Source: a virus
IMG/VR virus record: IMGVR_UViG_3300046167_000773
Coordinates: 1-45,871 of that record
Strand: one strand, 5' to 3'
Length of the DNA stretch: 45,871 nucleotides
The notes under the pieces: generated by a model
What the model saw: the letters and a program-made list of their open reading frames with translations, nothing else
What the model was told of the DNA's origin: nothing
Database searches by the model: none
Program-made: the position numbers and the translations under genes
In this document: positions 1-45,871 of the stretch, piece after piece
How positions within the stretch are numbered: the first letter of the stretch is position 1
Layout: each line of letters opens with the position of its first letter

Positions 1-5
1 GCGCA

Positions 6-389
6 TCAGTTGTAGCTCACCATTTGGTAGGCGGGATCAGCGCCGTGCTTTGCTAACTCCTCCCTGTAGTGCTTACTGATTTCCAGCCGCAAAGCCTTTG
101 TAGTTTTCATGTGGCCTTGAGCTTTAACCCGCAGCCGATCCATGTGTTCCTCACCAAAATGTGCCGTCAGGAAGTCGGTAAAGGCGACAGGGTTACTTTC
201 AAAATATTGATGGTGGTATCGACAGAGGCATAGCGCGTTGTCCATGCTCCATCTGACTACCTTGCTTCTTCTCCCGAATATATGCGCCGCGTCACTGCCC
301 TCTTTCCCGCAATAGGCGCAGGTATGACGATCCCTAGTCCTAACGGCTAGGCTGAAGTGGGCATCGCAAGCTTCTCTTTTGATAGCCAC
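6..389 (-). CDS. HNH/NinG-like phage nuclease-family protein
   Basis: This 127-residue protein has a CAYCGK zinc-knuckle motif followed by DAAHIFGRR and a later LCRYHH cluster. That is the Cys/His layout of phage HNH and NinG-type recombination proteins. The start is GTG (389-387) and overlaps the upstream stop in TAGTG. Its own stop (8-6) overlaps by one base the ATG at 6-4 that starts the methyltransferase running off the other end of the window. It is therefore translationally coupled into the leftward early operon. Expected role from the family: a small zinc-dependent nuclease or structure-specific recombination accessory. Catalysis is inferred from motifs only, and the exact subfamily (NinG versus other HNH) is uncertain. 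Confidence 0.75.
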   Translation of the reverse strand: MAIKREACDAHFSLAVRTRDRHTCAYCGKEGSDAAHIFGRRSKVVRWSMDNALCLCRYHHQYFESNPVAFTDFLTAHFGEEHMDRLRVKAQGHMKTTKALRLEISKHYREELAKHGADPAYQMVSYN

Positions 390-577
390 TAGAGCGCACC
401 TCGATATTCTTTGCCGTTTCCCTTGGCCTTCTTTTTCTCAACATGCTCTGAGGCGCTCTCAATGGCCCCACACTCGAAACAATACCAATACCAGTTCGTG
501 ACACTACTATGGGCATAAAAGCACTCCAGCAGCTCATACGGGGTGCCACAGAGGCACCAGTGACTATCTTTGCCCAT
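389..577 (-). CDS. Small zinc-ribbon-like protein
   Basis: This 62-residue protein carries two CxC/CxxC-type pairs (CLC near the N-terminus, CFEC in the middle), suggesting a zinc ribbon, and a Lys-rich tail. A longer frame open to 673 exists, but the ATG at 577 is preferred: it is preceded by GGAGG at 9 bases, and the longer version would overlap the upstream gene by about 110 bases. With this start the overlap with the NinB-like gene is 14 bases. No specific function is recognised. It belongs to the leftward replication/recombination operon, where small zinc proteins are common. Confidence 0.6.
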   Translation of the reverse strand: MGKDSHWCLCGTPYELLECFYAHSSVTNWYWYCFECGAIESASEHVEKKKAKGNGKEYRGAL

Positions 578-977
578 CAAGCTCGCCCTCCAGCCCTGAA
601 ACGAACACACCAAGGTTTTGATCGACTCCGCGCAGCAGCGCACCCATGCACTCGCTAATTTCCCGTCGATCAAGCTCCGTCGTACTGCCCTTGCCCGTTG
701 CCGACTTCATAATCGGATTGAACAAAAGCTCCTTCACAGATTGCTTGCTCCACGGAATATCGAAGTCAGCAAACGGATGCTTAATCTCAAACCCTGCATC
801 GTTAAGCGCGGACGCCAATCGCGTGAACACCGCGTAGAGCGCACGGTTTTGGGCAGAGGTTCGCGTCTCCTTGTAAATTTCATAGCTGCGCTCTCTCCCG
901 CTTTCCAGTTCACCTTCGACGAACTCCAAAAATTGCTGTAGCTGAAATTCGTTCTTCACCGTCCAGAACTCCGCCAT
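564..977 (-). CDS. NinB-like conserved phage recombination protein
   Basis: This 137-residue protein contains the phage-conserved sequence RTSAQNRALYAVF with a following LNDAGFEI, then FDIPWSKQSVKELLFNPIMK and a KGSTTEL motif. This pattern is typical of a small family carried in phage replication regions and related in style to lambda NinB (Orf), a recombination mediator that loads annealing functions onto SSB-coated DNA. The start follows GAGGAATATTGAG, and the helicase stop lies one base upstream. The family is recognised with moderate confidence. The mediator role is borrowed from NinB and not proven by the sequence. Confidence 0.6.
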   Translation of the reverse strand: MAEFWTVKNEFQLQQFLEFVEGELESGRERSYEIYKETRTSAQNRALYAVFTRLASALNDAGFEIKHPFADFDIPWSKQSVKELLFNPIMKSATGKGSTTELDRREISECMGALLRGVDQNLGVFVSGLEGELDGQR

Positions 978-978
978 C

Positions 979-2073
979 TCAATATTCCTCTAGTTCAAAA
1001 CCAGAACTATCTTTAGTAGTTTTGCCGCCCCAAGAAAAATCATTGAGATTAACCCCTGCATCCTGCGGCGCTTTGTTCACGGCATCAGCCTCTTCTTCGC
1101 ATTGCGGCCTTAGCTCCTTGCGTAGATTCGGCTTCCAATCGTCGCCATACATATCTTCTTTAAAGTTCCTGCCGTTACCCACGTAGAATTTCATAGTACC
1201 CTCAAACCTCAAGTGACGATTTTTTTCAACCAGCAGTTCAATGTCATGCTCAAAATCCAGCACGTTGCGATCATCTTCATCAATGGGATTACCTTCGGCC
1301 TGATCATTAAGAATTTCAGCGCGCATCTTGTTGTGCCAAATCATTAGAACGTTATCGGGCTGATCAGTCAGTGAGCCGCTGCCGCGCACATCATATTTAG
1401 ATGGACGATAAGCTCTTTTCACATCACCACTTGGCTTCCTTACGTGGTGAACCAGGACGATATGCATTTCGGTAGCCTTGGCAATCGCAATGATGTTTGC
1501 TGTGAAATCCCGTTCAACGTCATGATCGGAAGTCACGCCACATTTCTGCAAGTTGTCCAGTACGAGAAATTTGCAGCCCTTGGCGGCGAAGGCCCAGAGT
1601 GCGCCATAAACCGTTTCCGGCTTTACAGTTCCATAGTGCTTGTAAAACCATGAGTCCGCAGCCGTGAAATGCCTTGCTGCTGCCGTTAGCTCTTTGGCAG
1701 TTATATTTTCCTTCGCAAACGCCTGGTGAGCGAAAATCTCTAGCTGCGAATCAAGCTCCATCTCTAGCGACATGACACCTGTGGGAAATCGCTCCGCGAC
1801 ATGCAAGAGCAACTGACACGTTAAGGTGGATTTCATGTGGCCATTCATGCCCGCTAGCAAAGTTACCTGTCCGTCACGAAAGGCAAACTTACCTTTGGTT
1901 GATAGCCACGGCATATCCATCAGATCATCTTCGTTAGCGGATAGATTCTCGATAGCCTTCTCAAGCCCATCCTCAATCCTTACCAGCTTTGACTCATGAG
2001 CTTCCGCCAGGAGCTTCCGTTGCTTCTGCATGTTGAAGTTTTCGATAAAGGATTTATCTTGAATTACCTGCAT
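979..2073 (-). CDS. DnaB-like replicative helicase (RecA-fold ATPase)
   Basis: This 364-residue protein has a RecA-type core. Walker A is GMNGHMKST (residues 75-83), Walker B is CKFLVLDNL (Asp173), there is a double-His motif IVLVHH (205-210), and a DVRGSGSLTDQPDNVLMI stretch (228-245) typical of DnaB/RepA-type hexameric helicases. No separate DnaB N-terminal domain is evident, so it is a short phage-style helicase. The tail from about 300 is acidic and low in complexity. Its ATG overlaps the stop of the initiator gene (TGATG), which fits coupled synthesis of initiator and helicase as for lambda O and P. Expected role: unwinding at the phage replication fork opened at the iteron ori in the neighbouring gene. 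Confidence 0.85.
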   Translation of the reverse strand: MQVIQDKSFIENFNMQKQRKLLAEAHESKLVRIEDGLEKAIENLSANEDDLMDMPWLSTKGKFAFRDGQVTLLAGMNGHMKSTLTCQLLLHVAERFPTGVMSLEMELDSQLEIFAHQAFAKENITAKELTAAARHFTAADSWFYKHYGTVKPETVYGALWAFAAKGCKFLVLDNLQKCGVTSDHDVERDFTANIIAIAKATEMHIVLVHHVRKPSGDVKRAYRPSKYDVRGSGSLTDQPDNVLMIWHNKMRAEILNDQAEGNPIDEDDRNVLDFEHDIELLVEKNRHLRFEGTMKFYVGNGRNFKEDMYGDDWKPNLRKELRPQCEEEADAVNKAPQDAGVNLNDFSWGGKTTKDSSGFELEEY

Positions 2074-2732
2074 CAGTTTCTAACCCTCCTTCCTTCGCTG
2101 CCATTGCCCCTAGTAGCAATCTCATCTTCCCATCGCTCTTGATTAATGAATGTGCTGGGGAGAGGAATATACTTCTCTTCATCGAATCTGAACGGCCTTA
2201 GCTTTAATCTCTCGATTGCGAGCTTTTGCTTCTCAGGCGTTAACTTAATGAACTTCTCAAGCGCGGGCTTCTTCGACTTCTTCTTCGGGTACAGCGCCCA
2301 GAATTCATCAAATGCACGTATACTTTGTTTCTTGTTGTTCTTATGTTGAACATCCGGCGATTTCGCCACATCTGATCCGGCGATTCCGACACATGCATCC
2401 GGCGATTCCGCCACATGCAGAAACACTGAGTTTACGTGCCAATATATAGTCCTATCCCAAGGGTTTTTGCCAAGTTGCGATTTCGCCACATGGCCATCTT
2501 CCTCAAGTTTCCTCATAATCCTTCTTATCTGATCCACAGATAGGTAGTTGTGCCACTCTGCTAACGATTCATAGCTGTGTCGCACCCACCATTTGCCCTC
2601 GTGATAGAACTCATCAGGCCCAGCTTGCGACTCACGCTGAGACTGCAAGTAAGACAGATTCCAGATGATCAAAGCTGCGTTAACGCCGACTAAATCGGCT
2701 AACCTTGGATCAAAAGAGTGATGATGTTTCAT
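2073..2732 (-). CDS. Replication initiator / replisome organiser (lambda O-like role)
   Basis: This 219-residue protein has an N-terminal winged-helix-like part (residues 1-100, with SYESLAEWHNYLSVDQIRRIMRKLEEDGHV). A short linker of about residues 105-130 is encoded by the iteron repeats. The C-terminal domain begins FDEFWALYPKKKSKKPALEKF and runs to LPSTFINQERWEDEI, a hallmark of phage replisome organisers that recruit helicase. A strong RBS (GGAGG) precedes the ATG. The gene sits directly upstream of the helicase with a one-base overlap. Three 20-bp dyad repeats inside the gene are read in different frames, so they are conserved as DNA. This points to the origin lying within its own initiator gene, as in lambda. 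Confidence 0.85.
   Translation of the reverse strand: MKHHHSFDPRLADLVGVNAALIIWNLSYLQSQRESQAGPDEFYHEGKWWVRHSYESLAEWHNYLSVDQIRRIMRKLEEDGHVAKSQLGKNPWDRTIYWHVNSVFLHVAESPDACVGIAGSDVAKSPDVQHKNNKKQSIRAFDEFWALYPKKKSKKPALEKFIKLTPEKQKLAIERLKLRPFRFDEEKYIPLPSTFINQERWEDEIATRGNGSEGRRVRN
2352..2491. repeat. Iteron array, candidate replication origin inside the initiator gene
   Basis: Three near-identical 20-bp repeats occur at 2352-2371, 2375-2394 and 2397-2416, each centred on the dyad GGCGA-TT-TCGCC (the latter two carry small changes). A partial fourth copy lies at 2477-2491. Start-to-start spacing is 23 and 22 bp, about two helical turns. Because the spacings differ by 1 and 2 modulo 3, the repeats are translated in three different frames, so protein-level selection does not explain their identity. 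A T-rich/AT-rich stretch (about 2310-2350) follows on the 3' side of the gene and could be the unwinding element. The arrangement matches lambda ori in gene O. Confidence 0.8.
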
Positions 2733-2738
2733 TATTCC

Positions 2739-2903
2739 TCACCCTCCTACGCACATAGCGCGATACTCGTGAACACTTACGCCGTATTGATTTGCCATTG
2801 CTTGATCTAGCTCGTTAATCTTCTCTATTTTCTTTAGCTGTAGCTCGTCAATGATTTCAACGATAAAGTTAATCTCTGCCTGTAGCGTTTGATGATCTTT
2901 CAT
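2739..2903 (-). CDS. Small coiled-coil protein of the replication operon
   Basis: This 54-residue ORF starts at ATG 2903-2901 and overlaps the preceding stop in ATGA. Its first 35 residues form a charged heptad-like helix (EINFIVEIIDELQLKKIEKINELDQ). The end of the ORF supplies the GGAGG used by the initiator gene, whose ATG lies six bases beyond the stop. Function is unknown. Tight coupling on both sides supports it as a real gene rather than a spacer. Confidence 0.65.
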   Translation of the reverse strand: MKDHQTLQAEINFIVEIIDELQLKKIEKINELDQAMANQYGVSVHEYRAMCVGG

Positions 2904-3124
2904 TCTTCAAGCCCCTTTTCACAGAGATGCATCATTGGTTGATTTTTAAGCATCTGGTTTATCTTGTCGAAAAGAAAGCCACAGTCATGTATTTTATCTT
3001 CCAAATCTTCGTTAAATAGATAGCTGCTTTTAGGACTTACCTTTTCATCGTACATTTCAAGAATTGATGCATTTAAGATTTCCTTCAGGAATGATGCCTC
3101 TTTCTCGTTAAGTTCTAATTTCAC
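2900..3124 (-). CDS. Small acidic protein, unknown
   Basis: This 74-residue protein uses a GTG start (3124-3122) that overlaps the previous stop as GTGA, and its own stop overlaps the next start as ATGA. It is predicted mostly helical, with leucine-rich N- and C-terminal segments and no recognised motif. It is placed between primase and initiator in an unbroken chain of overlapping genes. Confidence 0.6.
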   Translation of the reverse strand: MKLELNEKEASFLKEILNASILEMYDEKVSPKSSYLFNEDLEDKIHDCGFLFDKINQMLKNQPMMHLCEKGLEE

Positions 3125-3228
3125 TCTTCGTCCCTCTCGGTTGTTTCTTCAGGTTCAGGTATTGGCTCAATCGTTCCGCCAAGCTCAAACACCACGTTAA
3201 ATAGCTCTTCCAGTAGATCGTCATTCAT
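3121..3228 (-). CDS. Very small acidic peptide (35 aa)
   Basis: The ORF MNDDLLEELFNVVFELGG... ends in a Pro/Glu-rich tail (PIPEPEETTERDEE). The evidence for expression is a strong GGAGGTGATGG ribosome binding site just before the ATG at 3228, an ATGA overlap with the primase stop, and a GTGA overlap with the next gene. The peptide is highly acidic. Its function is unknown, but a DNA-mimic or coupling role cannot be excluded. Confidence 0.55.
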   Translation of the reverse strand: MNDDLLEELFNVVFELGGTIEPIPEPEETTERDEE

Positions 3229-3989
3229 CCCATCACCTCCATTCTGAAGCTCTGCATGTACTGCTCACCGATACCCTCGAACCAGTAATCCCAAACGTCA
3301 TACTTATCAGATTCGTAATGCGGCACGACGTTGCCAGGATAGGAAGCATCAGCAAAATCAGCAGCCTCTTTCATCCGCCCCTTGCCGAAGCAAACGATGC
3401 CAGCAAAATCGTTGGGGCATAATTGCCGACAGGCCCAGAGAGTCGCCCAGCCTTCAGTAACGTGAATGTACTTAGCGCCCTCTACGTTACCGATAATCAG
3501 ATAGCCCTTATGGCCAAAGGTTTGCTTTTCACCAGATTCATTAATTAGCTCGACGCCAATTATGTCGCCCTCGATGCTCCGCATTGGAATAACGATGCAG
3601 TCGCTACCGTTTCCAACGATCCTTCCAAACCCTCTTCCGCGCCTCGCGCCAAAGCCGTCAGTGATCTTTTTCTTATAGGCATACGGATGATGCTCCACAC
3701 CGCTACCCGCCATATCCCAAAACTCTCTAGCTCTCTGAACACGATCAACCTCAATACCGCTAGATGGATTTAGTTGCTGGTATGTAATGCCAAGACTTCT
3801 GAGTATTTCGTTGAACTCGCAGCCCTTGAAGCAAGTCATCAAAACCTTGCCGTCATGCCCTTCACTGATAGTTAATGATGGCTCTTTGTCGCTATGCGCT
3901 GGGCATCTTGCAACCCACTGCTTCTGGCCTCTTCCGCCAACAGCTTTAACCTTGTCAAGCGCCGACAAAACAAGTTCCAAACCACTCAT
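3225..3989 (-). CDS. DNA primase with zinc-finger and Toprim-like regions
   Basis: This 254-residue protein is counted from the ATG at 3989, which has GGAGG six bases upstream and overlaps the previous stop as ATGA. A longer frame reaches 4016 but lacks such support. The N-terminal CPAH (Cys29, His32) and CFKGC (Cys53, Cys57) form a CHC2-type zinc-binding site followed by FNEIL. The second half contains VIPMRSIEGDIIGVELI and VTEGWATLWACRQL, the Glu motif of Toprim-like primases, with an acidic segment later (YESDKYDVWD). The length is short, as in phage primases that lack a helicase domain. The helicase is a separate gene downstream. Expected role: priming at the phage fork. Confidence 0.8.
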   Translation of the reverse strand: MSGLELVLSALDKVKAVGGRGQKQWVARCPAHSDKEPSLTISEGHDGKVLMTCFKGCEFNEILRSLGITYQQLNPSSGIEVDRVQRAREFWDMAGSGVEHHPYAYKKKITDGFGARRGRGFGRIVGNGSDCIVIPMRSIEGDIIGVELINESGEKQTFGHKGYLIIGNVEGAKYIHVTEGWATLWACRQLCPNDFAGIVCFGKGRMKEAADFADASYPGNVVPHYESDKYDVWDYWFEGIGEQYMQSFRMEVMG

Positions 3990-4403
3990 TTCAAACCTCC
4001 CGCAAAATCTGCCCATCGCTTTAAGTGGGATTTAAGCTGCCCCAGTCCCTCTCCATCAGCACAAACGAACCTCTGAACCCTGTTGTCGTAATACCGGCTA
4101 AACTGCCGTACCTCCATCGTTTCTGGACAACCCTCCACGACGTAAACGACAAATTGCTTGCCTTCACTTGTCAGCTTCTCAAACATGATTTCCTGCCCTC
4201 TTCCTAACGAACCGCCTTTCGCTTTCCACTCAATCATCAAAAACTTGCCGCCTATCTCCACCTATCGCGTCAACATCACTCATACCGATTTTGCGCGGGA
4301 AGCATTCAGCGAAGGTTTCAATTTTTGGGCGGAGCGTTTTGTTATAGCAGCCGTTTTTAGAACAGTCATAGCGCATCGGGTTATACCCGTTTGCACTAGT
4401 CAT
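3986..4403 (-). pseudogene. PD-(D/E)XK (VRR-NUC-like) nuclease split by a +1 frameshift
   Basis: Two overlapping frames together make one recognisable nuclease. The first part (4403-4230) reads from MTSANGYNPMRYDC through RPKIETFAECFPRKIGMSDVDAI, then leaves frame. The second part (4261-3986) continues VEIGGKFLMIEWKAKGGSLG and on to a helical C-terminus. Removing one base from the CC pair at 4261-4262 (GG on the coding strand) joins them as SDVDAI-VEIGGKFLMIEWK. That restores the D...ExK catalytic signature, which the frameshift otherwise cuts in two. ATG 4403 overlaps the upstream gene and has GGAG nearby. It could be a genuine mutation, an assembly error, or less likely a recoding site. Family role: resolving or trimming branched DNA in replication and recombination. 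Confidence 0.7.
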
Positions 4404-4776
4404 TAAGCAGAACTCCAGTTTTGTAAGGCTTGCCTTTTTCTTCAGCCCAACGAGCAGCAGCGGCTTTACCCTCAGCAATAGCCTGATCAATTTCCCTCGC
4501 CGCAAAAAACAAATCTGGGCGCAACATTTTCAGCGTTATCTCACCCTCTGAAATGCTCTCAATCATCATGGCGGACTTGACGTTAAAGAAATCTTGAGCC
4601 TTTTTAATCTTCTGAACTTGAGGGTAGCTAAGCGTTAAAAACGCAGCCGCCGCATAATAAGAACCCAAGTAATCAAAAGCTTTTTCGTTGTAGGGAGCCG
4701 CAAGCTCTAACATCGCTAGGCGTCTCTCTTTTTTATCCTTTGCAGTCTTTGCAAATAACGGATTGATACTTCCCAT
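4396..4776 (-). CDS. Unknown first protein of the leftward early operon
   Basis: This 126-residue protein is the promoter-proximal gene of the leftward operon, with AAGGAAG directly before the ATG. It is predicted mainly helical: KKERRLAMLELAAPYNEKAFDYLGSYYAAAAFLTLS, a Lys-rich middle, and an Ala-rich C-terminal helix (EIDQAIAEGKAAAARWAEEKG). It has no cysteines and no membrane segment, and I recognise no family. Its position implies immediate early expression once repression is relieved, so a control or host-interaction role is possible but not shown. Confidence 0.7.
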   Translation of the reverse strand: MGSINPLFAKTAKDKKERRLAMLELAAPYNEKAFDYLGSYYAAAAFLTLSYPQVQKIKKAQDFFNVKSAMMIESISEGEITLKMLRPDLFFAAREIDQAIAEGKAAAARWAEEKGKPYKTGVLLND

Positions 4777-4856
4777 CTTCCTTACCTCTCAGTCATAACT
4801 GGTTGATTTTTGGTGGCAACTACTAGCTCTACTCGCTTAGAACTACTAATGGCATA

Positions 4857-4909
4857 GTTTTATCGCAAAAAAAATACTATTGCAAGTGTTTTGGATTCAA
4901 ACTAGTATT
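4857..4909. promoter_or_regulatory. Divergent early promoters sharing a palindromic -35, with flanking operator-like repeats
   Basis: TTGCAA at 4880-4885 is its own reverse complement and can serve as -35 in both directions. Leftward, a 17-base spacer leads to TAAAAC (4862-4857). Rightward, a 17-base spacer leads to TAGTAT (4903-4908). An inverted repeat AATACTA (4873-4879) / TAGTATT (4903-4909) lies over them, and CTACTA words occur at 4820-4825 and 4843-4848. The region separates the XRE gene from the leftward replication operon, as expected of a lysis/lysogeny switch. Both promoters match consensus only 4/6 per hexamer. Confidence 0.5.
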
Positions 4910-4963
4910 GCGAGGTTCAACATTTGATATGTAGAATCCAATCTGATTAGACGGAGGCACAAA

Positions 4964-5371
4964 ATGGTTATCCATCGACAATTGACACAACGGGAGGAAG
5001 TCGCCCGCCAGAACTTGATTCGTATATTCCAAGAGGCCAAAGCCAGAGATGGAATAAAGCAGCAGGACGTTAACTTTGGCTGCGGCTGGACTGGCAGTGT
5101 ATTTGGGCAGTTTGTTCAAGGAAGGCTAGCGTTATCCCCGCGCAGTATTGCCAAGCTGGCAGAATTTTTTAAAGTATGGCCCGCTGATATTGATCCCGAG
5201 TTAACAGAGGAATTTAAAGTAAGCGCGCTGGCTAGTCCAGATATAATGAGCCACCTTGAACGCCTAAGCCCTGATGAAGTTCGCTCAATTGTTTTTTCGT
5301 TAGCCAAGCAGCTTGGTAAGGCTGATGCTGGAGTCCTTCTGCAACTACTGGCAGATCGTTTAACAAAGTAG
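4964..5371 (+). CDS. XRE-family repressor-like regulator
   Basis: This 135-residue protein has a helix-turn-helix region at about residues 12-75 (RIFQEAKARDGIKQQDVNFGCG, then SVFGQFVQGRLALSPRSIAKLAEFF and WPADIDPEL), the pattern of CI/Cro-type repressors. The C-terminal 50 residues (SPDEVRSIVFSLAKQL) look like a dimerisation helix pair. There is no S24 autoprotease, so induction would not follow the classical RecA-stimulated self-cleavage route. GGAGG sits six bases before the ATG. It is divergent from the leftward replication operon, so it is the best candidate for the lysogeny repressor or the early switch. Confidence 0.8.
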   Translation: MVIHRQLTQREEVARQNLIRIFQEAKARDGIKQQDVNFGCGWTGSVFGQFVQGRLALSPRSIAKLAEFFKVWPADIDPELTEEFKVSALASPDIMSHLERLSPDEVRSIVFSLAKQLGKADAGVLLQLLADRLTK

Positions 5372-5438
5372 CAAGCACCTCTAAAGCCTCTTCACTACAA
5401 ATGCTTTGAAAGTCCTGCAAAGCGCACTTCATTTAAGT

Positions 5439-5570
5439 TTGTCCGAGTAAATCTGCGGACAACCACACTACTTTAAAATGTGTCATTGGCGACATTCAAA
5501 TGACGACAGTTCATTTGCCACACTTGCAATTTATGCCAGTAGTAGTCTATTGTTAGTAGCGTAGTATAAT
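5439..5570. promoter_or_regulatory. Control region with inverted repeats before the rightward operon
   Basis: This gap holds a perfect 7-bp inverted repeat TTGTCCG (5439-5445) / CGGACAA (5456-5462), a second one GTCATT (5482-5487) / AATGAC (5499-5504), and a TATAAT box at about 5565-5570. GTAGTAGTC and TTAGTAGCG words just before the box resemble the CTACTA words of the other control regions. No good -35 is visible at 16-18 bases, so this is likely an activator-dependent or weak promoter for the 5597-9175 genes. Confidence 0.45.
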
Positions 5571-5596
5571 GATTTCACGAACAGGAGGCACAAGGT

Positions 5597-5911
5597 TTGG
5601 ATATAGATCGCGCCCGCGAAATAAACGATGCAAGACGAGTAGACGAGATTTACGAGGATGACGGGCTGAATTCATCGCAAAGGCTTTTGAAGAAGTACGA
5701 GCTTAACGCTGATGAAACTGTTGAATTATTCATTGAACAAGGCTTGTTTTCTGGCCTTGGAAAGCAGGAGCAAAACGCTTCGGCTAACTGGTTTGCAGAA
5801 AGCCTCTGGGAACTAATGCACCACCACTCAGAAAATGACGATGAGAAGTTTCAGCGTGATTGCACTCATCTGATGCGCCAACTAATTATTAAGATGGAGT
5901 CATCAATATGA
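5597..5911 (+). CDS. Unknown early protein (TTG start)
   Basis: This 104-residue acidic, probably all-helical protein starts at TTG 5597, selected because AGGAGG lies 8-9 bases upstream and no in-frame ATG follows nearby. Visible segments are SSQRLLKKYELNADETVELFIEQGLF and an ENDDEKFQRDCTHLMRQLI tail. It has no recognised domain. Its stop overlaps the next start (ATGA), so it is co-translated with the putative annealing protein. Confidence 0.6.
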   Translation: MDIDRAREINDARRVDEIYEDDGLNSSQRLLKKYELNADETVELFIEQGLFSGLGKQEQNASANWFAESLWELMHHHSENDDEKFQRDCTHLMRQLIIKMESSI

Positions 5912-6642
5912 TTAGTCTAGAAGGTTCTGATCTTCGCCAGCTTGACGATGCAGCAAAAAAATCTGCTGGAATGTTGGAGCTTCACAATAAATGGTACTGG
6001 CAAGTCGCACCGAGACTGGCCGCATTTAAAAAGTCTAACCCAACCATTTCTGTCATCACTGAAATCATTACGCTTGAGGAAACCCATTGCGTTATGCAAG
6101 CAAGGCTCACTGATGAAAATGGCCTGATACACGGCATTGGACATGCCTTAGAAGGACGATCTGACAGAGGCGTTAACAGTACAAGCTATCTAGAGAATGC
6201 TGAGACAAGCGCAATCGGACGCGCACTTGCCAGCACTGGCTGGAGCGGCGGTGAATATGCTAGCGCCGAGGAACTTCTGATTGCACTTGAGAACCAATCA
6301 GACAACTACAAGGAAGCGCTATGGCTGATGGCCATGGGCGATCCAAGCAGCTTCAGCGAGTATGTATCAGGATTAAGCGAAGAGCAGCAGACAGAGGCGT
6401 TTAGCGGCGCTGCCAAGGGAAAGATAACGCACTTTAAGAATAGGTGGCGATCCCTGCAAAGCAGCTTCTCTGAGGCTCTTAACAGCTACGCGGAAGCTCT
6501 GATGCAACACTGCCGCAATGATGATGCCGATGGCGTCAAAGAGGTTATTAATGAATTGACGGAATATGAAGTACAACGCGTCAAGGATTTGATCAGCACC
6601 GAAACGAACCACAAAATTTCACTAATGGTAAAAGGATCATAA
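5908..6642 (+). CDS. Putative single-strand annealing / ssDNA-binding recombination protein
   Basis: This 244-residue protein has a core (residues 25-125) of WYWQVAPRLAAFKK, a beta-rich segment TEIITLEETHCVMQARLTDENGLIHGIGHA, and the conserved motif SYLENAETSAIGRALASTGW. That motif recurs in phage proteins annotated as ERF/Sak-type annealing or ssDNA-binding proteins. The C-terminal half is helical and acidic and may be an interaction domain. The start overlaps the preceding stop. Together with the NinB-like gene it would give the phage its own recombination system. The motif is recognised, but the SSAP activity is inferred. Confidence 0.5.
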   Translation: MISLEGSDLRQLDDAAKKSAGMLELHNKWYWQVAPRLAAFKKSNPTISVITEIITLEETHCVMQARLTDENGLIHGIGHALEGRSDRGVNSTSYLENAETSAIGRALASTGWSGGEYASAEELLIALENQSDNYKEALWLMAMGDPSSFSEYVSGLSEEQQTEAFSGAAKGKITHFKNRWRSLQSSFSEALNSYAEALMQHCRNDDADGVKEVINELTEYEVQRVKDLISTETNHKISLMVKGS

Positions 6643-6644
6643 AA

Positions 6645-6941
6645 ATGGCTAACGAAAATGATGGGGACATGGTTCCTGGTTTATATGCAAAGCGGGTACA
6701 CGAAAACGCACCTGATTTCGTCGTGGGTAAGCTGCAAATTAAACGTGATCAGATAGATGATCTTGGCAGCTTCCTTATGAAGTGGCGCGAAAAAAACCCC
6801 AATAAGGACTACCTAAGCATCAACATGCGGATCGGGCAAAACGGCAAAAGCATCTGCATTGAAGATTTGTGGGAACCTACCAAGAGTGGTGGAAATAGCG
6901 CACCACAAGACGCCCCAAAAAATAACGGCTGGGGCAGCTAA
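6645..6941 (+). CDS. Small conserved phage-type protein, unknown
   Basis: This 98-residue protein has a central KLQIKRDQIDDLGSFLMKWREKNPNKDYLSINMRIGQNGKSICIEDLWEP, a compact alpha/beta pattern seen beside phage recombination proteins. Its tail is Gly/Asn-rich and ends in NNGWGS, reminiscent of the disordered tails of ssDNA-binding proteins but lacking their acidic tip. It begins two bases after the preceding gene and ends in a TAATG overlap with the next. An accessory role in recombination is an inference from position. Confidence 0.55.
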   Translation: MANENDGDMVPGLYAKRVHENAPDFVVGKLQIKRDQIDDLGSFLMKWREKNPNKDYLSINMRIGQNGKSICIEDLWEPTKSGGNSAPQDAPKNNGWGS

Positions 6942-7234
6942 TGCAAATCCTACAGACAGCAACCTCTCACTGTTTGGTAATGGATTGCGAAGGAAACACC
7001 CTTGGATCAATCGCTAGGCAGAAAGGCTCGACGTTGTGGGCATTCTATAAGGCGGGGTACAAGCGTCCGTTTAAGCGCGATATACCCACCCTAGCGGCTG
7101 CCAAGGATTTAGCAGAGCGAAAGCCGTGGGTTTGGCATTCAACGGCAAAGAGAGACAACACGTTAACGTTAAGCGTCTTGTTTTGGGTATTGGCCATAGT
7201 AGCAGGATCGCTATCAGTGGTATCATTTCAGTGA
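6941..7234 (+). CDS. Small protein with C-terminal membrane segment
   Basis: This 97-residue protein begins with a compact basic domain of about 70 residues (QKGSTLWAFYKAGYKRPFKRDI...). It ends with one hydrophobic helix, LSVLFWVLAIVAGSLSVVSF (about 77-96), giving a tail-anchored topology. The ATG overlaps the previous stop (TAATG). No family is recognised. It is one of three single-span small proteins in a genome with no obvious holin. Confidence 0.55.
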   Translation: MQILQTATSHCLVMDCEGNTLGSIARQKGSTLWAFYKAGYKRPFKRDIPTLAAAKDLAERKPWVWHSTAKRDNTLTLSVLFWVLAIVAGSLSVVSFQ

Positions 7235-7265
7235 GGAAGGGCGCTCCAGCCCGTGAAAATCGGTT

Positions 7266-7293
7266 AGCCAGCCCCGTCCTCGTAATGCTGGCT
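7266..7293 (+). promoter_or_regulatory. Hairpin immediately upstream of the excisionase start
   Basis: A perfect 7-bp stem, AGCCAGC (7266-7272) with GCTGGCT (7287-7293) and a 14-base loop, ends eight bases before the excisionase ATG. No Shine-Dalgarno sequence is visible there. The structure could limit or gate excisionase translation. There is no T-run, so it is not a terminator. Confidence 0.4.
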
Positions 7294-7300
7294 CTCTAAT

Positions 7301-7576
7301 ATGTGGATTTCTCGCAACAAATACCTCAACGATACTGGGCTATCAAAAGGCGTCTTTAGAGGCTGGATTGACAGGCACCTCGTTTCTGGCATTCACTATA
7401 AAGTCATAGGACATACTACTTTAGTGAACCCAGAGGCCATTGACGGATGGATTACCCAGCTGGAATCAGGCCACACGGAGCGGGCCTCAGAATCAGAGTA
7501 TTCAAGGCTGGAAAAGTCGCGCACCAAGAAACACTCAAAGGTGATTGTGGCTCTCGACACCTCAAGGCAGCTATAA
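7301..7576 (+). CDS. xis: Excisionase-like small DNA-binding protein
   Basis: This 91-residue protein starts MWISRNKYLNDTGLSKGVFRGWIDRHLVSGIHYKVIGHTTLVNPEAIDGWI, the winged-helix layout of phage Xis/AlpA-type proteins that recognise DNA with a short HTH and bend att DNA. The last 45 residues are basic and overlap the integrase start by 130 bases, so int and xis are translationally entangled. Such overlap would keep their ratio fixed. No clear RBS is present, and a hairpin precedes the start. Confidence 0.65.
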   Translation: MWISRNKYLNDTGLSKGVFRGWIDRHLVSGIHYKVIGHTTLVNPEAIDGWITQLESGHTERASESEYSRLEKSRTKKHSKVIVALDTSRQL

Positions 7577-8481
7577 AGCGCAGAGCAGAGCTTCTAGCAC
7601 TTTACAAGCGCGGCCTATCCATAACCCAAGAATCCATCGTTAGCTTTAAGGACGCTGCACAAGAGTACATGAATCTCTTGGATGCGAAGCACTCTACCGT
7701 CACTAGCTACCGAAACATCATTAGGCGTTATTGGCTCCCCAAATTTGAGCAGCTTCCAGTAACGACAATCAGCACCAAAGACATAAAACTTGCGCTAGCC
7801 TCGTTTGACGTTTCACCCAAGACTAAGAAAAATCTATTGATCCCGCTGCGAGGCGTACTAGATCACGCTGAAGTAAACCCCAATCCCGTCAACGCTGTGA
7901 AAATCAAGCAGCGTCAAAAGGAGCAGGTTCAGCGCTACACCCCAGCAGAGCGCGACAAGCTTCTCAGCCAGCTAGATGGCGATATTAAGTCTTACTTCGT
8001 TCTGATGTTTGGATGCGGACTCCGCCCAGGAGAAGTGCTTGGCCTCAAATGGTGTGATTACAGGGATGGACAACTTAACATCGAGAAGCAGATAACCCGC
8101 CGAAGGCTGGAGCCATCAACTAAGACAGGCTACCGACGGAGAGTGTTTGTGCCTCAGTGGGTACGGCCTCACCTCAATCTTGAAACCCGATTCACCTCAG
8201 AATGGATATTCGCTAACGCGAAAGGGAATCACCATCAGGATACGGATAGGTTCAATGAGGCATGGGCTGAGGCGCACAAGAGAGCCAAGGTGCGTTATCG
8301 GATACCTTATGTCTGTCGCCACACCAGAGCAGCCGAACTACTCTCCAGCGGCGTCCTACCACCCGCAGCAGCAGCCCAGCTAGGCCACTCCGTTGAAATG
8401 TTCTTTAGGACGTATTCAGAGTGGATAGAGGATTATTCTCGGGACGATCAGGTATTTGATACACCCTACTTAAAAGCGTAA
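7447..8481 (+). CDS. int: Tyrosine-recombinase integrase with N-terminal arm-binding domain
   Basis: This is a 344-residue protein. Residues 3-53 (YPAGIRPHGAGLRI...) form a small beta-rich arm-type DNA-binding domain like that of Min27-type phage integrases. Residues 65-150 are the SAM-like core-binding domain. The catalytic domain follows, with Arg193 in GCGLRPGEVLGLKW, Lys226, His292 and Arg294 in CRHTRA, His314 in LGHS and nucleophile Tyr323 in RTYSEW, so the active site is complete. It lies about 600 bases from the tRNA-Asp-type attP core. The arm domain is duplicated in the HNH gene just downstream (57% identity over 51 residues by eye). Confidence 0.93.
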   Translation: MDYPAGIRPHGAGLRIRVFKAGKVAHQETLKGDCGSRHLKAAIKRRAELLALYKRGLSITQESIVSFKDAAQEYMNLLDAKHSTVTSYRNIIRRYWLPKFEQLPVTTISTKDIKLALASFDVSPKTKKNLLIPLRGVLDHAEVNPNPVNAVKIKQRQKEQVQRYTPAERDKLLSQLDGDIKSYFVLMFGCGLRPGEVLGLKWCDYRDGQLNIEKQITRRRLEPSTKTGYRRRVFVPQWVRPHLNLETRFTSEWIFANAKGNHHQDTDRFNEAWAEAHKRAKVRYRIPYVCRHTRAAELLSSGVLPPAAAAQLGHSVEMFFRTYSEWIEDYSRDDQVFDTPYLKA

Positions 8482-8490
8482 TATGCGAGA

Positions 8491-8511
8491 ACTGACTGCG
8501 CCAACAGTCAG
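8491..8511 (+). promoter_or_regulatory. Hairpin between integrase and HNH gene
   Basis: CTGACT (8492-8497) pairs with AGTCAG (8506-8511) around an 8-base loop, directly after the integrase stop. It lacks a T-run, so it more likely affects mRNA stability or partial termination. Confidence 0.3.
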
Positions 8512-8545
8512 CCCCCTAACCATCAATCACATAAGGAGTGTGAAA

Positions 8546-9175
8546 ATGGCTGCAACAGATACTAACACCGAAAAAGTAAAATGGCCCGCTGGAATCCGCC
8601 CTCAAGGTGCTGGATTGCGTATCTTTGTTTATAGAGAAGGCAATCTTGCATACTCAGAGACAATGAAAGGTGATTGTGGCCCAGAGCATTTACGTCAAGC
8701 TGTAGATCGAAGAAACCATTTACTCCAATGGCATACAGAGCCTCATAACGATGCTGATTTTGAGTCAAAAGGGTTTTACTCTCCGCAAGAGCTTCGCACC
8801 GCGCATAGCAAAATGTTTGTTGCTGCAAGAAAGCGCGATGAATACACCCTCACCCCAGAAGATGAACGAGAATTAGAGTTAAAGGCTGGGGGGATGTGCC
8901 AGATAACTGGAATTTCATTTGCCCCTAAGCCCGTTGATAGCTACTTCAGAAATCCATACGCGCCCAGCTTGGATCGCATTGACTCATCAAAGGGATACCA
9001 AGAGTGTCAAACAAGTGTCAAAAAAAAGAGCCTGTTTTCACAAGCCCTTGTTTTATATAGATTAACAGTGAGGAAAATGGCGGAGCGGACGGGACTCGAA
9101 AAGTTGCCCCTATGTTTCTCTGAGTACCAATGTGAGCAAATAAGCGGCTTTAAAGGGTTCTATGTACCTCTGTGA
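8546..9175 (+). CDS. HNH endonuclease carrying an integrase-type arm-binding domain; C-terminus overlaps attP
   Basis: This 209-residue protein starts at the ATG at 8546, which has AAGGAG nearby (a longer frame to 8483 is unsupported). Residues 13-63 (WPAGIRPQGAGLRI...GDCG...) are a paralogue of the integrase N-terminal domain. Residues about 110-155 carry an HNH signature: GGMCQITGISF and then YAPSLDRIDSSKGYQ. After KGYQ the usual family continuation (ENvrlVc.. and following) is missing and is replaced by 57 unrelated residues that read through the att arm repeats, a minus-strand terminator and the attP core. The nuclease domain is therefore probably incomplete. After integration its 3' end would be exchanged for host sequence at the tRNA. 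Confidence 0.7.
   Translation: MAATDTNTEKVKWPAGIRPQGAGLRIFVYREGNLAYSETMKGDCGPEHLRQAVDRRNHLLQWHTEPHNDADFESKGFYSPQELRTAHSKMFVAARKRDEYTLTPEDERELELKAGGMCQITGISFAPKPVDSYFRNPYAPSLDRIDSSKGYQECQTSVKKKSLFSQALVLYRLTVRKMAERTGLEKLPLCFSEYQCEQISGFKGFYVPL
9003..9021. repeat. Left pair of arm-type att repeats
   Basis: Two direct copies of AGTGTCAA lie at 9003-9010 and 9014-9021, 11 bases apart, about one helical turn. Similar copies lie on the other side of the core. Paired arm sites flanking a core are expected for a tyrosine integrase with an arm-binding domain. Confidence 0.5.
9020..9047 (-). terminator. Intrinsic terminator of the leftward structural operon
   Basis: Read on the minus strand, GGGCTTG (9047-9041) pairs with CAGGCTC (9034-9028), a 7-bp stem with two G-U pairs. 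The loop has six bases and is followed by eight T (9027-9020). It lies about 140 bases beyond the last structural-operon gene and inside the opposing HNH ORF, so it would end late transcription before it enters integrase. Confidence 0.6.
9078..9100 (-). other. attP core matching the 3' end of tRNA-Asp
   Basis: Read on the minus strand, these 23 bases start TTCGAGTCCC and end CTCCGCCA: T-loop, 3' half of the T-stem, acceptor strand, discriminator G and CCA. They match the 3' end of gammaproteobacterial tRNA-Asp, whose 5' acceptor strand is GGAGCGG. Upstream sequence does not pair to form a T-stem, so this is a tRNA fragment, the typical attP identity block that restores the host tRNA on integration. 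Phage genes on both sides show an unoccupied attP. Confidence 0.8.
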
Positions 9176-9183
9176 AAGTACGG

Positions 9184-9204
9184 AGTGTCAAGAGCCACTG
9201 TCAA
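9184..9204. repeat. Right pair of arm-type att repeats
   Basis: AGTGTCAA (9184-9191) and ACTGTCAA (9197-9204) are spaced 13 bases apart on the other side of the attP core from the 9003/9014 pair and in the same orientation. They lie at the end of a small leftward ORF. Confidence 0.45.
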
Positions 9205-9349
9205 ATTCAGAACCCTTACGGGCTTCCTCAAGGATAGATTCAGCCAGTTCAACTATCTGCTTTTGGCTCTCAGCCATCGACTTAATAGAGCGCAGCAATT
9301 CCTCAATCGCGTAACGCTCAATATCCTCTGGCGGCTTAGTTCTAGTCAC
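9188..9349 (-). CDS. Small coiled-coil protein downstream of the lipoprotein
   Basis: This 53-residue ORF starts at GTG 9349 inside the last codons of the lipoprotein gene (GTGACTAG). The sequence PEDIERYAIEELLRSIKSMAESQKQIVELAESILEEARKG is a strongly amphipathic helix. The stop lies in the right att arm repeats. There is no recognised family. Overlap with the upstream gene and protein-like composition support it. It could be a small virion or regulatory protein. Confidence 0.55.
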   Translation of the reverse strand: MTRTKPPEDIERYAIEELLRSIKSMAESQKQIVELAESILEEARKGSEFDSGS

Positions 9350-10136
9350 AACTGCCACCAAAAGTTAATTCATCGTCGCAGGACTCAACCGGCACTTCCT
9401 CTCCGTCGATGATTACAGTTACCTCGATACCATTTGCAATCAAAGCCTCAAGATCAGCCATGCTTACCAACGTTCCGTCCGTGGTGGTATAAACATTGTT
9501 GCTGTCTTGTACCGACATATCGTTTTGCTCACTCGTGGTTGTGTTTGTGGTTGTTGTGTTGGTTGATTGTTCCGTGATGCTGGAAATCGACTGATCCATA
9601 TTGCCGCCGGACTGATTATAGTCGCCGCCGACACTGATCGAATCCCTGTTCAGGCCAACAGATGCCATGCCCGTTACACTTCTCATAATGTCTGAGTCTG
9701 CCGCACTGTCGCCTAAAGCTACTAGTGCCGCGTTGTCGCTGTTGTTCTTGCTCACGGATGCCTGATAGCCAGCAACCGCCACAGTCCCAACTGTCTGCAA
9801 CAAGGCGGGGGCAATAGCCTTCGTTAACTCTACGGCTTCATTCTGCTCTCGATGAAGCTGAACAACTGGACTATCGGAATCGGATTCCTCTCTGACACTA
9901 CTGACTGCCAAAGCGACGGCAATCGCATCAGCCGAGTCCGGAGAATTTTTAGCCACCTCAGCCATCGCGGCATACAAGGCAATTCTAGCCGCAGCATCAG
10001 CACTGCTTTCTTTTGCTCGTGCGTCAACCTGAGTTGAAATGACTTTGACTTGAGCATTTCGATATTCAGCCTTTTCTTCGGTAGAGGTACAACCCGCCAG
10101 CAACACTATTGAAGCTGCAATCATCGTATTCTTCAT
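9342..10136 (-). CDS. Phage-encoded lipoprotein, unknown
   Basis: This 264-residue protein has an N-terminal lipoprotein signal: MKNTMIAASIVLLAGC, with lipobox LAGC and Cys16. It should be exported and anchored in a membrane. The middle is an Ala-rich helical region. Residues about 170-215 are Ser/Thr/Asn/Gln-rich (SITEQSTNTTTTNTTTSEQND), likely disordered. The C-terminus has two Cys (ESCDDELTFGGSCD) that could form a disulfide. AAGGAG precedes the ATG. As the near-last gene of the late operon it might be an exclusion factor, a lysis-linked lipoprotein or a virion protein. The sequence does not decide between these. Confidence 0.75.
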   Translation of the reverse strand: MKNTMIAASIVLLAGCTSTEEKAEYRNAQVKVISTQVDARAKESSADAAARIALYAAMAEVAKNSPDSADAIAVALAVSSVREESDSDSPVVQLHREQNEAVELTKAIAPALLQTVGTVAVAGYQASVSKNNSDNAALVALGDSAADSDIMRSVTGMASVGLNRDSISVGGDYNQSGGNMDQSISSITEQSTNTTTTNTTTSEQNDMSVQDSNNVYTTTDGTLVSMADLEALIANGIEVTVIIDGEEVPVESCDDELTFGGSCD

Positions 10137-10163
10137 AACCGTTCTCCTTATGAATTAAATGGT

Positions 10164-10229
10164 GGGGGCGGACGGGCATCACTAGCCGACTGAGAGGTGC
10201 GACTTGTAATGGACGGCCCCGCCGCCCCC
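10164..10229. promoter_or_regulatory. GC-rich long-loop stem before the lipoprotein gene
   Basis: GGGGGCGG (10164-10171) can pair perfectly with CCGCCCCC (10222-10229) across a 50-base loop. It lies in the 97-base gap between the last fibre gene and the lipoprotein. It may be a processing or attenuation structure. No T-run is seen. Confidence 0.35.
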
Positions 10230-10233
10230 ATAA

Positions 10234-11037
10234 CTATTTACAATCTGATAACGGCCCTGTCTGCCAATTCGTCATTGAGCTAAAGGTACTAATTGATCCG
10301 TCCGGATTTGTAACAGTAGCCTTAACAATTCTCTTTCTAAGCGCCCGCCCGCCAGGCCCAGAGTCCGGCAGATGACAAGTGTTTAGGCTGGTAGAAGGAG
10401 AACCTTCGATATAGATGGTAGCGCCGCCCTGCATGTTGTCCTTAAACGTGCATGGCACTGTCTTTGTCTCCACAAGCTCGGCAATCATATTTCCGCCGTG
10501 AGTCCCCTCGCCTTTGTAATGGCGAACGTCCCAGCCAATCACTGCTGAGCCGGAGCAATCCGCAGCATTACCGACACCTGATCCTTGTGCGCTATATGAG
10601 ATGAGCGTACCGCCACCCTGATAACCGCCATTACTGGGATTGTCGAAGTTAAGTGGTGGGGGTGGGGGTGGCGGCACGTAGTCGTTTGCCTTTCCCGATG
10701 TACTGCTTGATCCGTTATGGTGTCCGGATTTAGAGGTAGTCACTGTTACCGTCGAAGATTGACTATGAGCAAGGCCAGTAACTTCAACTAAGCCTCCGCT
10801 ATTAATAGTTGCGCTTCCCGCTGTTGTTGTCACACTCCAACTAAAGGACGCATCGTAATTAGCAACAGGTACGCGCCAGCCGCCTGTTATTCCAGCATAA
10901 GCCGCATAAGTAGGAATCAGAGCAGGTTTAACTTCGGGCCAAATCTTTGTAGCGCCCCAGTAAACTTCTTTTACGTCGCGGCTACCAATCTTTAGCTGGC
11001 CAACTTCAACCTTTTTACTACCTCTATAAATAGCCAT
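10234..11037 (-). CDS. Tail tip / fibre-associated structural protein
   Basis: This 267-residue protein starts MAIYRGSKKVEVGQLKIGSRDVKEVYWGATKIWPE, a motif common at the N-terminus of phage tail-tip or fibre-end proteins. It is followed by an Ig-like Ser/Thr-rich region (SFSWSVTTTAGSATINSGGLVEV), a run of seven prolines (about residues 124-130) acting as a hinge, and a Cys-containing C-terminal domain with a Gly/Ser-rich surface. It lies at the end of the tail gene cluster, three bases after the fibre gene. Receptor contact is inferred from position and composition. Confidence 0.65.
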   Translation of the reverse strand: MAIYRGSKKVEVGQLKIGSRDVKEVYWGATKIWPEVKPALIPTYAAYAGITGGWRVPVANYDASFSWSVTTTAGSATINSGGLVEVTGLAHSQSSTVTVTTSKSGHHNGSSSTSGKANDYVPPPPPPPLNFDNPSNGGYQGGGTLISYSAQGSGVGNAADCSGSAVIGWDVRHYKGEGTHGGNMIAELVETKTVPCTFKDNMQGGATIYIEGSPSTSLNTCHLPDSGPGGRALRKRIVKATVTNPDGSISTFSSMTNWQTGPLSDCK

Positions 11038-11039
11038 GT

Positions 11040-12245
11040 TTACACCACGAAATAGAGAGTATTGGGATCGCTACCCGTACTGCCAATAACGATCTTCGGT
11101 GCGGAGACACTTCCACCCGAGCCAATGCCTACAGCACCAACGTCCGTATGCGATAAACTAACTGCCCCAGTTTTGCCGTTTACCGAAGAAACTGGCGCTG
11201 CCCCCGCTGGCGTATTCCACCTAGCAATATCTGCCGTCGAAATACTTTTGACATGAGCAGGAACCGTCGGATCGGTTTCAGTAGTTATGTATTCGTTATG
11301 GACATGATTACCTTCGCTAACCGTTCCCGCAGTCGTGCCAAAGTTCTTATTGAATGCCGATAGCTTGGCAAACTTAGGCTCGTACCATGTGTCAACCTCA
11401 GCCCGATCAATGCTAACAACCGGCTCCGCTGGCTTGCTGTCATCAACATCAATACCCGCGCCGCCTTCAACGTCAGTAACGGATGAGCTTGCTATGTCCC
11501 CCAGTAAGTACCAACGTGCATTCTTTGTCGCATATCCAATAACGTTACCAGCCCTAACCGTGACTCCAGCTATTCCAACCCAAGAGCTATGAACAACGCC
11601 CTCGGTATCGTTGATATAAAGATCACCGTTAACAGGAGTTACTGTCATGGCTAGAGTGAGGTTAACGGAGCCTTGGTATGTAAGCTCCGTATCAATGTGG
11701 AATGCTTCAGCAATCCAGCTTGATCCGTTATAGATTAGAAATTCATCCTTGACTGCGCCCGCGCTGTTTACATCAGCCAGTTGATCGGTAGTTATCCCGC
11801 TTAACTTAGAGCCATCACCCTCAAAGCTTTTAGCCTTTAAGTCGCCTACCATCGACTGCAATGCTGTTACGGACTTCTTAACAGCGTCAGCGTCGAGCGT
11901 GTCGATAGCTTCCTTGTTAGCGTTGATTTCAACTTCATGCTCAGCAATATTGTCTTTGTTAATCTCGATCTGCGCTGCGTTATTCGCTATATCGCCGCTG
12001 TTAGCTTCAATCAATATTGCGTTATCAGCTATGTTGCCTTTGTTGATTTCAATCTGAGCCGTGTTATCGGCAATGTTCCCGTCTGTTGAATCAGACTGGC
12101 CAGAAATCTTCTCGGGATTTCCGCCATCGGTTTTACATGTCCAAAGCTCTAGGTTATCCAGATCAACGGCTAGCTCAGCTTTTGCTAAAGAACCTATGTT
12201 TGGCTTACCGGAGCCATGCTTGAGTGTTACCTTTGTCCCATTCAT
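11040..12245 (-). CDS. Tail fibre protein with coiled-coil repeats
   Basis: This is a 401-residue protein from the ATG at 12245, which overlaps the preceding stop as ATGA and has GGAG nine bases upstream. The 15-base longer start is less likely. MNGTKVTLKHGSGKPNIGSLAKAELAVDL is the virion-attachment-like N-terminus. Residues 55-115 are near-repeats of 14-15 residues (NIADNTAQIEINKG, NIADNAILIEANSG, DIANNAAQIEINKD), a trimeric coiled coil. Later regions are beta-rich, with VSSVNGKTGAVSLSHTDVGAV, a widespread phage fibre motif, near the C-terminus. Expected role: adsorption. Confidence 0.85.
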   Translation of the reverse strand: MNGTKVTLKHGSGKPNIGSLAKAELAVDLDNLELWTCKTDGGNPEKISGQSDSTDGNIADNTAQIEINKGNIADNAILIEANSGDIANNAAQIEINKDNIAEHEVEINANKEAIDTLDADAVKKSVTALQSMVGDLKAKSFEGDGSKLSGITTDQLADVNSAGAVKDEFLIYNGSSWIAEAFHIDTELTYQGSVNLTLAMTVTPVNGDLYINDTEGVVHSSWVGIAGVTVRAGNVIGYATKNARWYLLGDIASSSVTDVEGGAGIDVDDSKPAEPVVSIDRAEVDTWYEPKFAKLSAFNKNFGTTAGTVSEGNHVHNEYITTETDPTVPAHVKSISTADIARWNTPAGAAPVSSVNGKTGAVSLSHTDVGAVGIGSGGSVSAPKIVIGSTGSDPNTLYFVV

Positions 12246-12502
12246 TTGTTTTTGCTCCATGAATCTGAGGCTTTATCTTTCTCAATTCCCTTTGCCGATT
12301 GATATGTTGTCGATTCGACTTTGTTATCAACCCCTAAACTGGTAATTGATCCTGGCTTCTCGGTGATGCTTTCCCACGTAACATCACTCCCAGCATTCTC
12401 ACCATTCAAAAGCCAATACAGGCCATCGAATTTCCAAATGCTGTATTCGTCGCCAATCTCAGGTGCGGGCGGAAACGGAACACTGACTGCATTAACGCTC
12501 AT
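12242..12502 (-). CDS. Small fibre-module protein
   Basis: This 86-residue protein contains the recurrent module PPAPEIGDEYSIWKFDGLYWLLNG (residues 11-34), found in several structural proteins of this genome, followed by a SITEKPGSITSLGVDNK stretch usual in tail fibres. It is coupled on both sides by ATGA overlaps. It is likely a small fibre subunit or connector between the neighbouring fibre proteins. Confidence 0.6.
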   Translation of the reverse strand: MSVNAVSVPFPPAPEIGDEYSIWKFDGLYWLLNGENAGSDVTWESITEKPGSITSLGVDNKVESTTYQSAKGIEKDKASDSWSKNK

Positions 12503-13623
12503 AGAAAACTCTCCATCGCTTCCAATAGATTCTCTTTTAACTCTGCAAACTTGGTTGACTTGGCAACAGCATCTTTTATGGACGAAGCAACCGCTGCCTT
12601 CGCTGCGTTTAATTGCCTTAGATTTACGGCATGATCGTTTGCATAGGCATCGCCAAGCCCGCCAATGATGTTGCCTTCCATGAGGATTGCTGCGTTACCA
12701 GCATTTCCTCTGCCAACGATCACCCCTCGGTGCAGGAAAAGGGTTCCCCCTACTGCATCGTTGTTGTCAGGAAGGCCGCTATCGGAGTCATATCCAATGT
12801 AGGTATCGCCAACGAATACGTGCTGATCGTCATTGCTGTCACCAAACAACGTACTAGTTTTGCTAACGATCTTTCCTGTTCCATCGTCAACAATTGAATT
12901 TTTCTCCATCCATCCGACGGTAGGACACATTCGATCTCTAAGCTCCGCCCACCTTGGATCGTCCGGATCGCCAGCGTTATAGATTGGATTGAGCGCCATA
13001 TCCAGCGCAGCATCTCTAGCAAAAGCCCGCTGCCTAATTAGGCTTGGATCATTAACTTCTGCTTGGTTTATAGGCGTTAATGGCTGTCCGTCGATGTAAG
13101 AGCCAAGCATTGATTGGCCACCACAGAAGAACGTGCCAGGCTTGTCATCTGGGTTCGTTGGTAGAACGCTTCCGTAGAAGTTCTCTGACATTCCGAGGTA
13201 AGTGTCACCGTGAACGAAAATCTTTGAACGGTAATCTCTAACACCGATACTTACACTTGCCGCCTCTGCGCGGAAAACAATCTCTCTATCTTCCCAAGGA
13301 TCATCAGCAGGAGACTGGCTTAAACGCACCACAAACTTATCAGCGTTAATGTCAAAGGCGTTTTTTCGCTTGCTGTTGCTGTTATCGTCGTTTGGCCTAA
13401 CCCACGTAATATTCCAATCGCTATTTACGCCAGTCCATCCATCTGTAGCATCCCAATACATTCCGGTTTCAAACACTGCGCCGTAAGGCCCACGACTCAA
13501 ATCTGCGCCCGTATTCGGATGCTTGCCTATTGGATGCAAATGAAACTTGCCTGTCATATCTACAGCTTCAATGTTGCCAGGATGGATGCGGAAGAACATC
13601 AGTCGGAACCCAAGTTGTGCCAT
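12499..13623 (-). CDS. Tail fibre / baseplate-type structural protein
   Basis: This 374-residue protein is beta-rich, with Asp/Asn/Gly-rich turns (DATDGWTGVNSDWNITW, VHGDTYLGMSENFYG, VFVGDTYIGYDSDSG), then NAAILMEGNIIGGLGDAYANDHAVNLRQLNAAKAAV, a common fibre-end sequence, and a C-terminal helix. The start is uncertain. The ATG at 13623 lacks an RBS and overlaps the upstream frame by 56 bases. A +1 shift near 13578 would fuse the two as ...PHPS-GNIEAVDMTGKF. If fused, the fibre would be about 520 residues. Confidence 0.7.
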   Translation of the reverse strand: MAQLGFRLMFFRIHPGNIEAVDMTGKFHLHPIGKHPNTGADLSRGPYGAVFETGMYWDATDGWTGVNSDWNITWVRPNDDNSNSKRKNAFDINADKFVVRLSQSPADDPWEDREIVFRAEAASVSIGVRDYRSKIFVHGDTYLGMSENFYGSVLPTNPDDKPGTFFCGGQSMLGSYIDGQPLTPINQAEVNDPSLIRQRAFARDAALDMALNPIYNAGDPDDPRWAELRDRMCPTVGWMEKNSIVDDGTGKIVSKTSTLFGDSNDDQHVFVGDTYIGYDSDSGLPDNNDAVGGTLFLHRGVIVGRGNAGNAAILMEGNIIGGLGDAYANDHAVNLRQLNAAKAAVASSIKDAVAKSTKFAELKENLLEAMESFL

Positions 13624-14047
13624 CCCATTTCAAGCATTGCCCTTGAGCAAGGCCATTTGGCAAGCTACCGCTACCGCCACCGCCACCGCTGCCAGCAGGG
13701 AACTCAAACCAAAAGTCACCGTTCCAGATCATCACCGTGTTCTGAGGTAGCCGCATCCATAGATCGCCCGTGGATGGAGCCATAGGAGGGTTCTGGGAAA
13801 TCGTCATGCCGCCATCTGCGGTTGCGCTACCGCCAACTAAAATATCTTTCTCTCCATCAAAGAGAAATAGATCGACAGCGCCCGAATCACCCTTACTCCA
13901 CAGCCCCCCAGCCGTTAGGTATGGTGGCCTACCGTCGCCAAAGTTATTGCTATCAACAGCTTCAGCCCAAAGGTTAAGAGCTTCTGCAAGCTCCGTTCCT
14001 GAAGTCTGAGTAGGTTCTATCGGCCAATCTTCAAAGGGCTTTTGCAT
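13568..14047 (-). CDS. Fibre N-terminal protein with WDG module and Gly linker
   Basis: This 159-residue protein is counted from the ATG at 14047, which has GAGG five bases upstream (a longer frame reaches 14092). QKPFEDWPIEPTQTSGTELAEALNLWAEAV is a virion-anchor-like helix. It is followed by GRPPYLTAGGLWSK, two copies of the P..GD.W...NG..W-type module (NPPMAPSTGDLWMR and following), a GSGGGGGSG linker, and CLKWDGTTWVPTDV. The frame stops soon after, and the next gene's frame continues with fibre-like sequence, so it may be the front half of a fibre interrupted by a one-base shift. Confidence 0.65.
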   Translation of the reverse strand: MQKPFEDWPIEPTQTSGTELAEALNLWAEAVDSNNFGDGRPPYLTAGGLWSKGDSGAVDLFLFDGEKDILVGGSATADGGMTISQNPPMAPSTGDLWMRLPQNTVMIWNGDFWFEFPAGSGGGGGSGSLPNGLAQGQCLKWDGTTWVPTDVLPHPSWQH

Positions 14048-14055
14048 GTTCGCCT

Positions 14056-17000
14056 CTACAGTATATTTTTTGTTGAATGGATATGGATGCAAGCTCGCTG
14101 AACCCGCAAGTCTTGTTCCTTATATGAAATAACAACGAGCCTAAACTTGACTCGCTGCCCTCTTACAACTTGGTTATGGATTCTTCTCCACGGCCCGTCA
14201 TCAACGCTGGCTTCGTGATAAACATCGAAATCTATTCCGTTGGGTTGCCAGCTAAGAGGATCAATATTTGACATTGGATTCCATTCCTGATCGGCAATCA
14301 CAATCTGATCCAAATCCGTTGAGGTTTGGATATAGCTCTTGATCATCAGGTTAGCGGGCTGCTCTAGACGGATAACATCGTCGTGATCGTAAACACCTAC
14401 CCATCCATTTCTAGCATTGCCCTCGACTTCTACTTTCCACCACAGATCACCCACTTCAGGATTCTGCGGCGGCTTATTAGAAATAAGGAAAGACGGGCTT
14501 TCGGGATCAAGTAGTAACTCTTCGCCTTCAGTAATGAGATTGCTTTTGTTGCCAAGCCAGTCAGGGTTTCCGCATATAATTTTAATAAGCGTCCAGAGGA
14601 TAGATTCAGAAGAAACTATGCTTTCATTTCCAGAGGTATCAACCGCAACTATCCAGAACGCTCCATCAACGAGCATATCTTCCCAGCTATTTGAATTGCC
14701 GTTATCAATGCGCTGATACAATTCTGCAACCCCAATATCGAACACCTTTGATCCCTCGGGCATCCGATAGATTGTGTAACCGGCTATATCATTGTCGCTA
14801 CTTGATGGCGTCCATATAAATCGCATGGCATCGGATATAACAAGGCGCTCCACGTAAAATGGAACTGGGCGATTTGGAACGCCCCTGTCATAGACTTTGC
14901 TGAGATAAATTGATTCGCCCTTGCCAAAATAACCAAGAGTGCTTAAAGGTGTTACGGAGTATTGTCCGCTTCCGAAATTCGTATCTGAATTCCAGTATTT
15001 GTGCTGAGTGCGAAAATAACCATCGTCACTAATCGTCGCCGGAATACTTTGAACAAACTGCTTTTCTGTACTTCCCGTCTTTATAAACTCGATTAAGAAC
15101 CTATGAACGTTGTTGTCAACCGGATCGACTTTCCATTTCATAGCGGAAACTGTATAGGGCTGGGTTTCGTCAATCTCAAGGAAGCTGAAACCCTCAAGCT
15201 CTTCTATAACGTGATAACCACTTTCCTCATCCGTCTGTCCGAAGTTGGGATCGTAGCTCGGGAACCCTCCGTCATCCGTGGTATACAAATCAGGGTTAAA
15301 CACACCCATCTTTAGCTCGGCGGTTAGATCGCTCTTTGGCACAACCTCGGAGATAATATACTTCTGCGTTACCTCGCCATCAGCATTCCTTGTGCCTATG
15401 ACGATAACATCGCCCGCAGAGGCTCCAATTCGCTCCACATCAAGCGTTACAACCCTGCCAACACAAACACACTCACCAGTAAAAACGTCGCCTGATCCTG
15501 TTCTTAGCGTGTATCCAGCATCAGTAACCATGCCAAACTCTTCGCTGATCCCCAGCGTCAAGCCATCCACGCTAGTAACAACTGCTGACGTTCCACCCAC
15601 GATAGGCGCATCATGTTGTATCTCTACAATATCGCCTCGCTGAACAACCAAGCTTTCAACGTCAACGTTTATGGTGAACGTCTCTGAGCGCATAACACCT
15701 TGCGCTAGCTGATACATTCCCCACTGCGCGGCCTGATGCCAATGAGTGACACCAAACGTTCCTATATCCTCAAAGATTGTGCTGTTACGCTCATTGTATC
15801 CAGGACGGAATACTTCGTAATTGCCCTGCTGATACCCAAGGTTCGGATCGGTAAAGCTCACGTTAAAGCTATGCGGCAGATCAACAAAGTTCCTAGAAGC
15901 GTTGAAGTTCCAACTGTTCTGGCTGGTAAATAACTGCCTCGCAACCTTCTCTGATCCATCGAGGTTGTAATTAGAATCAAGCATCACAGAGACTTGGCCT
16001 TGCTGATTCATAATCAACTGAGCGCGACACATACTAAGAATGTTGTTTACTGTTTCAATTATCGGCGCTTCAGACGCGATTATCGTGGAAATCTGATACC
16101 TAAACCGCTCCTGCTCAACTTGGTACTTGTCAATGTACTTAACTTTCTCGTTACAGTGATCAGCAAAAAGTTTGAACGTTCTAAAGTCGATCTGTTTGTC
16201 ACTAATCCAGCCGCCATCGAAGTCAAGCTTGGACGGTATATCGGTTGAGTTCTGTATTGAGTAGCCCGTAAGAATATCAAGAACAATGTAAGCAGGGTTT
16301 GAGCTAATAGCTGGACGAATTTCCGGCTCTCGCCATTGAATGCCGTCATGCCATCTGAGGTACTGGCGTACCATTCCGCTAACTTGCTGAACATTACCTT
16401 GGACATTCCCTGATGCCTGAAACTGAAGCTCAGTCATCGTATGTTTCTTCTTGAGGTTTAGAATACCTCTGCGCTCACCTAGCTCATTAATCGGATAGCC
16501 ACGGCTGGTTAGTCGAGTAAGAGAACATTTCTCGATGTAACGATCATCACCGTTATAGTTCTCGTGATCACCTACCCGCTTTATTATTAACTCGTACTCA
16601 CCTTCAACGGCAAACGGGATGACAAGACTTACCCTGCCAGGCGTGAGCTTGTTTCCGCTTATGTTAAAGCTGCTCCGAGTGACAATATCGCCGGTATAAT
16701 CTATATCAAAATCAAACGCTGGTGATGTGCCTCCGTAACTGGAAACGTTACTTGGTGCAACTTTTAAAGCGTAATAAACCGAGCGAATCTTAACCCCACC
16801 ATAAACCTCTTGGGGATCGTCGATAAACTTTAGCTGGCCTTTGTACTCAGGAACAAGCGCAACATCGACAGGTATATTTTGGCCCCGATAGAAAAGCTGA
16901 GACGATGTTGGCACCTCTGTCCATCTGCCTAATTCACCTCTAGCTGAGGTTTGCGTTTGTATGACGCGCAGATAAGTCTCATTGCCTACCTCAAGAGAAT

Positions 17001-18543
17001 ACAACGTACCGGATATTGGCGGATCAATAACCTCGCCATCTCCGCCTTGCTGGCCAACGACAAGCTGCTCAGAATTAACAATACCAGCAGGGAAGTTAAA
17101 GCCATCTGGCGGCACATCATCTTTAAAGTTCTCAAGGTTAGTTCGGCAAACGTAATAGCCATCGCTTACGCCAGTGCTAAGGAACTCAAAGCCATATTCC
17201 CTTCCCTCATTGATTACGAAAACGCCTTTGGCGGGCTGATCACCAGTAACCAACAGCCAGTCATCAGGGTAATCATCTGGGTTTGGTGTCTCATTGAAGT
17301 CAAATTGTGGAACTCGCTGAGAATTTTCAGCGTCAATAAACCAAAGATCGCTTTGCGGCCTGATGAAATATGTTGGCTGATTGAATCTGAGCCGGACGAA
17401 AACCTTTTGCCCACTGCTTATCGCATATTCATCAAGAATAACTGAAACGCTTGCTGGCTCATTAGGGTTTCTTACAATGTCATTACCTAAGAAGCCCCCA
17501 GAAATTTGAAAGTGATCACCCGCATAGCCTCTAGTGCCTGAAGGCAAGTTAACCCATTCATAGTTTGAGCTTGGCCCTCTCATTTGCATATTGAATTGAA
17601 TGGCCAGCCTTTGCTCATTACCCTGCTTATCGAACTTAACTAATCCTTGAGGAAAGCTAAGCTCAACAACAGCGCTTTTACTGTTTGGAGCCGTGGTGGG
17701 AGTACCTGTATCGTTGTTTTTGTTTAGCTCGACGTTAAGCTCAGTAGACTTGGTGGGATAGTTAACAATCTCTAATTCAACAGGCTCCAATCCAAGATTA
17801 GGCTGATCGGGATCGTAGTGATTTGGAACGTTTTTAAGGTGTCGAATCTGAGCGCCAAACTTTGAAATGCTTGTGTCGCCCGCTCTTATGTCCCAAACAT
17901 CAAGGTTGCCCAGTCCCCAGTCATACAAGCTAGTAAACATGCTGCTTGTGCCAGCACTAAAAATAGAAGGAGCCGTGGCTAGGTTCGCGTATAACTTGTG
18001 CATCCCGTAGACAATCGGAATTGTCTCGTTGATTCGGGCGCGGTTGCTTTGCGAGTTAATGAAGTAAGCGTCACCCGCTGCCGATTGAGAAGCCGTTGTG
18101 GGCTTAGGCGGCGGTATGATGGCGTTGATTGCTAATGACGCAACCAGCGTTGCACCCGCAACAGCAAACATTCCAGGAATGGTTAGAACGGTTGCACCAG
18201 CAGCGTTAACAGTCGTTAAGGCGGCCACGTTTAACGCTAATTGAGGAATGGCAATCGCGACGGCAATCAATGCCACCATTCGCAATATGCCCTTCGCACC
18301 GTCGCCCCCAAGTGGGATAACGTGCAAGCCAATAATATCCTCATCTCTCGGCTCAACAAAATCCCATTGATCCCGCGTTACCTCTATGCCGTTCATGATC
18401 ACAACAACATTCGGATAAATGGCTTTTGGTATCTTTGCTAGCTCTAGAATTTCACCAATAGTATTATTCGGCTCCACATAAAAAGTGGTAACTGGCTCTA
18501 AAGCATTGCTCTCTATGATTACTGGATGGTTCAACCGTTCCAT
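14056..18543 (-). CDS. Central tail tip protein (J-like) with gpI-like N-terminus
   Basis: This 1495-residue protein is the largest in the genome. Residues 1-80 (NTIGEILELAKIPKAIYPNVVVIMNG) resemble the tail assembly gpI-type domain. Hydrophobic segments follow (about 84-145: ILRMVALIAVAIAIPQLALNVAAL...). The J-like body starts with NSQSNRARINETIPIVYGMHKL and the typical DWGLGNLDVWDIRAGDTSI. FN3-like sequence occurs near 1260-1340 (RFIWTPSSSDNDIAGYTIYR...DTSGNES), and a P..PEVGDLWW module lies near the C-terminus. AGGGG precedes the ATG, which overlaps the peptidase stop. Expected role: tail tip hub, receptor contact and DNA ejection. The apparent I-J fusion replaces a separate I gene. Confidence 0.85.
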   Translation of the reverse strand: MERLNHPVIIESNALEPVTTFYVEPNNTIGEILELAKIPKAIYPNVVVIMNGIEVTRDQWDFVEPRDEDIIGLHVIPLGGDGAKGILRMVALIAVAIAIPQLALNVAALTTVNAAGATVLTIPGMFAVAGATLVASLAINAIIPPPKPTTASQSAAGDAYFINSQSNRARINETIPIVYGMHKLYANLATAPSIFSAGTSSMFTSLYDWGLGNLDVWDIRAGDTSISKFGAQIRHLKNVPNHYDPDQPNLGLEPVELEIVNYPTKSTELNVELNKNNDTGTPTTAPNSKSAVVELSFPQGLVKFDKQGNEQRLAIQFNMQMRGPSSNYEWVNLPSGTRGYAGDHFQISGGFLGNDIVRNPNEPASVSVILDEYAISSGQKVFVRLRFNQPTYFIRPQSDLWFIDAENSQRVPQFDFNETPNPDDYPDDWLLVTGDQPAKGVFVINEGREYGFEFLSTGVSDGYYVCRTNLENFKDDVPPDGFNFPAGIVNSEQLVVGQQGGDGEVIDPPISGTLYSLEVGNETYLRVIQTQTSARGELGRWTEVPTSSQLFYRGQNIPVDVALVPEYKGQLKFIDDPQEVYGGVKIRSVYYALKVAPSNVSSYGGTSPAFDFDIDYTGDIVTRSSFNISGNKLTPGRVSLVIPFAVEGEYELIIKRVGDHENYNGDDRYIEKCSLTRLTSRGYPINELGERRGILNLKKKHTMTELQFQASGNVQGNVQQVSGMVRQYLRWHDGIQWREPEIRPAISSNPAYIVLDILTGYSIQNSTDIPSKLDFDGGWISDKQIDFRTFKLFADHCNEKVKYIDKYQVEQERFRYQISTIIASEAPIIETVNNILSMCRAQLIMNQQGQVSVMLDSNYNLDGSEKVARQLFTSQNSWNFNASRNFVDLPHSFNVSFTDPNLGYQQGNYEVFRPGYNERNSTIFEDIGTFGVTHWHQAAQWGMYQLAQGVMRSETFTINVDVESLVVQRGDIVEIQHDAPIVGGTSAVVTSVDGLTLGISEEFGMVTDAGYTLRTGSGDVFTGECVCVGRVVTLDVERIGASAGDVIVIGTRNADGEVTQKYIISEVVPKSDLTAELKMGVFNPDLYTTDDGGFPSYDPNFGQTDEESGYHVIEELEGFSFLEIDETQPYTVSAMKWKVDPVDNNVHRFLIEFIKTGSTEKQFVQSIPATISDDGYFRTQHKYWNSDTNFGSGQYSVTPLSTLGYFGKGESIYLSKVYDRGVPNRPVPFYVERLVISDAMRFIWTPSSSDNDIAGYTIYRMPEGSKVFDIGVAELYQRIDNGNSNSWEDMLVDGAFWIVAVDTSGNESIVSSESILWTLIKIICGNPDWLGNKSNLITEGEELLLDPESPSFLISNKPPQNPEVGDLWWKVEVEGNARNGWVGVYDHDDVIRLEQPANLMIKSYIQTSTDLDQIVIADQEWNPMSNIDPLSWQPNGIDFDVYHEASVDDGPWRRIHNQVVRGQRVKFRLVVISYKEQDLRVQRACIHIHSTKNIL

Positions 18544-18917
18544 CTATACACCCCTAGTAAACGTCTATTCCAGTTGTGGGAATCAAGACGCTCGATGCAA
18601 CTGTTGCAGCCCTGAAAGCAGTGAAGAAAATCGCTCTCGTTAAGATACAATCCTACGTGAACAGGATGCCCCAGAATCTTAAATAACAGTAAGTCCAATG
18701 GCTTTGGCTCTTCTACTTTTATCCAGTCGATTTTACGCTCATTGATAGCCGCCGCAACGCTTTCTGCGTTTTCAGCGCTTTTATATGTGCGGAGAAAATC
18801 GGGCAAGTCCAAAGCAAGCTCTTGCTTGTAAACGTGCCGTAGAAATCCATAGCAATCGAAGCTTGGCCCTCTGCCTCGATCTGAGTATGGCAAGCCAATG
18901 TAGTCAGAGATATTCAT
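18531..18917 (-). CDS. NlpC/P60-type tail assembly peptidase (lambda K-like)
   Basis: This 128-residue protein begins NISDYIGLPYSDRGRGPSFDCYGFLRHVY with catalytic Cys22 in DCYGF. A later PKPLDLLLFKILGHPVHVGLYLN provides the catalytic His in HVGLYL. This is the compact NlpC/P60 cysteine peptidase fold used in siphovirus tail tips to cut peptidoglycan or process tail protein. There is no JAB/MPN domain. It sits between DUF1833-like and J-like genes exactly as K does. It is the only cell-wall-directed enzyme recognised in the genome. Confidence 0.85.
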   Translation of the reverse strand: MNISDYIGLPYSDRGRGPSFDCYGFLRHVYKQELALDLPDFLRTYKSAENAESVAAAINERKIDWIKVEEPKPLDLLLFKILGHPVHVGLYLNESDFLHCFQGCNSCIERLDSHNWNRRLLGVYRWNG

Positions 18918-19381
18918 TGCAGCGAGAACAGTAAGCCAGGAAACTCATTCTGGCTATAGACGCCAGTACAAGTCTTGCGGGCAAAGATGCTTGAAGAAGT
19001 TAGATCAAAGCTAACACTATTAACGTCATATTCAAGATTTCTCAACACCATGAAGTCTATAGTCTTTTCCACTACGTCAGGCGCATCAGATAAAACAAGC
19101 TCCAGCTTTACCCTTGGCGGATCGAGCGTACCCCGAAGAATTTGCATTAGCTCAGCGCCTACATTTACCGTTTGGACTTTGATGCCCGCTGGAGCCGTGC
19201 CAGTGTCAGGCGGAAGGGTTATCTCAAAAGGGAATGCGTCATACCTAAACCCGCGACTAATGACAGGCTCAAGGTTATTCACAACGTTGATCACCGTCTT
19301 GCTTTCAGGATCGGTAATCGTCATCAAGAACAGGTAAGCAACCTGCCCTTGCATATCATTCACTCGATTGATCAATGGCAT
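18914..19381 (-). CDS. Minor tail protein (DUF1833/gpL-like position)
   Basis: This 155-residue beta-rich protein has NNLEPVISRGFRYDAFPFEITLPPDTGTAPAGIKVQTVNV, VEKTIDFMVLRNLEYDVNSVSFDLTSSSIFARK and a C-terminal FPGLLF. These features are typical of DUF1833-type tail proteins found just upstream of the NlpC peptidase in long-tailed phages. ATGA overlap links it to the peptidase and a one-base overlap links it to the upstream minor tail gene. Role: tail tip assembly. Confidence 0.75.
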   Translation of the reverse strand: MPLINRVNDMQGQVAYLFLMTITDPESKTVINVVNNLEPVISRGFRYDAFPFEITLPPDTGTAPAGIKVQTVNVGAELMQILRGTLDPPRVKLELVLSDAPDVVEKTIDFMVLRNLEYDVNSVSFDLTSSSIFARKTCTGVYSQNEFPGLLFSLQ

Positions 19382-19752
19382 CAGTCATTCCATCCTGATT
19401 GCTGGTAAATCTCTGCGCTGGCCTCAAAGTATCCTGGCTCCGGCCAGTTTATCCTTGGTGGCGTCATGAACTGCCAAATCTCTTCTTCTTTATATGGCGT
19501 CATAACTCTAGTGGGGATTGCACCTTGCTTGCAAAAAACGTTGTACCAACCCATGAAGTCCTTATAAAGCTCAGCCTTTAACCGAACCGTAACCTCCGCC
19601 CTTCTCTGAATGCCTGTAAACCTTGGCCGAGTCTTTACAATGCCAGAATCCATCGCGGACTTAACCACGTTATCCGTTTGGCTCTCGCTCCAACTACTCC
19701 AGCAGCCATCAAGCTGTGGTGGCCGCGCTCCAACTTCACCCATATACGCCAT
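19381..19752 (-). CDS. Minor tail protein (gpM-like position)
   Basis: This 123-residue protein lies directly after the tape measure and before the DUF1833-like gene, the place of lambda M. Visible features are KTRPRFTGIQRRAEVTVRLKAELYKDFMGWYN and CKQGAIPTRVMTPYKEEEIWQFM, which resemble short tail completion proteins. The function is inferred from synteny. Confidence 0.65.
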   Translation of the reverse strand: MAYMGEVGARPPQLDGCWSSWSESQTDNVVKSAMDSGIVKTRPRFTGIQRRAEVTVRLKAELYKDFMGWYNVFCKQGAIPTRVMTPYKEEEIWQFMTPPRINWPEPGYFEASAEIYQQSGWND

Positions 19753-19761
19753 ATATAATCC

Positions 19762-21831
19762 TTAGTACGCTAGCCGTCGCGCCCCGTATGAAGCCCGCAT
19801 AGCGTTATCAAAATCACCGCCAGCCAAACCCTTGTTAACTGCTGACTTAATAAGAACGTCAATCTCTAAGCCGCGTGAAGTTTTGCGCTCTTGAACTTGA
19901 ACCTCATCGTTTCCGTAATTGTTGACGTTAACGTTAATGCCCTTCTGGCTGGACTCTGGTTTCGCCATCATTGCCCCGCCAGTAATCGCGGCGGTATTGA
20001 CGGACTCTGCCCTTGCAGCACTAGAGCCGCCCGCAGTCTCCACGACGCCAATCGTAGCCGTAGGCGCAATAGCGCCCGTAGGAAATAAGTTAGTCAATGA
20101 GTTTACTAGAGGCTGAATCACCAGATTCTTTAATGCGATCCTTGCAATCTCTTTAATCACAAAATCCGCGAACTTCTTGAATGACTCCATTCCGTTCTCA
20201 GTAGCGTCCAGAATAGAATCAGCGAATGAGTCACCGAATCCCTCGATGCCACTCTTCAAATCCTGTATGACGCCCTGATAACCTTGTAGATCGAATTGCT
20301 CTAAAGGATTCTCTGGCTTGCGCTTTGCAGTTACCTCAACAAACTGAAGATAACTATCTGTGATCTTATCAATCACCGCCGCTGTTTGTGGCCCTGTAGC
20401 GTTAATAGCGGCCAATGCCGCTTTCGCCTCAAGTACCTCTATTCGATATGCCCTAACCGGATCAACAGACGCAAGCAATGCAGCGCCAGTTGCCTTTAAA
20501 GCCTTCAGCCGCTTATTTCTAACATCAATTTCTTTAAGCGTTTCATCATTCAGCGCCTTCAAGGCTGCTGTCGCCTGATTAGCGGTAATCTCTCCATTCT
20601 TCAAGGCTTGCTTAATCAAGAACTCTTGTTCTCGGAAAGCGATCATAGGATCAATCGAGCGCTTTATTGATGCAGCGAACTCAGCTATCTCTTGTTCAGC
20701 CTTTGAAGCTTCTGCATTAACTTCGATAGGAGGCAATACATTGCTTATATTTGCGTCCCACTTTGCTTGAAGAGCCGCAAAAGCTTCTTGGAAAGCTTCT
20801 TCACCAATTTCAAATCTGACAGATTCTAGATTAAAGAGAGTGTCATAATATGCTTCTACTTCTTTGGTAACGCCTGAAATAAGTCTATTAGCTTCGTCGA
20901 TAGCTTCTTGATCAATTACGCCTATGGACGGCCTATCAGCATAAAGCTTTCCATTAAGTTCATCTGCTGTTTTCTTTGCCGACTCTAACGCTTGAACAGC
21001 GTCAAGGACTCTGTTTGTTATCTCGCTATCTATAAGCCCATCTTTACCAAGCTGTGAAATAGCCTTTGCAAAATCAACGCCATTGATAGCACCGTCAGCA
21101 AAAGACTTCTGTAAATCAATAATCTCTTGTGCAACGGCATCACTTACCGCGCCAAAATTATCTTTGATATTTTTTATAGCTAATTGATTTTCGCCTATAC
21201 TGCCAAGCTGAGAATTGAACAGTCCAGTGGCTATGGACGCATCGCTCAAACCCTTAACATATAGATCAAATTCTTTTGTTGCGGCAGCTAAAGCGGTGTT
21301 AGCGGCAAAACCAGCTTGCTCATACTGAAGCTCAATAAGCTCCTGCATCTCTGCGTTAGCGCCCTTTAATGCAGTCCTGAACTGAGCAAGGCTCCCATCT
21401 GAAGTACCATTAAGTCCCTCAATGGCATCACCAAAAGCTTTAACCCTCTTAGCAGCAGCACCAGCACTTTCGCCCATATTATCAAAGGCAACCCAGACAG
21501 ATGCTCCGACAGCAGCGACAGCGCCCATCACAGCGCCCAGAGGCCCGAAGCCAGCAAGTAACTGAGGTAACTGAGTTGTGAGCGATCTTAGTGGCGAGAT
21601 GCCGCCCTGAATCATTACGAAGAAGTCAGCAATTTGATAGGAAGCATTCTGAGCAGCATAACCAGCGCTTCGCGTACTCTTGCCAGCCTTCTGCGTACTA
21701 TTGGCCATGTTGCCAACAGCTTTTTCAGTCTTTACCGCTTCTTGCTGAAGCAAATCTAACTGCTTTTTGCTCTTAGCATCCCACTTAGTCTCGATGCTAT
21801 ATACAATTGTTTCGTTAACCTTATTACCCAT
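19762..21831 (-). CDS. Tail tape measure protein
   Basis: This 689-residue protein is dominated by long helices: N-terminal WDAKSKKQLDLLQQEAVKTEKAVGNMANSTQKAG, then a hydrophobic segment of about residues 80-112 (SLTTQLPQLLAGFGPLGAVMGAVAAVGASVWVAF), then coiled-coil Ala/Glu/Lys-rich stretches to about 560, and a conserved end DGMxxFKKFADFVIKEIARIALKNLVIQPLVNSL typical of siphovirus tape measures. By the usual 0.15 nm per residue rule the tail would be about 100 nm. It lies after the G/GT chaperones, with one unusual gene between. Confidence 0.93.
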   Translation of the reverse strand: MGNKVNETIVYSIETKWDAKSKKQLDLLQQEAVKTEKAVGNMANSTQKAGKSTRSAGYAAQNASYQIADFFVMIQGGISPLRSLTTQLPQLLAGFGPLGAVMGAVAAVGASVWVAFDNMGESAGAAAKRVKAFGDAIEGLNGTSDGSLAQFRTALKGANAEMQELIELQYEQAGFAANTALAAATKEFDLYVKGLSDASIATGLFNSQLGSIGENQLAIKNIKDNFGAVSDAVAQEIIDLQKSFADGAINGVDFAKAISQLGKDGLIDSEITNRVLDAVQALESAKKTADELNGKLYADRPSIGVIDQEAIDEANRLISGVTKEVEAYYDTLFNLESVRFEIGEEAFQEAFAALQAKWDANISNVLPPIEVNAEASKAEQEIAEFAASIKRSIDPMIAFREQEFLIKQALKNGEITANQATAALKALNDETLKEIDVRNKRLKALKATGAALLASVDPVRAYRIEVLEAKAALAAINATGPQTAAVIDKITDSYLQFVEVTAKRKPENPLEQFDLQGYQGVIQDLKSGIEGFGDSFADSILDATENGMESFKKFADFVIKEIARIALKNLVIQPLVNSLTNLFPTGAIAPTATIGVVETAGGSSAARAESVNTAAITGGAMMAKPESSQKGINVNVNNYGNDEVQVQERKTSRGLEIDVLIKSAVNKGLAGGDFDNAMRASYGARRLAY

Positions 21832-21833
21832 AA

Positions 21834-22766
21834 CTAAACCTTCTTAAATTTCACGGCTGAGAGCTCTCGAATTATTTGAAGATCGCTCTTGTAACCTTTC
21901 TTTTTGCCAGTATTCTTAGACTTAGCCATAATAATTATGAATGGAGTTAGCTTTCCTCTTCCGCCAATCTTTGCTTGATTGCGCGTCATCCAATCAGGAA
22001 AGAATTGCTCACCACCAAGCGCATGTTCTTTTGTGTAGCCGCCCCAGATCGTGTAATCCTTTGCTGCCTTTAAGCGCTTAATCGAGTTTGTGGTTTGGGC
22101 AATAAATCCCCGCTTGGTAGATGATCGACTTGTAACCCGAACGCCGCTCTCACCACCCTTAGCCTTACTGGCCCTTCTATCAGTCATCCAAAAAGCTGCT
22201 GCGTTAGCAACACCAGCTTCGGTATTGCTTTCCTTCGGCTTTAGTATCCAGATCGCACCACGCGGGAATGAATCGGAAGCTCTTGGATCGCCAATATAAG
22301 TGTCACGATCACCGGATTTTTTAGTCTTGGATGGTGGCGCATATCGCCACTCCCAATTATTTAAATTAGCAACCCTAGACTTGTAGCCAGAAGGGTTAGC
22401 GCCCTCACCGAAGTAGTAATCTGCAATGTTAGGCGCTGCATTAATGTAGCGCACTAGATTGGTTTCAATAGCGTCGATGACAGCTTCGTTAACTTTATCT
22501 TGGAAAGTTACTTTTATTGTTCTCTTTACAAGCTCCATTTTCTTTTGATCATCGCCATCAACCGTAAGTCTCTCTGGCTGATTGCCAAGCTTTATCTGAG
22601 CTTCCGTTCCGGCCAGGATAAGGTTAGCAGCCATCTCTTTAACATCAGACGGAGTGTTGGCAGCAATAACAACTGAAAGGGTTTGCTGACTTTTAATTAT
22701 GTCACTGCCGTTAATAATCTTAACGTTGCGAGTACGTGCGGCCCTTTGGGTAATCAAGCTATTCAC
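21834..22766 (-). CDS. Unrecognised protein between tail chaperones and tape measure
   Basis: This 310-residue basic protein starts MNSLITQRAARTRNVKIINGSDIIKSQQ. It carries a helical middle (DDQKKMELVKRTIKVTFQDKVNEAVIDAIETNLVRYI), aromatic segments (NNWEWRYAPPSKTKK, DYTIWGGYTKEHALGGEQFFPDW) and a Lys-rich tail. There is no known fold. The position, overlapping GT by four bases and two bases before the tape measure, is normally empty in lambda-like phages. A tail assembly or virion role is likely from the operon. I do not recognise the family. Confidence 0.65.
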   Translation of the reverse strand: MNSLITQRAARTRNVKIINGSDIIKSQQTLSVVIAANTPSDVKEMAANLILAGTEAQIKLGNQPERLTVDGDDQKKMELVKRTIKVTFQDKVNEAVIDAIETNLVRYINAAPNIADYYFGEGANPSGYKSRVANLNNWEWRYAPPSKTKKSGDRDTYIGDPRASDSFPRGAIWILKPKESNTEAGVANAAAFWMTDRRASKAKGGESGVRVTSRSSTKRGFIAQTTNSIKRLKAAKDYTIWGGYTKEHALGGEQFFPDWMTRNQAKIGGRGKLTPFIIIMAKSKNTGKKKGYKSDLQIIRELSAVKFKKV

Positions 22767-23229
22767 GTTAATGCACCAATCAAGCCTTCCATGCTGCCGT
22801 TGAGTAGATTGCCACCTCCAGCTTTAGGCTTATCATCATCGCGAGATTCGTTAAGGCGCTTGTAATAAAGATTCCAGCCGAGGAACTCTTCGGTAGTCAT
22901 CCTTTCCTTTATGTCGGATACAAGCATCCCTAACTCTCTCGCTAAATGATAAACGCTAAACTCGTACTCGCTCAGGACTTTCCCGCATCTGAGCCTGTAG
23001 GAAATCCATTGAACTCTAGAACAGCCACGGAAAGCTCTTGGTACGAACCCCACTCAAGATCGTCAACGCGCTCTAAGCCAAGCGCTTCTCCATTGAGGTG
23101 GACGCAAGCGGCAACCATTTCACGTTGCACCTCAGCTTGCTCATCAGCAAAGCGAGGCAGCAGCGGAAGCATCTGCCCAACCTTGATCTTTGCAAGCTGA
23201 TAATCAACGCCGTCAATTGATTTTTTCAT
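22763..23229 (-). CDS. Tail assembly chaperone GT, made by -1 frameshift
   Basis: A -1 shift at the slippery heptamer (22984-22978) takes the G frame into the T frame. It yields about 155 residues: 84 from G plus 71 from T (VLSEYEFSVYHLARELGMLVSDIKERMTTEEFLGWNLYYKRL...). The T segment FSVYHLARELG.....MTTEEFLGW is the usual tail chaperone C-terminal motif. Its frame has no good start of its own, so it depends on recoding. GT binds tape measure and tube protein during tail assembly. Confidence 0.85.
22972..23229 (-). CDS. Tail assembly chaperone G
   Basis: This 85-residue protein is counted from the ATG at 23229 (AAAGGA upstream, just after the tail tube gene). A longer frame to 23325 runs into the tube gene and is rejected. 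The sequence MKKSIDGVDYQLAKIKVGQMLPLLPRF and following lies directly between tube and GT, as for lambda G. Most ribosomes should stop at the TGA (22974-22972), six bases past the slippery site. Confidence 0.8.
   Translation of the reverse strand: MKKSIDGVDYQLAKIKVGQMLPLLPRFADEQAEVQREMVAACVHLNGEALGLERVDDLEWGSYQELSVAVLEFNGFPTGSDAGKS
22978..22984 (-). promoter_or_regulatory. Programmed -1 frameshift site GGGAAAG
   Basis: Read on the minus strand, the heptamer G-GGA-AAG lies in the G frame as X-XXY-YYZ, the same sequence used by lambda G/T. The shift turns AAG TCC TGA into AAA GTC CTG, joining ...SDAGK to VLSEYEF. The zero-frame stop follows within six bases. Confidence 0.9.
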
Positions 23230-23242
23230 TGTGAATATCCTT

Positions 23243-23920
23243 TTAGAAGATTGGAGCCATTGTTGGCCAGAAGTGTCGGAACTTGTTTTGCAGTAAAACT
23301 GAACCGCTGTATTCAATTGCGCCATCGAGAGGCAAGCTCCAAGCCATATTGCTTGAGCAAACTCCCTCAGCTAGCAAGTAACCCTGCTTACAGTCATCAA
23401 CGTTTCCAAGATCAATCAGGATCAGGACTTCAGATTGATCAGCGCAGAGACGATAAAGTTCGGGATAGTCAGTGTCACAGGTACTCATGTACCCGCCGAA
23501 GCCGAAGGTGCCAGCCTCTTGAACAGCAGACTCCATAACCGCTTGAGGATTACAGTAAGTCGCTACTGATACTGTATTAGGATCATTACTATTGATATTT
23601 AATTCAGACAAGCAAAGCTTCACCCAGTCATTCTCACCGAATACCTGCAAGGTTGTAGGAACCTTAGCCGCTGTGAATCCACCATCAATGCCAAGCAGGG
23701 CTAAGCTGTCACCAAAGTCAGCGCCAACCATGCAAGCTTGATCAATGCTATTGATACCAGTACCGCGTATTTTCACAGCATCAAAAGCTGATCCTGTACC
23801 CGAGGTAATGGCAATTGTTGCTTCAGAGCCAGCGCTTCCAGCAGGAGCTTCGCCAACAGCAGCAGTACCCTTCGTCTTACTGAAGTAAATGTTTACGTCT
23901 TTTGTGCTAATAGCAGTCAT
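23243..23920 (-). CDS. Major tail tube protein
   Basis: This 225-residue protein lies immediately before the G/GT chaperones and after the tail terminator gene, the position of the tail tube in siphoviruses. It begins MTAISTKDVNIYFSKTKGTAAVGEAPAGSAGSEATIAI, is beta-rich and Gly/Ala/Ser-rich, and carries several Cys (CDTDYPELYRLCADQ, DDCKQGYLLAEGVC). Assignment rests on synteny and size. Confidence 0.75.
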   Translation of the reverse strand: MTAISTKDVNIYFSKTKGTAAVGEAPAGSAGSEATIAITSGTGSAFDAVKIRGTGINSIDQACMVGADFGDSLALLGIDGGFTAAKVPTTLQVFGENDWVKLCLSELNINSNDPNTVSVATYCNPQAVMESAVQEAGTFGFGGYMSTCDTDYPELYRLCADQSEVLILIDLGNVDDCKQGYLLAEGVCSSNMAWSLPLDGAIEYSGSVLLQNKFRHFWPTMAPIF

Positions 23921-23922
23921 GT

Positions 23923-24324
23923 CTATTTCTCCTGAAATTCGTATGACACAATAATTTCAATCTGATAAGCCTGATTTGTTGAACCACCAGAAAAGTCGTT
24001 GATTGCGGATCGGCTGGTTATTACTAACTGCCGAGTCGCGTCCCGTTGTGACATAAAAGTGTTTATGTCTTTTTCAGCCGCCATGAAAATTGCTTCATCA
24101 CCAACACCAGGAAGTCCGTTGTAGATGATTGATACGTCGCCATCTTCAAGCCAAGAACCTTCACAATAGGTAAGCTTCTCGCGAGAGATGGAATTGAAAT
24201 ATGCTGTAACCCATATATCGTCCAGCGGGTTAGTCGCTGCGTTAACAGTGTCGTAATATGGAATCTCCATTGCTGGATCATTCATCCACTCTCTGATTTG
24301 CCTTCTCACATACAAATCACTCAT
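23923..24324 (-). CDS. Tail terminator (gpU-like) protein
   Basis: This 133-residue protein, MSDLYVRRQIREWMNDPAM..., has a beta-rich C-terminus (QAYQIEIIVSYEFQEK), located between the neck protein and the tube. This is the standard place of the hexameric tail terminator that caps the tube and meets the neck. Motif-level support is weak; synteny is strong. Confidence 0.65.
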   Translation of the reverse strand: MSDLYVRRQIREWMNDPAMEIPYYDTVNAATNPLDDIWVTAYFNSISREKLTYCEGSWLEDGDVSIIYNGLPGVGDEAIFMAAEKDINTFMSQRDATRQLVITSRSAINDFSGGSTNQAYQIEIIVSYEFQEK

Positions 24325-24648
24325 TTACTGGCCCCTCACCACACCGCGCCAAGCGATCAGCATATTGTTTAAGTGGATTGGTGAAACCTGCTCAATCGTG
24401 TAACGCTCATTTTCAATCATCACTCGATCTAGCTTTTCCAATTCAGGAACGTCAGCAACTTGGATCGTTACAATCTTTGAGCCAACGCCCCACGAATTGA
24501 TAATGTCAACGTCAGTTGAAGTTTTAAATCCCACGGTGCAATCAACAGGATCGCCCAACTTAGGAAGAACCGTTGCCGGTACGCCAAGAGCGTTAATAGA
24601 ATCCCTGTAGGCTTTCGCCCACGTTAATCGCATCGAGCTACTTAACAT
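24325..24648 (-). CDS. Head closure / neck protein
   Basis: This 107-residue protein begins MLSSSMRLTWAKAYRDSINALGVPATVLPKLG, followed by a beta-barrel-like ENERYTIEQVSPIHLNNMLIAWRGVVRG, resembling head-tail joining (FII/gp7-type) proteins. It overlaps the connector gene by seven bases, and the tail terminator starts directly after its stop. No strong RBS is visible at the chosen ATG. ATG 24633 is an alternative. Confidence 0.65.
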   Translation of the reverse strand: MLSSSMRLTWAKAYRDSINALGVPATVLPKLGDPVDCTVGFKTSTDVDIINSWGVGSKIVTIQVADVPELEKLDRVMIENERYTIEQVSPIHLNNMLIAWRGVVRGQ

Positions 24649-25394
24649 TCGTGAAGCCTGTAAAAGTCTAGGGTGGATTGCCAGTGCATCGGTATCACTC
24701 CACCAATAAATGCGCCGCCAGAACCTATCTCGCCGTTAGTCTTATTGTCGTAAGTAATCGTCCCAACGTCAGGAATGGTTATCTTTGAAATGGCAGAGTC
24801 ATTAGTTACGCCACCATCCTGTAACGTCTGATATACCGCGCCGATAGAACCCAGAAGAACCGCCATAAGATCGGGCGGAAAATCGCAAGGCTTATAGCCC
24901 CCAGAGTAAGTAACAGAAAGCCTCTTCGTGACACTGTAATGATCAAACCAAGCTACACCCGTTTGATTATCAACCTCGACTTCCTTACACGGCACTCCAG
25001 AAACTAAGAGGTTTCCATCAACAGGCCAGAGGTGTAACTGCCACCCCTCGCCTCTAGTCTTGTAAACCATCTCAGTATGATCGCTTCTGTATTCAAAGAG
25101 TCTGTTGCAATACTTTTCCATTGCAGACTGAACAACCTTCATTGCACCGTTTACTTTGGCGTCAATTGCTGGATCGTCATCTTCAATGCCGAGATACTGC
25201 TTTACATCGGCAACAGTCCAGCAAAACCCAATAGAGTCATTTTCATCACCCACTGAATCGCCAGTAGCCCGCCACATCCCTGTAGCGGAGCTACCATCAG
25301 GAGCTAAAACCCAAGTCCAAGTTCGGCCATACTCGCTATGAGTATCGCCTTCCTCCGGAGAGCTTGGAAAATGGATTTGTCGGTTTAGGTTCAT
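24642..25394 (-). CDS. Head-tail connector (gp6-like)
   Basis: This 250-residue protein is counted from the ATG at 25394 (GGGAAAG upstream; a longer frame to 25436 overlaps the fibre gene). Residues 60-110 (CWTVADVKQYLGIEDDDPAIDAKVNGAMKVVQSAMEKYCNRLFEY) match the HK97 gp6-type connector, with a later LPPDLMAVLLGSIGAVYQTLQDGG-like helix. The first 50 residues (HFPSSPEEGDTHSEYGRTWTWVLAPDG) are not part of that fold and resemble the P..GD...W module of this phage's fibres. It therefore looks like a connector fused to a fibre-type module. Confidence 0.75.
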   Translation of the reverse strand: MNLNRQIHFPSSPEEGDTHSEYGRTWTWVLAPDGSSATGMWRATGDSVGDENDSIGFCWTVADVKQYLGIEDDDPAIDAKVNGAMKVVQSAMEKYCNRLFEYRSDHTEMVYKTRGEGWQLHLWPVDGNLLVSGVPCKEVEVDNQTGVAWFDHYSVTKRLSVTYSGGYKPCDFPPDLMAVLLGSIGAVYQTLQDGGVTNDSAISKITIPDVGTITYDNKTNGEIGSGGAFIGGVIPMHWQSTLDFYRLHEC

Positions 25395-25405
25395 GACAGC
25401 TTTCC

Positions 25406-26464
25406 CTATGGTTGATCTTCTTGTTCTTCCGCCCACTCTTGAGCCGTTGTGAATGAGCCGCCATCAATGTCACCGGCGGGCGCTGCGTCACCGCCACCAC
25501 CAGCAAGATCAATCCAGCTTGTGCCATCAAAGCCAAAGAACTTCTTTTCTACGGTGTTGAAGTAAATCATCCCTTCTTCGGGAGCAGCAGGAACCTGAGA
25601 AGCTGTTGCTTTAATCGCTCCACCTACAACGGAAGCACCGCCATAAACAACTAAGGCTGAGTCAGGCTTCTCCATAAAATCATCATTGATCTGCCAGTGA
25701 CTTTCTAAATTCCCCTTCAGTACATGTTCCGGAGCATTAAGAAAAAGTTGTGCAGTAGGATAAGTGCCGCTGTCATCCTTAGATAAATCCTTGCCCAGCT
25801 TATGCTGCTGAAGAAAGAACGCTTTGTTATGCCAACCGCTGTCATAGCCCGTAAAGATAGTCAGATCGAGACAATGCATTTCAAAGGTAACATTGGATTC
25901 TTGTTCGTAATCTTCCCATAAGCCCTGAGCATATATCCTTGCTACAGGGGGGTTTATCGTCTCTAACTCTTCCCCAACATACTTTCCGTGCTTGTGATCA
26001 AATTTAATAGCCGCAAAGTTATGAAGGTACTTATCAACGTCTATTTCATCATTAGCATCAAGAGGGAAAAGCTTTTTATCAAATTCATTCTCAAAGGCCA
26101 CATAGTTTTTATAACTCATTAAAGCCTGTTGCCAGCCAGGACGAACCCGCGCATCGGCTGCATCAACGTATGAAGTCTGATAAGCAACATCGCCATAAAT
26201 CGGGCTGGGAGCTAAAGATTCCCAATCACCGATAGCATGGATGACGCCTTCTTCATCTGCCGTAAATGCTCTTGCTGGCTCGATGATGTAAGAATCCCAA
26301 AGTCCATGCTTGTCCTTATCCGTTTTGATGCTTGAGATATTGATGCCTATCTCACCAGCCTGTAATTCGCCAGGAGCAGGGCGGCCCAAGCCTCGCTTAT
26401 GTTGAATCAATGTTGGCTCATTTGAATCATCAGCTTCAGTGATTTGAGTTGGTTCCTTAGACAT
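25406..26464 (-). CDS. Fibre-like structural protein, paralogue of the next gene
   Basis: This 352-residue protein has GGAG before the ATG. After a short acidic leader it reads HKRGLGRPAPGELQAGEIGINI, a phage fibre N-terminal motif, then about 290 residues alignable with the 26479-28386 protein (LWDSYIIEPARAF, GDWESLAPSP, RVRPGWQQALMSYKN and ENEFDK shared). It ends with the APEEGMIYF..FDGTSW module and IDGGSFTTAQEWAEEQ. It lies in the head module between portal and connector, not with the tail genes. Head-decorating fibre or neck whisker is possible. Confidence 0.65.
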   Translation of the reverse strand: MSKEPTQITEADDSNEPTLIQHKRGLGRPAPGELQAGEIGINISSIKTDKDKHGLWDSYIIEPARAFTADEEGVIHAIGDWESLAPSPIYGDVAYQTSYVDAADARVRPGWQQALMSYKNYVAFENEFDKKLFPLDANDEIDVDKYLHNFAAIKFDHKHGKYVGEELETINPPVARIYAQGLWEDYEQESNVTFEMHCLDLTIFTGYDSGWHNKAFFLQQHKLGKDLSKDDSGTYPTAQLFLNAPEHVLKGNLESHWQINDDFMEKPDSALVVYGGASVVGGAIKATASQVPAAPEEGMIYFNTVEKKFFGFDGTSWIDLAGGGGDAAPAGDIDGGSFTTAQEWAEEQEDQP

Positions 26465-26478
26465 TTTTTATGCTCCGT

Positions 26479-28386
26479 TTACGCTTCGTTGTATTGAACT
26501 TTTGCTGCTGCAATTCGTGATTCAAACTTCTCAATGAGTCCGCCAATAGCATTACCGATGGAATCCCGTAAACCTTCTACGGTTGTCTCATCTTGGGTTG
26601 CATCGCGGAGTGTTGATAGTGTTTCGATAAGTTCTGCGGGTGAGACAGTCTTAGGATTGCCGTCTGCATCGAGGTATTCTGTGGCCTTTACTGCGCCACC
26701 ATGAAACTCCCACTTGTCTACCCCGTTGAAGTTCAATTCACCGGCTGGTGAGTGGATTACAATGTGGCCTATGTTTGTTCTAGTAACCTCATAGCCACCT
26801 GAGCTAATGATGATGCCAGAGCCGCCCTGATTGCGAACGCCGGCTTTCACACCGATAGCAATAGAATCTCGGCCCTGACTAATTTCGCCGGCTGACTCGC
26901 CAATAGCTATACTTCTTAAGCCCTGAGAGGTTTTAGCAGCTTTAGTACCAATGGCAACACCACCATCGCCTTGGGTTGTCTCTGCTGCTGAGCTACCAAT
27001 AGCCACTGAGCCGGAACCTTGATCTGTTGCGGCAGCGCTAGCACCGACAGCCACCCCATAGGAACCTTGATTTGTTCCGCCCGCGCTAGCACCGACAGCC
27101 GTAGCTTGCGCCGCCTGATCTTCCATTGCGGCCTTGTAACCAATCGCTACACCGCCCCATCCCTGATTCTCTTTGCCCGAATCAGCGCCTACAGCAGTAG
27201 CATAATCCTGCTGGTTATTTCTGCCCGCATTACTACCGGCAGCCGTAGCGCATCTGCCCTGAAGTAATGCTCCCGCTGCGTTGCCAAGCGATAACGCGAT
27301 AAAGCCAGCATCCGGTTGTGCAGATAAAAGACCGCCTATAACCTCAACATGCCCAGTGTGCTGGTAGCTATTGCCACCCACATCTTCCCAAAGTCCAGAA
27401 TGAGAGTGATCCGCCCGAGCGTATTCGTCATGCGTATGAAACTTATCTGGGTTAGCAAACTGAATCCAATCCATCCCGTTGAAAGCCCAGAACTTATGAT
27501 CGTGGGTACTGAAGTACATCATTCCTTTCTCGGGAGTAGTGGGTTCCCGATTAGAAGTTGCTTTGATTGTCCCGCCCATGACAGCAGCATCGCCATAAAC
27601 ACATAAGGCTGCATCTGGCTTTTCACAATAGTCAGGATGTATCTGGGAGTGTCCGCCGTTAAGCCGCTCTAACGGAGCATTTACAAAGGTTTGAGCAGTA
27701 GGGTAAGTGCCACTTCCGTCTACAGATAAATCCTTTCCATTACGAGTCGTATCCACAAACAAAGCAGTATTGTGAAGTCTATCTCCCATGGAGTTGGTAT
27801 CAATCGTCAGTGAAAGACAGTCAATCGTGAAGCTAACACTCGGCTCTAAATCATCCTGCTCATATAAACCACCAGCCCTCAGAGTTGCCGATGGCTTTGA
27901 TGTAGGATTAAGCTTATCGTTAGTATATCTGCCATGGCTGAAGTACATTTTGATGGCTGCAAAGTTGTGAAGGTACTTCTCACGATCTATGTCAGTATTC
28001 TCGCCACCAGCAGGAATAGGGAACCACGTTTTGTCAAATTCATTCTCAAAGGCTAGAAAGTTTTTATAACTCATTAAAGCCTGTTGCCAGCCAGGACGAA
28101 CCCTTGTATCAGCCGCATTGATCCATGCAGTTTGATAAGCAATATCGCCCTGAACAGGACTGGGCGCTAACGATTCCCAATCACCAATAGCGTGTAACTT
28201 ACCTTCTTCGTCTGCCGTATACGCTCGGGCTGGCTCGATGATGTAAGAATCCCACAGTCCATGAACCTCCTTATCCGTTTCTACGCTTGAGATATTGATG
28301 CCTATTTCACCGGCCTCTAGCTCACCAGGAGCGGGACGGCCTAAGCCTCGCTTGTGCTTAATTTTTACAACTTCATCATTGCTCAT
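26479..28386 (-). CDS. Fibre-like protein with trimeric-adhesin-type head repeats
   Basis: This 635-residue protein is counted from the ATG at 28386 (AGGA eight bases upstream; a longer frame to 28431 overlaps the previous gene more). Residues 1-310 are a paralogue of the 352-residue protein downstream. HTHDEYARADHSHSGLWED follows. Residues about 375-520 contain nine or so 14-residue repeats of the type GSVAIGSSAAETTQG. These resemble the left-handed beta-roll of YadA/Hia adhesin heads and phage fibres. A helical end (LIEKFESRIAAAKVQYNEA) may trimerise. Sited in the head module. Confidence 0.7.
   Translation of the reverse strand: MSNDEVVKIKHKRGLGRPAPGELEAGEIGINISSVETDKEVHGLWDSYIIEPARAYTADEEGKLHAIGDWESLAPSPVQGDIAYQTAWINAADTRVRPGWQQALMSYKNFLAFENEFDKTWFPIPAGGENTDIDREKYLHNFAAIKMYFSHGRYTNDKLNPTSKPSATLRAGGLYEQDDLEPSVSFTIDCLSLTIDTNSMGDRLHNTALFVDTTRNGKDLSVDGSGTYPTAQTFVNAPLERLNGGHSQIHPDYCEKPDAALCVYGDAAVMGGTIKATSNREPTTPEKGMMYFSTHDHKFWAFNGMDWIQFANPDKFHTHDEYARADHSHSGLWEDVGGNSYQHTGHVEVIGGLLSAQPDAGFIALSLGNAAGALLQGRCATAAGSNAGRNNQQDYATAVGADSGKENQGWGGVAIGYKAAMEDQAAQATAVGASAGGTNQGSYGVAVGASAAATDQGSGSVAIGSSAAETTQGDGGVAIGTKAAKTSQGLRSIAIGESAGEISQGRDSIAIGVKAGVRNQGGSGIIISSGGYEVTRTNIGHIVIHSPAGELNFNGVDKWEFHGGAVKATEYLDADGNPKTVSPAELIETLSTLRDATQDETTVEGLRDSIGNAIGGLIEKFESRIAAAKVQYNEA
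26800..27300 (-). repeat. Tandem 42-bp-unit repeats coding for 14-residue beta-roll units
   Basis: Read on the minus strand, successive units encode GWGGVAIGYKAAMED, GSYGVAVGASAAATDQ, GSGSVAIGSSAAETTQ, GDGGVAIGTKAAKTSQ, GLRSIAIGESAGEISQ and GRDSIAIGVKAGVRNQ. The constant core is x-V/I-A-I/V-G-x-x-A, typical of YadA-like head repeats. The repeats favour slippage and copy-number change. Confidence 0.7.
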
Positions 28387-28726
28387 CGTAAAATTCCTGT
28401 AATGTCTTAAAGCTTCCACCGTCAACCGCATTTGGTGCGTCAGGCGAGCCTACTTCCACTTCATCAATGCGATCAGAAAGCCAGCGATTAACTTCAAGCT
28501 GATTCTTTAAGTCAGGCATATCTTCCGAACTGCTTACTGGAAATTCTGGATTTGTTGCTACTTTGTCAGTAGTGATTTCCAAATCGAGTTTGTTATCGCT
28601 TGCACCGGAAGCACTCACCCATTGAGTACCATCCCAAACGTAAAGCTCTCCGGTTGTTCCTATGTCAAACCATTCATCGCCCATAGCCGGAGAAGCTGGA
28701 GGAAACTTATCAACTTCAGCTACCAT
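28376..28726 (-). CDS. Small fibre-module protein
   Basis: This 116-residue protein is essentially one FPPASPAMGDEWFDIGTTG-type module with VWDGTQWV (residues 8-38). It continues with LKNQLEVNRWLSDRIDEVEV, which matches LTNQLKVNRFLWDKIQALDV in the 897-residue protein, and ends VDGGSFKTLQEFYDEQ, matching IDGGSFTTAQEWAEEQ at the end of the 352-residue protein. It is thus built from pieces shared with its neighbours. Its start overlaps the preceding stop by seven bases. Perhaps a short fibre or a bridge between the long ones. Confidence 0.65.
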   Translation of the reverse strand: MVAEVDKFPPASPAMGDEWFDIGTTGELYVWDGTQWVSASGASDNKLDLEITTDKVATNPEFPVSSSEDMPDLKNQLEVNRWLSDRIDEVEVGSPDAPNAVDGGSFKTLQEFYDEQ

Positions 28727-31365
28727 TTTTTATTCGCCCCTTTCTTCTTAACAAACATGATTACCCCCTTCCTCCTAAAACACTGGAAGATGACTTCATA
28801 GGCTAAATTGTCACGATCAGGCTGTGAGTCATTGACTCCAAAACCCGCCCAACTAGAATGGCCCTGAAGGTGCTGTCTCACAGAAGTGAATTCAATAACG
28901 TTCGTTGCATGCCAAGCTAAAACGGCGTGTGGTGGCTGGACTTCCCAAGTCCTGCCGCCCGAAACCTTCTTCTCAAACCAAATTATATTGCCGGGGATAA
29001 ACTCATATTCTTCCGGAGGGAACCATTGATATAAGTTCTTGAATACTTCTGCGCTATGGCCCCCAAAGCTACTGTTAGACCATTTGCTCAATTGATTTTC
29101 AGCCTTCATCGTGTGGGTTTCTTCGACGCCACTCTTCCACGCGACTGTCATAGGGTACTTTCTATTAAGGTGATCGTTGCCGTCACCACCAGACTCGCCA
29201 TTGGCACTGGGCGGCTGAATAATCTTGACTCTCAGGCTGTCTGCGTTGTCTGCCTTTGATTCAGGACTAAGCGCCCTAACAAAATCAACATCAATTACCC
29301 AATACTTAATGTCGCCATCGCTCTCGTCGTGAATAGCGACAACGGTAAACAGGCCGTAATCCGCCTCCCCCTGTACAAACAGCTCAATCAAGTCGCCTTC
29401 GTTTACATTGGCAAAACCATGAGGCGTACCATCGCTGTCTAACTCGTTAAGCCATACAGACTTCGCGCTCTTGAATAAGCCAATAGGTGAGCCAGTCTTA
29501 TTCATCCCGTCATACATGGTGATCTGGCCCCTACTGGCAACAGCACCACTAAGATTAAACTTCCAAACGCCACGCTCTACGGAAGGAGCAATCGCGTCAA
29601 TCTCTTCTTCTAGCTCAATGATTTCAGATTGGAGTTTTTCTATATCTACCTGTGTAGCCGCAGGATTCATGGTGACTTCACAAGGGTAGAATCCAGTCCA
29701 CTCAAAATCCCCGTCCACCGCATCTTCTACGACTTCAATAGAGCCTTTGTAGAAGTTCTCGGGGGCAACCTTCTCAACTCTGAGGCAAGAGTAAGCGTCA
29801 ACAGGCCAATCATTATCTGGATTGACGACATCAACCTCTTCTACTACGCGCCAAGTGTTGTTGTGGAAGCCGCCAGTTTTTTGATGTAGAAGCTTTCCAT
29901 AGTAATCAGCCTCCCAGCGCGTGTACTCATGCGCCTTAACTTCAATCAGATCGCCTACCTTCCAATCTTGGAAGAAGTGTTCTTCGTAACTAATGTATGC
30001 GCCATCACCCTCTTCATGAGCAGCAAGAAGGCCAGCAGCCTTGCTAATCATAAAATGCGTTATTGACTCTGGTGCGTACAACTCAGCGCCATGCCAGTAA
30101 ACACCAGGCTTCTGCCAGCCCGATTCCGTTAGGCCCGTATCAGGATTAACAACAGGGTTATCATCAGTGTTTGAATAGCTCTTTGACGGCATTACTGCTT
30201 TGCCATCACCATCAAACTCAAAGTTGCCCCTAAGCTGCATTGCCCAATCTTTGTTTGGTTTACGCCCATCCTCACTTTCTTCTTGGGCTTGGAACAGAGG
30301 GTTAGGGATTTTTAAATACACTTCGGTATTAAGATCAGCATCGCCCGTAGTCTGCGCTTGATCAACCGTAAGCTCTATGCTGTAGCCGGAGCCTTTAACC
30401 CTCTCTGTGTTGGTAACAACAAAGGATGCAACCTCTGCATCTTCTTCATAAATAAAGAGCGTATCGCCAGCCGCCCACGTAGTTACCGTTACTTCAGAGC
30501 CATAATAATCAACCTCGGAAAAGTTGATCTTCGCAATCTCTTTGGGGTTTTGCTTTATGTAGTTGCCGCCATCAACGCCTTGCCATGCCCCCCTAGCCCA
30601 GTACGCACTTCGCTCTTTCTGTTTAAAGTGCAGGAAGGGTTGCGGCTGCTTTTCTATATAGTGATTTGTTACCGATACAGGACTGAAGTATTTATCAAAC
30701 CAATCATCTCCAGCCTCATCTTCACCAATAAACCACTGGCCAGAATACTGATCTTTAGGAATGATCCTCTCAAGCTCATAAGCTCGGAACCCCCAAGGAC
30801 GGGGGTAGTCATCGCGATCTGCTATGTCCAGAACACTTTTAACGCGCCATGCATCATCTGATCTTTGCGCGTAATGATCAGACTCATCGAGCCAACCATC
30901 AGCATCTTCATGGTAAAGCTCATGCGCGGAAGCAGACACTCTGATTATGTCGTTAGGATAGAACTCCTTTGTCCAAGAAAGCTCGTCGTAAACGTACTCA
31001 CCATCTTCATTTACGCCTTCAACGTACCGAGATTGACTCACCATTAAATGCGTTATTTTGCTCGGATCGTAATACTTCCCAGTCCACCAGACGCCAGGAT
31101 AGCGAACTTCATCTTTCCACCCATCCTCATTATCTTCCTCTGAAATGTAAAAGGCGTTATCTGGGATCACGGCCTTTCCGTCATCATCAATCTCAAAAGA
31201 GCCTTTTAACTGAGGAATGAAATCCTTTCGCCTTCCGTCTGCCGCTGGCGCTCCAACAGACTTAACAACCCAACGATCATTTTCATCTTGGTACTGATAC
31301 TTAACGCCGTTATCCAGCGTTACTGTGTCGCCATCTTTTGCGTCTTTAGGAAATGAATAGCTCAT
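28720..31365 (-). CDS. Large structural protein with an internal ~190-residue duplication
   Basis: This 881-residue acidic, aromatic-rich protein is MSYSFPKDAKDGDTVTLDNG... Residues about 44-235 and 366-565 are two copies of one domain: GSFEIDDDGKAVIP / GNFEFDGDGKAVMP, PGVWWTGKYYDPSKITHLMVS / PGVYWHGAELYAPESITHFMIS, AWRVKSVLDI / TWRVVEEVDV. A short coiled coil (DIEKLQSEIIELEEEIDAI) and a further beta-rich region follow, then a basic end FVKKKGANKKW. I do not recognise the family. Its context between the collagen-like fibre and smaller fibre genes suggests a virion appendage. Confidence 0.65.
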   Translation of the reverse strand: MSYSFPKDAKDGDTVTLDNGVKYQYQDENDRWVVKSVGAPAADGRRKDFIPQLKGSFEIDDDGKAVIPDNAFYISEEDNEDGWKDEVRYPGVWWTGKYYDPSKITHLMVSQSRYVEGVNEDGEYVYDELSWTKEFYPNDIIRVSASAHELYHEDADGWLDESDHYAQRSDDAWRVKSVLDIADRDDYPRPWGFRAYELERIIPKDQYSGQWFIGEDEAGDDWFDKYFSPVSVTNHYIEKQPQPFLHFKQKERSAYWARGAWQGVDGGNYIKQNPKEIAKINFSEVDYYGSEVTVTTWAAGDTLFIYEEDAEVASFVVTNTERVKGSGYSIELTVDQAQTTGDADLNTEVYLKIPNPLFQAQEESEDGRKPNKDWAMQLRGNFEFDGDGKAVMPSKSYSNTDDNPVVNPDTGLTESGWQKPGVYWHGAELYAPESITHFMISKAAGLLAAHEEGDGAYISYEEHFFQDWKVGDLIEVKAHEYTRWEADYYGKLLHQKTGGFHNNTWRVVEEVDVVNPDNDWPVDAYSCLRVEKVAPENFYKGSIEVVEDAVDGDFEWTGFYPCEVTMNPAATQVDIEKLQSEIIELEEEIDAIAPSVERGVWKFNLSGAVASRGQITMYDGMNKTGSPIGLFKSAKSVWLNELDSDGTPHGFANVNEGDLIELFVQGEADYGLFTVVAIHDESDGDIKYWVIDVDFVRALSPESKADNADSLRVKIIQPPSANGESGGDGNDHLNRKYPMTVAWKSGVEETHTMKAENQLSKWSNSSFGGHSAEVFKNLYQWFPPEEYEFIPGNIIWFEKKVSGGRTWEVQPPHAVLAWHATNVIEFTSVRQHLQGHSSWAGFGVNDSQPDRDNLAYEVIFQCFRRKGVIMFVKKKGANKKW

Positions 31366-31367
31366 AA

Positions 31368-34061
31368 TCAGCAGATTCCTGAGATTGTTATGTAGTAAGG
31401 CCCAGACCCATTAGCGAAGTTGCCTCCATTCAGGGCAGTCTTGCTGGAGACATAGCAAAGAGCGTGATCAGGGTGAAAATCAATCCGGCTGATAGTGCCT
31501 GTTACCTTCATCTTCCACCCACCACCTGATACTTCCCAGATAGTGAAGGGTACGTTATCGCTATAGCGAACATCCTCACGCGGCGTATTGGTTCCCCAAG
31601 CAATGCCATCTCTATCTGTAGTGGCAAGCTCTAGGTGCTGATTACCCGTGCTTTCCTTTACCCACCATTGAAAATACCCATTCGGCAAGTTAACGATGCT
31701 GCACATGAACTTGAGTCCTGGTGGCCTAGATGCAGAGACGCCACCATTGCCGGTGTTGCTACTAGACTTAGCATCTACATAAGCTTTAGTGGCCGCGTGA
31801 TGTGACTCGACAGGCTCTTTTAAGTTATAAACGCCAAGCGATCCACCAACGCTGTGTATCAGTGTCTTGTTTTTACCTTCTGAGGTTTGTTGCTTAACCT
31901 TCCAGTCAGTGTCATCAGGTAGCTGATTAGCGCCTGAGTTGCCTAGCTTTGATGAAAGCCCTTGATCTACATAGTCTTGACTGACACCCTCTTGATTCTG
32001 CGGATAAATGTAAACTTCCTCAGACTCATCAACCTCAAAATCATTGGCTCCAGATAGGTACTCAACCGTCAACGCATTGGAGTCGCCACTAATCGCTTTA
32101 TAACGCGTGACGTCACCCGCATTCCTCGCACCCACGGCTTCAACAAACTCAATAATGTCGTCGGGGTTCGTCGGCTTAGTAGTCTGTCCGTTTGAATCAA
32201 ATGGTGCGAAGCTGATATAGGTTACGTCTGCCGCATTAGGACTGTTGACATATAGCTCACCATTTCTAGTGGCTACGTTAATCTCAGTACCTTTGACTGT
32301 GTAGCGTGAGACTGCGCCTTTAGTGATAGAAAGCTCTTCCACCTTGGCAACAATCTTGGCTTGATCCTCTAAGCTCTTTTCTATCTGAGCAACGATGGCC
32401 TTTTGCGTATCCTCGCCCTGCGAAACCCTGCCCTCCAAAGTTGTAGGAGGCGCAACAGTAATCCAAGCATCTGAATCTTTGTGCCAGATAAACAACTGCA
32501 TAACGTCTTGATTGTTATCAAACCACAGCATCCCATTTTCAGGTTTTTCAGGAGCCTGATCGCTTATCACTACACCGCCAGCTACATCCAGCGCTTGAAT
32601 CTTGTCCCACAGAAAGCGGTTTACTTTAAGCTGGTTAGTTAGCTCATCAAGCTCATCTGGAGTAGGAGCAAAGCGGCCCTTGGAGTCACGGAACATTAAC
32701 ATTCCGTTAGTCTCGATAAGATCAGTCGTTGCTGGAGTCCACTCCCTCTTACCGTCTGTAGTCTCTCTGTATAGGAGCCACTTGCCATCACGAAGAACTG
32801 CGGACGGGCGCTTCACATAACCGCTTAGATCAGCATCTCCACCCTCGCCACCAGACGATCCTATTACTAAGCTCCAAGGATTATCTTTCTCAAATATTGA
32901 GCTAGGTATGGCTGAAGTGGCTTCTTTCGTTACATATAAGACGTTGCCGAATACGACTGTATCGCCACGCTCATAATTATTGTAAGTATTATAAAGTCCA
33001 CGAAAAAAGCGAAGAGGGATAGCTTCTTGATCACTGATATGCTCACTGATGTACTCAAGGAGTCCCTTCGCGTGAGCCTCAAATTGCGCTTTAACATTGC
33101 TTTCCGTCTTAGCCTCTATTGATTTCGTAATATCTGAAGCAACGTCAAAAACAGGAGATAAATCGACTGACTTTGTTGAGACGCTTCCATCACCACTGCG
33201 GACAACCACAACAAGATTAGTGCCGCTTACTTCCATCACATCGAAAGTATCGCCATCAATTCCATCTGCGCCAGGAGAGCCGTCCTTGCCAGCCAAGCCT
33301 TTCTCACCGCGCTTGCCTGATGGCCCTCTTCCTGCAATCAATCGAGATTCTTCGCCATCGCTGAGGAATAGGCCAAAGTCCTTGATAAACAGATCGCCAG
33401 AAATGTAGCCCTTCGCTTCATCAAAAGCGCCTGTCATCCGAAAGCCGTTAAGCCCTACGCGCTCCCATGACTCATGATCTACGTTCTCAGCCGTGTCTTG
33501 TAGTGCCTTGAAGTATTGCCCCAAATTAGCCTGTACAACTGATCCTTCGCGGTAAACACCAGCTTTATAGATAGGAGCGTCAATGCCAGCGCCATTACTG
33601 CCATCAGCACCATCAGCACCTTGAGGGCCAGCTTCACCCTTCGCACCATTAACGCCATCAATTCCATCGCTACCGTCCTTGCCATCAAGGCCATCAATGC
33701 CATCAATGCCTTTCTCACCTACTAAGCCAGCATCGCCCTTCTCGCCCTTCTCTCCATCGGCACCATTAATTCCGTCAGAGCCATCTTTACCATCCTTCCC
33801 ATCAACGCCATGCTTTACTTCTATAGCTTCAATTTTGGCGATCTGTGAGGTGAGCATATCCAGCGCATCAGCAAGATCATCAATGTCATCATTTCTAAGT
33901 TCGCTATGTTCACTTACCAATTCTGTTTTGGCATTGATCTGATTGACTAACTCCACTGCCTCAGCAAGACGGGCTTCAATTTTTCCCTCGATACCAACAA
34001 GAGACTCATCTACAAAACTTTTTACTTCTTCCGCTAGACTGGCTATTTCATTCTGATTCAT
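31368..34061 (-). CDS. Collagen-like fibre protein
   Basis: This 897-residue protein has an N-terminal coiled coil (1-85), then collagen-type Gly-X-Y runs at about 88-163 (GKDGKDGSDGINGADGEKG and following) and about 246-275. Globular beta-rich parts follow. It also has an APEKPENGMLWF...IWHKDSDAW module, the fibre attachment-like VESHHAATKAYVDAKSS, and a C-terminal domain (PPGLKFMCSIVNLP...GPYYITISGIC). Collagen-like repeats are common in phage fibres. The start overlaps the portal stop by four bases, so it is expressed directly with the portal. The placement suggests head or neck fibres. Confidence 0.75.
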   Translation of the reverse strand: MNQNEIASLAEEVKSFVDESLVGIEGKIEARLAEAVELVNQINAKTELVSEHSELRNDDIDDLADALDMLTSQIAKIEAIEVKHGVDGKDGKDGSDGINGADGEKGEKGDAGLVGEKGIDGIDGLDGKDGSDGIDGVNGAKGEAGPQGADGADGSNGAGIDAPIYKAGVYREGSVVQANLGQYFKALQDTAENVDHESWERVGLNGFRMTGAFDEAKGYISGDLFIKDFGLFLSDGEESRLIAGRGPSGKRGEKGLAGKDGSPGADGIDGDTFDVMEVSGTNLVVVVRSGDGSVSTKSVDLSPVFDVASDITKSIEAKTESNVKAQFEAHAKGLLEYISEHISDQEAIPLRFFRGLYNTYNNYERGDTVVFGNVLYVTKEATSAIPSSIFEKDNPWSLVIGSSGGEGGDADLSGYVKRPSAVLRDGKWLLYRETTDGKREWTPATTDLIETNGMLMFRDSKGRFAPTPDELDELTNQLKVNRFLWDKIQALDVAGGVVISDQAPEKPENGMLWFDNNQDVMQLFIWHKDSDAWITVAPPTTLEGRVSQGEDTQKAIVAQIEKSLEDQAKIVAKVEELSITKGAVSRYTVKGTEINVATRNGELYVNSPNAADVTYISFAPFDSNGQTTKPTNPDDIIEFVEAVGARNAGDVTRYKAISGDSNALTVEYLSGANDFEVDESEEVYIYPQNQEGVSQDYVDQGLSSKLGNSGANQLPDDTDWKVKQQTSEGKNKTLIHSVGGSLGVYNLKEPVESHHAATKAYVDAKSSSNTGNGGVSASRPPGLKFMCSIVNLPNGYFQWWVKESTGNQHLELATTDRDGIAWGTNTPREDVRYSDNVPFTIWEVSGGGWKMKVTGTISRIDFHPDHALCYVSSKTALNGGNFANGSGPYYITISGIC

Positions 34062-35377
34062 GCTCTTAACGCCTTTCTAAACGCTTCTCGTGAAAATGAT
34101 TGCTCGACGACTGGCGGCTGCTCAATAACTGGCTCGGAAACTGGCTCTACCTGAGTCCCTATTTCCTCCATCTGAGCTTGCATATATACAACGTCGCCTT
34201 TATCAATCGGATGCAAGCCCTCTTTTGCTCGTGCCTCATTAGGCGTATACAAACCGCCTTGCACTGCCTTTGTTAAGCCGTCAATTCGTGTCTGAAAATC
34301 TGCCCTCAGTAATCCAGTCACATCGAAATCAATCTTTTGCGTAAACGGAAGATCAAAGAGAACAGACATGCTTTGTTCAATGTTTTCCAATAATGATGAC
34401 AAGCTGATGGATAACCAGAATGAGATAAGCTGTTCAACGTTATTCAAAGTGCTGTTTGTCATATCGCCAATAATCGGCAGCGGGACGCCATAACAACGGG
34501 CTATCTCTTCCACTGAAAATCTCTGGGCTTCCATGAGTTGAGCATCTTGGCTGCTAATACTCATGGGTTGCCACTTGAGGCCAGCAGATAGGATTGGGAC
34601 GCCGCCTTGGGCTAGCTTCTGTGATTGCTGCTGCCAAGCTTCCCGAAGGCTTACTAGCTGATCTTTATTGAGAACCTGATCAGTGCTTATTACGCCGGAA
34701 GGGCGAGACATTTGATTGAAGAATGCCGCCTGAGAGCCACTGAGAGAGACGTTAATGCCAGCAGCCATAGCAGCAGCCTTGATCGGTGATTCTCCCACCA
34801 GAGGATGCCGAGGCGTATGCATACGCAAATGTAGAACGTCCCTTGCGGGAACCATCTGCTCAATTTCATCCGGAATAAAAGGATTGCCCGTACTAACAGA
34901 ATAGAAAAGCTCGCCCTCTACAACATAAGGCGTACAAGTTCTGTCACTCATCCTATGCAGCGCGACAACCTCGCCTCGATCATTACGAATGGCTAGGGAA
35001 AATGACTCGCCAGCAAAGTGAAGCTGGCTTACAGCGTTAAGGATGTATTGCGCGAAAGTCTCATAGGAATTCGGACGGCGAAGAATGGCAGCAACGGAAC
35101 TCTCTTCCGTCTTATCCCACTTGCCTTCCTCATCGCGAATCTTATGTACTGGCTGGCACTGAGAAGCAGCACGAGCAGATGCCATAACGCTAGCATAAGC
35201 AGCAGGTATTCTTTTTGCGTCTATGCTATCTGGTAGGTGTAAATTACGCTGAAACCCATCGTCTAAGCGTCCTAGATCAAACAAAGCGCCGCTTTCGCCG
35301 CTACGGCCATAAAACGGCCCTCGTTCAGAGCCTTCAGCGCCAGCAAACCAGCCCTTTAATCTAGACGCAACGCCCAT
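34058..35377 (-). CDS. Portal protein (HK97 family)
   Basis: This 439-residue protein has family features in order: AYASVMASARAASQCQPVHKIRDEEG, ILRRPNSYETFAQYILNAVSQLHFAGESFSLAIRND, ARDVLHLRMHTPRHPLVGESPIKAA, FFNQMSRPSGVIS, GLKWQPMSISSQDAQLMEAQRFSVEEIARCYGVPLPIIGD and TLNNVEQLISFW. These are typical of HK97-type portals (dodecameric head vertex, DNA entry). It begins with a one-base overlap (TAATG) with the 81-residue gene. Unusually, it lies downstream of capsid and protease rather than upstream. Confidence 0.93.
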   Translation of the reverse strand: MGVASRLKGWFAGAEGSERGPFYGRSGESGALFDLGRLDDGFQRNLHLPDSIDAKRIPAAYASVMASARAASQCQPVHKIRDEEGKWDKTEESSVAAILRRPNSYETFAQYILNAVSQLHFAGESFSLAIRNDRGEVVALHRMSDRTCTPYVVEGELFYSVSTGNPFIPDEIEQMVPARDVLHLRMHTPRHPLVGESPIKAAAMAAGINVSLSGSQAAFFNQMSRPSGVISTDQVLNKDQLVSLREAWQQQSQKLAQGGVPILSAGLKWQPMSISSQDAQLMEAQRFSVEEIARCYGVPLPIIGDMTNSTLNNVEQLISFWLSISLSSLLENIEQSMSVLFDLPFTQKIDFDVTGLLRADFQTRIDGLTKAVQGGLYTPNEARAKEGLHPIDKGDVVYMQAQMEEIGTQVEPVSEPVIEQPPVVEQSFSREAFRKALRA

Positions 35378-35622
35378 TAGCTTTCAGCCTTTGTCTCGGC
35401 TGGAGCCTTTGACTTTGACTTCGATTTTTTGGCATCCGGATCAACTGGCGGTTTTGGAGCAGCCGCCGCGGGGCCAACAGACTTCATATTTAACAATCCA
35501 ACGAGAGGATTTACGCCTTGTCCAGCAGCCTCAACCGTAGCAGCATCAGCATCGGACAACTGCCTAAAACCGCCCTTACCTTCCGTAGTCGCGCTTGGTG
35601 TATGTACCCAAAGTAGTTTCAT
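35377..35622 (-). CDS. Small Lys/Ala-rich protein between capsid and portal
   Basis: This 81-residue protein has AAGGAGG before the ATG. The N-terminal half MKLLWVHTPSATTEGKGGFRQLSDADAATVEAAGQG resembles short head-region proteins of marine phages. The C-terminus is disordered and Pro/Lys-rich (PVDPDAKKSKSKSKAPAETK). Possible head completion, decoration or DNA-binding role; not recognised. Confidence 0.6.
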   Translation of the reverse strand: MKLLWVHTPSATTEGKGGFRQLSDADAATVEAAGQGVNPLVGLLNMKSVGPAAAAPKPPVDPDAKKSKSKSKAPAETKAES

Positions 35623-35648
35623 GTTTTTCCTCCTTATTTAAGGAAATT

Positions 35649-35670
35649 GGGGCGCTATACCAGCCGCCCC
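35649..35670 (-). terminator. Hairpin directly after the capsid gene
   Basis: GGGGCG and CGCCCC form a perfect 6-bp stem around a 10-base loop in the 56-base gap after the capsid stop, followed on the minus strand by an A/T-rich stretch without a clean T-run. It may protect or process the capsid mRNA or act as a weak attenuator. Confidence 0.4.
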
Positions 35671-35678
35671 TAAGAGTC

Positions 35679-36998
35679 TTACCAAGCAACGCCAGTCAGG
35701 GTTACGACAGCGCCAGCGCGAGTCATACTCCAGTCTGTTTCCAGGGTCATGCGAAGGCCCAGGCTGTTCGTTTGATACAAAGATCGAACGGGGGCAGCAG
35801 CAGTACCAGCGCCATCAACGATGGGTAGAGGCGTCGTATCTTCCATGTGAACCGAAGCAACATCAGTACCCAAGAACTGCGGGCCACTAAATGCAATTGC
35901 TAGCTCAGAAGCATCTACGAGGTAAACAACGTCTGTCGGTACAGTCGTTGAAGTCACAACAGGCATACCGTAAAGACTATTACTAGCTGTCTCTGGGAAT
36001 GCTGGAGTGCCAACGGCAGTCAACGTCATGTTTAGCGCGATCAAGTTTGAAGGATGCATAATCCAAACTGGGCGACGGCCAAGGTTCGATGAAGTCATGC
36101 TTGAAACCATGCCTTTAATATCGGCAGCGATTTCAGCATGTTCATTACCAGAGCTAGCAGCAGTGTTAGCGCCAGCTAGGTTCTGCAATCCAGCAGGAGC
36201 CATAGGAGTCGCAGCAGCGTTCCCAAGGAACTGGGTATCCAATGCAACAGCAGTATCTTCAACAATCCACTTACGGATAAGTGCTTCGATTGAAGGAGTA
36301 GATCGACGCAGACACTCAGCAGTGAAGGTGGAGATAACACCCATAGACTTAGGAGTTAACTGCGTCTGCATGGTTGCAGCTTGCTTCACAGGGATGGGAT
36401 CGCCTTCACTTCGGAATGCACCAGCTAAGTTAGGTGATTCTGCGCGGCCAGGAATGTTAATGGCGCTGAAGCCTTGGAACTCGTAACGGTTCATAGGAAC
36501 GTTAGGAATTACTGACTCAGGCTGAAGCAGATCGAGAAATGCAGCGTAGCTTTCACGCGACAATTCTGCTGCCCATCCATCAACGTTAGACATTGCAGGA
36601 GCAGAAGCGCCCTTAACAACGTTTCCAGCAACAGCCTTCAGGTGATCGTCTTGGCCGTAACGCTCATCCATGACTTGATCGAAAGACTTGCGAGTGGCGA
36701 ATGACTCAAAAGCACATACAGCAGAAGCTAGTACATAGTCGATTGGCTCACGCGACTTCACACTCTTAACAACAGAAGGAGCATCGAAAGACGCTGCTTT
36801 TGACGCGAGTGCTGATTCTGCCTTGCGGTAGGTTTCTAACTGCTGAGTGGCTTTCTCAACGGCTTCTGACTGCTCTTCGATGGCAACAAGGCCAGCATCA
36901 TCAGCAGACTCATCAAATGACTTAGTAAGCTCTACGAGCTTGTCCTTTGCTTCAACAGCAGCTTGCTCAGCCGCCACAACTTTATCTGAAATACTCAT
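35679..36998 (-). CDS. Major capsid protein (HK97 fold) with delta domain
   Basis: This 439-residue protein has an N-terminal coiled-coil delta/scaffold-like domain (residues 1-90: EAKDKLVELTKSFDESADDAG...VEKATQQLETYRKAE) that would be removed by the protease encoded upstream. The mature body carries RYEFQGFSAINIPGRAESPNLAGAFRSEGDPIPVKQ, TPKSMGVISTFTAECLRRSTPSIEALIRKWIVEDTAVALDTQFL and the C-terminal RMTLETDWSMTRAGAVVTLTGVAW, all classical HK97 MCP features. AAAGG precedes the ATG. Confidence 0.93.
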   Translation of the reverse strand: MSISDKVVAAEQAAVEAKDKLVELTKSFDESADDAGLVAIEEQSEAVEKATQQLETYRKAESALASKAASFDAPSVVKSVKSREPIDYVLASAVCAFESFATRKSFDQVMDERYGQDDHLKAVAGNVVKGASAPAMSNVDGWAAELSRESYAAFLDLLQPESVIPNVPMNRYEFQGFSAINIPGRAESPNLAGAFRSEGDPIPVKQAATMQTQLTPKSMGVISTFTAECLRRSTPSIEALIRKWIVEDTAVALDTQFLGNAAATPMAPAGLQNLAGANTAASSGNEHAEIAADIKGMVSSMTSSNLGRRPVWIMHPSNLIALNMTLTAVGTPAFPETASNSLYGMPVVTSTTVPTDVVYLVDASELAIAFSGPQFLGTDVASVHMEDTTPLPIVDGAGTAAAPVRSLYQTNSLGLRMTLETDWSMTRAGAVVTLTGVAW

Positions 36999-36999
36999 T

Positions 37000-37821
37000 T
37001 TATTTACCTTTGATATTTAGGATTGATTGGGACTTGCTTATCGCGGCGGCTGCGCGATTTAAAACGTCATGCCTGTAAGCCGCCTTGTCGAACAACTGTT
37101 CTTCGGATTCGGCTTCAGGAGCATTGGCGTATTGCTTAACAGTCGCTATTCCCGCTTGTGCGTTAGCTGGGATAGTGACTAGAGATAATTCAAATAGATC
37201 GTACTCAAGGAACTTCATTCCCTTTGCGCCAGGAGAGCTCTTAGTTGGGCGGAAACCAATAGAAAGGCCGCGCAACAAACCAGATTTAACCTGCTTCCAT
37301 GCCTTTTCAACGTAATCAAGCCCGCTATCCTTTGCGAGTTGTGCCGTTATAAAAATGCCCTCGCGAGAAGCTTTGGCCTCAATCACAGAACCAACAGGCT
37401 GCGAATGATCATGTTGGGCCAGCAAGGGAAAAGGTAGCGCGAACTTTGCTCCCATTGGCATTACTTCGTCCCCGTCACGATCAGGTGAAGGCGTTGAAGC
37501 TATGCCGGTGATGATTCTTTCTTCTTCGTCAAAGGACTTAACCTCAAACGTGCTATAAGCTTTGTTGTTTTCCATAGGTTTTGCTCTCTCGCAGTAGCTA
37601 ACATGGATGCCATCGGGGTAATCTTCGCTAGCAGCCCGCCACGATCCCTCAACGGCCTCGGATGGCTCAAAACAAGCAACGATGTGCCTGATTAACCTTC
37701 CCTCAAAGAACTCTTCACGGACTGCCTGAACCGGATGGCCGTGATCTTCCGCCCACGCGATAGCGTCATCTTTCTCATAAAGATCAGCGTTAAAATGAAT
37801 GGCTTGGATTTCGAGGCTCAA
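37000..37821 (-). CDS. Prohead maturation protease (HK97 gp4-like, U35)
   Basis: This 273-residue protein has about 95 extra N-terminal residues of unknown role, then EERIITGIASTPSPDRDGDEVMP. The catalytic region follows, with LAQHDHSQPVGSV (His), VKSGLLRGLSIGFRP (Ser) and YDLFELSLVTIPANAQAGI, the full U35 signature. It lies immediately upstream of the capsid gene, whose N-terminal domain it should cleave. The long N-terminal extension (with WAEDHGHPVQAVREEF) is often a separate segment in related phages. Confidence 0.9.
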   Translation of the reverse strand: MSLEIQAIHFNADLYEKDDAIAWAEDHGHPVQAVREEFFEGRLIRHIVACFEPSEAVEGSWRAASEDYPDGIHVSYCERAKPMENNKAYSTFEVKSFDEEERIITGIASTPSPDRDGDEVMPMGAKFALPFPLLAQHDHSQPVGSVIEAKASREGIFITAQLAKDSGLDYVEKAWKQVKSGLLRGLSIGFRPTKSSPGAKGMKFLEYDLFELSLVTIPANAQAGIATVKQYANAPEAESEEQLFDKAAYRHDVLNRAAAAISKSQSILNIKGK

Positions 37822-38039
37822 TGTAGCGGCACCTCAGTCTTTATGATTTCGTGGTGATCATAAAAAGGATGCTCAGTCGCTATTACGGAAGCGGCATCGA
37901 GGCACCTATAAGTGTCGAACATTTTTGAAACAAGGATGTTGCCCGCTGCGTCGTAGGCGATAAGCTGCCAAACGATTCGGGATAGGAAATTTTGTACTGG
38001 AGTGACTAAATCGCAGTGTTCAGTAGACGGGGCGCTCAT
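37818..38039 (-). CDS. Small protein before the protease, unknown
   Basis: This 73-residue protein includes RIVWQLIAYDAAGNILVSKMFDTYRCLDAASVIATEHPFYDHHEI, a small alpha/beta pattern. It overlaps the protease start by four bases and the preceding small ORF by 20. Head-region expression is certain from the operon; function is not recognised. Confidence 0.55.
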   Translation of the reverse strand: MSAPSTEHCDLVTPVQNFLSRIVWQLIAYDAAGNILVSKMFDTYRCLDAASVIATEHPFYDHHEIIKTEVPLH

Positions 38040-38166
38040 ACGACAAGTGCCACGCCGGTATTACAAGATCGCGAGGCATGACAAAGCCCCTCGTTCTAAC
38101 CGTAGCCTTATCAGAGGGTTTTCGGACTTTCTTTTCTTCACGCTTACGCGCATTTACTTCAGTCAT
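38020..38166 (-). CDS. Small basic protein (48 aa), probable
   Basis: This ORF, MTEVNARKREEKKVRKPSDKATVRTRGFVMPRDLVIPAWHLSYERPVY, is Lys/Arg-rich. It is first in the head-gene segment after the moron cassette and overlaps the next gene by 20 bases. A clear RBS is lacking (CTAGAAATG). The sequence is protein-like but unrecognised. It could be a nucleic-acid-binding peptide. Confidence 0.45.
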   Translation of the reverse strand: MTEVNARKREEKKVRKPSDKATVRTRGFVMPRDLVIPAWHLSYERPVY

Positions 38167-38183
38167 TTCTAGACGCTATAAAG

Positions 38184-38211
38184 TTCTAGTAGGCCGAGAT
38201 TACTACTAGAA
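38184..38211. promoter_or_regulatory. Perfect 9-bp inverted repeat, operator-like
   Basis: TTCTAGTAG (38184-38192) and CTACTAGAA (38203-38211) are exact reverse complements around a 10-base spacer, in the divergent gap between the head genes (leftward) and the moron cassette (rightward). The CTACTA word also appears in the 4820-4848 and 41613-41648 control regions. This suggests a shared phage regulator. Confidence 0.55.
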
Positions 38212-38280
38212 ACAGTTATAAGCAATAGCTAAATCGAATATTTTTATGCTTTTTTATTACTAAATAGTATCCAAATCAAT

Positions 38281-38309
38281 ACTACCGATGGTAGTTTAAA
38301 TGTTATACT
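38281..38309 (+). promoter_or_regulatory. Palindromic operator and -10 for the moron cassette
   Basis: ACTACC-GAT-GGTAGT (38281-38295) is a perfect dyad, and TATACT (38304-38309) lies just downstream as a likely -10. The start codon of the first gene follows 25 bases later with an AGGAG. No consensus -35 is present because the palindrome occupies its place, so regulation by a bound protein is likely. Confidence 0.5.
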
Positions 38310-38334
38310 GATGCTTCACAAACAGGAGAACGAT

Positions 38335-38556
38335 ATGGAAATGGAAACTGGATGTTCAATTAAAGACGGCTGGCTAGTATTAGAAGCAGGTATGTTAGGT
38401 GATACAGAAATGACAATGCGCCTAGAAGGTGGCCATGGTGAGCAGGTTGAAATCTACTCTCCCGCTGGAAGGCAGACAGTCGCTTTGAGCAATCTACCAA
38501 TAAATCTTTGGCATTACCTAAAGGCGCTCCGAGAGCAGACTGAGGGGAAATATTAA
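38335..38556 (+). CDS. Moron cassette protein 1, unknown
   Basis: This 73-residue protein is counted from the ATG at 38335 (AGGAGAACGAT upstream; a longer frame starts at 38311 but lies before the RBS). MEMETGCSIKDGWLVLEAGMLGDTEMTMRLEGGHGEQVEIYSPAGRQTVALSNLP is beta-rich and is followed by a short helix (LWHYLKALREQT). Not recognised. It lies on the strand opposite the structural operon and is coupled by TAATG to the HTH gene. Confidence 0.6.
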   Translation: MEMETGCSIKDGWLVLEAGMLGDTEMTMRLEGGHGEQVEIYSPAGRQTVALSNLPINLWHYLKALREQTEGKY

Positions 38557-38792
38557 TGCCACCTAGAGACTTGCGAAAAGGCAACTACGGCCAAACCACT
38601 GGCATTTACGACAACCGATACCATCTTGAACAGATGGTATTGCACTACTTCTATCGTGAAGTAAGGATGCAGACGGACATTGCCAAGCTTGTAGGAACGT
38701 CAATTGGCGTTGTCCACAAGATTATCCACACCGTTGAGCTTCGGGAAAAGCCCGAGAACCCACCCTTAAAAACACTGGATATAGCCTCATGA
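38556..38792 (+). CDS. Moron cassette HTH protein
   Basis: This 78-residue basic protein has a central helix-turn-helix (LHYFYREVRMQTDIAKLVGTSIGVVHKIIHTVEL), resembling resolvase/sigma-type HTHs. It may bind the palindromes upstream of its own operon and of other phage control regions. It is translationally coupled on both sides (TAATG, ATGA). Confidence 0.6.
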   Translation: MPPRDLRKGNYGQTTGIYDNRYHLEQMVLHYFYREVRMQTDIAKLVGTSIGVVHKIIHTVELREKPENPPLKTLDIAS

Positions 38793-38953
38793 AAAAGGCT
38801 TATTGGGTAGTAATGGCGGATCGTGATGGCGGTGAATCTGATCCTTTCGGCCCGTATTCAACTAAGAGTGAAGCTGAAAGCGCTGGCGAGAACCGATACG
38901 ACGAACTTCGATGGGTTTCTTACGAGATATTTGAATATGAGCTGGGAGATTAG
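38789..38953 (+). CDS. Moron cassette protein 3, unknown small
   Basis: This 54-residue protein, MKKAYWVVMADRDGGESDPFGPYSTKSEAESAGENRYDELRWVSYEIFEYELGD, overlaps the HTH gene as ATGA. The FGPYSTKSEAE...YDE pattern recalls small phage proteins that bind or display a short beta-hairpin. Function unknown. Confidence 0.6.
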   Translation: MKKAYWVVMADRDGGESDPFGPYSTKSEAESAGENRYDELRWVSYEIFEYELGD

Positions 38954-38956
38954 GGT

Positions 38957-39157
38957 ATGAGCAAGAAGAGAGCGGTTTACGAAGGTTGTACAAACCTTAA
39001 AGAAATCGGGCAGAGAGACTTGGAAAACCTCTCTTTAGCAAAAGATATGATGGCATCAAAAGACTTCAAAGATGCTGCAATATGGGTTATTCCGTTAGTT
39101 TTTCTCTTTGGAATACTTATGTCAGGCGTCGATCCATCAGCACTAGTAATGAAATGA
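38957..39157 (+). CDS. Moron cassette protein 4, single-span membrane protein
   Basis: This 66-residue protein has a charged N-terminal half (KKRAVYEGCTNLKEIGQRDLENLSLAKDMM) and a single hydrophobic helix AAIWVIPLVFLFGILMSGV (about residues 40-58) near the C-terminus. It starts three bases after the previous gene and ends two bases before the opposing terminase stop. It could be a holin-like or superinfection-exclusion protein; topology alone cannot decide. Confidence 0.55.
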   Translation: MSKKRAVYEGCTNLKEIGQRDLENLSLAKDMMASKDFKDAAIWVIPLVFLFGILMSGVDPSALVMK

Positions 39158-39159
39158 GC

Positions 39160-40698
39160 CTAGCCAATCCAATGGCTCAAGTCCTCACCTAAAGCTTCTT
39201 CCTTAACCACCAGAGGGAATGCGGCCATCAATAACGCAATAACAGCGTCTATTTTTGGCCCATTCTCTTTTCTTTTGTCCAGTTTCCTATTGCCAGCCGG
39301 ATCGGATTGCACCACAGCAGCCGCAAATCCCATATTTAACACTGGATGATTATCGCAGCGTAAACGATTCTGAAGTAGCACGGTTTCCAATGCCTCAAGC
39401 CTTGGGCTGATCGACTGATAGCCCTGCCCTACTTCCTTTCTCTCAGCCAGCGAAGCAAATCCAGTCCTTTCACAGCTTGCAAAGAAGTCCTTGGCTCTCC
39501 ACCTGTCAAAATGTATCGAACTAATGACAATACCCTGCTCTTCGCAGAGCATCTGAAGGTAGTGCGAAATCATATCGTAATCTAGAGTCTTGCCAGGCGG
39601 AGCGTATAAAACATCTTGATCAGCCCACGAGTCGTAAGGCACTCGATCCCGCAAGGATCGCTCTCTGATGCCGCCTAATGGCGTAAAAGCCAGCGTTTTT
39701 ACGTGGATTATCCCGTTTTCATCTTCAGCGCATAAAACACAAGCCGTTAAATCGTTGACTTTACTTAGATCGAGGCCAGCATGAACCGGATTCTCTCTGA
39801 ATACCTGCCAGTCTGACTCACCGTTATTTTCCTTAACGATACTAGGCGCAAAGGCCAGCTTTTCGGCTGAAACCCGCTGATTGAGCAGCAGATTACGGGC
39901 TGAACCCTCCAAACTGGGCAATCTTGACGCCTGTTTTAGCTGTTCTTCCAAGTCTTTCTCATTTCGGAACAGTCCCAGAGCAGGATTTGACTTCGCCCAC
40001 TGCTTTTTGTCCATTAGCTCAGCGTCAGCGTCAGCCTGATATAAGTGGCAGATTGTCTTGGGATCACCACTGCGAATCGCGTCATCTATCATTAACGAGA
40101 AGAAATCAGCGTCATTAGGACTCTGAGTGCTGATAAATATCTGCAAAGGATTCTCGTGAGCGCCTTGGCTTGTCATCAAAGCCTCAAGGAATGGAGTGGT
40201 AGTTCCTTTCACTTGTCCTGGCTCATCAATGATGATCAAAGTTGGGCTGAGTCCGTGGGCAGTCGTACCGTCAGCCGACAGCGCCCGATAACTCACATTA
40301 TCTTTAAGGCCAACAATGGTTTTCTGCGAAGGAACGATCTTCGTCACCTGCTGAAGCGCCGGACTCATGTTGATTATCTTGCTGGCAAGCTCAAATACTA
40401 GCGAGGCTTGATCCCTTGATTGAGCGCCGCTAACGATCTGGCTATTCTTTTGCCGCATTGGCCCGCAGATATGAGCCAGCAACAAGCAAGCAATAAGCGC
40501 TGACTTCCCATTCTTTCGAGCAATCGACATGATCGAGCGTCGAGTTATATCAGGGTTGTTGTATGTATCTTCAATGAACTCAATCTGAAAAGGCGCAAGC
40601 TTGATCGGCTCACCAACGCTAGAACCTTCTGGCGTTAAGCAATACGAAGTAATAAATCGAATGATCTTTGCCGCGTCCGTCTCCGCAACTCCATTCAT
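39160..40698 (-). CDS. terL: Large terminase subunit (TerL)
   Basis: This is a 512-residue protein. The ATPase half has SIARKNGKSALIACLLLAHI (Walker A, residues 58-77), TLIIIDEPGQVKGT (Walker B Asp158, catalytic Glu159) and IFISTQSPNDAD (coupling motif). The nuclease half has HAGLDLSKVNDLTACVL (first acidic residue) and KIDAVIALLMAAFP near the C-terminus. This is the HK97-type TerL pattern with RNase-H-like nuclease. It overlaps the small subunit gene by four bases. Confidence 0.93.
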   Translation of the reverse strand: MNGVAETDAAKIIRFITSYCLTPEGSSVGEPIKLAPFQIEFIEDTYNNPDITRRSIMSIARKNGKSALIACLLLAHICGPMRQKNSQIVSGAQSRDQASLVFELASKIINMSPALQQVTKIVPSQKTIVGLKDNVSYRALSADGTTAHGLSPTLIIIDEPGQVKGTTTPFLEALMTSQGAHENPLQIFISTQSPNDADFFSLMIDDAIRSGDPKTICHLYQADADAELMDKKQWAKSNPALGLFRNEKDLEEQLKQASRLPSLEGSARNLLLNQRVSAEKLAFAPSIVKENNGESDWQVFRENPVHAGLDLSKVNDLTACVLCAEDENGIIHVKTLAFTPLGGIRERSLRDRVPYDSWADQDVLYAPPGKTLDYDMISHYLQMLCEEQGIVISSIHFDRWRAKDFFASCERTGFASLAERKEVGQGYQSISPRLEALETVLLQNRLRCDNHPVLNMGFAAAVVQSDPAGNRKLDKRKENGPKIDAVIALLMAAFPLVVKEEALGEDLSHWIG

Positions 40699-41135
40699 AT
40701 TAAATCTGCCCCCTGATCGGGTATGTCCTTAACCGCGACTGATCCATTCCCTCTGGCTTGCTGCTTAACGTCATGAATACCAATCAATCGAATTCGCGAC
40801 ATATAGCTCTTCTTCAAGTCTTGAATCATCTTCCACTTAGGATTAGTAGAAACGGCTCCATTCGGAAAGGTGATCACCTTGCCCTCTTCCTGCAACTCAG
40901 CCTCAAGCTCAGCAATCTCAAGCTGCTCTCTACAGATTTCAGCGCACTCGACAAGCTCCCAGTCTTTCCAGTTGTCAGGCGTTCGGCAAGAAGTAATGTT
41001 ATTCCAGAGTGGTGTAAACCCATCAAGATCAAACATAACCTGTATCGTCGATGGTATACTGACTTCTTTATTCTCAAAAGCTAGTACAGCACCTAATGTC
41101 GAGTTCTTTGTATGTCGTTGATTAGCTCTACTCAT
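40695..41135 (-). CDS. terS: Small terminase subunit (TerS), P27-like
   Basis: This 146-residue protein is immediately upstream of TerL (ATGA overlap), with GGAGG before the ATG. The central helix pair NWKDWELVECAEICREQLEIAELEAELQEEG is followed by FPNGAVSTNPKWKMIQDLKKSYMSRIRLIGI, the C-terminal pattern of P27-type small terminases. The N-terminus is expected to bind the packaging site. The direct repeats at 41283-41349, about 150 bases upstream, are candidate targets. Confidence 0.8.
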   Translation of the reverse strand: MSRANQRHTKNSTLGAVLAFENKEVSIPSTIQVMFDLDGFTPLWNNITSCRTPDNWKDWELVECAEICREQLEIAELEAELQEEGKVITFPNGAVSTNPKWKMIQDLKKSYMSRIRLIGIHDVKQQARGNGSVAVKDIPDQGADLI

Positions 41136-41282
41136 ATCGCCTCCATAACACCTTTGGTATTCCTAAAGCGCCAAAAATGACGACTTGATAGGCCGAGGGT
41201 ATGTTTATCATACTGTGATCCAAGTCCCCCCCTATGCTTTTTCGGTCTAAGCTTAGATCATTCTGGAATAAGCCTCTGATAT

Positions 41283-41349
41283 GTCGCCAAATGCTACATG
41301 TTTTTATGTACAGGTAGCCAAATCCTACATGTCGCCAAAAGCTACACAC
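41283..41349. repeat. Three direct ~19-bp repeats upstream of TerS
   Basis: GTCGCCAAATGCTACATGT (41283-41301), GTAGCCAAATCCTACATGT (41314-41332) and GTCGCCAAAAGCTACACAC (41331-41349) are variants of one word, spaced 31 and 17 bp. Their place upstream of the small terminase fits TerS-binding (cosB/pac-type) sites or a late-promoter activator array. Confidence 0.6.
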
Positions 41350-41606
41350 CCCAAAGGTACACTAAATCGAGCCGAACCGGCAAACCGTCCCGATTCAGGC
41401 CAGCCCATACAATCCAAACTTACACGCGGCCAGTCAAACATTCGCAACCAATGACTAACCATGATCGCCTACCATATCCGCGCATGATTTCGGGTTACGT
41501 TTTGGAAGAGTAGCGCCACATCATCGGGCCTCACCCTTTGCCAGTATAGGCAAGGCCAAAAGAACGCGGCAATCCTGGTTATATCAAAATATATTCTTAT
41601 GCTTAT

Positions 41607-41648
41607 TTATTCCTACTAATGGAATAATATTTATTGCATCTTTAGTAG
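41607..41648 (+). promoter_or_regulatory. Operator-like palindromes before the accessory operon
   Basis: TTATTCC-TACTAAT-GGAATAA (41607-41627) is a perfect 7-bp inverted repeat. CTACTAA (41613-41619) is repeated inverted as TTAGTAG (41642-41648). The surrounding AT-rich sequence could hold a -10 (TAATAT). The CTACTA word links it to the early control region and the moron operator. Confidence 0.45.
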
Positions 41649-41719
41649 CATTAGAGTTTAATGGTTTCAACGGCGGGGGATTCACACCACGCCACATTTC
41701 ACAACTGGAGCAACACAAC

Positions 41720-42082
41720 ATGCCTACACATAACACGCTAGCAACTGAATTTGAAAACGCCAAATCATTCGCCGCTGATTGTCGCGCTGAGATCATTACG
41801 CAATGGATGGAAAGCGGCGGTGATCGGTACGCCGATCTAGATGACATGATCTACACGCGGGCGCATGAAGAAGCCGACAGCCTTTGCATCTATACCCACG
41901 ACAACCGGATGCTGCTTCGCACCCTTGAGGATGCGGGCGTTGTTGATGACTACACCGATTTATTGTGCGGTGATGAGGATCACGAGCGGCGCATTGTAGT
42001 CATAGCCTACACCTTTTGGTGTCACGAAATAGGCGCGGCTTTGCATGAGCTTTTTGCAGAAGTTAAAAGTGAGGTGGCGTAA
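41720..42082 (+). CDS. Accessory operon protein 1, unknown
   Basis: This 120-residue acidic protein includes SFAADCRAEIITQWMESGGDRYADLDDMIYTRAHEEADSLCIYTHDNRMLLRTLEDAGVVDDYTDLLCGDEDHERRIVVIAYTFWCHEIGAALHELF and is probably mostly helical. AACTGGAG stands nine bases before the ATG, the same start-associated word as later genes in the operon. Similar acidic proteins occur in plasmid and phage accessory operons near anti-restriction genes, but no function is recognised. Confidence 0.65.
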   Translation: MPTHNTLATEFENAKSFAADCRAEIITQWMESGGDRYADLDDMIYTRAHEEADSLCIYTHDNRMLLRTLEDAGVVDDYTDLLCGDEDHERRIVVIAYTFWCHEIGAALHELFAEVKSEVA

Positions 42083-42183
42083 TGAACCGCTTTGACCTGG
42101 TGTATCTCGCCTTCATGACTTCAACAGTCGGCTTTTGCTTAACCATGCTGGCCGCTTCACTAATCATCAACTGGAGGCTTTGA
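42082..42183 (+). CDS. Very small membrane protein (33 aa)
   Basis: MNRFDLVYLAFMTSTVGFCLTMLAASLIINWRL is almost entirely one hydrophobic helix. It starts in a TAATG overlap with the previous gene and ends one base before the next ATG, containing that gene's GGAGG. A coupling peptide or tiny membrane effector is plausible. Confidence 0.5.
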   Translation: MNRFDLVYLAFMTSTVGFCLTMLAASLIINWRL

Positions 42184-42184
42184 C

Positions 42185-42367
42185 ATGAAAGGCTTTAGTC
42201 ATGTTCAGCTAATTGAATCCAAAATAAACGCGGCCAAAGATCAGGCCACACTCGCCCGCTTAGAAGTCACCACCACGCGACTTTATGAGGCGGGATTGAT
42301 TACAGCAAAACAGCTTGTATTTTTAGACGCCGCGCTTTGCTTGCACCCGCATTATCTAGGCGACTGA
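42185..42367 (+). CDS. Accessory operon protein 3, small helical
   Basis: This 60-residue protein, MKGFSHVQLIESKINAAKDQATLARLEVTTTRLYEAGLITAKQLVFLDAALCLHPHYLGD, is all-helical and reads like a small two-helix adaptor. AACTGGAGG lies eight bases before the ATG. Not recognised. Confidence 0.6.
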   Translation: MKGFSHVQLIESKINAAKDQATLARLEVTTTRLYEAGLITAKQLVFLDAALCLHPHYLGD

Positions 42368-42386
42368 TTCGCCATCCAGCCCTAAC

Positions 42387-42443
42387 CACCCGCTTAATTG
42401 CGGGTTTTTGGGTGCCGGCCATTGGCCACTTTCAAAACTGGAG
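42387..42443 (+). repeat. Terminator/start-associated cassette, copy 1
   Basis: ACCCGC-TTAATT-GCGGGT followed by TTTT (42388-42409) is a complete intrinsic terminator. GGCC-ATT-GGCC (42417-42427) forms a second hairpin, and TTCAAAACTGGAG (42431-42443) provides the Shine-Dalgarno nine bases before the next ATG. The same arrangement recurs before the next two genes. Confidence 0.8.
42388..42409 (+). terminator. Intrinsic terminator within the accessory operon
   Basis: The 6-bp GC-rich stem ACCCGC/GCGGGT with a six-base loop is followed by T residues at 42405-42409. No promoter is visible between it and the downstream gene, implying read-through control. Confidence 0.7.
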
Positions 42444-42452
42444 TAAGACACA

Positions 42453-42857
42453 ATGCAAAATGTTTTTAGCGTAACCGTAAGCCCCGAAGAAAACGATTTT
42501 TTAAGCGCTTATTTCCATTGCATGATTTGGGCAGACAGCCCAGAAGGCGCAAACCTTTTCCTTGAAGATTTGCACCCTGAGTTTAACCGCCAACACACTA
42601 TAGAGGCGCTTGGATTCTTCCTGAAATATGAGCATGCAATCGGCTCTGAAAACATAAGTCAGGCTGGCCATGATCTATGGTTAACGCGTCAAGGCCACGG
42701 TACTGGCTTCTGGGATCGTGGAGATGCATACAACGATTTAGACAGCGGTTACGACTTCGCGGACATGCTAACGCAGGGCGCGAAAACCTTGGGACATTCT
42801 GACATAGAATTTATTGAGTCTAGCCTGATCCGTGAAGGTGTAAACATAGATAGCTAA
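42453..42857 (+). CDS. Conserved phage/plasmid accessory protein (HDLWLTRQGHGTGFWDRG family)
   Basis: This 134-residue protein contains GHDLWLTRQGHGTGFWDRG (about residues 72-90), a motif that recurs in small phage and plasmid proteins of unknown role, followed by an acidic LDSGYDFADMLTQGAKTLG. The first half is helical and acidic. It is preceded by cassette copy 1. The family is recognised as conserved but uncharacterised; it often sits among anti-restriction-type accessory genes. Confidence 0.7.
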   Translation: MQNVFSVTVSPEENDFLSAYFHCMIWADSPEGANLFLEDLHPEFNRQHTIEALGFFLKYEHAIGSENISQAGHDLWLTRQGHGTGFWDRGDAYNDLDSGYDFADMLTQGAKTLGHSDIEFIESSLIREGVNIDS

Positions 42858-42883
42858 ACGACAGGCCACAAACCACTAAACTT

Positions 42884-42942
42884 GCGCCCGCTTAACTGCG
42901 GGCTTTCGCCGTACCGGCCTCTGGCCACATTCAAAACTGGAG
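42884..42942 (+). repeat. Terminator/start-associated cassette, copy 2
   Basis: GCCCGC-TTAACT-GCGGGC then TTT (42886-42906), a GGCC-TCT-GGCC hairpin (42916-42926), and TTCAAAACTGGAG ending eight bases before the ATG. Nearly identical over about 57 bases to copy 3 and closely similar to copy 1. Confidence 0.8.
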
Positions 42943-42950
42943 CGTTTAAA

Positions 42951-43586
42951 ATGGACTCAAATATTCAAACGGCTTTGCAAGGATTCGGCTTTACTATCGA
43001 GAATACCGGCGGCGGTTGTGACGCATGGGTTAAACAGTTTGACGGCAAGCGCAATCCAAGCGTTGAGCTTTCATGTGATCCTTACTTGATGATAACGCAG
43101 AACGGCGGCGCGGATATTGAAGAAAGGGATATTGACACCTGCGGCCTAACTTTGGGTTATTACGAATATTCAGTGGACGAAAAAAGCCACTTTTATACAA
43201 CAGTTGAATTTCTCAGCTTTGAGGGATTGCTTTTATTGCTAGTCAAAATGTTTTCTACGGATCAACCCGATTTTCCAGACTTCGATAACTGGCTTGCATT
43301 TGAGTTAGCAGCTAGAGATTTGCGGCAACATGGGTTTCATCCCGATTTAGAAAGGGATGACACAATGCCGTGCCTCTCATATCAAGGCGCATATTCGGAC
43401 GAAGGTTTCCCGCGTATTGAAATATGGTTTAACTGGTACGACTCCGATTTAAGCGAACAAGATGTAAAGCTTTACACGGTGACGCATTACAGTCCCAAGG
43501 GTGAGATCATTCTGGAACAAGAATTCGACAATTTAGAGCAAACGCTAACCGTTGCGCGGACTTTGCAAATACTAGCATCTAGCTAA
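42951..43586 (+). CDS. Accessory operon protein 5, unknown
   Basis: This 211-residue protein is counted from the ATG at 42951, which follows the cassette RBS (a longer frame from 42882 would read through the cassette and is rejected). It has two similar halves of alpha/beta type. The N-terminal FTIENTGGGCDAWVKQFDGK is a motif seen in small phage/plasmid proteins. The second half carries LEQEFDNLEQTLTVARTLQIL. It is acidic. Function not recognised. Confidence 0.65.
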   Translation: MDSNIQTALQGFGFTIENTGGGCDAWVKQFDGKRNPSVELSCDPYLMITQNGGADIEERDIDTCGLTLGYYEYSVDEKSHFYTTVEFLSFEGLLLLLVKMFSTDQPDFPDFDNWLAFELAARDLRQHGFHPDLERDDTMPCLSYQGAYSDEGFPRIEIWFNWYDSDLSEQDVKLYTVTHYSPKGEIILEQEFDNLEQTLTVARTLQILASS

Positions 43587-43605
43587 TTCCACATAGAGCC
43601 AATTT

Positions 43606-43664
43606 GCGCCCGCTTAACTGCGGGCTTTCGCCGTACCGGCCTCTGGCCAAATTCAAAACTGGAG
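43606..43664 (+). repeat. Terminator/start-associated cassette, copy 3
   Basis: GCCCGC-TTAACT-GCGGGC then TTT (43608-43628), GGCC-TCT-GGCC (43638-43648), and ATTCAAAACTGGAG ending nine bases before the next ATG. It matches copy 2 almost base for base, although the flanking genes are unrelated. Confidence 0.8.
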
Positions 43665-43673
43665 TACCACCTC

Positions 43674-43862
43674 ATGAAGCTATTAAAAACATTCGCAAAC
43701 TCTACCCATCGAACCGCCGCGATTCATTCCGTGGGCGGTAGTTACATTGTCCGCTGCTATGATCGGAGCCAGCGCAACGGGCTAATTCGCACCACTAGCG
43801 CGCCGGATTTCGACAGGGCTTGCGCTTTAGGCGCGGCTTTTGTTTACCAGTTGCAAGCTTAA
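43674..43862 (+). CDS. Accessory operon protein 6, small unknown
   Basis: This 62-residue protein, MKLLKTFANSTHRTAAIHSVGGSYIVRCYDRSQRNGLIRTTSAPDFDRACALGAAFVYQLQA, shows a small beta-beta-alpha pattern and is basic. It is preceded by cassette copy 3. Not recognised. Confidence 0.6.
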   Translation: MKLLKTFANSTHRTAAIHSVGGSYIVRCYDRSQRNGLIRTTSAPDFDRACALGAAFVYQLQA

Positions 43863-43880
43863 CCAGGAGAGGCCCACTTG

Positions 43881-44117
43881 ATGGATTCTTACGATATGCG
43901 ACGGGATCACGCGCCCATATTGATCCCCTTTGAAGATAGCCAGCAAGGCGGCAAGCCAGCCAAAGCCAAGCGAGGCGCTTCCAGATCGGGAAAGCCTCAG
44001 AGGTTATCCCAAGATCAGCAAATCGCGGACGCTTGGAATTCAATCTATGGCGGGTTAAACCTCGCCGGTATGGTTGCGCGGATCGTCACCGATTCGGGGC
44101 AAGACATTGTGAGATGA
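43881..44117 (+). CDS. Accessory operon protein 7, basic small protein
   Basis: This 78-residue protein is counted from ATG 43881; TTG at 43878 is possible (AGGAGAGG upstream suits either). The N-terminus is acidic, then a Lys/Arg/Gly-rich middle (GGKPAKAKRGASRSGKPQRLSQDQQ), then a helix (IADAWNSIYGGLNLAGMVARIV). The basic linker suggests nucleic-acid contact. It is the last gene of the operon, followed by tandem terminators. Confidence 0.55.
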   Translation: MDSYDMRRDHAPILIPFEDSQQGGKPAKAKRGASRSGKPQRLSQDQQIADAWNSIYGGLNLAGMVARIVTDSGQDIVR

Positions 44118-44128
44118 TCCAATGGCCT

Positions 44129-44148
44129 CCGATATTGATCGGTTTTTT
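44129..44148 (+). terminator. Intrinsic terminator 1 of the accessory operon
   Basis: CCGAT-ATTG-ATCGG followed by six T, 12 bases after the last stop codon. It is followed by CTCAG...CTGAG, a second weak stem, and the whole unit is repeated downstream. Confidence 0.7.
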
Positions 44149-44175
44149 CTCAGATTTGCGCCATTTCTGAGGCTG

Positions 44176-44199
44176 AACCGATCATTTCATCGGTTTTTT
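44176..44199 (+). terminator. Intrinsic terminator 2 (tandem copy)
   Basis: AACCGAT-CATTTC-ATCGGTT followed by T residues: a stronger 7-bp stem that duplicates terminator 1. The stretch after it (CTCAG...CTGAG) is also repeated, so about 50 bases were duplicated. Confidence 0.75.
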
Positions 44200-44284
44200 C
44201 TCAGTTCTGGGCATTTTCTGAGATATTTCCGATAATTTGGCAAATGTACGGACATTTTCGACGATTTTGACGATTTTTTTGGGG

Positions 44285-44384
44285 GACTGGTGAAAATCGC
44301 GGGGGGGACTCGTGAAAATCTCCATCAGACTCGTGAAAATCTCCGATCAGACTCGTGAAAATCTCCGACAGGCTCGTGAAAATC
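44285..44384. repeat. Five phased direct repeats (GACTCGTGAAAATC)
   Basis: Copies start at 44285, 44307, 44328, 44350 and 44371. The middle three are identical over 14 bases; the first and last differ by one. Spacings of 22, 21, 22, 21 bp put every copy on the same face of the helix. The array ends exactly at the stop of the HNH gene, with two G-runs (44281-44285, 44301-44307) at its left edge. Candidates are protein-binding iterons for packaging, a second origin or partition-like site, or a phage control element. Confidence 0.75.
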
Positions 44385-44714
44385 TCAACCCCAGCCTTCA
44401 GGAAATCCGTCCAGGTTTGTTGGCTTAACCTTACTGTTCTCAACCCAACTGGCCTTCTTACTGTTGCAGCTATGGCAAACCATTTGCAGGTTACTCAACG
44501 TTAAAGCTAGATCAGGGCGCTTCACACGAGGCTCGATATGATCCACAACTGCTTGCGCCCGCTGGCCTCGCCTCACCGTAAAGTCTAGCCTTCCACCGCA
44601 GAACGCGCATGGCCTATTCGCAGCCTTCCATTGCGCCCTCACTTTGTTCCTGAGATTTCGCCACGGCTGAGATTGATAAAACCCGTCAAGTCTATCGGCC
44701 ATAGCCATACTCAT
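44385..44714 (-). CDS. HNH endonuclease
   Basis: This 109-residue protein has CAFCGGRLDF (first zinc pair), AQAVVDHIEPRVKRPDLALTLSNLQMVCHSCNSKK, the complete DH...N...H/CxxC signature of HNH nucleases, and a short YQSQPWRNLRNKVRAQW N-terminus seen in phage HNH proteins that assist terminase at cos. The start is ambiguous (ATG 44714, 44708 or 44702). It is last in the leftward early operon and ends at the direct-repeat array, so cutting near that array is an attractive idea. Confidence 0.85.
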   Translation of the reverse strand: MSMAMADRLDGFYQSQPWRNLRNKVRAQWKAANRPCAFCGGRLDFTVRRGQRAQAVVDHIEPRVKRPDLALTLSNLQMVCHSCNSKKASWVENSKVKPTNLDGFPEGWG

Positions 44715-44916
44715 CGTCTGTTCTTAAAATTTCGATAATGCTTGATTTATCCCGAACCGATGCCAGAAACATAACATCGAGGCCATGATCGTTATGAACA
44801 ATGGCAACATTCTGCTGGTAAAGTGCAAGCATACTATGCGCTTCAAGCAGGGAATCCGTGATGCCTTCAATGTCTATAAGATGGGCAAACGGAAACTTCT
44901 CTCTACAGAATTCCAT
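44692..44916 (-). CDS. Unknown small protein after the methyltransferase
   Basis: This 74-residue protein, MEFCREKFPFAHLIDIEGITDSLLEAHSMLALYQQNVAIVHNDHGLDVMFLASVRDKSSIIEILRTDDEYGYGR, overlaps the methyltransferase end by 14 bases and has GAGGA before its ATG. It looks like a compact alpha/beta fold with no signature motif. Confidence 0.6.
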   Translation of the reverse strand: MEFCREKFPFAHLIDIEGITDSLLEAHSMLALYQQNVAIVHNDHGLDVMFLASVRDKSSIIEILRTDDEYGYGR

Positions 44917-45871
44917 AATGCTTTTCCTCGTATGCCATTATCTCTTCACCGATTAGCTGCGCTATTTGCGGAACGATTGCATTACCTAAGCATTTAAGTC
45001 GGTATGCTCTGGAGGAAACCCCATTAGCCACTCTACCCACAGAGGGTTCAACGTCCCAGATTTCCATTCTTCGGAGGAATCCCCGCGTACAAATTGGTGG
45101 TTTCCCAACATCGGCTGCATGTTCCCAGTCGGAAGGCCCGCGGCATCCTCGTTTGCTGTTGGCGTCGGCACTGTGTAATGAGCTACCTGGGCCGCAAGAT
45201 GGCCCCTGCCCTTCGGCCTCAGCCGGTAATACTCCTTGAGACTCGCTTGCATGGATGCCGACTGACTCGATGCCGCAGTTGGCGTCAACCATAGATTTTT
45301 CTTTGCCATCGAACTGAGAGATTGACGAATCTTTGCTCCTTCCGAAGAGCTCTGATTGTTCCCGTACTGGGCGGCTGTTGGGGTAGGCAATAATCCACAC
45401 CCTATCTCTGTGGTGGTGGGCGCCAACCGCTGAAGCTGATATGCAGTGCCATTCCGCGTCATACCCGATCTGGGCCAAGTCTCCAAGAACTCTTCCAAAC
45501 CATCTTCCGCTGTCGCCACTAATGAGTGCTGTGACGTTTTCCAAGATTGCGTATCGGGGTTGTATTTCGTCAATAACTCTGGCGAGTTCTCCCCAAAGCC
45601 CACTTCGCTCACCTTCGATACCAGCTTGTTTTCCTGCTGTTGATATGTCTTGGCAAGGGAATCCTCCTGTGATGAGATCGACTCCAATTCCGTCGCCAGC
45701 CAATCGCCCTGCTGTGAGTCCTTTAATGTCTCCATAGTTTTTTATCTCCGGCCATTTTTTAGCCAATACTTTAGACGCATAATCATCAACTTCTGAAAAT
45801 GCTACGGTTTCAAATCCAGCCCTTTCAAGGCCAATAGAAAACCCCCCAATGCCCGCGAATGTGTCTAAAAC
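44903..45871 (-). CDS. dcm-like: DNA cytosine-C5 methyltransferase, spanning the ends of the window
   Basis: The C5-MTase motifs are in order. Motif I DTFAGIGGFS is read from the last bases of the window; GGFPCQD has catalytic Cys75; ENV is at 113-115; HHRDRVW at 155-161. A variable target-recognition region of about 100 residues follows, then YRLKCLGNAIVPQIA (motifs IX-X). The gene has no start before 45871, but positions 6-4 give ATG and 3-1 give CGC in frame. The full protein is then 324 residues, beginning MRVLDTFAGIGG, and overlaps the HNH gene stop as TGATG. Expected role: methylating phage DNA to evade host restriction. A second conserved frame is overprinted on it. Confidence 0.92.
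   Translation of the reverse strand, partial: VLDTFAGIGGFSIGLERAGFETVAFSEVDDYASKVLAKKWPEIKNYGDIKGLTAGRLAGDGIGVDLITGGFPCQDISTAGKQAGIEGERSGLWGELARVIDEIQPRYAILENVTALISGDSGRWFGRVLGDLAQIGYDAEWHCISASAVGAHHHRDRVWIIAYPNSRPVREQSELFGRSKDSSISQFDGKEKSMVDANCGIESVGIHASESQGVLPAEAEGQGPSCGPGSSLHSADANSKRGCRGPSDWEHAADVGKPPICTRGFLRRMEIWDVEPSVGRVANGVSSRAYRLKCLGNAIVPQIAQLIGEEIMAYEEKHYGIL
44986..45735 (-). CDS. Overprinted frame within the methyltransferase gene
   Basis: This 249-residue frame lies wholly inside the methyltransferase gene in another frame of the same strand. It is not random. It carries LLTKYNPDTQSWKTSQHSL, FLETWPRSGMTRNGTAYQL, GLLPTPTAAQYGN and LNPLWVEWLMGFPPEHTDL. These are the hallmarks of a phage protein family often annotated near cytosine methyltransferases. 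Several of its motifs lie over MTase motifs: APTTTEIGCGLLPTP over GAHHHRDRVWIIAYP, and LNPLWVEWLMGFP over VEPSVGRVANGV. Either it is expressed, or the family is a recurrent frame echo of the MTase. The ATG at 45735 has no clear RBS. Confidence 0.5.
   Translation of the reverse strand: METLKDSQQGDWLATELESISSQEDSLAKTYQQQENKLVSKVSEVGFGENSPELLTKYNPDTQSWKTSQHSLVATAEDGLEEFLETWPRSGMTRNGTAYQLQRLAPTTTEIGCGLLPTPTAAQYGNNQSSSEGAKIRQSLSSMAKKNLWLTPTAASSQSASMQASLKEYYRLRPKGRGHLAAQVAHYTVPTPTANEDAAGLPTGNMQPMLGNHQFVRGDSSEEWKSGTLNPLWVEWLMGFPPEHTDLNA

Follow-up and report, generated by a model that had tools for sequence, protein, structure and literature searches.

Repeats within an initiator gene as a predicted lambda-like replication origin of a phage, and their correspondence with residues of the recognition helix

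The window analysed here is the whole of the IMG/VR virus record IMGVR_UViG_3300046167_000773 (45,871 bases). Gene P0001 (2073..2732, minus strand) encodes an O-like replication initiator of 219 aa, consisting of a winged-helix DNA-binding domain, a linker and a C-terminal domain with the motif FWxxYPxK...NQERWEDE (approximately residues 136-204; 2121..2327, minus strand), and its product was matched by the PHROG replication initiation families phrog_270 (2e-19) and phrog_11233 (7.9e-19). The first-pass annotation was corrected with respect to strand, the O-like gene being on the minus strand. Directly downstream of P0001 lies the gene for P0002 (979..2073, minus strand), a DnaB/RecA-like ATPase (DnaB_C, 2.2e-8; AAA_25, 1e-10; phrog_239, 6.4e-35) and, from these matches, the probable replicative helicase. 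Upstream lies the gene for P0003 (3225..4016, minus strand), a primase-like protein (zinc finger/primase; phrog_6088, 3.6e-12; Zn_ribbon_DnaG, 8.9e-4, under the Pfam cut-off). An integrase gene was found at 7447-8481 (phrog_1, 1.4e-40), from which the phage is probably temperate. A nucleotide search of phages with the window gave no match, and the GC skew of the window was uninformative because most genes are on one strand.

Four copies of a repeat (iteron) of 22 bases each were located within P0001, the core on the coding strand being ATGTGGCGAAATCGCC. In gene direction, the copies occupy 2472..2493 (core 2476-2491), 2397..2418 (core 2401-2416), 2375..2396 (core 2379-2394) and 2352..2373 (core 2356-2371), all on the minus strand, and from 2352 upwards their start-to-start spacing is 23, 22 and 75 bases. 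With up to three mismatches allowed, no further occurrence of the core was found in the 45,871 bases of the record. The repeats had been described as three dyad-containing copies and a partial fourth, placed in the linker at a spacing of 22-23 bp. Their location inside the O-like gene was real, and the spacing and the linker position were right for three copies (23 and 22) but not for the fourth, which is 75 bases away in the wing codons (residues 81-86, the first wing strand being predicted at 82-85). Nor is this copy partial, since its core differs from the consensus by just one base; at the same place in the related L093 protein it was absent. A perfect 5-bp dyad (GGCGA-TT-TCGCC) was present only at 2356-2371, the dyads of the other copies being imperfect, and stronger iteron dyads were found in the relatives L099, L101, L102 and L108 than in the window.

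The repetition was compared with synonymous recodings, in which the protein sequence was fixed and the codons were redrawn from phage usage. Among 400 recodings of the O-like gene, four copies were obtained in 0 and three copies in 9, and 400 codon shuffles never gave more than two copies; chance under an unchanged protein sequence does not account for the repeats. Three of the window copies are in one frame and encode VA(K/E)S, and only 2375-2396 is out of frame, so that the repetition in the window could be partly at the peptide level.

The iterons are followed, in the 3' direction on the coding strand, by an A-rich stretch (2301..2351, minus strand), a candidate unwinding element. The AT-rich stretch reported after the repeats is accordingly present, with 69% A+T, but modest, as 1.5% of the 51-base segments of the record are equally A+T-rich, stronger A+T minima occur elsewhere in the record, and the stretch is not its weakest duplex. 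In a set of 42 genes collected by their DNA-binding domain, A+T was above the gene mean after all 19 arrays with at least three copies, and coding-strand A was above the mean after 18 of these 19. The hexamer CAGATA was found in the linkers of the same 42 genes 44 times in the A-rich part and 5 times elsewhere, with 43 of the 44 in one frame (Thr/Pro-Asp); it may represent a motif of the protein or, alternatively, belong to the unwinding region.

As positive controls, lambda O and P22 gene 18 were submitted to the repeat detector, which recovered the four annotated iterons of lambda O (spacing 20, 24 and 23) and, within the P22 origin as annotated, found three repeats; in both phages, the 60 bases that follow the array contained 67% A+T. 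The search for iterons in relatives was moved from relatives of the C-terminal domain (best 80 of 181) to those of the DNA-binding domain, because many of the former, being short proteins, lack a DNA-binding domain. Residues 1-128 of P0001 as the sole query recovered no relative, and alignments were required. Three scans based on the DNA-binding domain (216/217 loci together with the window; two of the scans being the best 80 of 191 and the best 80 of 316) were reduced to 112 non-redundant domains.

Among the matches listed, a significant linker array was present in 59 of the 112 non-redundant relatives, with at least three copies in 48, and was not detected in 53, including L116/L117 (= L011/L010), in which both the DNA-binding domain family and the C-terminal type are those of the window. 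Significant arrays were found in 22 genes of the smaller 42-gene set, and an array at p 0.01 in 8 of 18 named isolates; a search of 249 genomes from a single phylum yielded just 3 matches. The gaps between copies (118 among the matches listed) were 22 bp in 84 cases, 21 bp in 11 and 23 bp in 6. When the linkers of the 42-gene set were shuffled, 0.7% of the 850 resulting gaps were 22 bp long, the observed spacing being set at the level of DNA. The first-pass annotation had argued from frame changes between copies that the repeats are kept as DNA, which is weak for the window gene alone, with its single copy out of frame, but strong in the relatives, as 29 of the 48 arrays used all three frames, 14 used two and 5 used one (among the matches listed), that is, 43 of 48 span two or three. 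The same figures bear on a reading in which a peptide repeat (VAxSP) was duplicated in an unconstrained linker and the DNA has no role. The frame and codons common to three of the four window copies are what such a duplication would leave, but the remaining copy (2375-2396) uses a different frame, the repeats of the relatives each encode unrelated peptides, and 22-bp spacing is dominant there, which makes this reading very improbable.

The two spaced cores were sought in 2.9 million viral contigs, and 5 contigs matched. The cores lie in the O-like gene in L091 (truncated by the contig end), L092, L093 and L094, the last two encoding an identical protein, and between genes in L090. Two of these loci also carry other names (L093 = L099; L092 = L108). 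The DNA-binding domain of the window was 33-59% identical to those of L108, L099, L101 and L102, whereas its C-terminal part had no match in L099, L101 or L102, and one of just 8 residues in L108 (E 2.8). L102 resembles the window in having an AAA_25/DnaB-like ATPase as its downstream partner, L108 has an IstB/DnaA-type ATPase there, and neither type was found downstream in L101 and L099. Conversely, relatives of the C-terminal domain (best 80 of 181) carried other N-terminal domains, and several had other repeats in the same place. The C-terminal domain is thus exchanged independently of the DNA-binding domain, and the latter is inherited together with its iterons. The overall Mantel correlation of DNA-binding domain and iteron was, however, modest, with 21 genes (r 0.36, p 0.0008; r 0.22, p 0.07 after removal of three close relatives) and with 58 genes (r 0.21, p 0.005).

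The structure of P0001 was predicted with AlphaFold2 (mean pLDDT 82.9). In the model, the recognition helix is formed by residues 66-78 (codons 2499..2537, minus strand), with residues 67 and 70 at its start (D67, 2532-2534; R70, 2523-2525). The top structural matches were 4pql (Z 10.7, rmsd 4.9 over 108 aligned residues for chain A, Foldseek E 4.4e-3), 4pt7 (10.4) and 5kbj (10.0), with unrelated winged helices at about 9 (9.1 for those such as CRP). The three entries are listed as 'initiator', 'Rep-DNA complex' and 'DNA binding protein'; we take them to be N-terminal domains of plasmid initiators, 4pql and 4pt7 presumably being the pSK41 protein. No match to RepA_N (PF06970) was found in P0001 at E up to 1, and a PDB sequence search with P0001, A5 and A4 gave no credible match.

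Three relatives with DNA-binding domains 75-86% identical to one another, L099, L101 and L102, differ at the start of the helix (SVDQ, SVQQ and SVPQ, respectively) and in their iterons, which are GGCGAAATCGCC in L099, GTCGGAATCGAC in L101, and both GTACGAAATCGTAC and GTTCGGAATCGAAC within L102. The arms are GGCG/CGCC in L099, GTCG/CGAC in L101, and GTACG/CGTAC or GTTCG/CGAAC in L102, both arms changing together. Symmetric changes of this kind would also preserve RNA stems, as expected if the dyads were hairpins in an early transcript, acting in translation or antitermination control, and not DNA sites. This is hardly credible, however, given that the predicted RNA folding of the segment was not unusual (z -1.55), and that neither a regular 22-bp spacing nor covariation with a DNA-recognition helix is expected for hairpins.

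Covariation between single residues and the iterons was examined by a scan of 84 alignment columns in 58 proteins with overall identity regressed out, in which residues 67 and 70 stood above all others (z 9.7 and 5.3, respectively; next 2.0); the scan is not independent of the idea that lysine matters, which had been noticed in the 42-gene data, and the seeds of A4 were lysine types. The significant arrays of L248 and L284, whose repeat unit is the A-rich CAGATA element, were left out, and L108 was taken in despite an array below the cut-off. In the 58-protein set, CCC-N2-4-GGG occurred in 30 of 34 iteron sets of proteins with lysine 67 and in 1 of 24 with other residues; regardless of the presence of an array, the corresponding counts among the matches listed were 41 of 55 and 3 of 57 (112 domains). 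Rules for lysine and for aspartate were fixed before the last scan (best 80 of 351), so that the held-out set, 33 of 79 candidate genes new at 85% identity among the matches listed, is an independent test. The lysine rule held in 10 of 11 lysine proteins against 1 of 22 others (p 1.3e-6, among the matches listed). The aspartate rule (GGC...GCC) failed on the held-out data, with 1 of 3 against 3 of 30 (among the matches listed). A tree was also built from the sequences minus the helix; of its 38 independent pairs in which lysine 67 is present on one side only, 28 were concordant, 0 opposite and 10 tied. The 18 named isolates contained no lysine-67 protein and hence provided no test of the lysine rule; the CCC...GGG motif occurred in 1 of them.

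These data suggest that one or two residues of the initiator track which repeat sequence is used. A recognition code, in which residue 67 (with 70) sets the iteron arms, lysine going with GCCC...GGGC and other residues with other arms, while the C-terminal domain and the helicase-side genes are freely exchanged, is somewhat favoured by the comparison. If it is true, the origin sequence and the mutual incompatibility of uncultured phages would be readable from the protein alone.

A second array was present in the window, five repeats of GACTCGTGAAAATCTC spaced 21-22 bp between convergent reading frames (44283-44386). Two 51-base repeats at 44135-44236 adjoin it. With its five copies, regular spacing and position between convergent frames, and its presence in the near relative L095, this array might be the true origin, the copies in the O-like gene serving only autoregulation or incompatibility. 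We consider that unlikely, as L095 was the only other contig with the array, whereas arrays in linkers are recurrent in the family of initiators, and no initiator-like gene lies beside it (43878-44117 had no PHROG match and 44385-44714 is HNH-like).

The repeats in P0001 are very probably the sites at which the gene's own product binds and, joined by the adjacent A-rich stretch, very probably make up the replication origin of the phage, as predicted from sequence. As proposed at the outset, a lambda-like origin to which its own initiator binds remains the best explanation on the basis of the lambda and P22 controls, the occurrence of related repeats with related DNA-binding domains, and the tracking of the iteron by the recognition helix. 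We infer binding, dimerisation, unwinding, helicase loading and origin function as follows. The winged-helix N-terminal domain would bind each dyad, probably as a dimer, and the start of the recognition helix (D67, R70) would read the iteron arms. A spacing of approximately 22 bp, or two helical turns, would place the bound initiators on one face of the DNA, and the resulting nucleoprotein complex may open the neighbouring A-rich stretch, 3' of the array. Helicase recruitment is presumed to be the task of the C-terminal domain, which would then bring in the phage helicase encoded just downstream.

Origins within initiator genes are already known from lambda, P22 and pSK41, and the window phage adds a probable further one. 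Iterons lie inside the initiator gene in lambda ori (gene O) and in Shiga-toxin phage O/ori, and lambda, Stx phage O and P22 gene 18 resemble the window in that iterons spaced by 20-24 bp separate the N-terminal from the C-terminal part and have an A-rich stretch 3' of them (PMC7466680, PMC6022878). The iterons of these phages are dyads, whereas in the window the dyad is perfect in one copy and imperfect in three. The window gene likewise has several iterons about two helical turns apart, the lambda-type architecture, and in P22, too, gene 18 has a DnaB-like helicase gene beside it. The window differs from these phages in its iteron and in having one copy in wing codons, and from lambda in its partner, a DnaB/RecA-like ATPase and not lambda P. 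'Lambda-like' is apt for the architecture but not for homology: P0001 had no match to PF04492 (Phage_rep_O) at E up to 1 (lambda O, 5.7e-36; P22 gp18, 6.9e-38), hhalign of A3 against lambda O gave a probability of 0.1%, and, judged by sequence, P0001 is not a homologue of lambda O.

Among RepA_N initiators, pSK41 has its origin centrally within rep and a winged-helix N-terminal domain, and in the hybrid Rep of pPR9 the N-terminal domain and origin were swapped together for a phage-like HTH_36 one (PMC5703833); a winged-helix N-terminal domain and a mid-gene origin, both predicted in the window, and joint exchange of the two are shared with the window, which differs in being a phage with another C-terminal domain and no RepA_N Pfam match. 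RepA of the PLE satellite has a DNA-binding domain that covaries with the origin iterons, as in the window family, and a conserved C-terminal part, cognate pairs being required; unlike in the window, its origin is intergenic and the protein has a RepA_N domain (PMC8263062). For Obolenskvirus (phages Brutus and Scipio), an origin had already been suggested at direct repeats that lie, as in the window, midway along the replication gene; the iteron is different from that of the window, and no residue/iteron analysis was found in the accessible part of that paper (PMC10888812). In the relative Abp95 a 23-bp array was found here.

The correspondence between residue and iteron was not found in print in a literature search that reached few subscription journals. 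The relatives constitute a natural experiment: nearly identical DNA-binding domains face iterons altered symmetrically, and one DNA-binding module is joined to C-termini unrelated to each other. Should the correspondence at 67 and 70 be confirmed biochemically, the replication origins of many uncultured phages, the specificity of these origins and the compatibility of the phages would be predictable from sequence.

Two further loci were observed. In L090, a contig of 19,965 bases in which no relative of P0001 was found, two GGCGATTTCGCC cores lie between genes at 6985-7020 and adjoin a very A+T-rich stretch; they may be an element resembling an origin but separated from its initiator, or else a decoy. 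The annotation of phage phiLdb (L325, 1186-2673) divides the initiator region among three successive frames, of which the first covers the DNA-binding domain only; this may represent a split gene or a frameshift.

Follow-up and report, generated by a model that had tools for sequence, protein, structure and literature searches.

The operon and its cassettes

The window, by which we mean the whole stretch of 45,871 bases analysed here, is the record of an uncultured virus. It encodes a large terminase of the HK97/HK022 type, an HK97-like portal and head genes, an integrase and replication genes. A cytosine methyltransferase gene adjoins the operon of interest and a NinG/Rap-like junction endonuclease, a recombination function, is encoded at positions 6-389 of the minus strand (phrog_5034, E=1e-15). 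On the basis of this gene content the virus is probably a temperate, siphovirus-like, HK97-like phage. A search for relatives of the terminase found none among 84,980 genomes. Two further repeats were noted elsewhere in the window. Three tandem copies of a 22-23-nt unit (ATCCGGCGATTyCGsCACATGC, 2352-2420), like the iterons of a lambda-O-type origin, lie within a replication-initiator-like gene (2073-2732), and neighbouring genes carry a coding repeat of about 400 nt (26003-26398 and 27949-28353, 81% identical) that is likely to be a duplicated domain.

The operon occupies 41720-44117 on the plus strand (Table 1). It holds three copies of one direct-repeat family (D2), which we call cassettes C1, C2 and C3. 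Each reads, from 5′ to 3′, as a 6-bp hairpin followed by a short T-run (hairpin 1), a linker containing GT(A/G)nC, a second hairpin of the form GGCCnnnGGCC (hairpin 2), the 13-mer TTCAAAACTGGAG and the ATG of the next gene. The protein encoded at 42453 has distant relatives in large phages of gamma-proteobacteria. Beyond the operon, between its end and an HNH gene, the plus strand carries several direct repeats of GACTCGTGAAAATCTCC (44285-44400), which may be iterons or binding sites.

Table 1. Features of the cassette operon and its control region, in window coordinates. G001 is the related virus discussed in the text.
Feature	Position	Strand	Remarks
Operator-like inverted repeat, TATTCC-n7-GGAATA	41608-41626		Upstream of predicted operon promoter; read from the sequence, putative operator
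Predicted operon promoter, TTGCAT-17-TTTAAT	41634-41662	+	From alignment of both control regions
Leader of first gene	41672-41710	+	Hairpin GGCG...CGCC (41672-41693), then TTCACAACTGGAG (41698-41710); from folds
First operon gene	41720-42082	+	120 aa, no assigned function; unrelated to first gene of G001
ORF	42082-42183	+	33 aa; overlaps preceding stop codon, without cassette
ORF	42185-42367	+	60 aa; AACTGGAG alone in front
Cassette C1	42380-42443
C1 hairpin 1	42388-42405	+	ACCCGC-n6-GCGGGT then TTTT; top score among the seven
C1 hairpin 2	42417-42427	+	GGCCATTGGCC
C1 13-mer	42431-42443	+	TTCAAAACTGGAG, 9 nt 5′ of ATG
Gene	42453-42857	+	134 aa, phrog_1915 (function not assigned)
Cassette C2	42879-42942
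C2 hairpin 1	42886-42903	+	GCCCGC-n6-GCGGGC then TTT
C2 hairpin 2	42916-42926	+	GGCCTCTGGCC
C2 13-mer	42930-42942	+	TTCAAAACTGGAG, 8 nt 5′ of ATG
Gene	42951-43586	+	211 aa; no relative within phage collection
Cassette C3	43601-43664
C3 hairpin 1	43608-43625	+	GCCCGC-n6-GCGGGC then TTT
C3 hairpin 2	43638-43648	+	GGCCTCTGGCC
C3 13-mer	43652-43664	+	TTCAAAACTGGAG, 9 nt 5′ of ATG; probable chimera junction at or beside it
Gene	43674-43862	+	62 aa; sole operon gene common to G001 (90% protein, 86% DNA identity)
Terminator-like site	44129-44148	+	Six-T run, 3′ of last gene; surroundings conserved in G001

The original prediction, made from the window alone, described the copies as almost identical. 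This is fully true of C2 and C3, which share 97% identity over 64 nt, and only loosely true of C1 (64% identical ungapped, 83-84% with a 1-nt gap). The same prediction placed the start sequence 8-9 bases from the ATG, and AACTGGAG also in front of the genes at 42185 and 41720. The measured GGAG-to-ATG distances of 9 (C1), 8 (C2) and 9 nt (C3) agree, and both additional sites are present, that at 41720 with one mismatch. The 13-mer occurs exactly three times in the 45.9 kb record, all within cassettes. The pattern GGCCNNNGGCC (GGCCnnnGGCC) is likewise found in cassettes only, three in the window and four in G001, and Markov simulations of the window give a mean of 0.5. The cassette repeat is well beyond chance. 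On the minus strand a lone TACAAAACTGGAG, one mismatch from the 13-mer, lies at 4413-4425. It falls where a YdaS-like gene (4396-4776) ends, and an ATG follows after about 9 nt. The idea that the neighbouring cytosine methyltransferase acts on GGCC was considered and dropped. No link was found, and the totals of 155 and 114 GGCC sites in the two viruses are somewhat under the second-order Markov expectation of 193 and 165.

The control region upstream of the first gene (41576-41726) is 82% identical to that of G001 in a BLAST comparison. The predicted operon promoter matches the −35 consensus weakly and was missed by the scan for sigma70-like sites; G001 has a promoter-like site in the same place (TTGCCT-17-TCTAAT) and retains a shorter version, TATTC...GAATA, of the operator-like repeat. 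Behind the conserved promoter-like site the leader of the first gene has the same layout in both viruses, a hairpin and then the 13-mer with one change (TTCAGAACTGGAG at 575 in G001), with the consensus GGCG...CGCC-ACA-(A/T)TTCA(C/G)AACTGGAG. The leader hairpin is predicted to lie at or near the 5′ end of the transcript. Judged by sequence, the cassettes repeat the last part of this leader, namely a hairpin ending in GCC, about three bases and the 13-mer, minus the promoter.

The same cassettes around different genes in a related virus

Viral contigs were scanned for hairpin 2 together with the 13-mer, which brought up G001 (IMGVR_UViG_3300046167_000804, 39,239 bases) and L005. The latter is a near-copy of the window, so the independent cassette-bearing genomes number two. 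G001 is syntenic with the window throughout, at 72-96% DNA identity. It carries four cassettes at the same locus, before the genes at 1312, 1951, 2422 and 2717 (copies gC1 to gC4), and the 13-mer with one mismatch and without hairpins before 1660.

Comparison of the two operons by blastp gives a single homologous pair, 43674 and G001:2717; the other genes are unrelated. DNA similarity runs through the control region and ends at 41726, just as the first gene begins. From there to about 43620 it is restricted to the cassettes, ending near the start codons, and it resumes at the last cassette and the last gene. Since similarity is limited to the cassettes and just one protein pair is shared, the replacement of genes between conserved cassettes is seen directly.

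The cassette was also sought more widely, as the original prediction had recommended for related phages and plasmids. There are four copies in G001 and those of the near-copy L005, and none in the phage and plasmid collections. When the region was compared with phage and plasmid nucleotide sequences no cassette match came back, the one match being a coding stretch of 42453. The exact cassette pattern has no occurrence in 84,980 genomes, and there are no further convincing copies in the phage, plasmid, viral or 84,980-genome collections. A scan with the methyltransferase that adjoins the operon yielded 80 loci and, L005/L066 aside, no additional cassette carrier. Among the viral contigs a pattern match in L007 was judged to be chance, and thirteen other contigs with TTCAAAACTGGAGTA...ATG hold single unrepeated sites, mostly chance.

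C3 stands in front of the same gene as gC4 and is its positional counterpart. To the left of the 13-mer C3 differs from C2 at 1 of 48 positions and from gC4 at 16 of 48. To the right, over the nine spacer positions, the relationship is reversed: C3 differs from C2 at all nine and from gC4 at two, after which comes the gene that is 86% identical. Because C3 resembles C2 on the left and gC4 on the right, the simplest account is that it is a chimera, with a recombination or gene conversion junction in or beside the 13-mer. In G001 the first three copies show 6-8 differences among themselves and 14-15 from copy 4. Homogenisation of cassettes within genomes seems to outpace the divergence of the neighbouring gene. 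It had been suggested that the cassette could let genes be swapped by homologous recombination. That proposal is the best supported of those made, given unrelated genes between the same cassettes in a syntenic virus and the junction inside C3.

Conservation, hairpins and transcription signals

The seven cassettes of the two viruses were aligned over 74 columns (alignment A1). The 13-mer is the same in all seven copies, at 13 of 13 positions, while the surrounding cassette bases vary. Every one of the 70 pair cells is a standard pair, compared with 29-50% in slid controls. One pair in hairpin 1 is compensated, being A-U in four copies and G-C in three, a result reached by 12 of 500 shuffles, and we caution that relatedness of the copies inflates such covariation evidence. 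A role for hairpin 1 as RNA, or as palindromic DNA, is modestly supported by this comparison. The GGCC stem of hairpin 2 is invariant in the seven copies and its 3-nt loop varies; the alignment says little for hairpin 2 as a structured RNA. A 12-column linker (columns 23-34) separates the helices, and the few columns that stay invariant between the hairpins are GT and then C. Rfam covariance models give no match to the cassette up to E=5.

Could the cassettes be inert relics, in which a shared terminator and a shared ribosome binding site were duplicated together with genes and serve ordinary expression only? The two viruses are close, C2 and C3 are recent copies and the downstream genes have no assigned function, all of which would suit such an origin. 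However, loops and linkers have changed while the 13-mer and the two stems show either invariance or compensation, and nearly all genes have been exchanged between the operons with the cassettes kept. We regard inert relics as unlikely.

In six of the seven copies hairpin 1 follows the stop codon of the preceding gene by approximately 20-30 nt, and so is placed where a 3′-end terminator would sit; the distance in gC1 is about 60 nt. The original prediction assigned an intrinsic terminator to each cassette. A GC-rich hairpin with a short T-run is indeed present in all copies, but only the C1 hairpin passes a consensus terminator scan, the C2 and C3 stems being followed by just TTT, and the d'Aubenton-Carafa terminator scores of all seven hairpins are below zero (−0.4 to −13). 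This score, computed with our own implementation, separates poorly, since the operon-end hairpin is negative too (−5.1). With a short T-run and scores below zero, hairpin 1 may be best described as a weak or leaky terminator, and partial polarity from it is plausible. Attenuation in the strict sense, with a leader peptide and mutually exclusive hairpins conserved across copies, finds no support. A conserved switch by sequestration of the Shine-Dalgarno (SD) sequence was also rejected. In the model fold of C3 the loop region of hairpin 2 pairs with the SD, but this needs the UCU loop of C2 and C3 and does not extend to the other copies.

A promoter scan found no sigma70-like site on the plus strand between 41.22 and 44.2 kb, including inside and just before the cassettes. 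This agrees with the earlier statement that no promoter is visible within the cassettes, and the sequence is consistent with read-through from one upstream promoter. The closest known analogues, the ESAS of mycobacteriophages and the PeSL of T4, do carry promoters (PMC11373665, PMC4503421), and the phage could use a non-sigma70 promoter. Nevertheless the negative scan and the few invariant columns between the hairpins make a hidden promoter in each cassette very unlikely.

The pair of hairpins had also been proposed as a put-like antitermination element. The put antitermination RNA of phage HK022 consists of two stem-loops about one nucleotide apart and occurs once near each early promoter. 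In favour of such a reading, two adjacent stem-loops would be present in the transcript of a phage operon of early type, and the terminase belongs with those nearest to HK022/HK97-type phages. The cassette differs in spacing, with about 12 nt between the hairpins, in position and in copy number, and its first hairpin resembles a terminator. Repetition between genes would be redundant once polymerase had been modified, and there is no Rfam family match. We consider put-like antitermination extremely improbable, and this part of the original prediction finds no support.

A further possibility concerns mRNA processing or stability. Cleavage between the hairpins would leave hairpin 1 guarding the upstream 3′ end and hairpin 2 the next 5′ end. 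The short single-stranded linker would suit this, as would the comparable hairpin in the leader of the first gene, with which the transcript is predicted to begin. On the other hand the stems are just 4-6 bp and RNase III substrates have longer ones, the linker is not AU-rich and hairpin 2 is only moderately probable in C2, C3 and gC3 (0.36-0.54). Such processing appears quite unlikely.

Related elements and a proposed model of gene exchange

Two classes of repeated phage element are relevant to the question of how phages exchange single small accessory genes without breaking expression. The first is PeSL, reportedly the subject of Arbiol et al. 2010 and Comeau et al. 2014. In T4-type phages, as described in two papers that cite those studies (PMC4503421, PMC3950731), PeSL contain both an early promoter and a terminator stem-loop, lie at the gene borders of a variable region and are thought to mediate shuffling of unrelated small genes. 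The cassettes are similar in being repeated intergenic stem-loop elements at gene borders that flank unrelated genes in related genomes, the window and G001. Hairpin 1 and its short T-run, present in all seven copies, may correspond to the PeSL terminator, the scores given above being weak. In contrast to PeSL, the cassette has no promoter, has a second hairpin and a fixed start sequence, and is found in a siphovirus-like lineage with an HK97-type terminase. PeSL is the nearest functional counterpart.

The second class comprises the start-associated sequences (SAS) of cluster K mycobacteriophages. A SAS is a 13-bp asymmetric sequence, GGGATAGGAGCCC, with up to 2 deviations and a GGAG core, located at a distance of 3-9 bp ahead of the start codon in several unrelated genes of one genome; it is conserved beyond what rRNA pairing explains and part of the sites have an upstream inverted repeat (PMC3203893). 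That repeat, ESAS, is an imperfect inverted repeat of 17 bp. RNA pairing is not supported for it (PMC3203893), and later work located a putative promoter within it (PMC11373665). The original prediction drew attention to the resemblance, which holds for layout and fails in sequence, promoter and repeat details. The window and G001 share with the mycobacteriophages a 13-bp asymmetric sequence larger than the SD core before unrelated genes, at 8-9 bases from the ATG in the three cassettes of the one and the four of the other. The cassette sequence TTCAAAACTGGAG, invariant in 7/7 copies, is not that of SAS. Unlike ESAS, the cassettes have stems of 4-6 bp with one covarying pair, a terminator-like hairpin and no promoter, and are confined to one operon. 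In form, SAS come closest. Since the SAS sequence is lacking, as is the promoter of ESAS and PeSL, the cassette is a member of neither group and acts like a promoterless mixture of both.

Two other comparisons are informative. The haloarchaeal virus HGTV-1 has a promoter/inverted-repeat motif with a TATA-like box before most left-arm genes, for which shuffling has been proposed (PMC3950731). The cassettes resemble it as a repeated conserved motif that includes an inverted repeat and precedes genes; HGTV-1 differs as an archaeal virus with a TATA-like box, and a terminator-like hairpin and ribosome-binding sequence are not described for it. Lambdoid morons are stand-alone accessory genes with their own promoter and terminator, and recombine at gene borders. 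They too are accessory genes between conserved expression signals with border recombination, whereas the cassette genes form a chain within a single operon, linked by copies of one promoterless element.

We consider it fairly probable that each cassette is a promoterless intercistronic element combining a leaky 3′-end hairpin with a duplicated leader and start site, providing uniform expression and homology for gene exchange. The left half, a weak intrinsic-terminator-like hairpin, would close the upstream gene. The right half, a copy of the end of the operon leader with a small GC hairpin and the 13-mer, would open the next. A single promoter before 41720 would drive the operon, and polymerase would pass each weak terminator in part, giving falling expression with an identical translation start for each gene. 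Homologous recombination between near-identical cassettes could then insert, remove or swap the intervening genes with expression undisturbed, and such exchange may be of selective advantage. Approximately 60 bp of homology may suffice for phage recombination systems that tolerate short or diverged homology, and a Rap-like gene is present in this phage. Temperate phages are documented to recombine diverged sequences in a relaxed manner (PMC2327257, PMC3945230). The NinG/Rap-like endonuclease may assist recombination at short homology; among the phage genes no single-strand annealing recombinase was recognised. Promoters in PeSL and ESAS blur the distinction between expression and recombination roles. 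A promoterless cassette with a junction in a collinear pair of genomes makes the idea of a docking site directly testable.

The conservation of the 13-mer deserves separate consideration. Invariance of all 13 positions, including those outside GGAG, exceeds the need of a passive recombination site and hints at a binding function. The 13-mer, with or without hairpin 2, might bind a protein or small RNA from the phage or the host, which would place the accessory genes under joint translational control as proposed for SAS, with exchange a by-product. Most of the 13-mer lies outside the GGAG core that can pair with 16S rRNA, the surrounding bases vary, the operon leader retains the 13-mer with one change and a more distant phage, L022, has a fixed start sequence of its own, TTCGACAGGAG, likewise behind hairpins. 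Against this, the 13-mer is limited to one operon and the lone minus-strand site with one mismatch, no candidate regulator was identified and homogenising recombination centred on the 13-mer would preserve it equally well. Joint control as the primary function is a possibility to which we give the lesser weight. In either case the cassettes add an example, independent and unrelated, in which conservation of a start-associated sequence extends past the Shine-Dalgarno core.

More speculatively, and somewhat less probable again, the operon might be an integron-like accessory array without a site-specific recombinase. Each gene would arrive flanked by identical promoterless cassettes and be docked by homologous recombination at the 13-mer. 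A phage factor would also recognise the 13-mer as a dedicated start signal, and a new gene would in this way join one regulon at once. If this were true, analogous hairpin-plus-start arrays of other sequence, in L022 and L062, would point to a recurring phage strategy.

L022, with a terminase 59% identical to that of the window, has five start sites with its fixed sequence. L062 has three hairpin-plus-start junctions, one of which shares the L022 start sequence; L062 and L044 were found by searching with that sequence. Hairpins with GUAA or GUGA loops occur three times in L022 (2147-3620), three times in L062 (2350-3464) and once in L044 (1830-1870), all on the minus strand. In these seven cases the stop codon of the upstream gene lies in frame within the loop and the start signal of the next gene is close behind. 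The stems differ yet pair (GGGCGC/GCGCCC, GGGUCGC/GCGGCCC, GGUC/GACC and GGCCGC/GCGGCC). These observations suggest that hairpin-plus-start junctions are recurrent in phage small-gene operons. Repeats in L132 were rejected as cassettes and are coding repeats instead. A search with TTTCGACAGGAGAA, a pattern biased toward terminators by its TTT, returned 26 contigs with mostly single terminator-plus-start junctions, the repeated set being confined to L022 and a related set to L062. In the window itself, the leader of the small plus-strand genes at 38.3-39.2 kb contains TTCACAAACAGGAGAACGATATG (38315-38337, plus strand), which is intermediate between the 13-mer and the L022 start sequence.

Follow-up and report, generated by a model that had tools for sequence, protein, structure and literature searches.

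Conservation of a phased direct-repeat array between convergent operons in a temperate phage and a sister phage

The DNA studied, called the window in the following, is the IMG/VR virus record IMGVR_UViG_3300046167_000773 over its full length of 45,871 bp, and derives from a temperate phage. In agreement with a preliminary description of this DNA, a short array of direct repeats lies between two convergent operons (Table 1). On one side are small rightward genes that extend to position 44117, on the other a leftward gene set with replication genes, NinB-like, NinG, methylase and HNH genes, which, as read from the gene order, probably forms one early operon. The last base of the array, 44384, directly abuts the stop codon of the HNH gene (44385-44387, minus strand), as had also been described. 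The HNH protein shows a weak match to the solved HNH endonuclease 5h0m (E=0.0099); a structure prediction was of low confidence (mean pLDDT 50) and was left out of the reasoning. The rightward operon has an intrinsic terminator, and for the leftward operon no intrinsic terminator is recognisable before or within the gap, neither in the window nor in the related phage G004. An AT-rich stretch at 44254-44280 flanks the array in the window and is missing in G004.

Table 1. Position of the array and of the features discussed in the text; the remarks refer to strain L053 and sister phage G004 where these are named.
Feature	Position	Strand	Evidence and remarks
Phased array, five GACTSGTGAAAATC units	44285..44384	+	Spacing 22/21/22/21 bp; kept in L053 (five copies, 21 bp) and G004 (six copies, 21 bp)
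HNH endonuclease gene, 109 aa	44385..44714	-	PF01844 and PHROG HNH families; last gene of the leftward operon
Intrinsic terminator, rightward operon	44178..44199	+	AACCGATCATTTCATCGGTTTTTT hairpin and T-run; kept in G004
Second terminator-like hairpin, rightward operon	44129..44148	+	Window only
Small dyad AAATGTACGGACATTT	44243..44258		Between terminator and array; altered form in G004 (alignment)
Conserved small gene, 62 aa, no assigned function	43674..43862	+	Convergent rightward operon; 90% identical in G004
Candidate cos (genome end)	41179..41192	-	Contigs L100 and G004 (L102/L104) have ends here; distance to the downstream TerS 44-57 nt
Three cos-proximal 17-bp repeats, type TGTAGCATTTGGCGACA	41282..41346	-	Kept in G004
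Iterons (22 bp x 3.1) within the O-like initiator gene	2351..2419	-	Likely phage origin

Copies of the 14-mer GACTCGTGAAAATC start at positions 44285, 44307, 44328, 44350 and 44371 of the plus strand. The three middle copies are exact, while the two outer ones carry one mismatch each (copy 1, GACTGGTGAAAATC; copy 5, GGCTCGTGAAAATC). As the C at position 16 is also invariant, we define the conserved unit as GACTSGTGAAAATC(G/T)C. The five phased direct repeats with a 22/21/22/21 spacing, as first noted, are confirmed by these coordinates, by TRF, which detects the array with a score of 139, and by a clustering statistic: counting 14-mers with at most one mismatch inside 100 bp gave 4 for the window and no more than 2 across 100 dinucleotide shuffles. 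The helical phase of the copies drifts by at most about 70 degrees, and the A4 tracts of the array are phased at 21 bp. The array had been described as bounded by G-runs, which does not hold, since a G5 run at 44281 flanks it on one side and a G7 run at 44301 is located between copies 1 and 2. The gaps between the copies differ in sequence (GCGGGGGG, TCCATCA, TCCGATCA and TCCGACA), and this variation is greater in G004. A scan of the window genome found no dispersed extra copies above chance, leaving the array as the single such locus, and the folding of the array as RNA revealed no excess of structure over shuffled sequences (z=0.51).

The array was found again in two relatives. A near-identical strain, L053, aligns to the window with 99.8% identity over 7.8 kb, and as this alignment spans both ends of the window, the assembled genome is either circular or circularly permuted. 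Its array (6172-6269) contains five copies at a spacing of exactly 21 bp. Sixteen aligned differences separate the two strains in the 7.8 kb, three of them inside the 100-bp array, which indicates that the array changes quickly. The second relative, G004, is a collinear phage of 39,239 bp and a sister species, which has most genes in common with the window; the identity amounts to 98% for TerS and TerL and to 94% for HNH. At the syntenic position it carries six identical copies of GACTGGTGAAAATC, again spaced by exactly 21 bp. A spacing of 21 bp, i.e. two helix turns, is thus kept in two of the three arrays, and the distance between array and HNH stop is zero in all three genomes. In G004, none of the 14 core columns but six of the seven spacer columns are variable, with a mean pairwise identity of 1.00 for the core versus 0.43 for the spacer. 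This contrast is not expected of a neutral minisatellite and argues for constraint on the 14-mer. Core position 5 is a G in all G004 copies and a C in the window and L053, with the exception of copy 1 of the window, which has the G.

A search in relatives, as recommended for the 14-mer in the preliminary description, finds the array beside HNH in both L053 and G004. Among the relatives sought via HNH, TerS, the 62-aa protein, the capsid protein and the motif itself, these two were the only ones with the array, and a comparison with phage or plasmid records yielded no meaningful DNA similarity. Repeat arrays of other kinds were met along the way. Among distant capsid relatives, the 92-kb virus contig L182 contains an intergenic array of 7.5 units of 17 bp (CTACAAGGGGGTTACCA, 1351-1478) with unrelated sequence, and other arrays had periods of 18 and 27 bp. 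In a further contig, three 20-bp GGAGGGTGAAAATTTGCCCA repeats (L213, 1480-1527) lie just upstream of a gene that precedes a terminase large subunit gene.

The island of small rightward genes (41720-44117 in the window, 5600-8000 in L104) differs for the most part between the two phages. A repeated leader precedes several of its genes, in which a terminator-like CCCGCTT..GCGGG hairpin is followed by a GGCC..GGCC palindrome and then by TTCAAAACTGGAGTA and the start codon. The island looks like a collection of exchangeable gene cassettes. The integrase gene and a second HNH gene (7296-9214) form one block, which G004 lacks as a whole and where the junction is sharp.

Overall, the array is real, conserved and constrained. 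It most likely represents a phased array of protein-binding sites, and the early proposal of a site array for a multimeric protein fits the invariant 14-bp core, the divergent spacers and the 21-bp phasing in two species. Its location exactly at the place expected for a leftward terminator, together with the phasing on one DNA face, the lack of RNA structure and the unique locus, leads us to tentatively favour a protein-bound roadblock or boundary that ends the leftward early operon. Here, a putative sequence-specific DNA-binding protein would occupy the helically phased tandem sites at the 3' end of this operon, and its protomers, side by side on one face of the DNA, would form the roadblock or boundary. 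Leftward RNA polymerase would be kept out of the convergent small-gene operon, and of cos and TerS beyond, so that the array would serve the leftward operon as the intrinsic terminator serves the rightward one. Binding to DNA rather than to RNA, the roadblock action and the existence of a binding protein are what we infer. Candidate binders among the conserved proteins are the HNH protein, a YdaS-like HTH protein (4396-4776), which matches PF15943 below the cut-off of this family, and a small HTH-like protein (38556-38792) without a family match, whose HTH is our reading of the sequence. As judged from the window and G004, the array travels neither with the integrase nor with the initiator.

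Several points speak against the roadblock. No conserved small protein is tied to the array, which leaves the binder putative, and a missing intrinsic terminator is also compatible with Rho-dependent termination or with wanted read-through. Moreover, the known protein roadblocks of phages, the stoperators, are sites distributed over the genome and not one array (PMC9283540), while many sites across the genome were not found in the window. A matching site is also absent from the divergent regulatory and promoter region, which weakens the case for a classical immunity repressor. A more elaborate version, which we consider improbable, is a protein-operated transcription valve, in which a multimeric phage protein occupies the 5-6 phased sites and stops leftward RNA polymerase, while its removal or override would time late expression or packaging. 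If true, the released early transcription would cross the small-gene island in antisense direction and reach into cos and TerS.

The main rival of the roadblock, possible but rather unlikely, is an iteron-like array for a replication protein, acting as a secondary origin or as a copy-control locus that titrates the initiator. A parallel for the latter is P1 incA, an initiator-titrating copy-control locus. The reading keeps this rank as the core of the array resembles a common iteron core. A scan of viral contigs for three GTGAAAAT motifs at about 21 bp detected 43 stretches, mostly of one family of near-identical arrays, and such GTGAAAAT arrays in viral contigs, with a spacing of ~20-22 bp, are mostly in-gene iterons of O-like initiators (among L191-L231). 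In both gene-typed family members (L202 and L221) the array is located inside the O-like initiator gene, and a further one (L196) adjoins a replication-initiator gene. The window array, too, has repeats separated by about two helix turns and is flanked by AT-rich DNA. However, it is neither located in or beside a cognate initiator gene nor inherited with it. The O-like initiator gene of the window (2073-2732) contains its own iterons, which differ from the array and are the likely phage origin. G004 has no match to this initiator but a Lin1244-type gene with different repeats of its own, and has nevertheless kept the array. Furthermore, the absence of the AT-rich stretch in G004 means that the array lacks an adjacent conserved unwinding region, and the GC skew does not clearly turn there. 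The second replication site envisaged earlier is therefore disfavoured by the swap of the initiator, and the suggested maintenance site by the absence of matches to a ParA-type ATPase and ParB (PF13614, PF02195) in the window and G004; a ParA/ParB partition centromere was rejected on the same result. In the initiator gene family of L202, L221 and relatives among L191-L231, the 21-bp in-gene iterons GTGAAAATTTTGCACTAGG encode a heptad, e.g. GSENFAL, and their copy number varies between records. Arm sites of an attP were likewise rejected, with the array about 9 kb from int and kept in G004, where the window integrase has no match.

That a host DNA-binding protein occupies the sites, or is soaked up by them as by a decoy, appears unlikely. 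The unique locus, the lack of a linked phage protein and the A4 tracts phased at 21 bp, which may bend the DNA, are consistent with it, but no host motif is known to match the 14-mer.

A packaging site worked on by TerS and the adjacent HNH protein had been among the leading ideas, and the probable location of cos speaks against it. The terminase is of the HK97 type, and TerL is nearest to those of HK022-like and 16-3-like phages, with about 46% identity. Contig L100 has its start 57 nt upstream of TerS, while the two ends of G004 join 44 nt upstream of it; in HK022 (49 nt) and AsXd-1 the distance between TerS start and genome end is 49-50 nt. A G-run is located about 40 bp before the candidate cos point, as in HK022, and a G7 run lies next to the candidate cos. 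Contig ends and HK022 geometry thus place cos most likely at the candidate site of Table 1, 3.1 kb apart from the array, and contigs L100 and G004 have their ends there, with none at the array. This candidate cos has conserved repeats of its own, and the small terminase of HK97 uses a single A-tract site of 15 bp, which lies 15-29 bp from the cut (PMC11331095). A site used in packaging by TerS, TerL and the neighbouring HNH protein, either for cutting or for auxiliary loading, would agree with the terminase type, with the resemblance of the window HNH to phage HNH nucleases and the employment of the HNH protein gp74 at cos by HK97, and with the G7-ACT at the start of array copy 2, which recalls the G7-ACT at cos. 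Yet BLASTP detected no significant similarity of the window HNH to the HNH of HK022, and with cos probably elsewhere we regard such a role as quite unlikely. The array is probably neither the place of the packaging cut nor the main replication origin.

An RNA element in the leftward transcript, i.e. a Rho loading site or an array for an RNA-binding protein, seems improbable. RNA structure at the level of shuffled sequences and a C-rich, G-poor strand in G004 (35% C, 16% G) would be in line with it, but G is not scarce in the array of the window (27% C, 24% G), the strictly kept purine positions and the helical phasing suit duplex DNA better, and an Rfam search returned sub-threshold matches only, which were regarded as chance. 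Very improbable is a translated heptad repeat (EIFTSLx) in frame after HNH: both L053 and G004 keep this frame open, and both core changes are synonymous there, but two such changes lack significance, and in the window itself the frame is lost at the 22-bp gaps. An RNA-guided array of the TIGR-Tas or CRISPR type with HNH as the nuclease, suggested by short interspaced repeats adjoining an HNH gene, can practically be dismissed, as alternating edge and loop repeats are missing, the 7-8 nt spacers share bases, and a Nop domain (PF01798) was not found. The exclusion of CRISPR in the preliminary description therefore stands, as does its gap length of 7-8 bp, whereas its claim of non-variable gaps does not. 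Transposon ends of the IS21 type, with multiple terminal repeats flanking istA/istB, were considered because of GTGAAAAT/ATTTTCAC pairs in three MAGs and found no clear support. Such motif pairs are rare (7 matches in 84,980 genomes) and the matches near chance; no full-score IS21 transposase was present in the three genomes tested, and no such gene was seen beside the phage array.

Tandem arrays of phased sites in phages are usually ascribed to origins, cos/pac or att sites. The array described here is common to two species with different initiators, one of them without an integrase match, and is probably not cos, which points to a further role for arrays of this type, at the boundary of an operon. 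The C/G difference at core position 5, concerted in all copies or almost all, offers a natural test of which protein reads the site. The array is a phased site array of a known kind in an unusual position, and the function proposed above is putative.

Among known systems, TIGR-Tas arrays are similar in having short interspaced repeats in phages near an HNH domain, but differ from the single repeat type, the non-independent spacers of 7-8 nt (9 nt in TIGR-Tas) and the lack of a Nop protein seen here. With the cos and TerS site of HK97 and HK022, the window has in common the kind of TerL, a G-run near the element and an HNH gene co-directional with TerS; its own probable cos, however, is remote from the array, and the HK97 site is single. 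The iterons of O-like and Rep-type initiators resemble the array as direct repeats of ~21-22 bp on one DNA face with the GTGAAAAT core (L202, L221, L196), whereas the array lies away from the initiator gene, survives an initiator swap and has no conserved AT-rich melting region. Compared with the stoperators of the mycobacteriophage L5 type, the array has its 5-6 sites at one locus, no linked repressor and a promoter region without a site, but shares with them short asymmetric sites in one orientation outside promoters, for which a block of elongation has been proposed.
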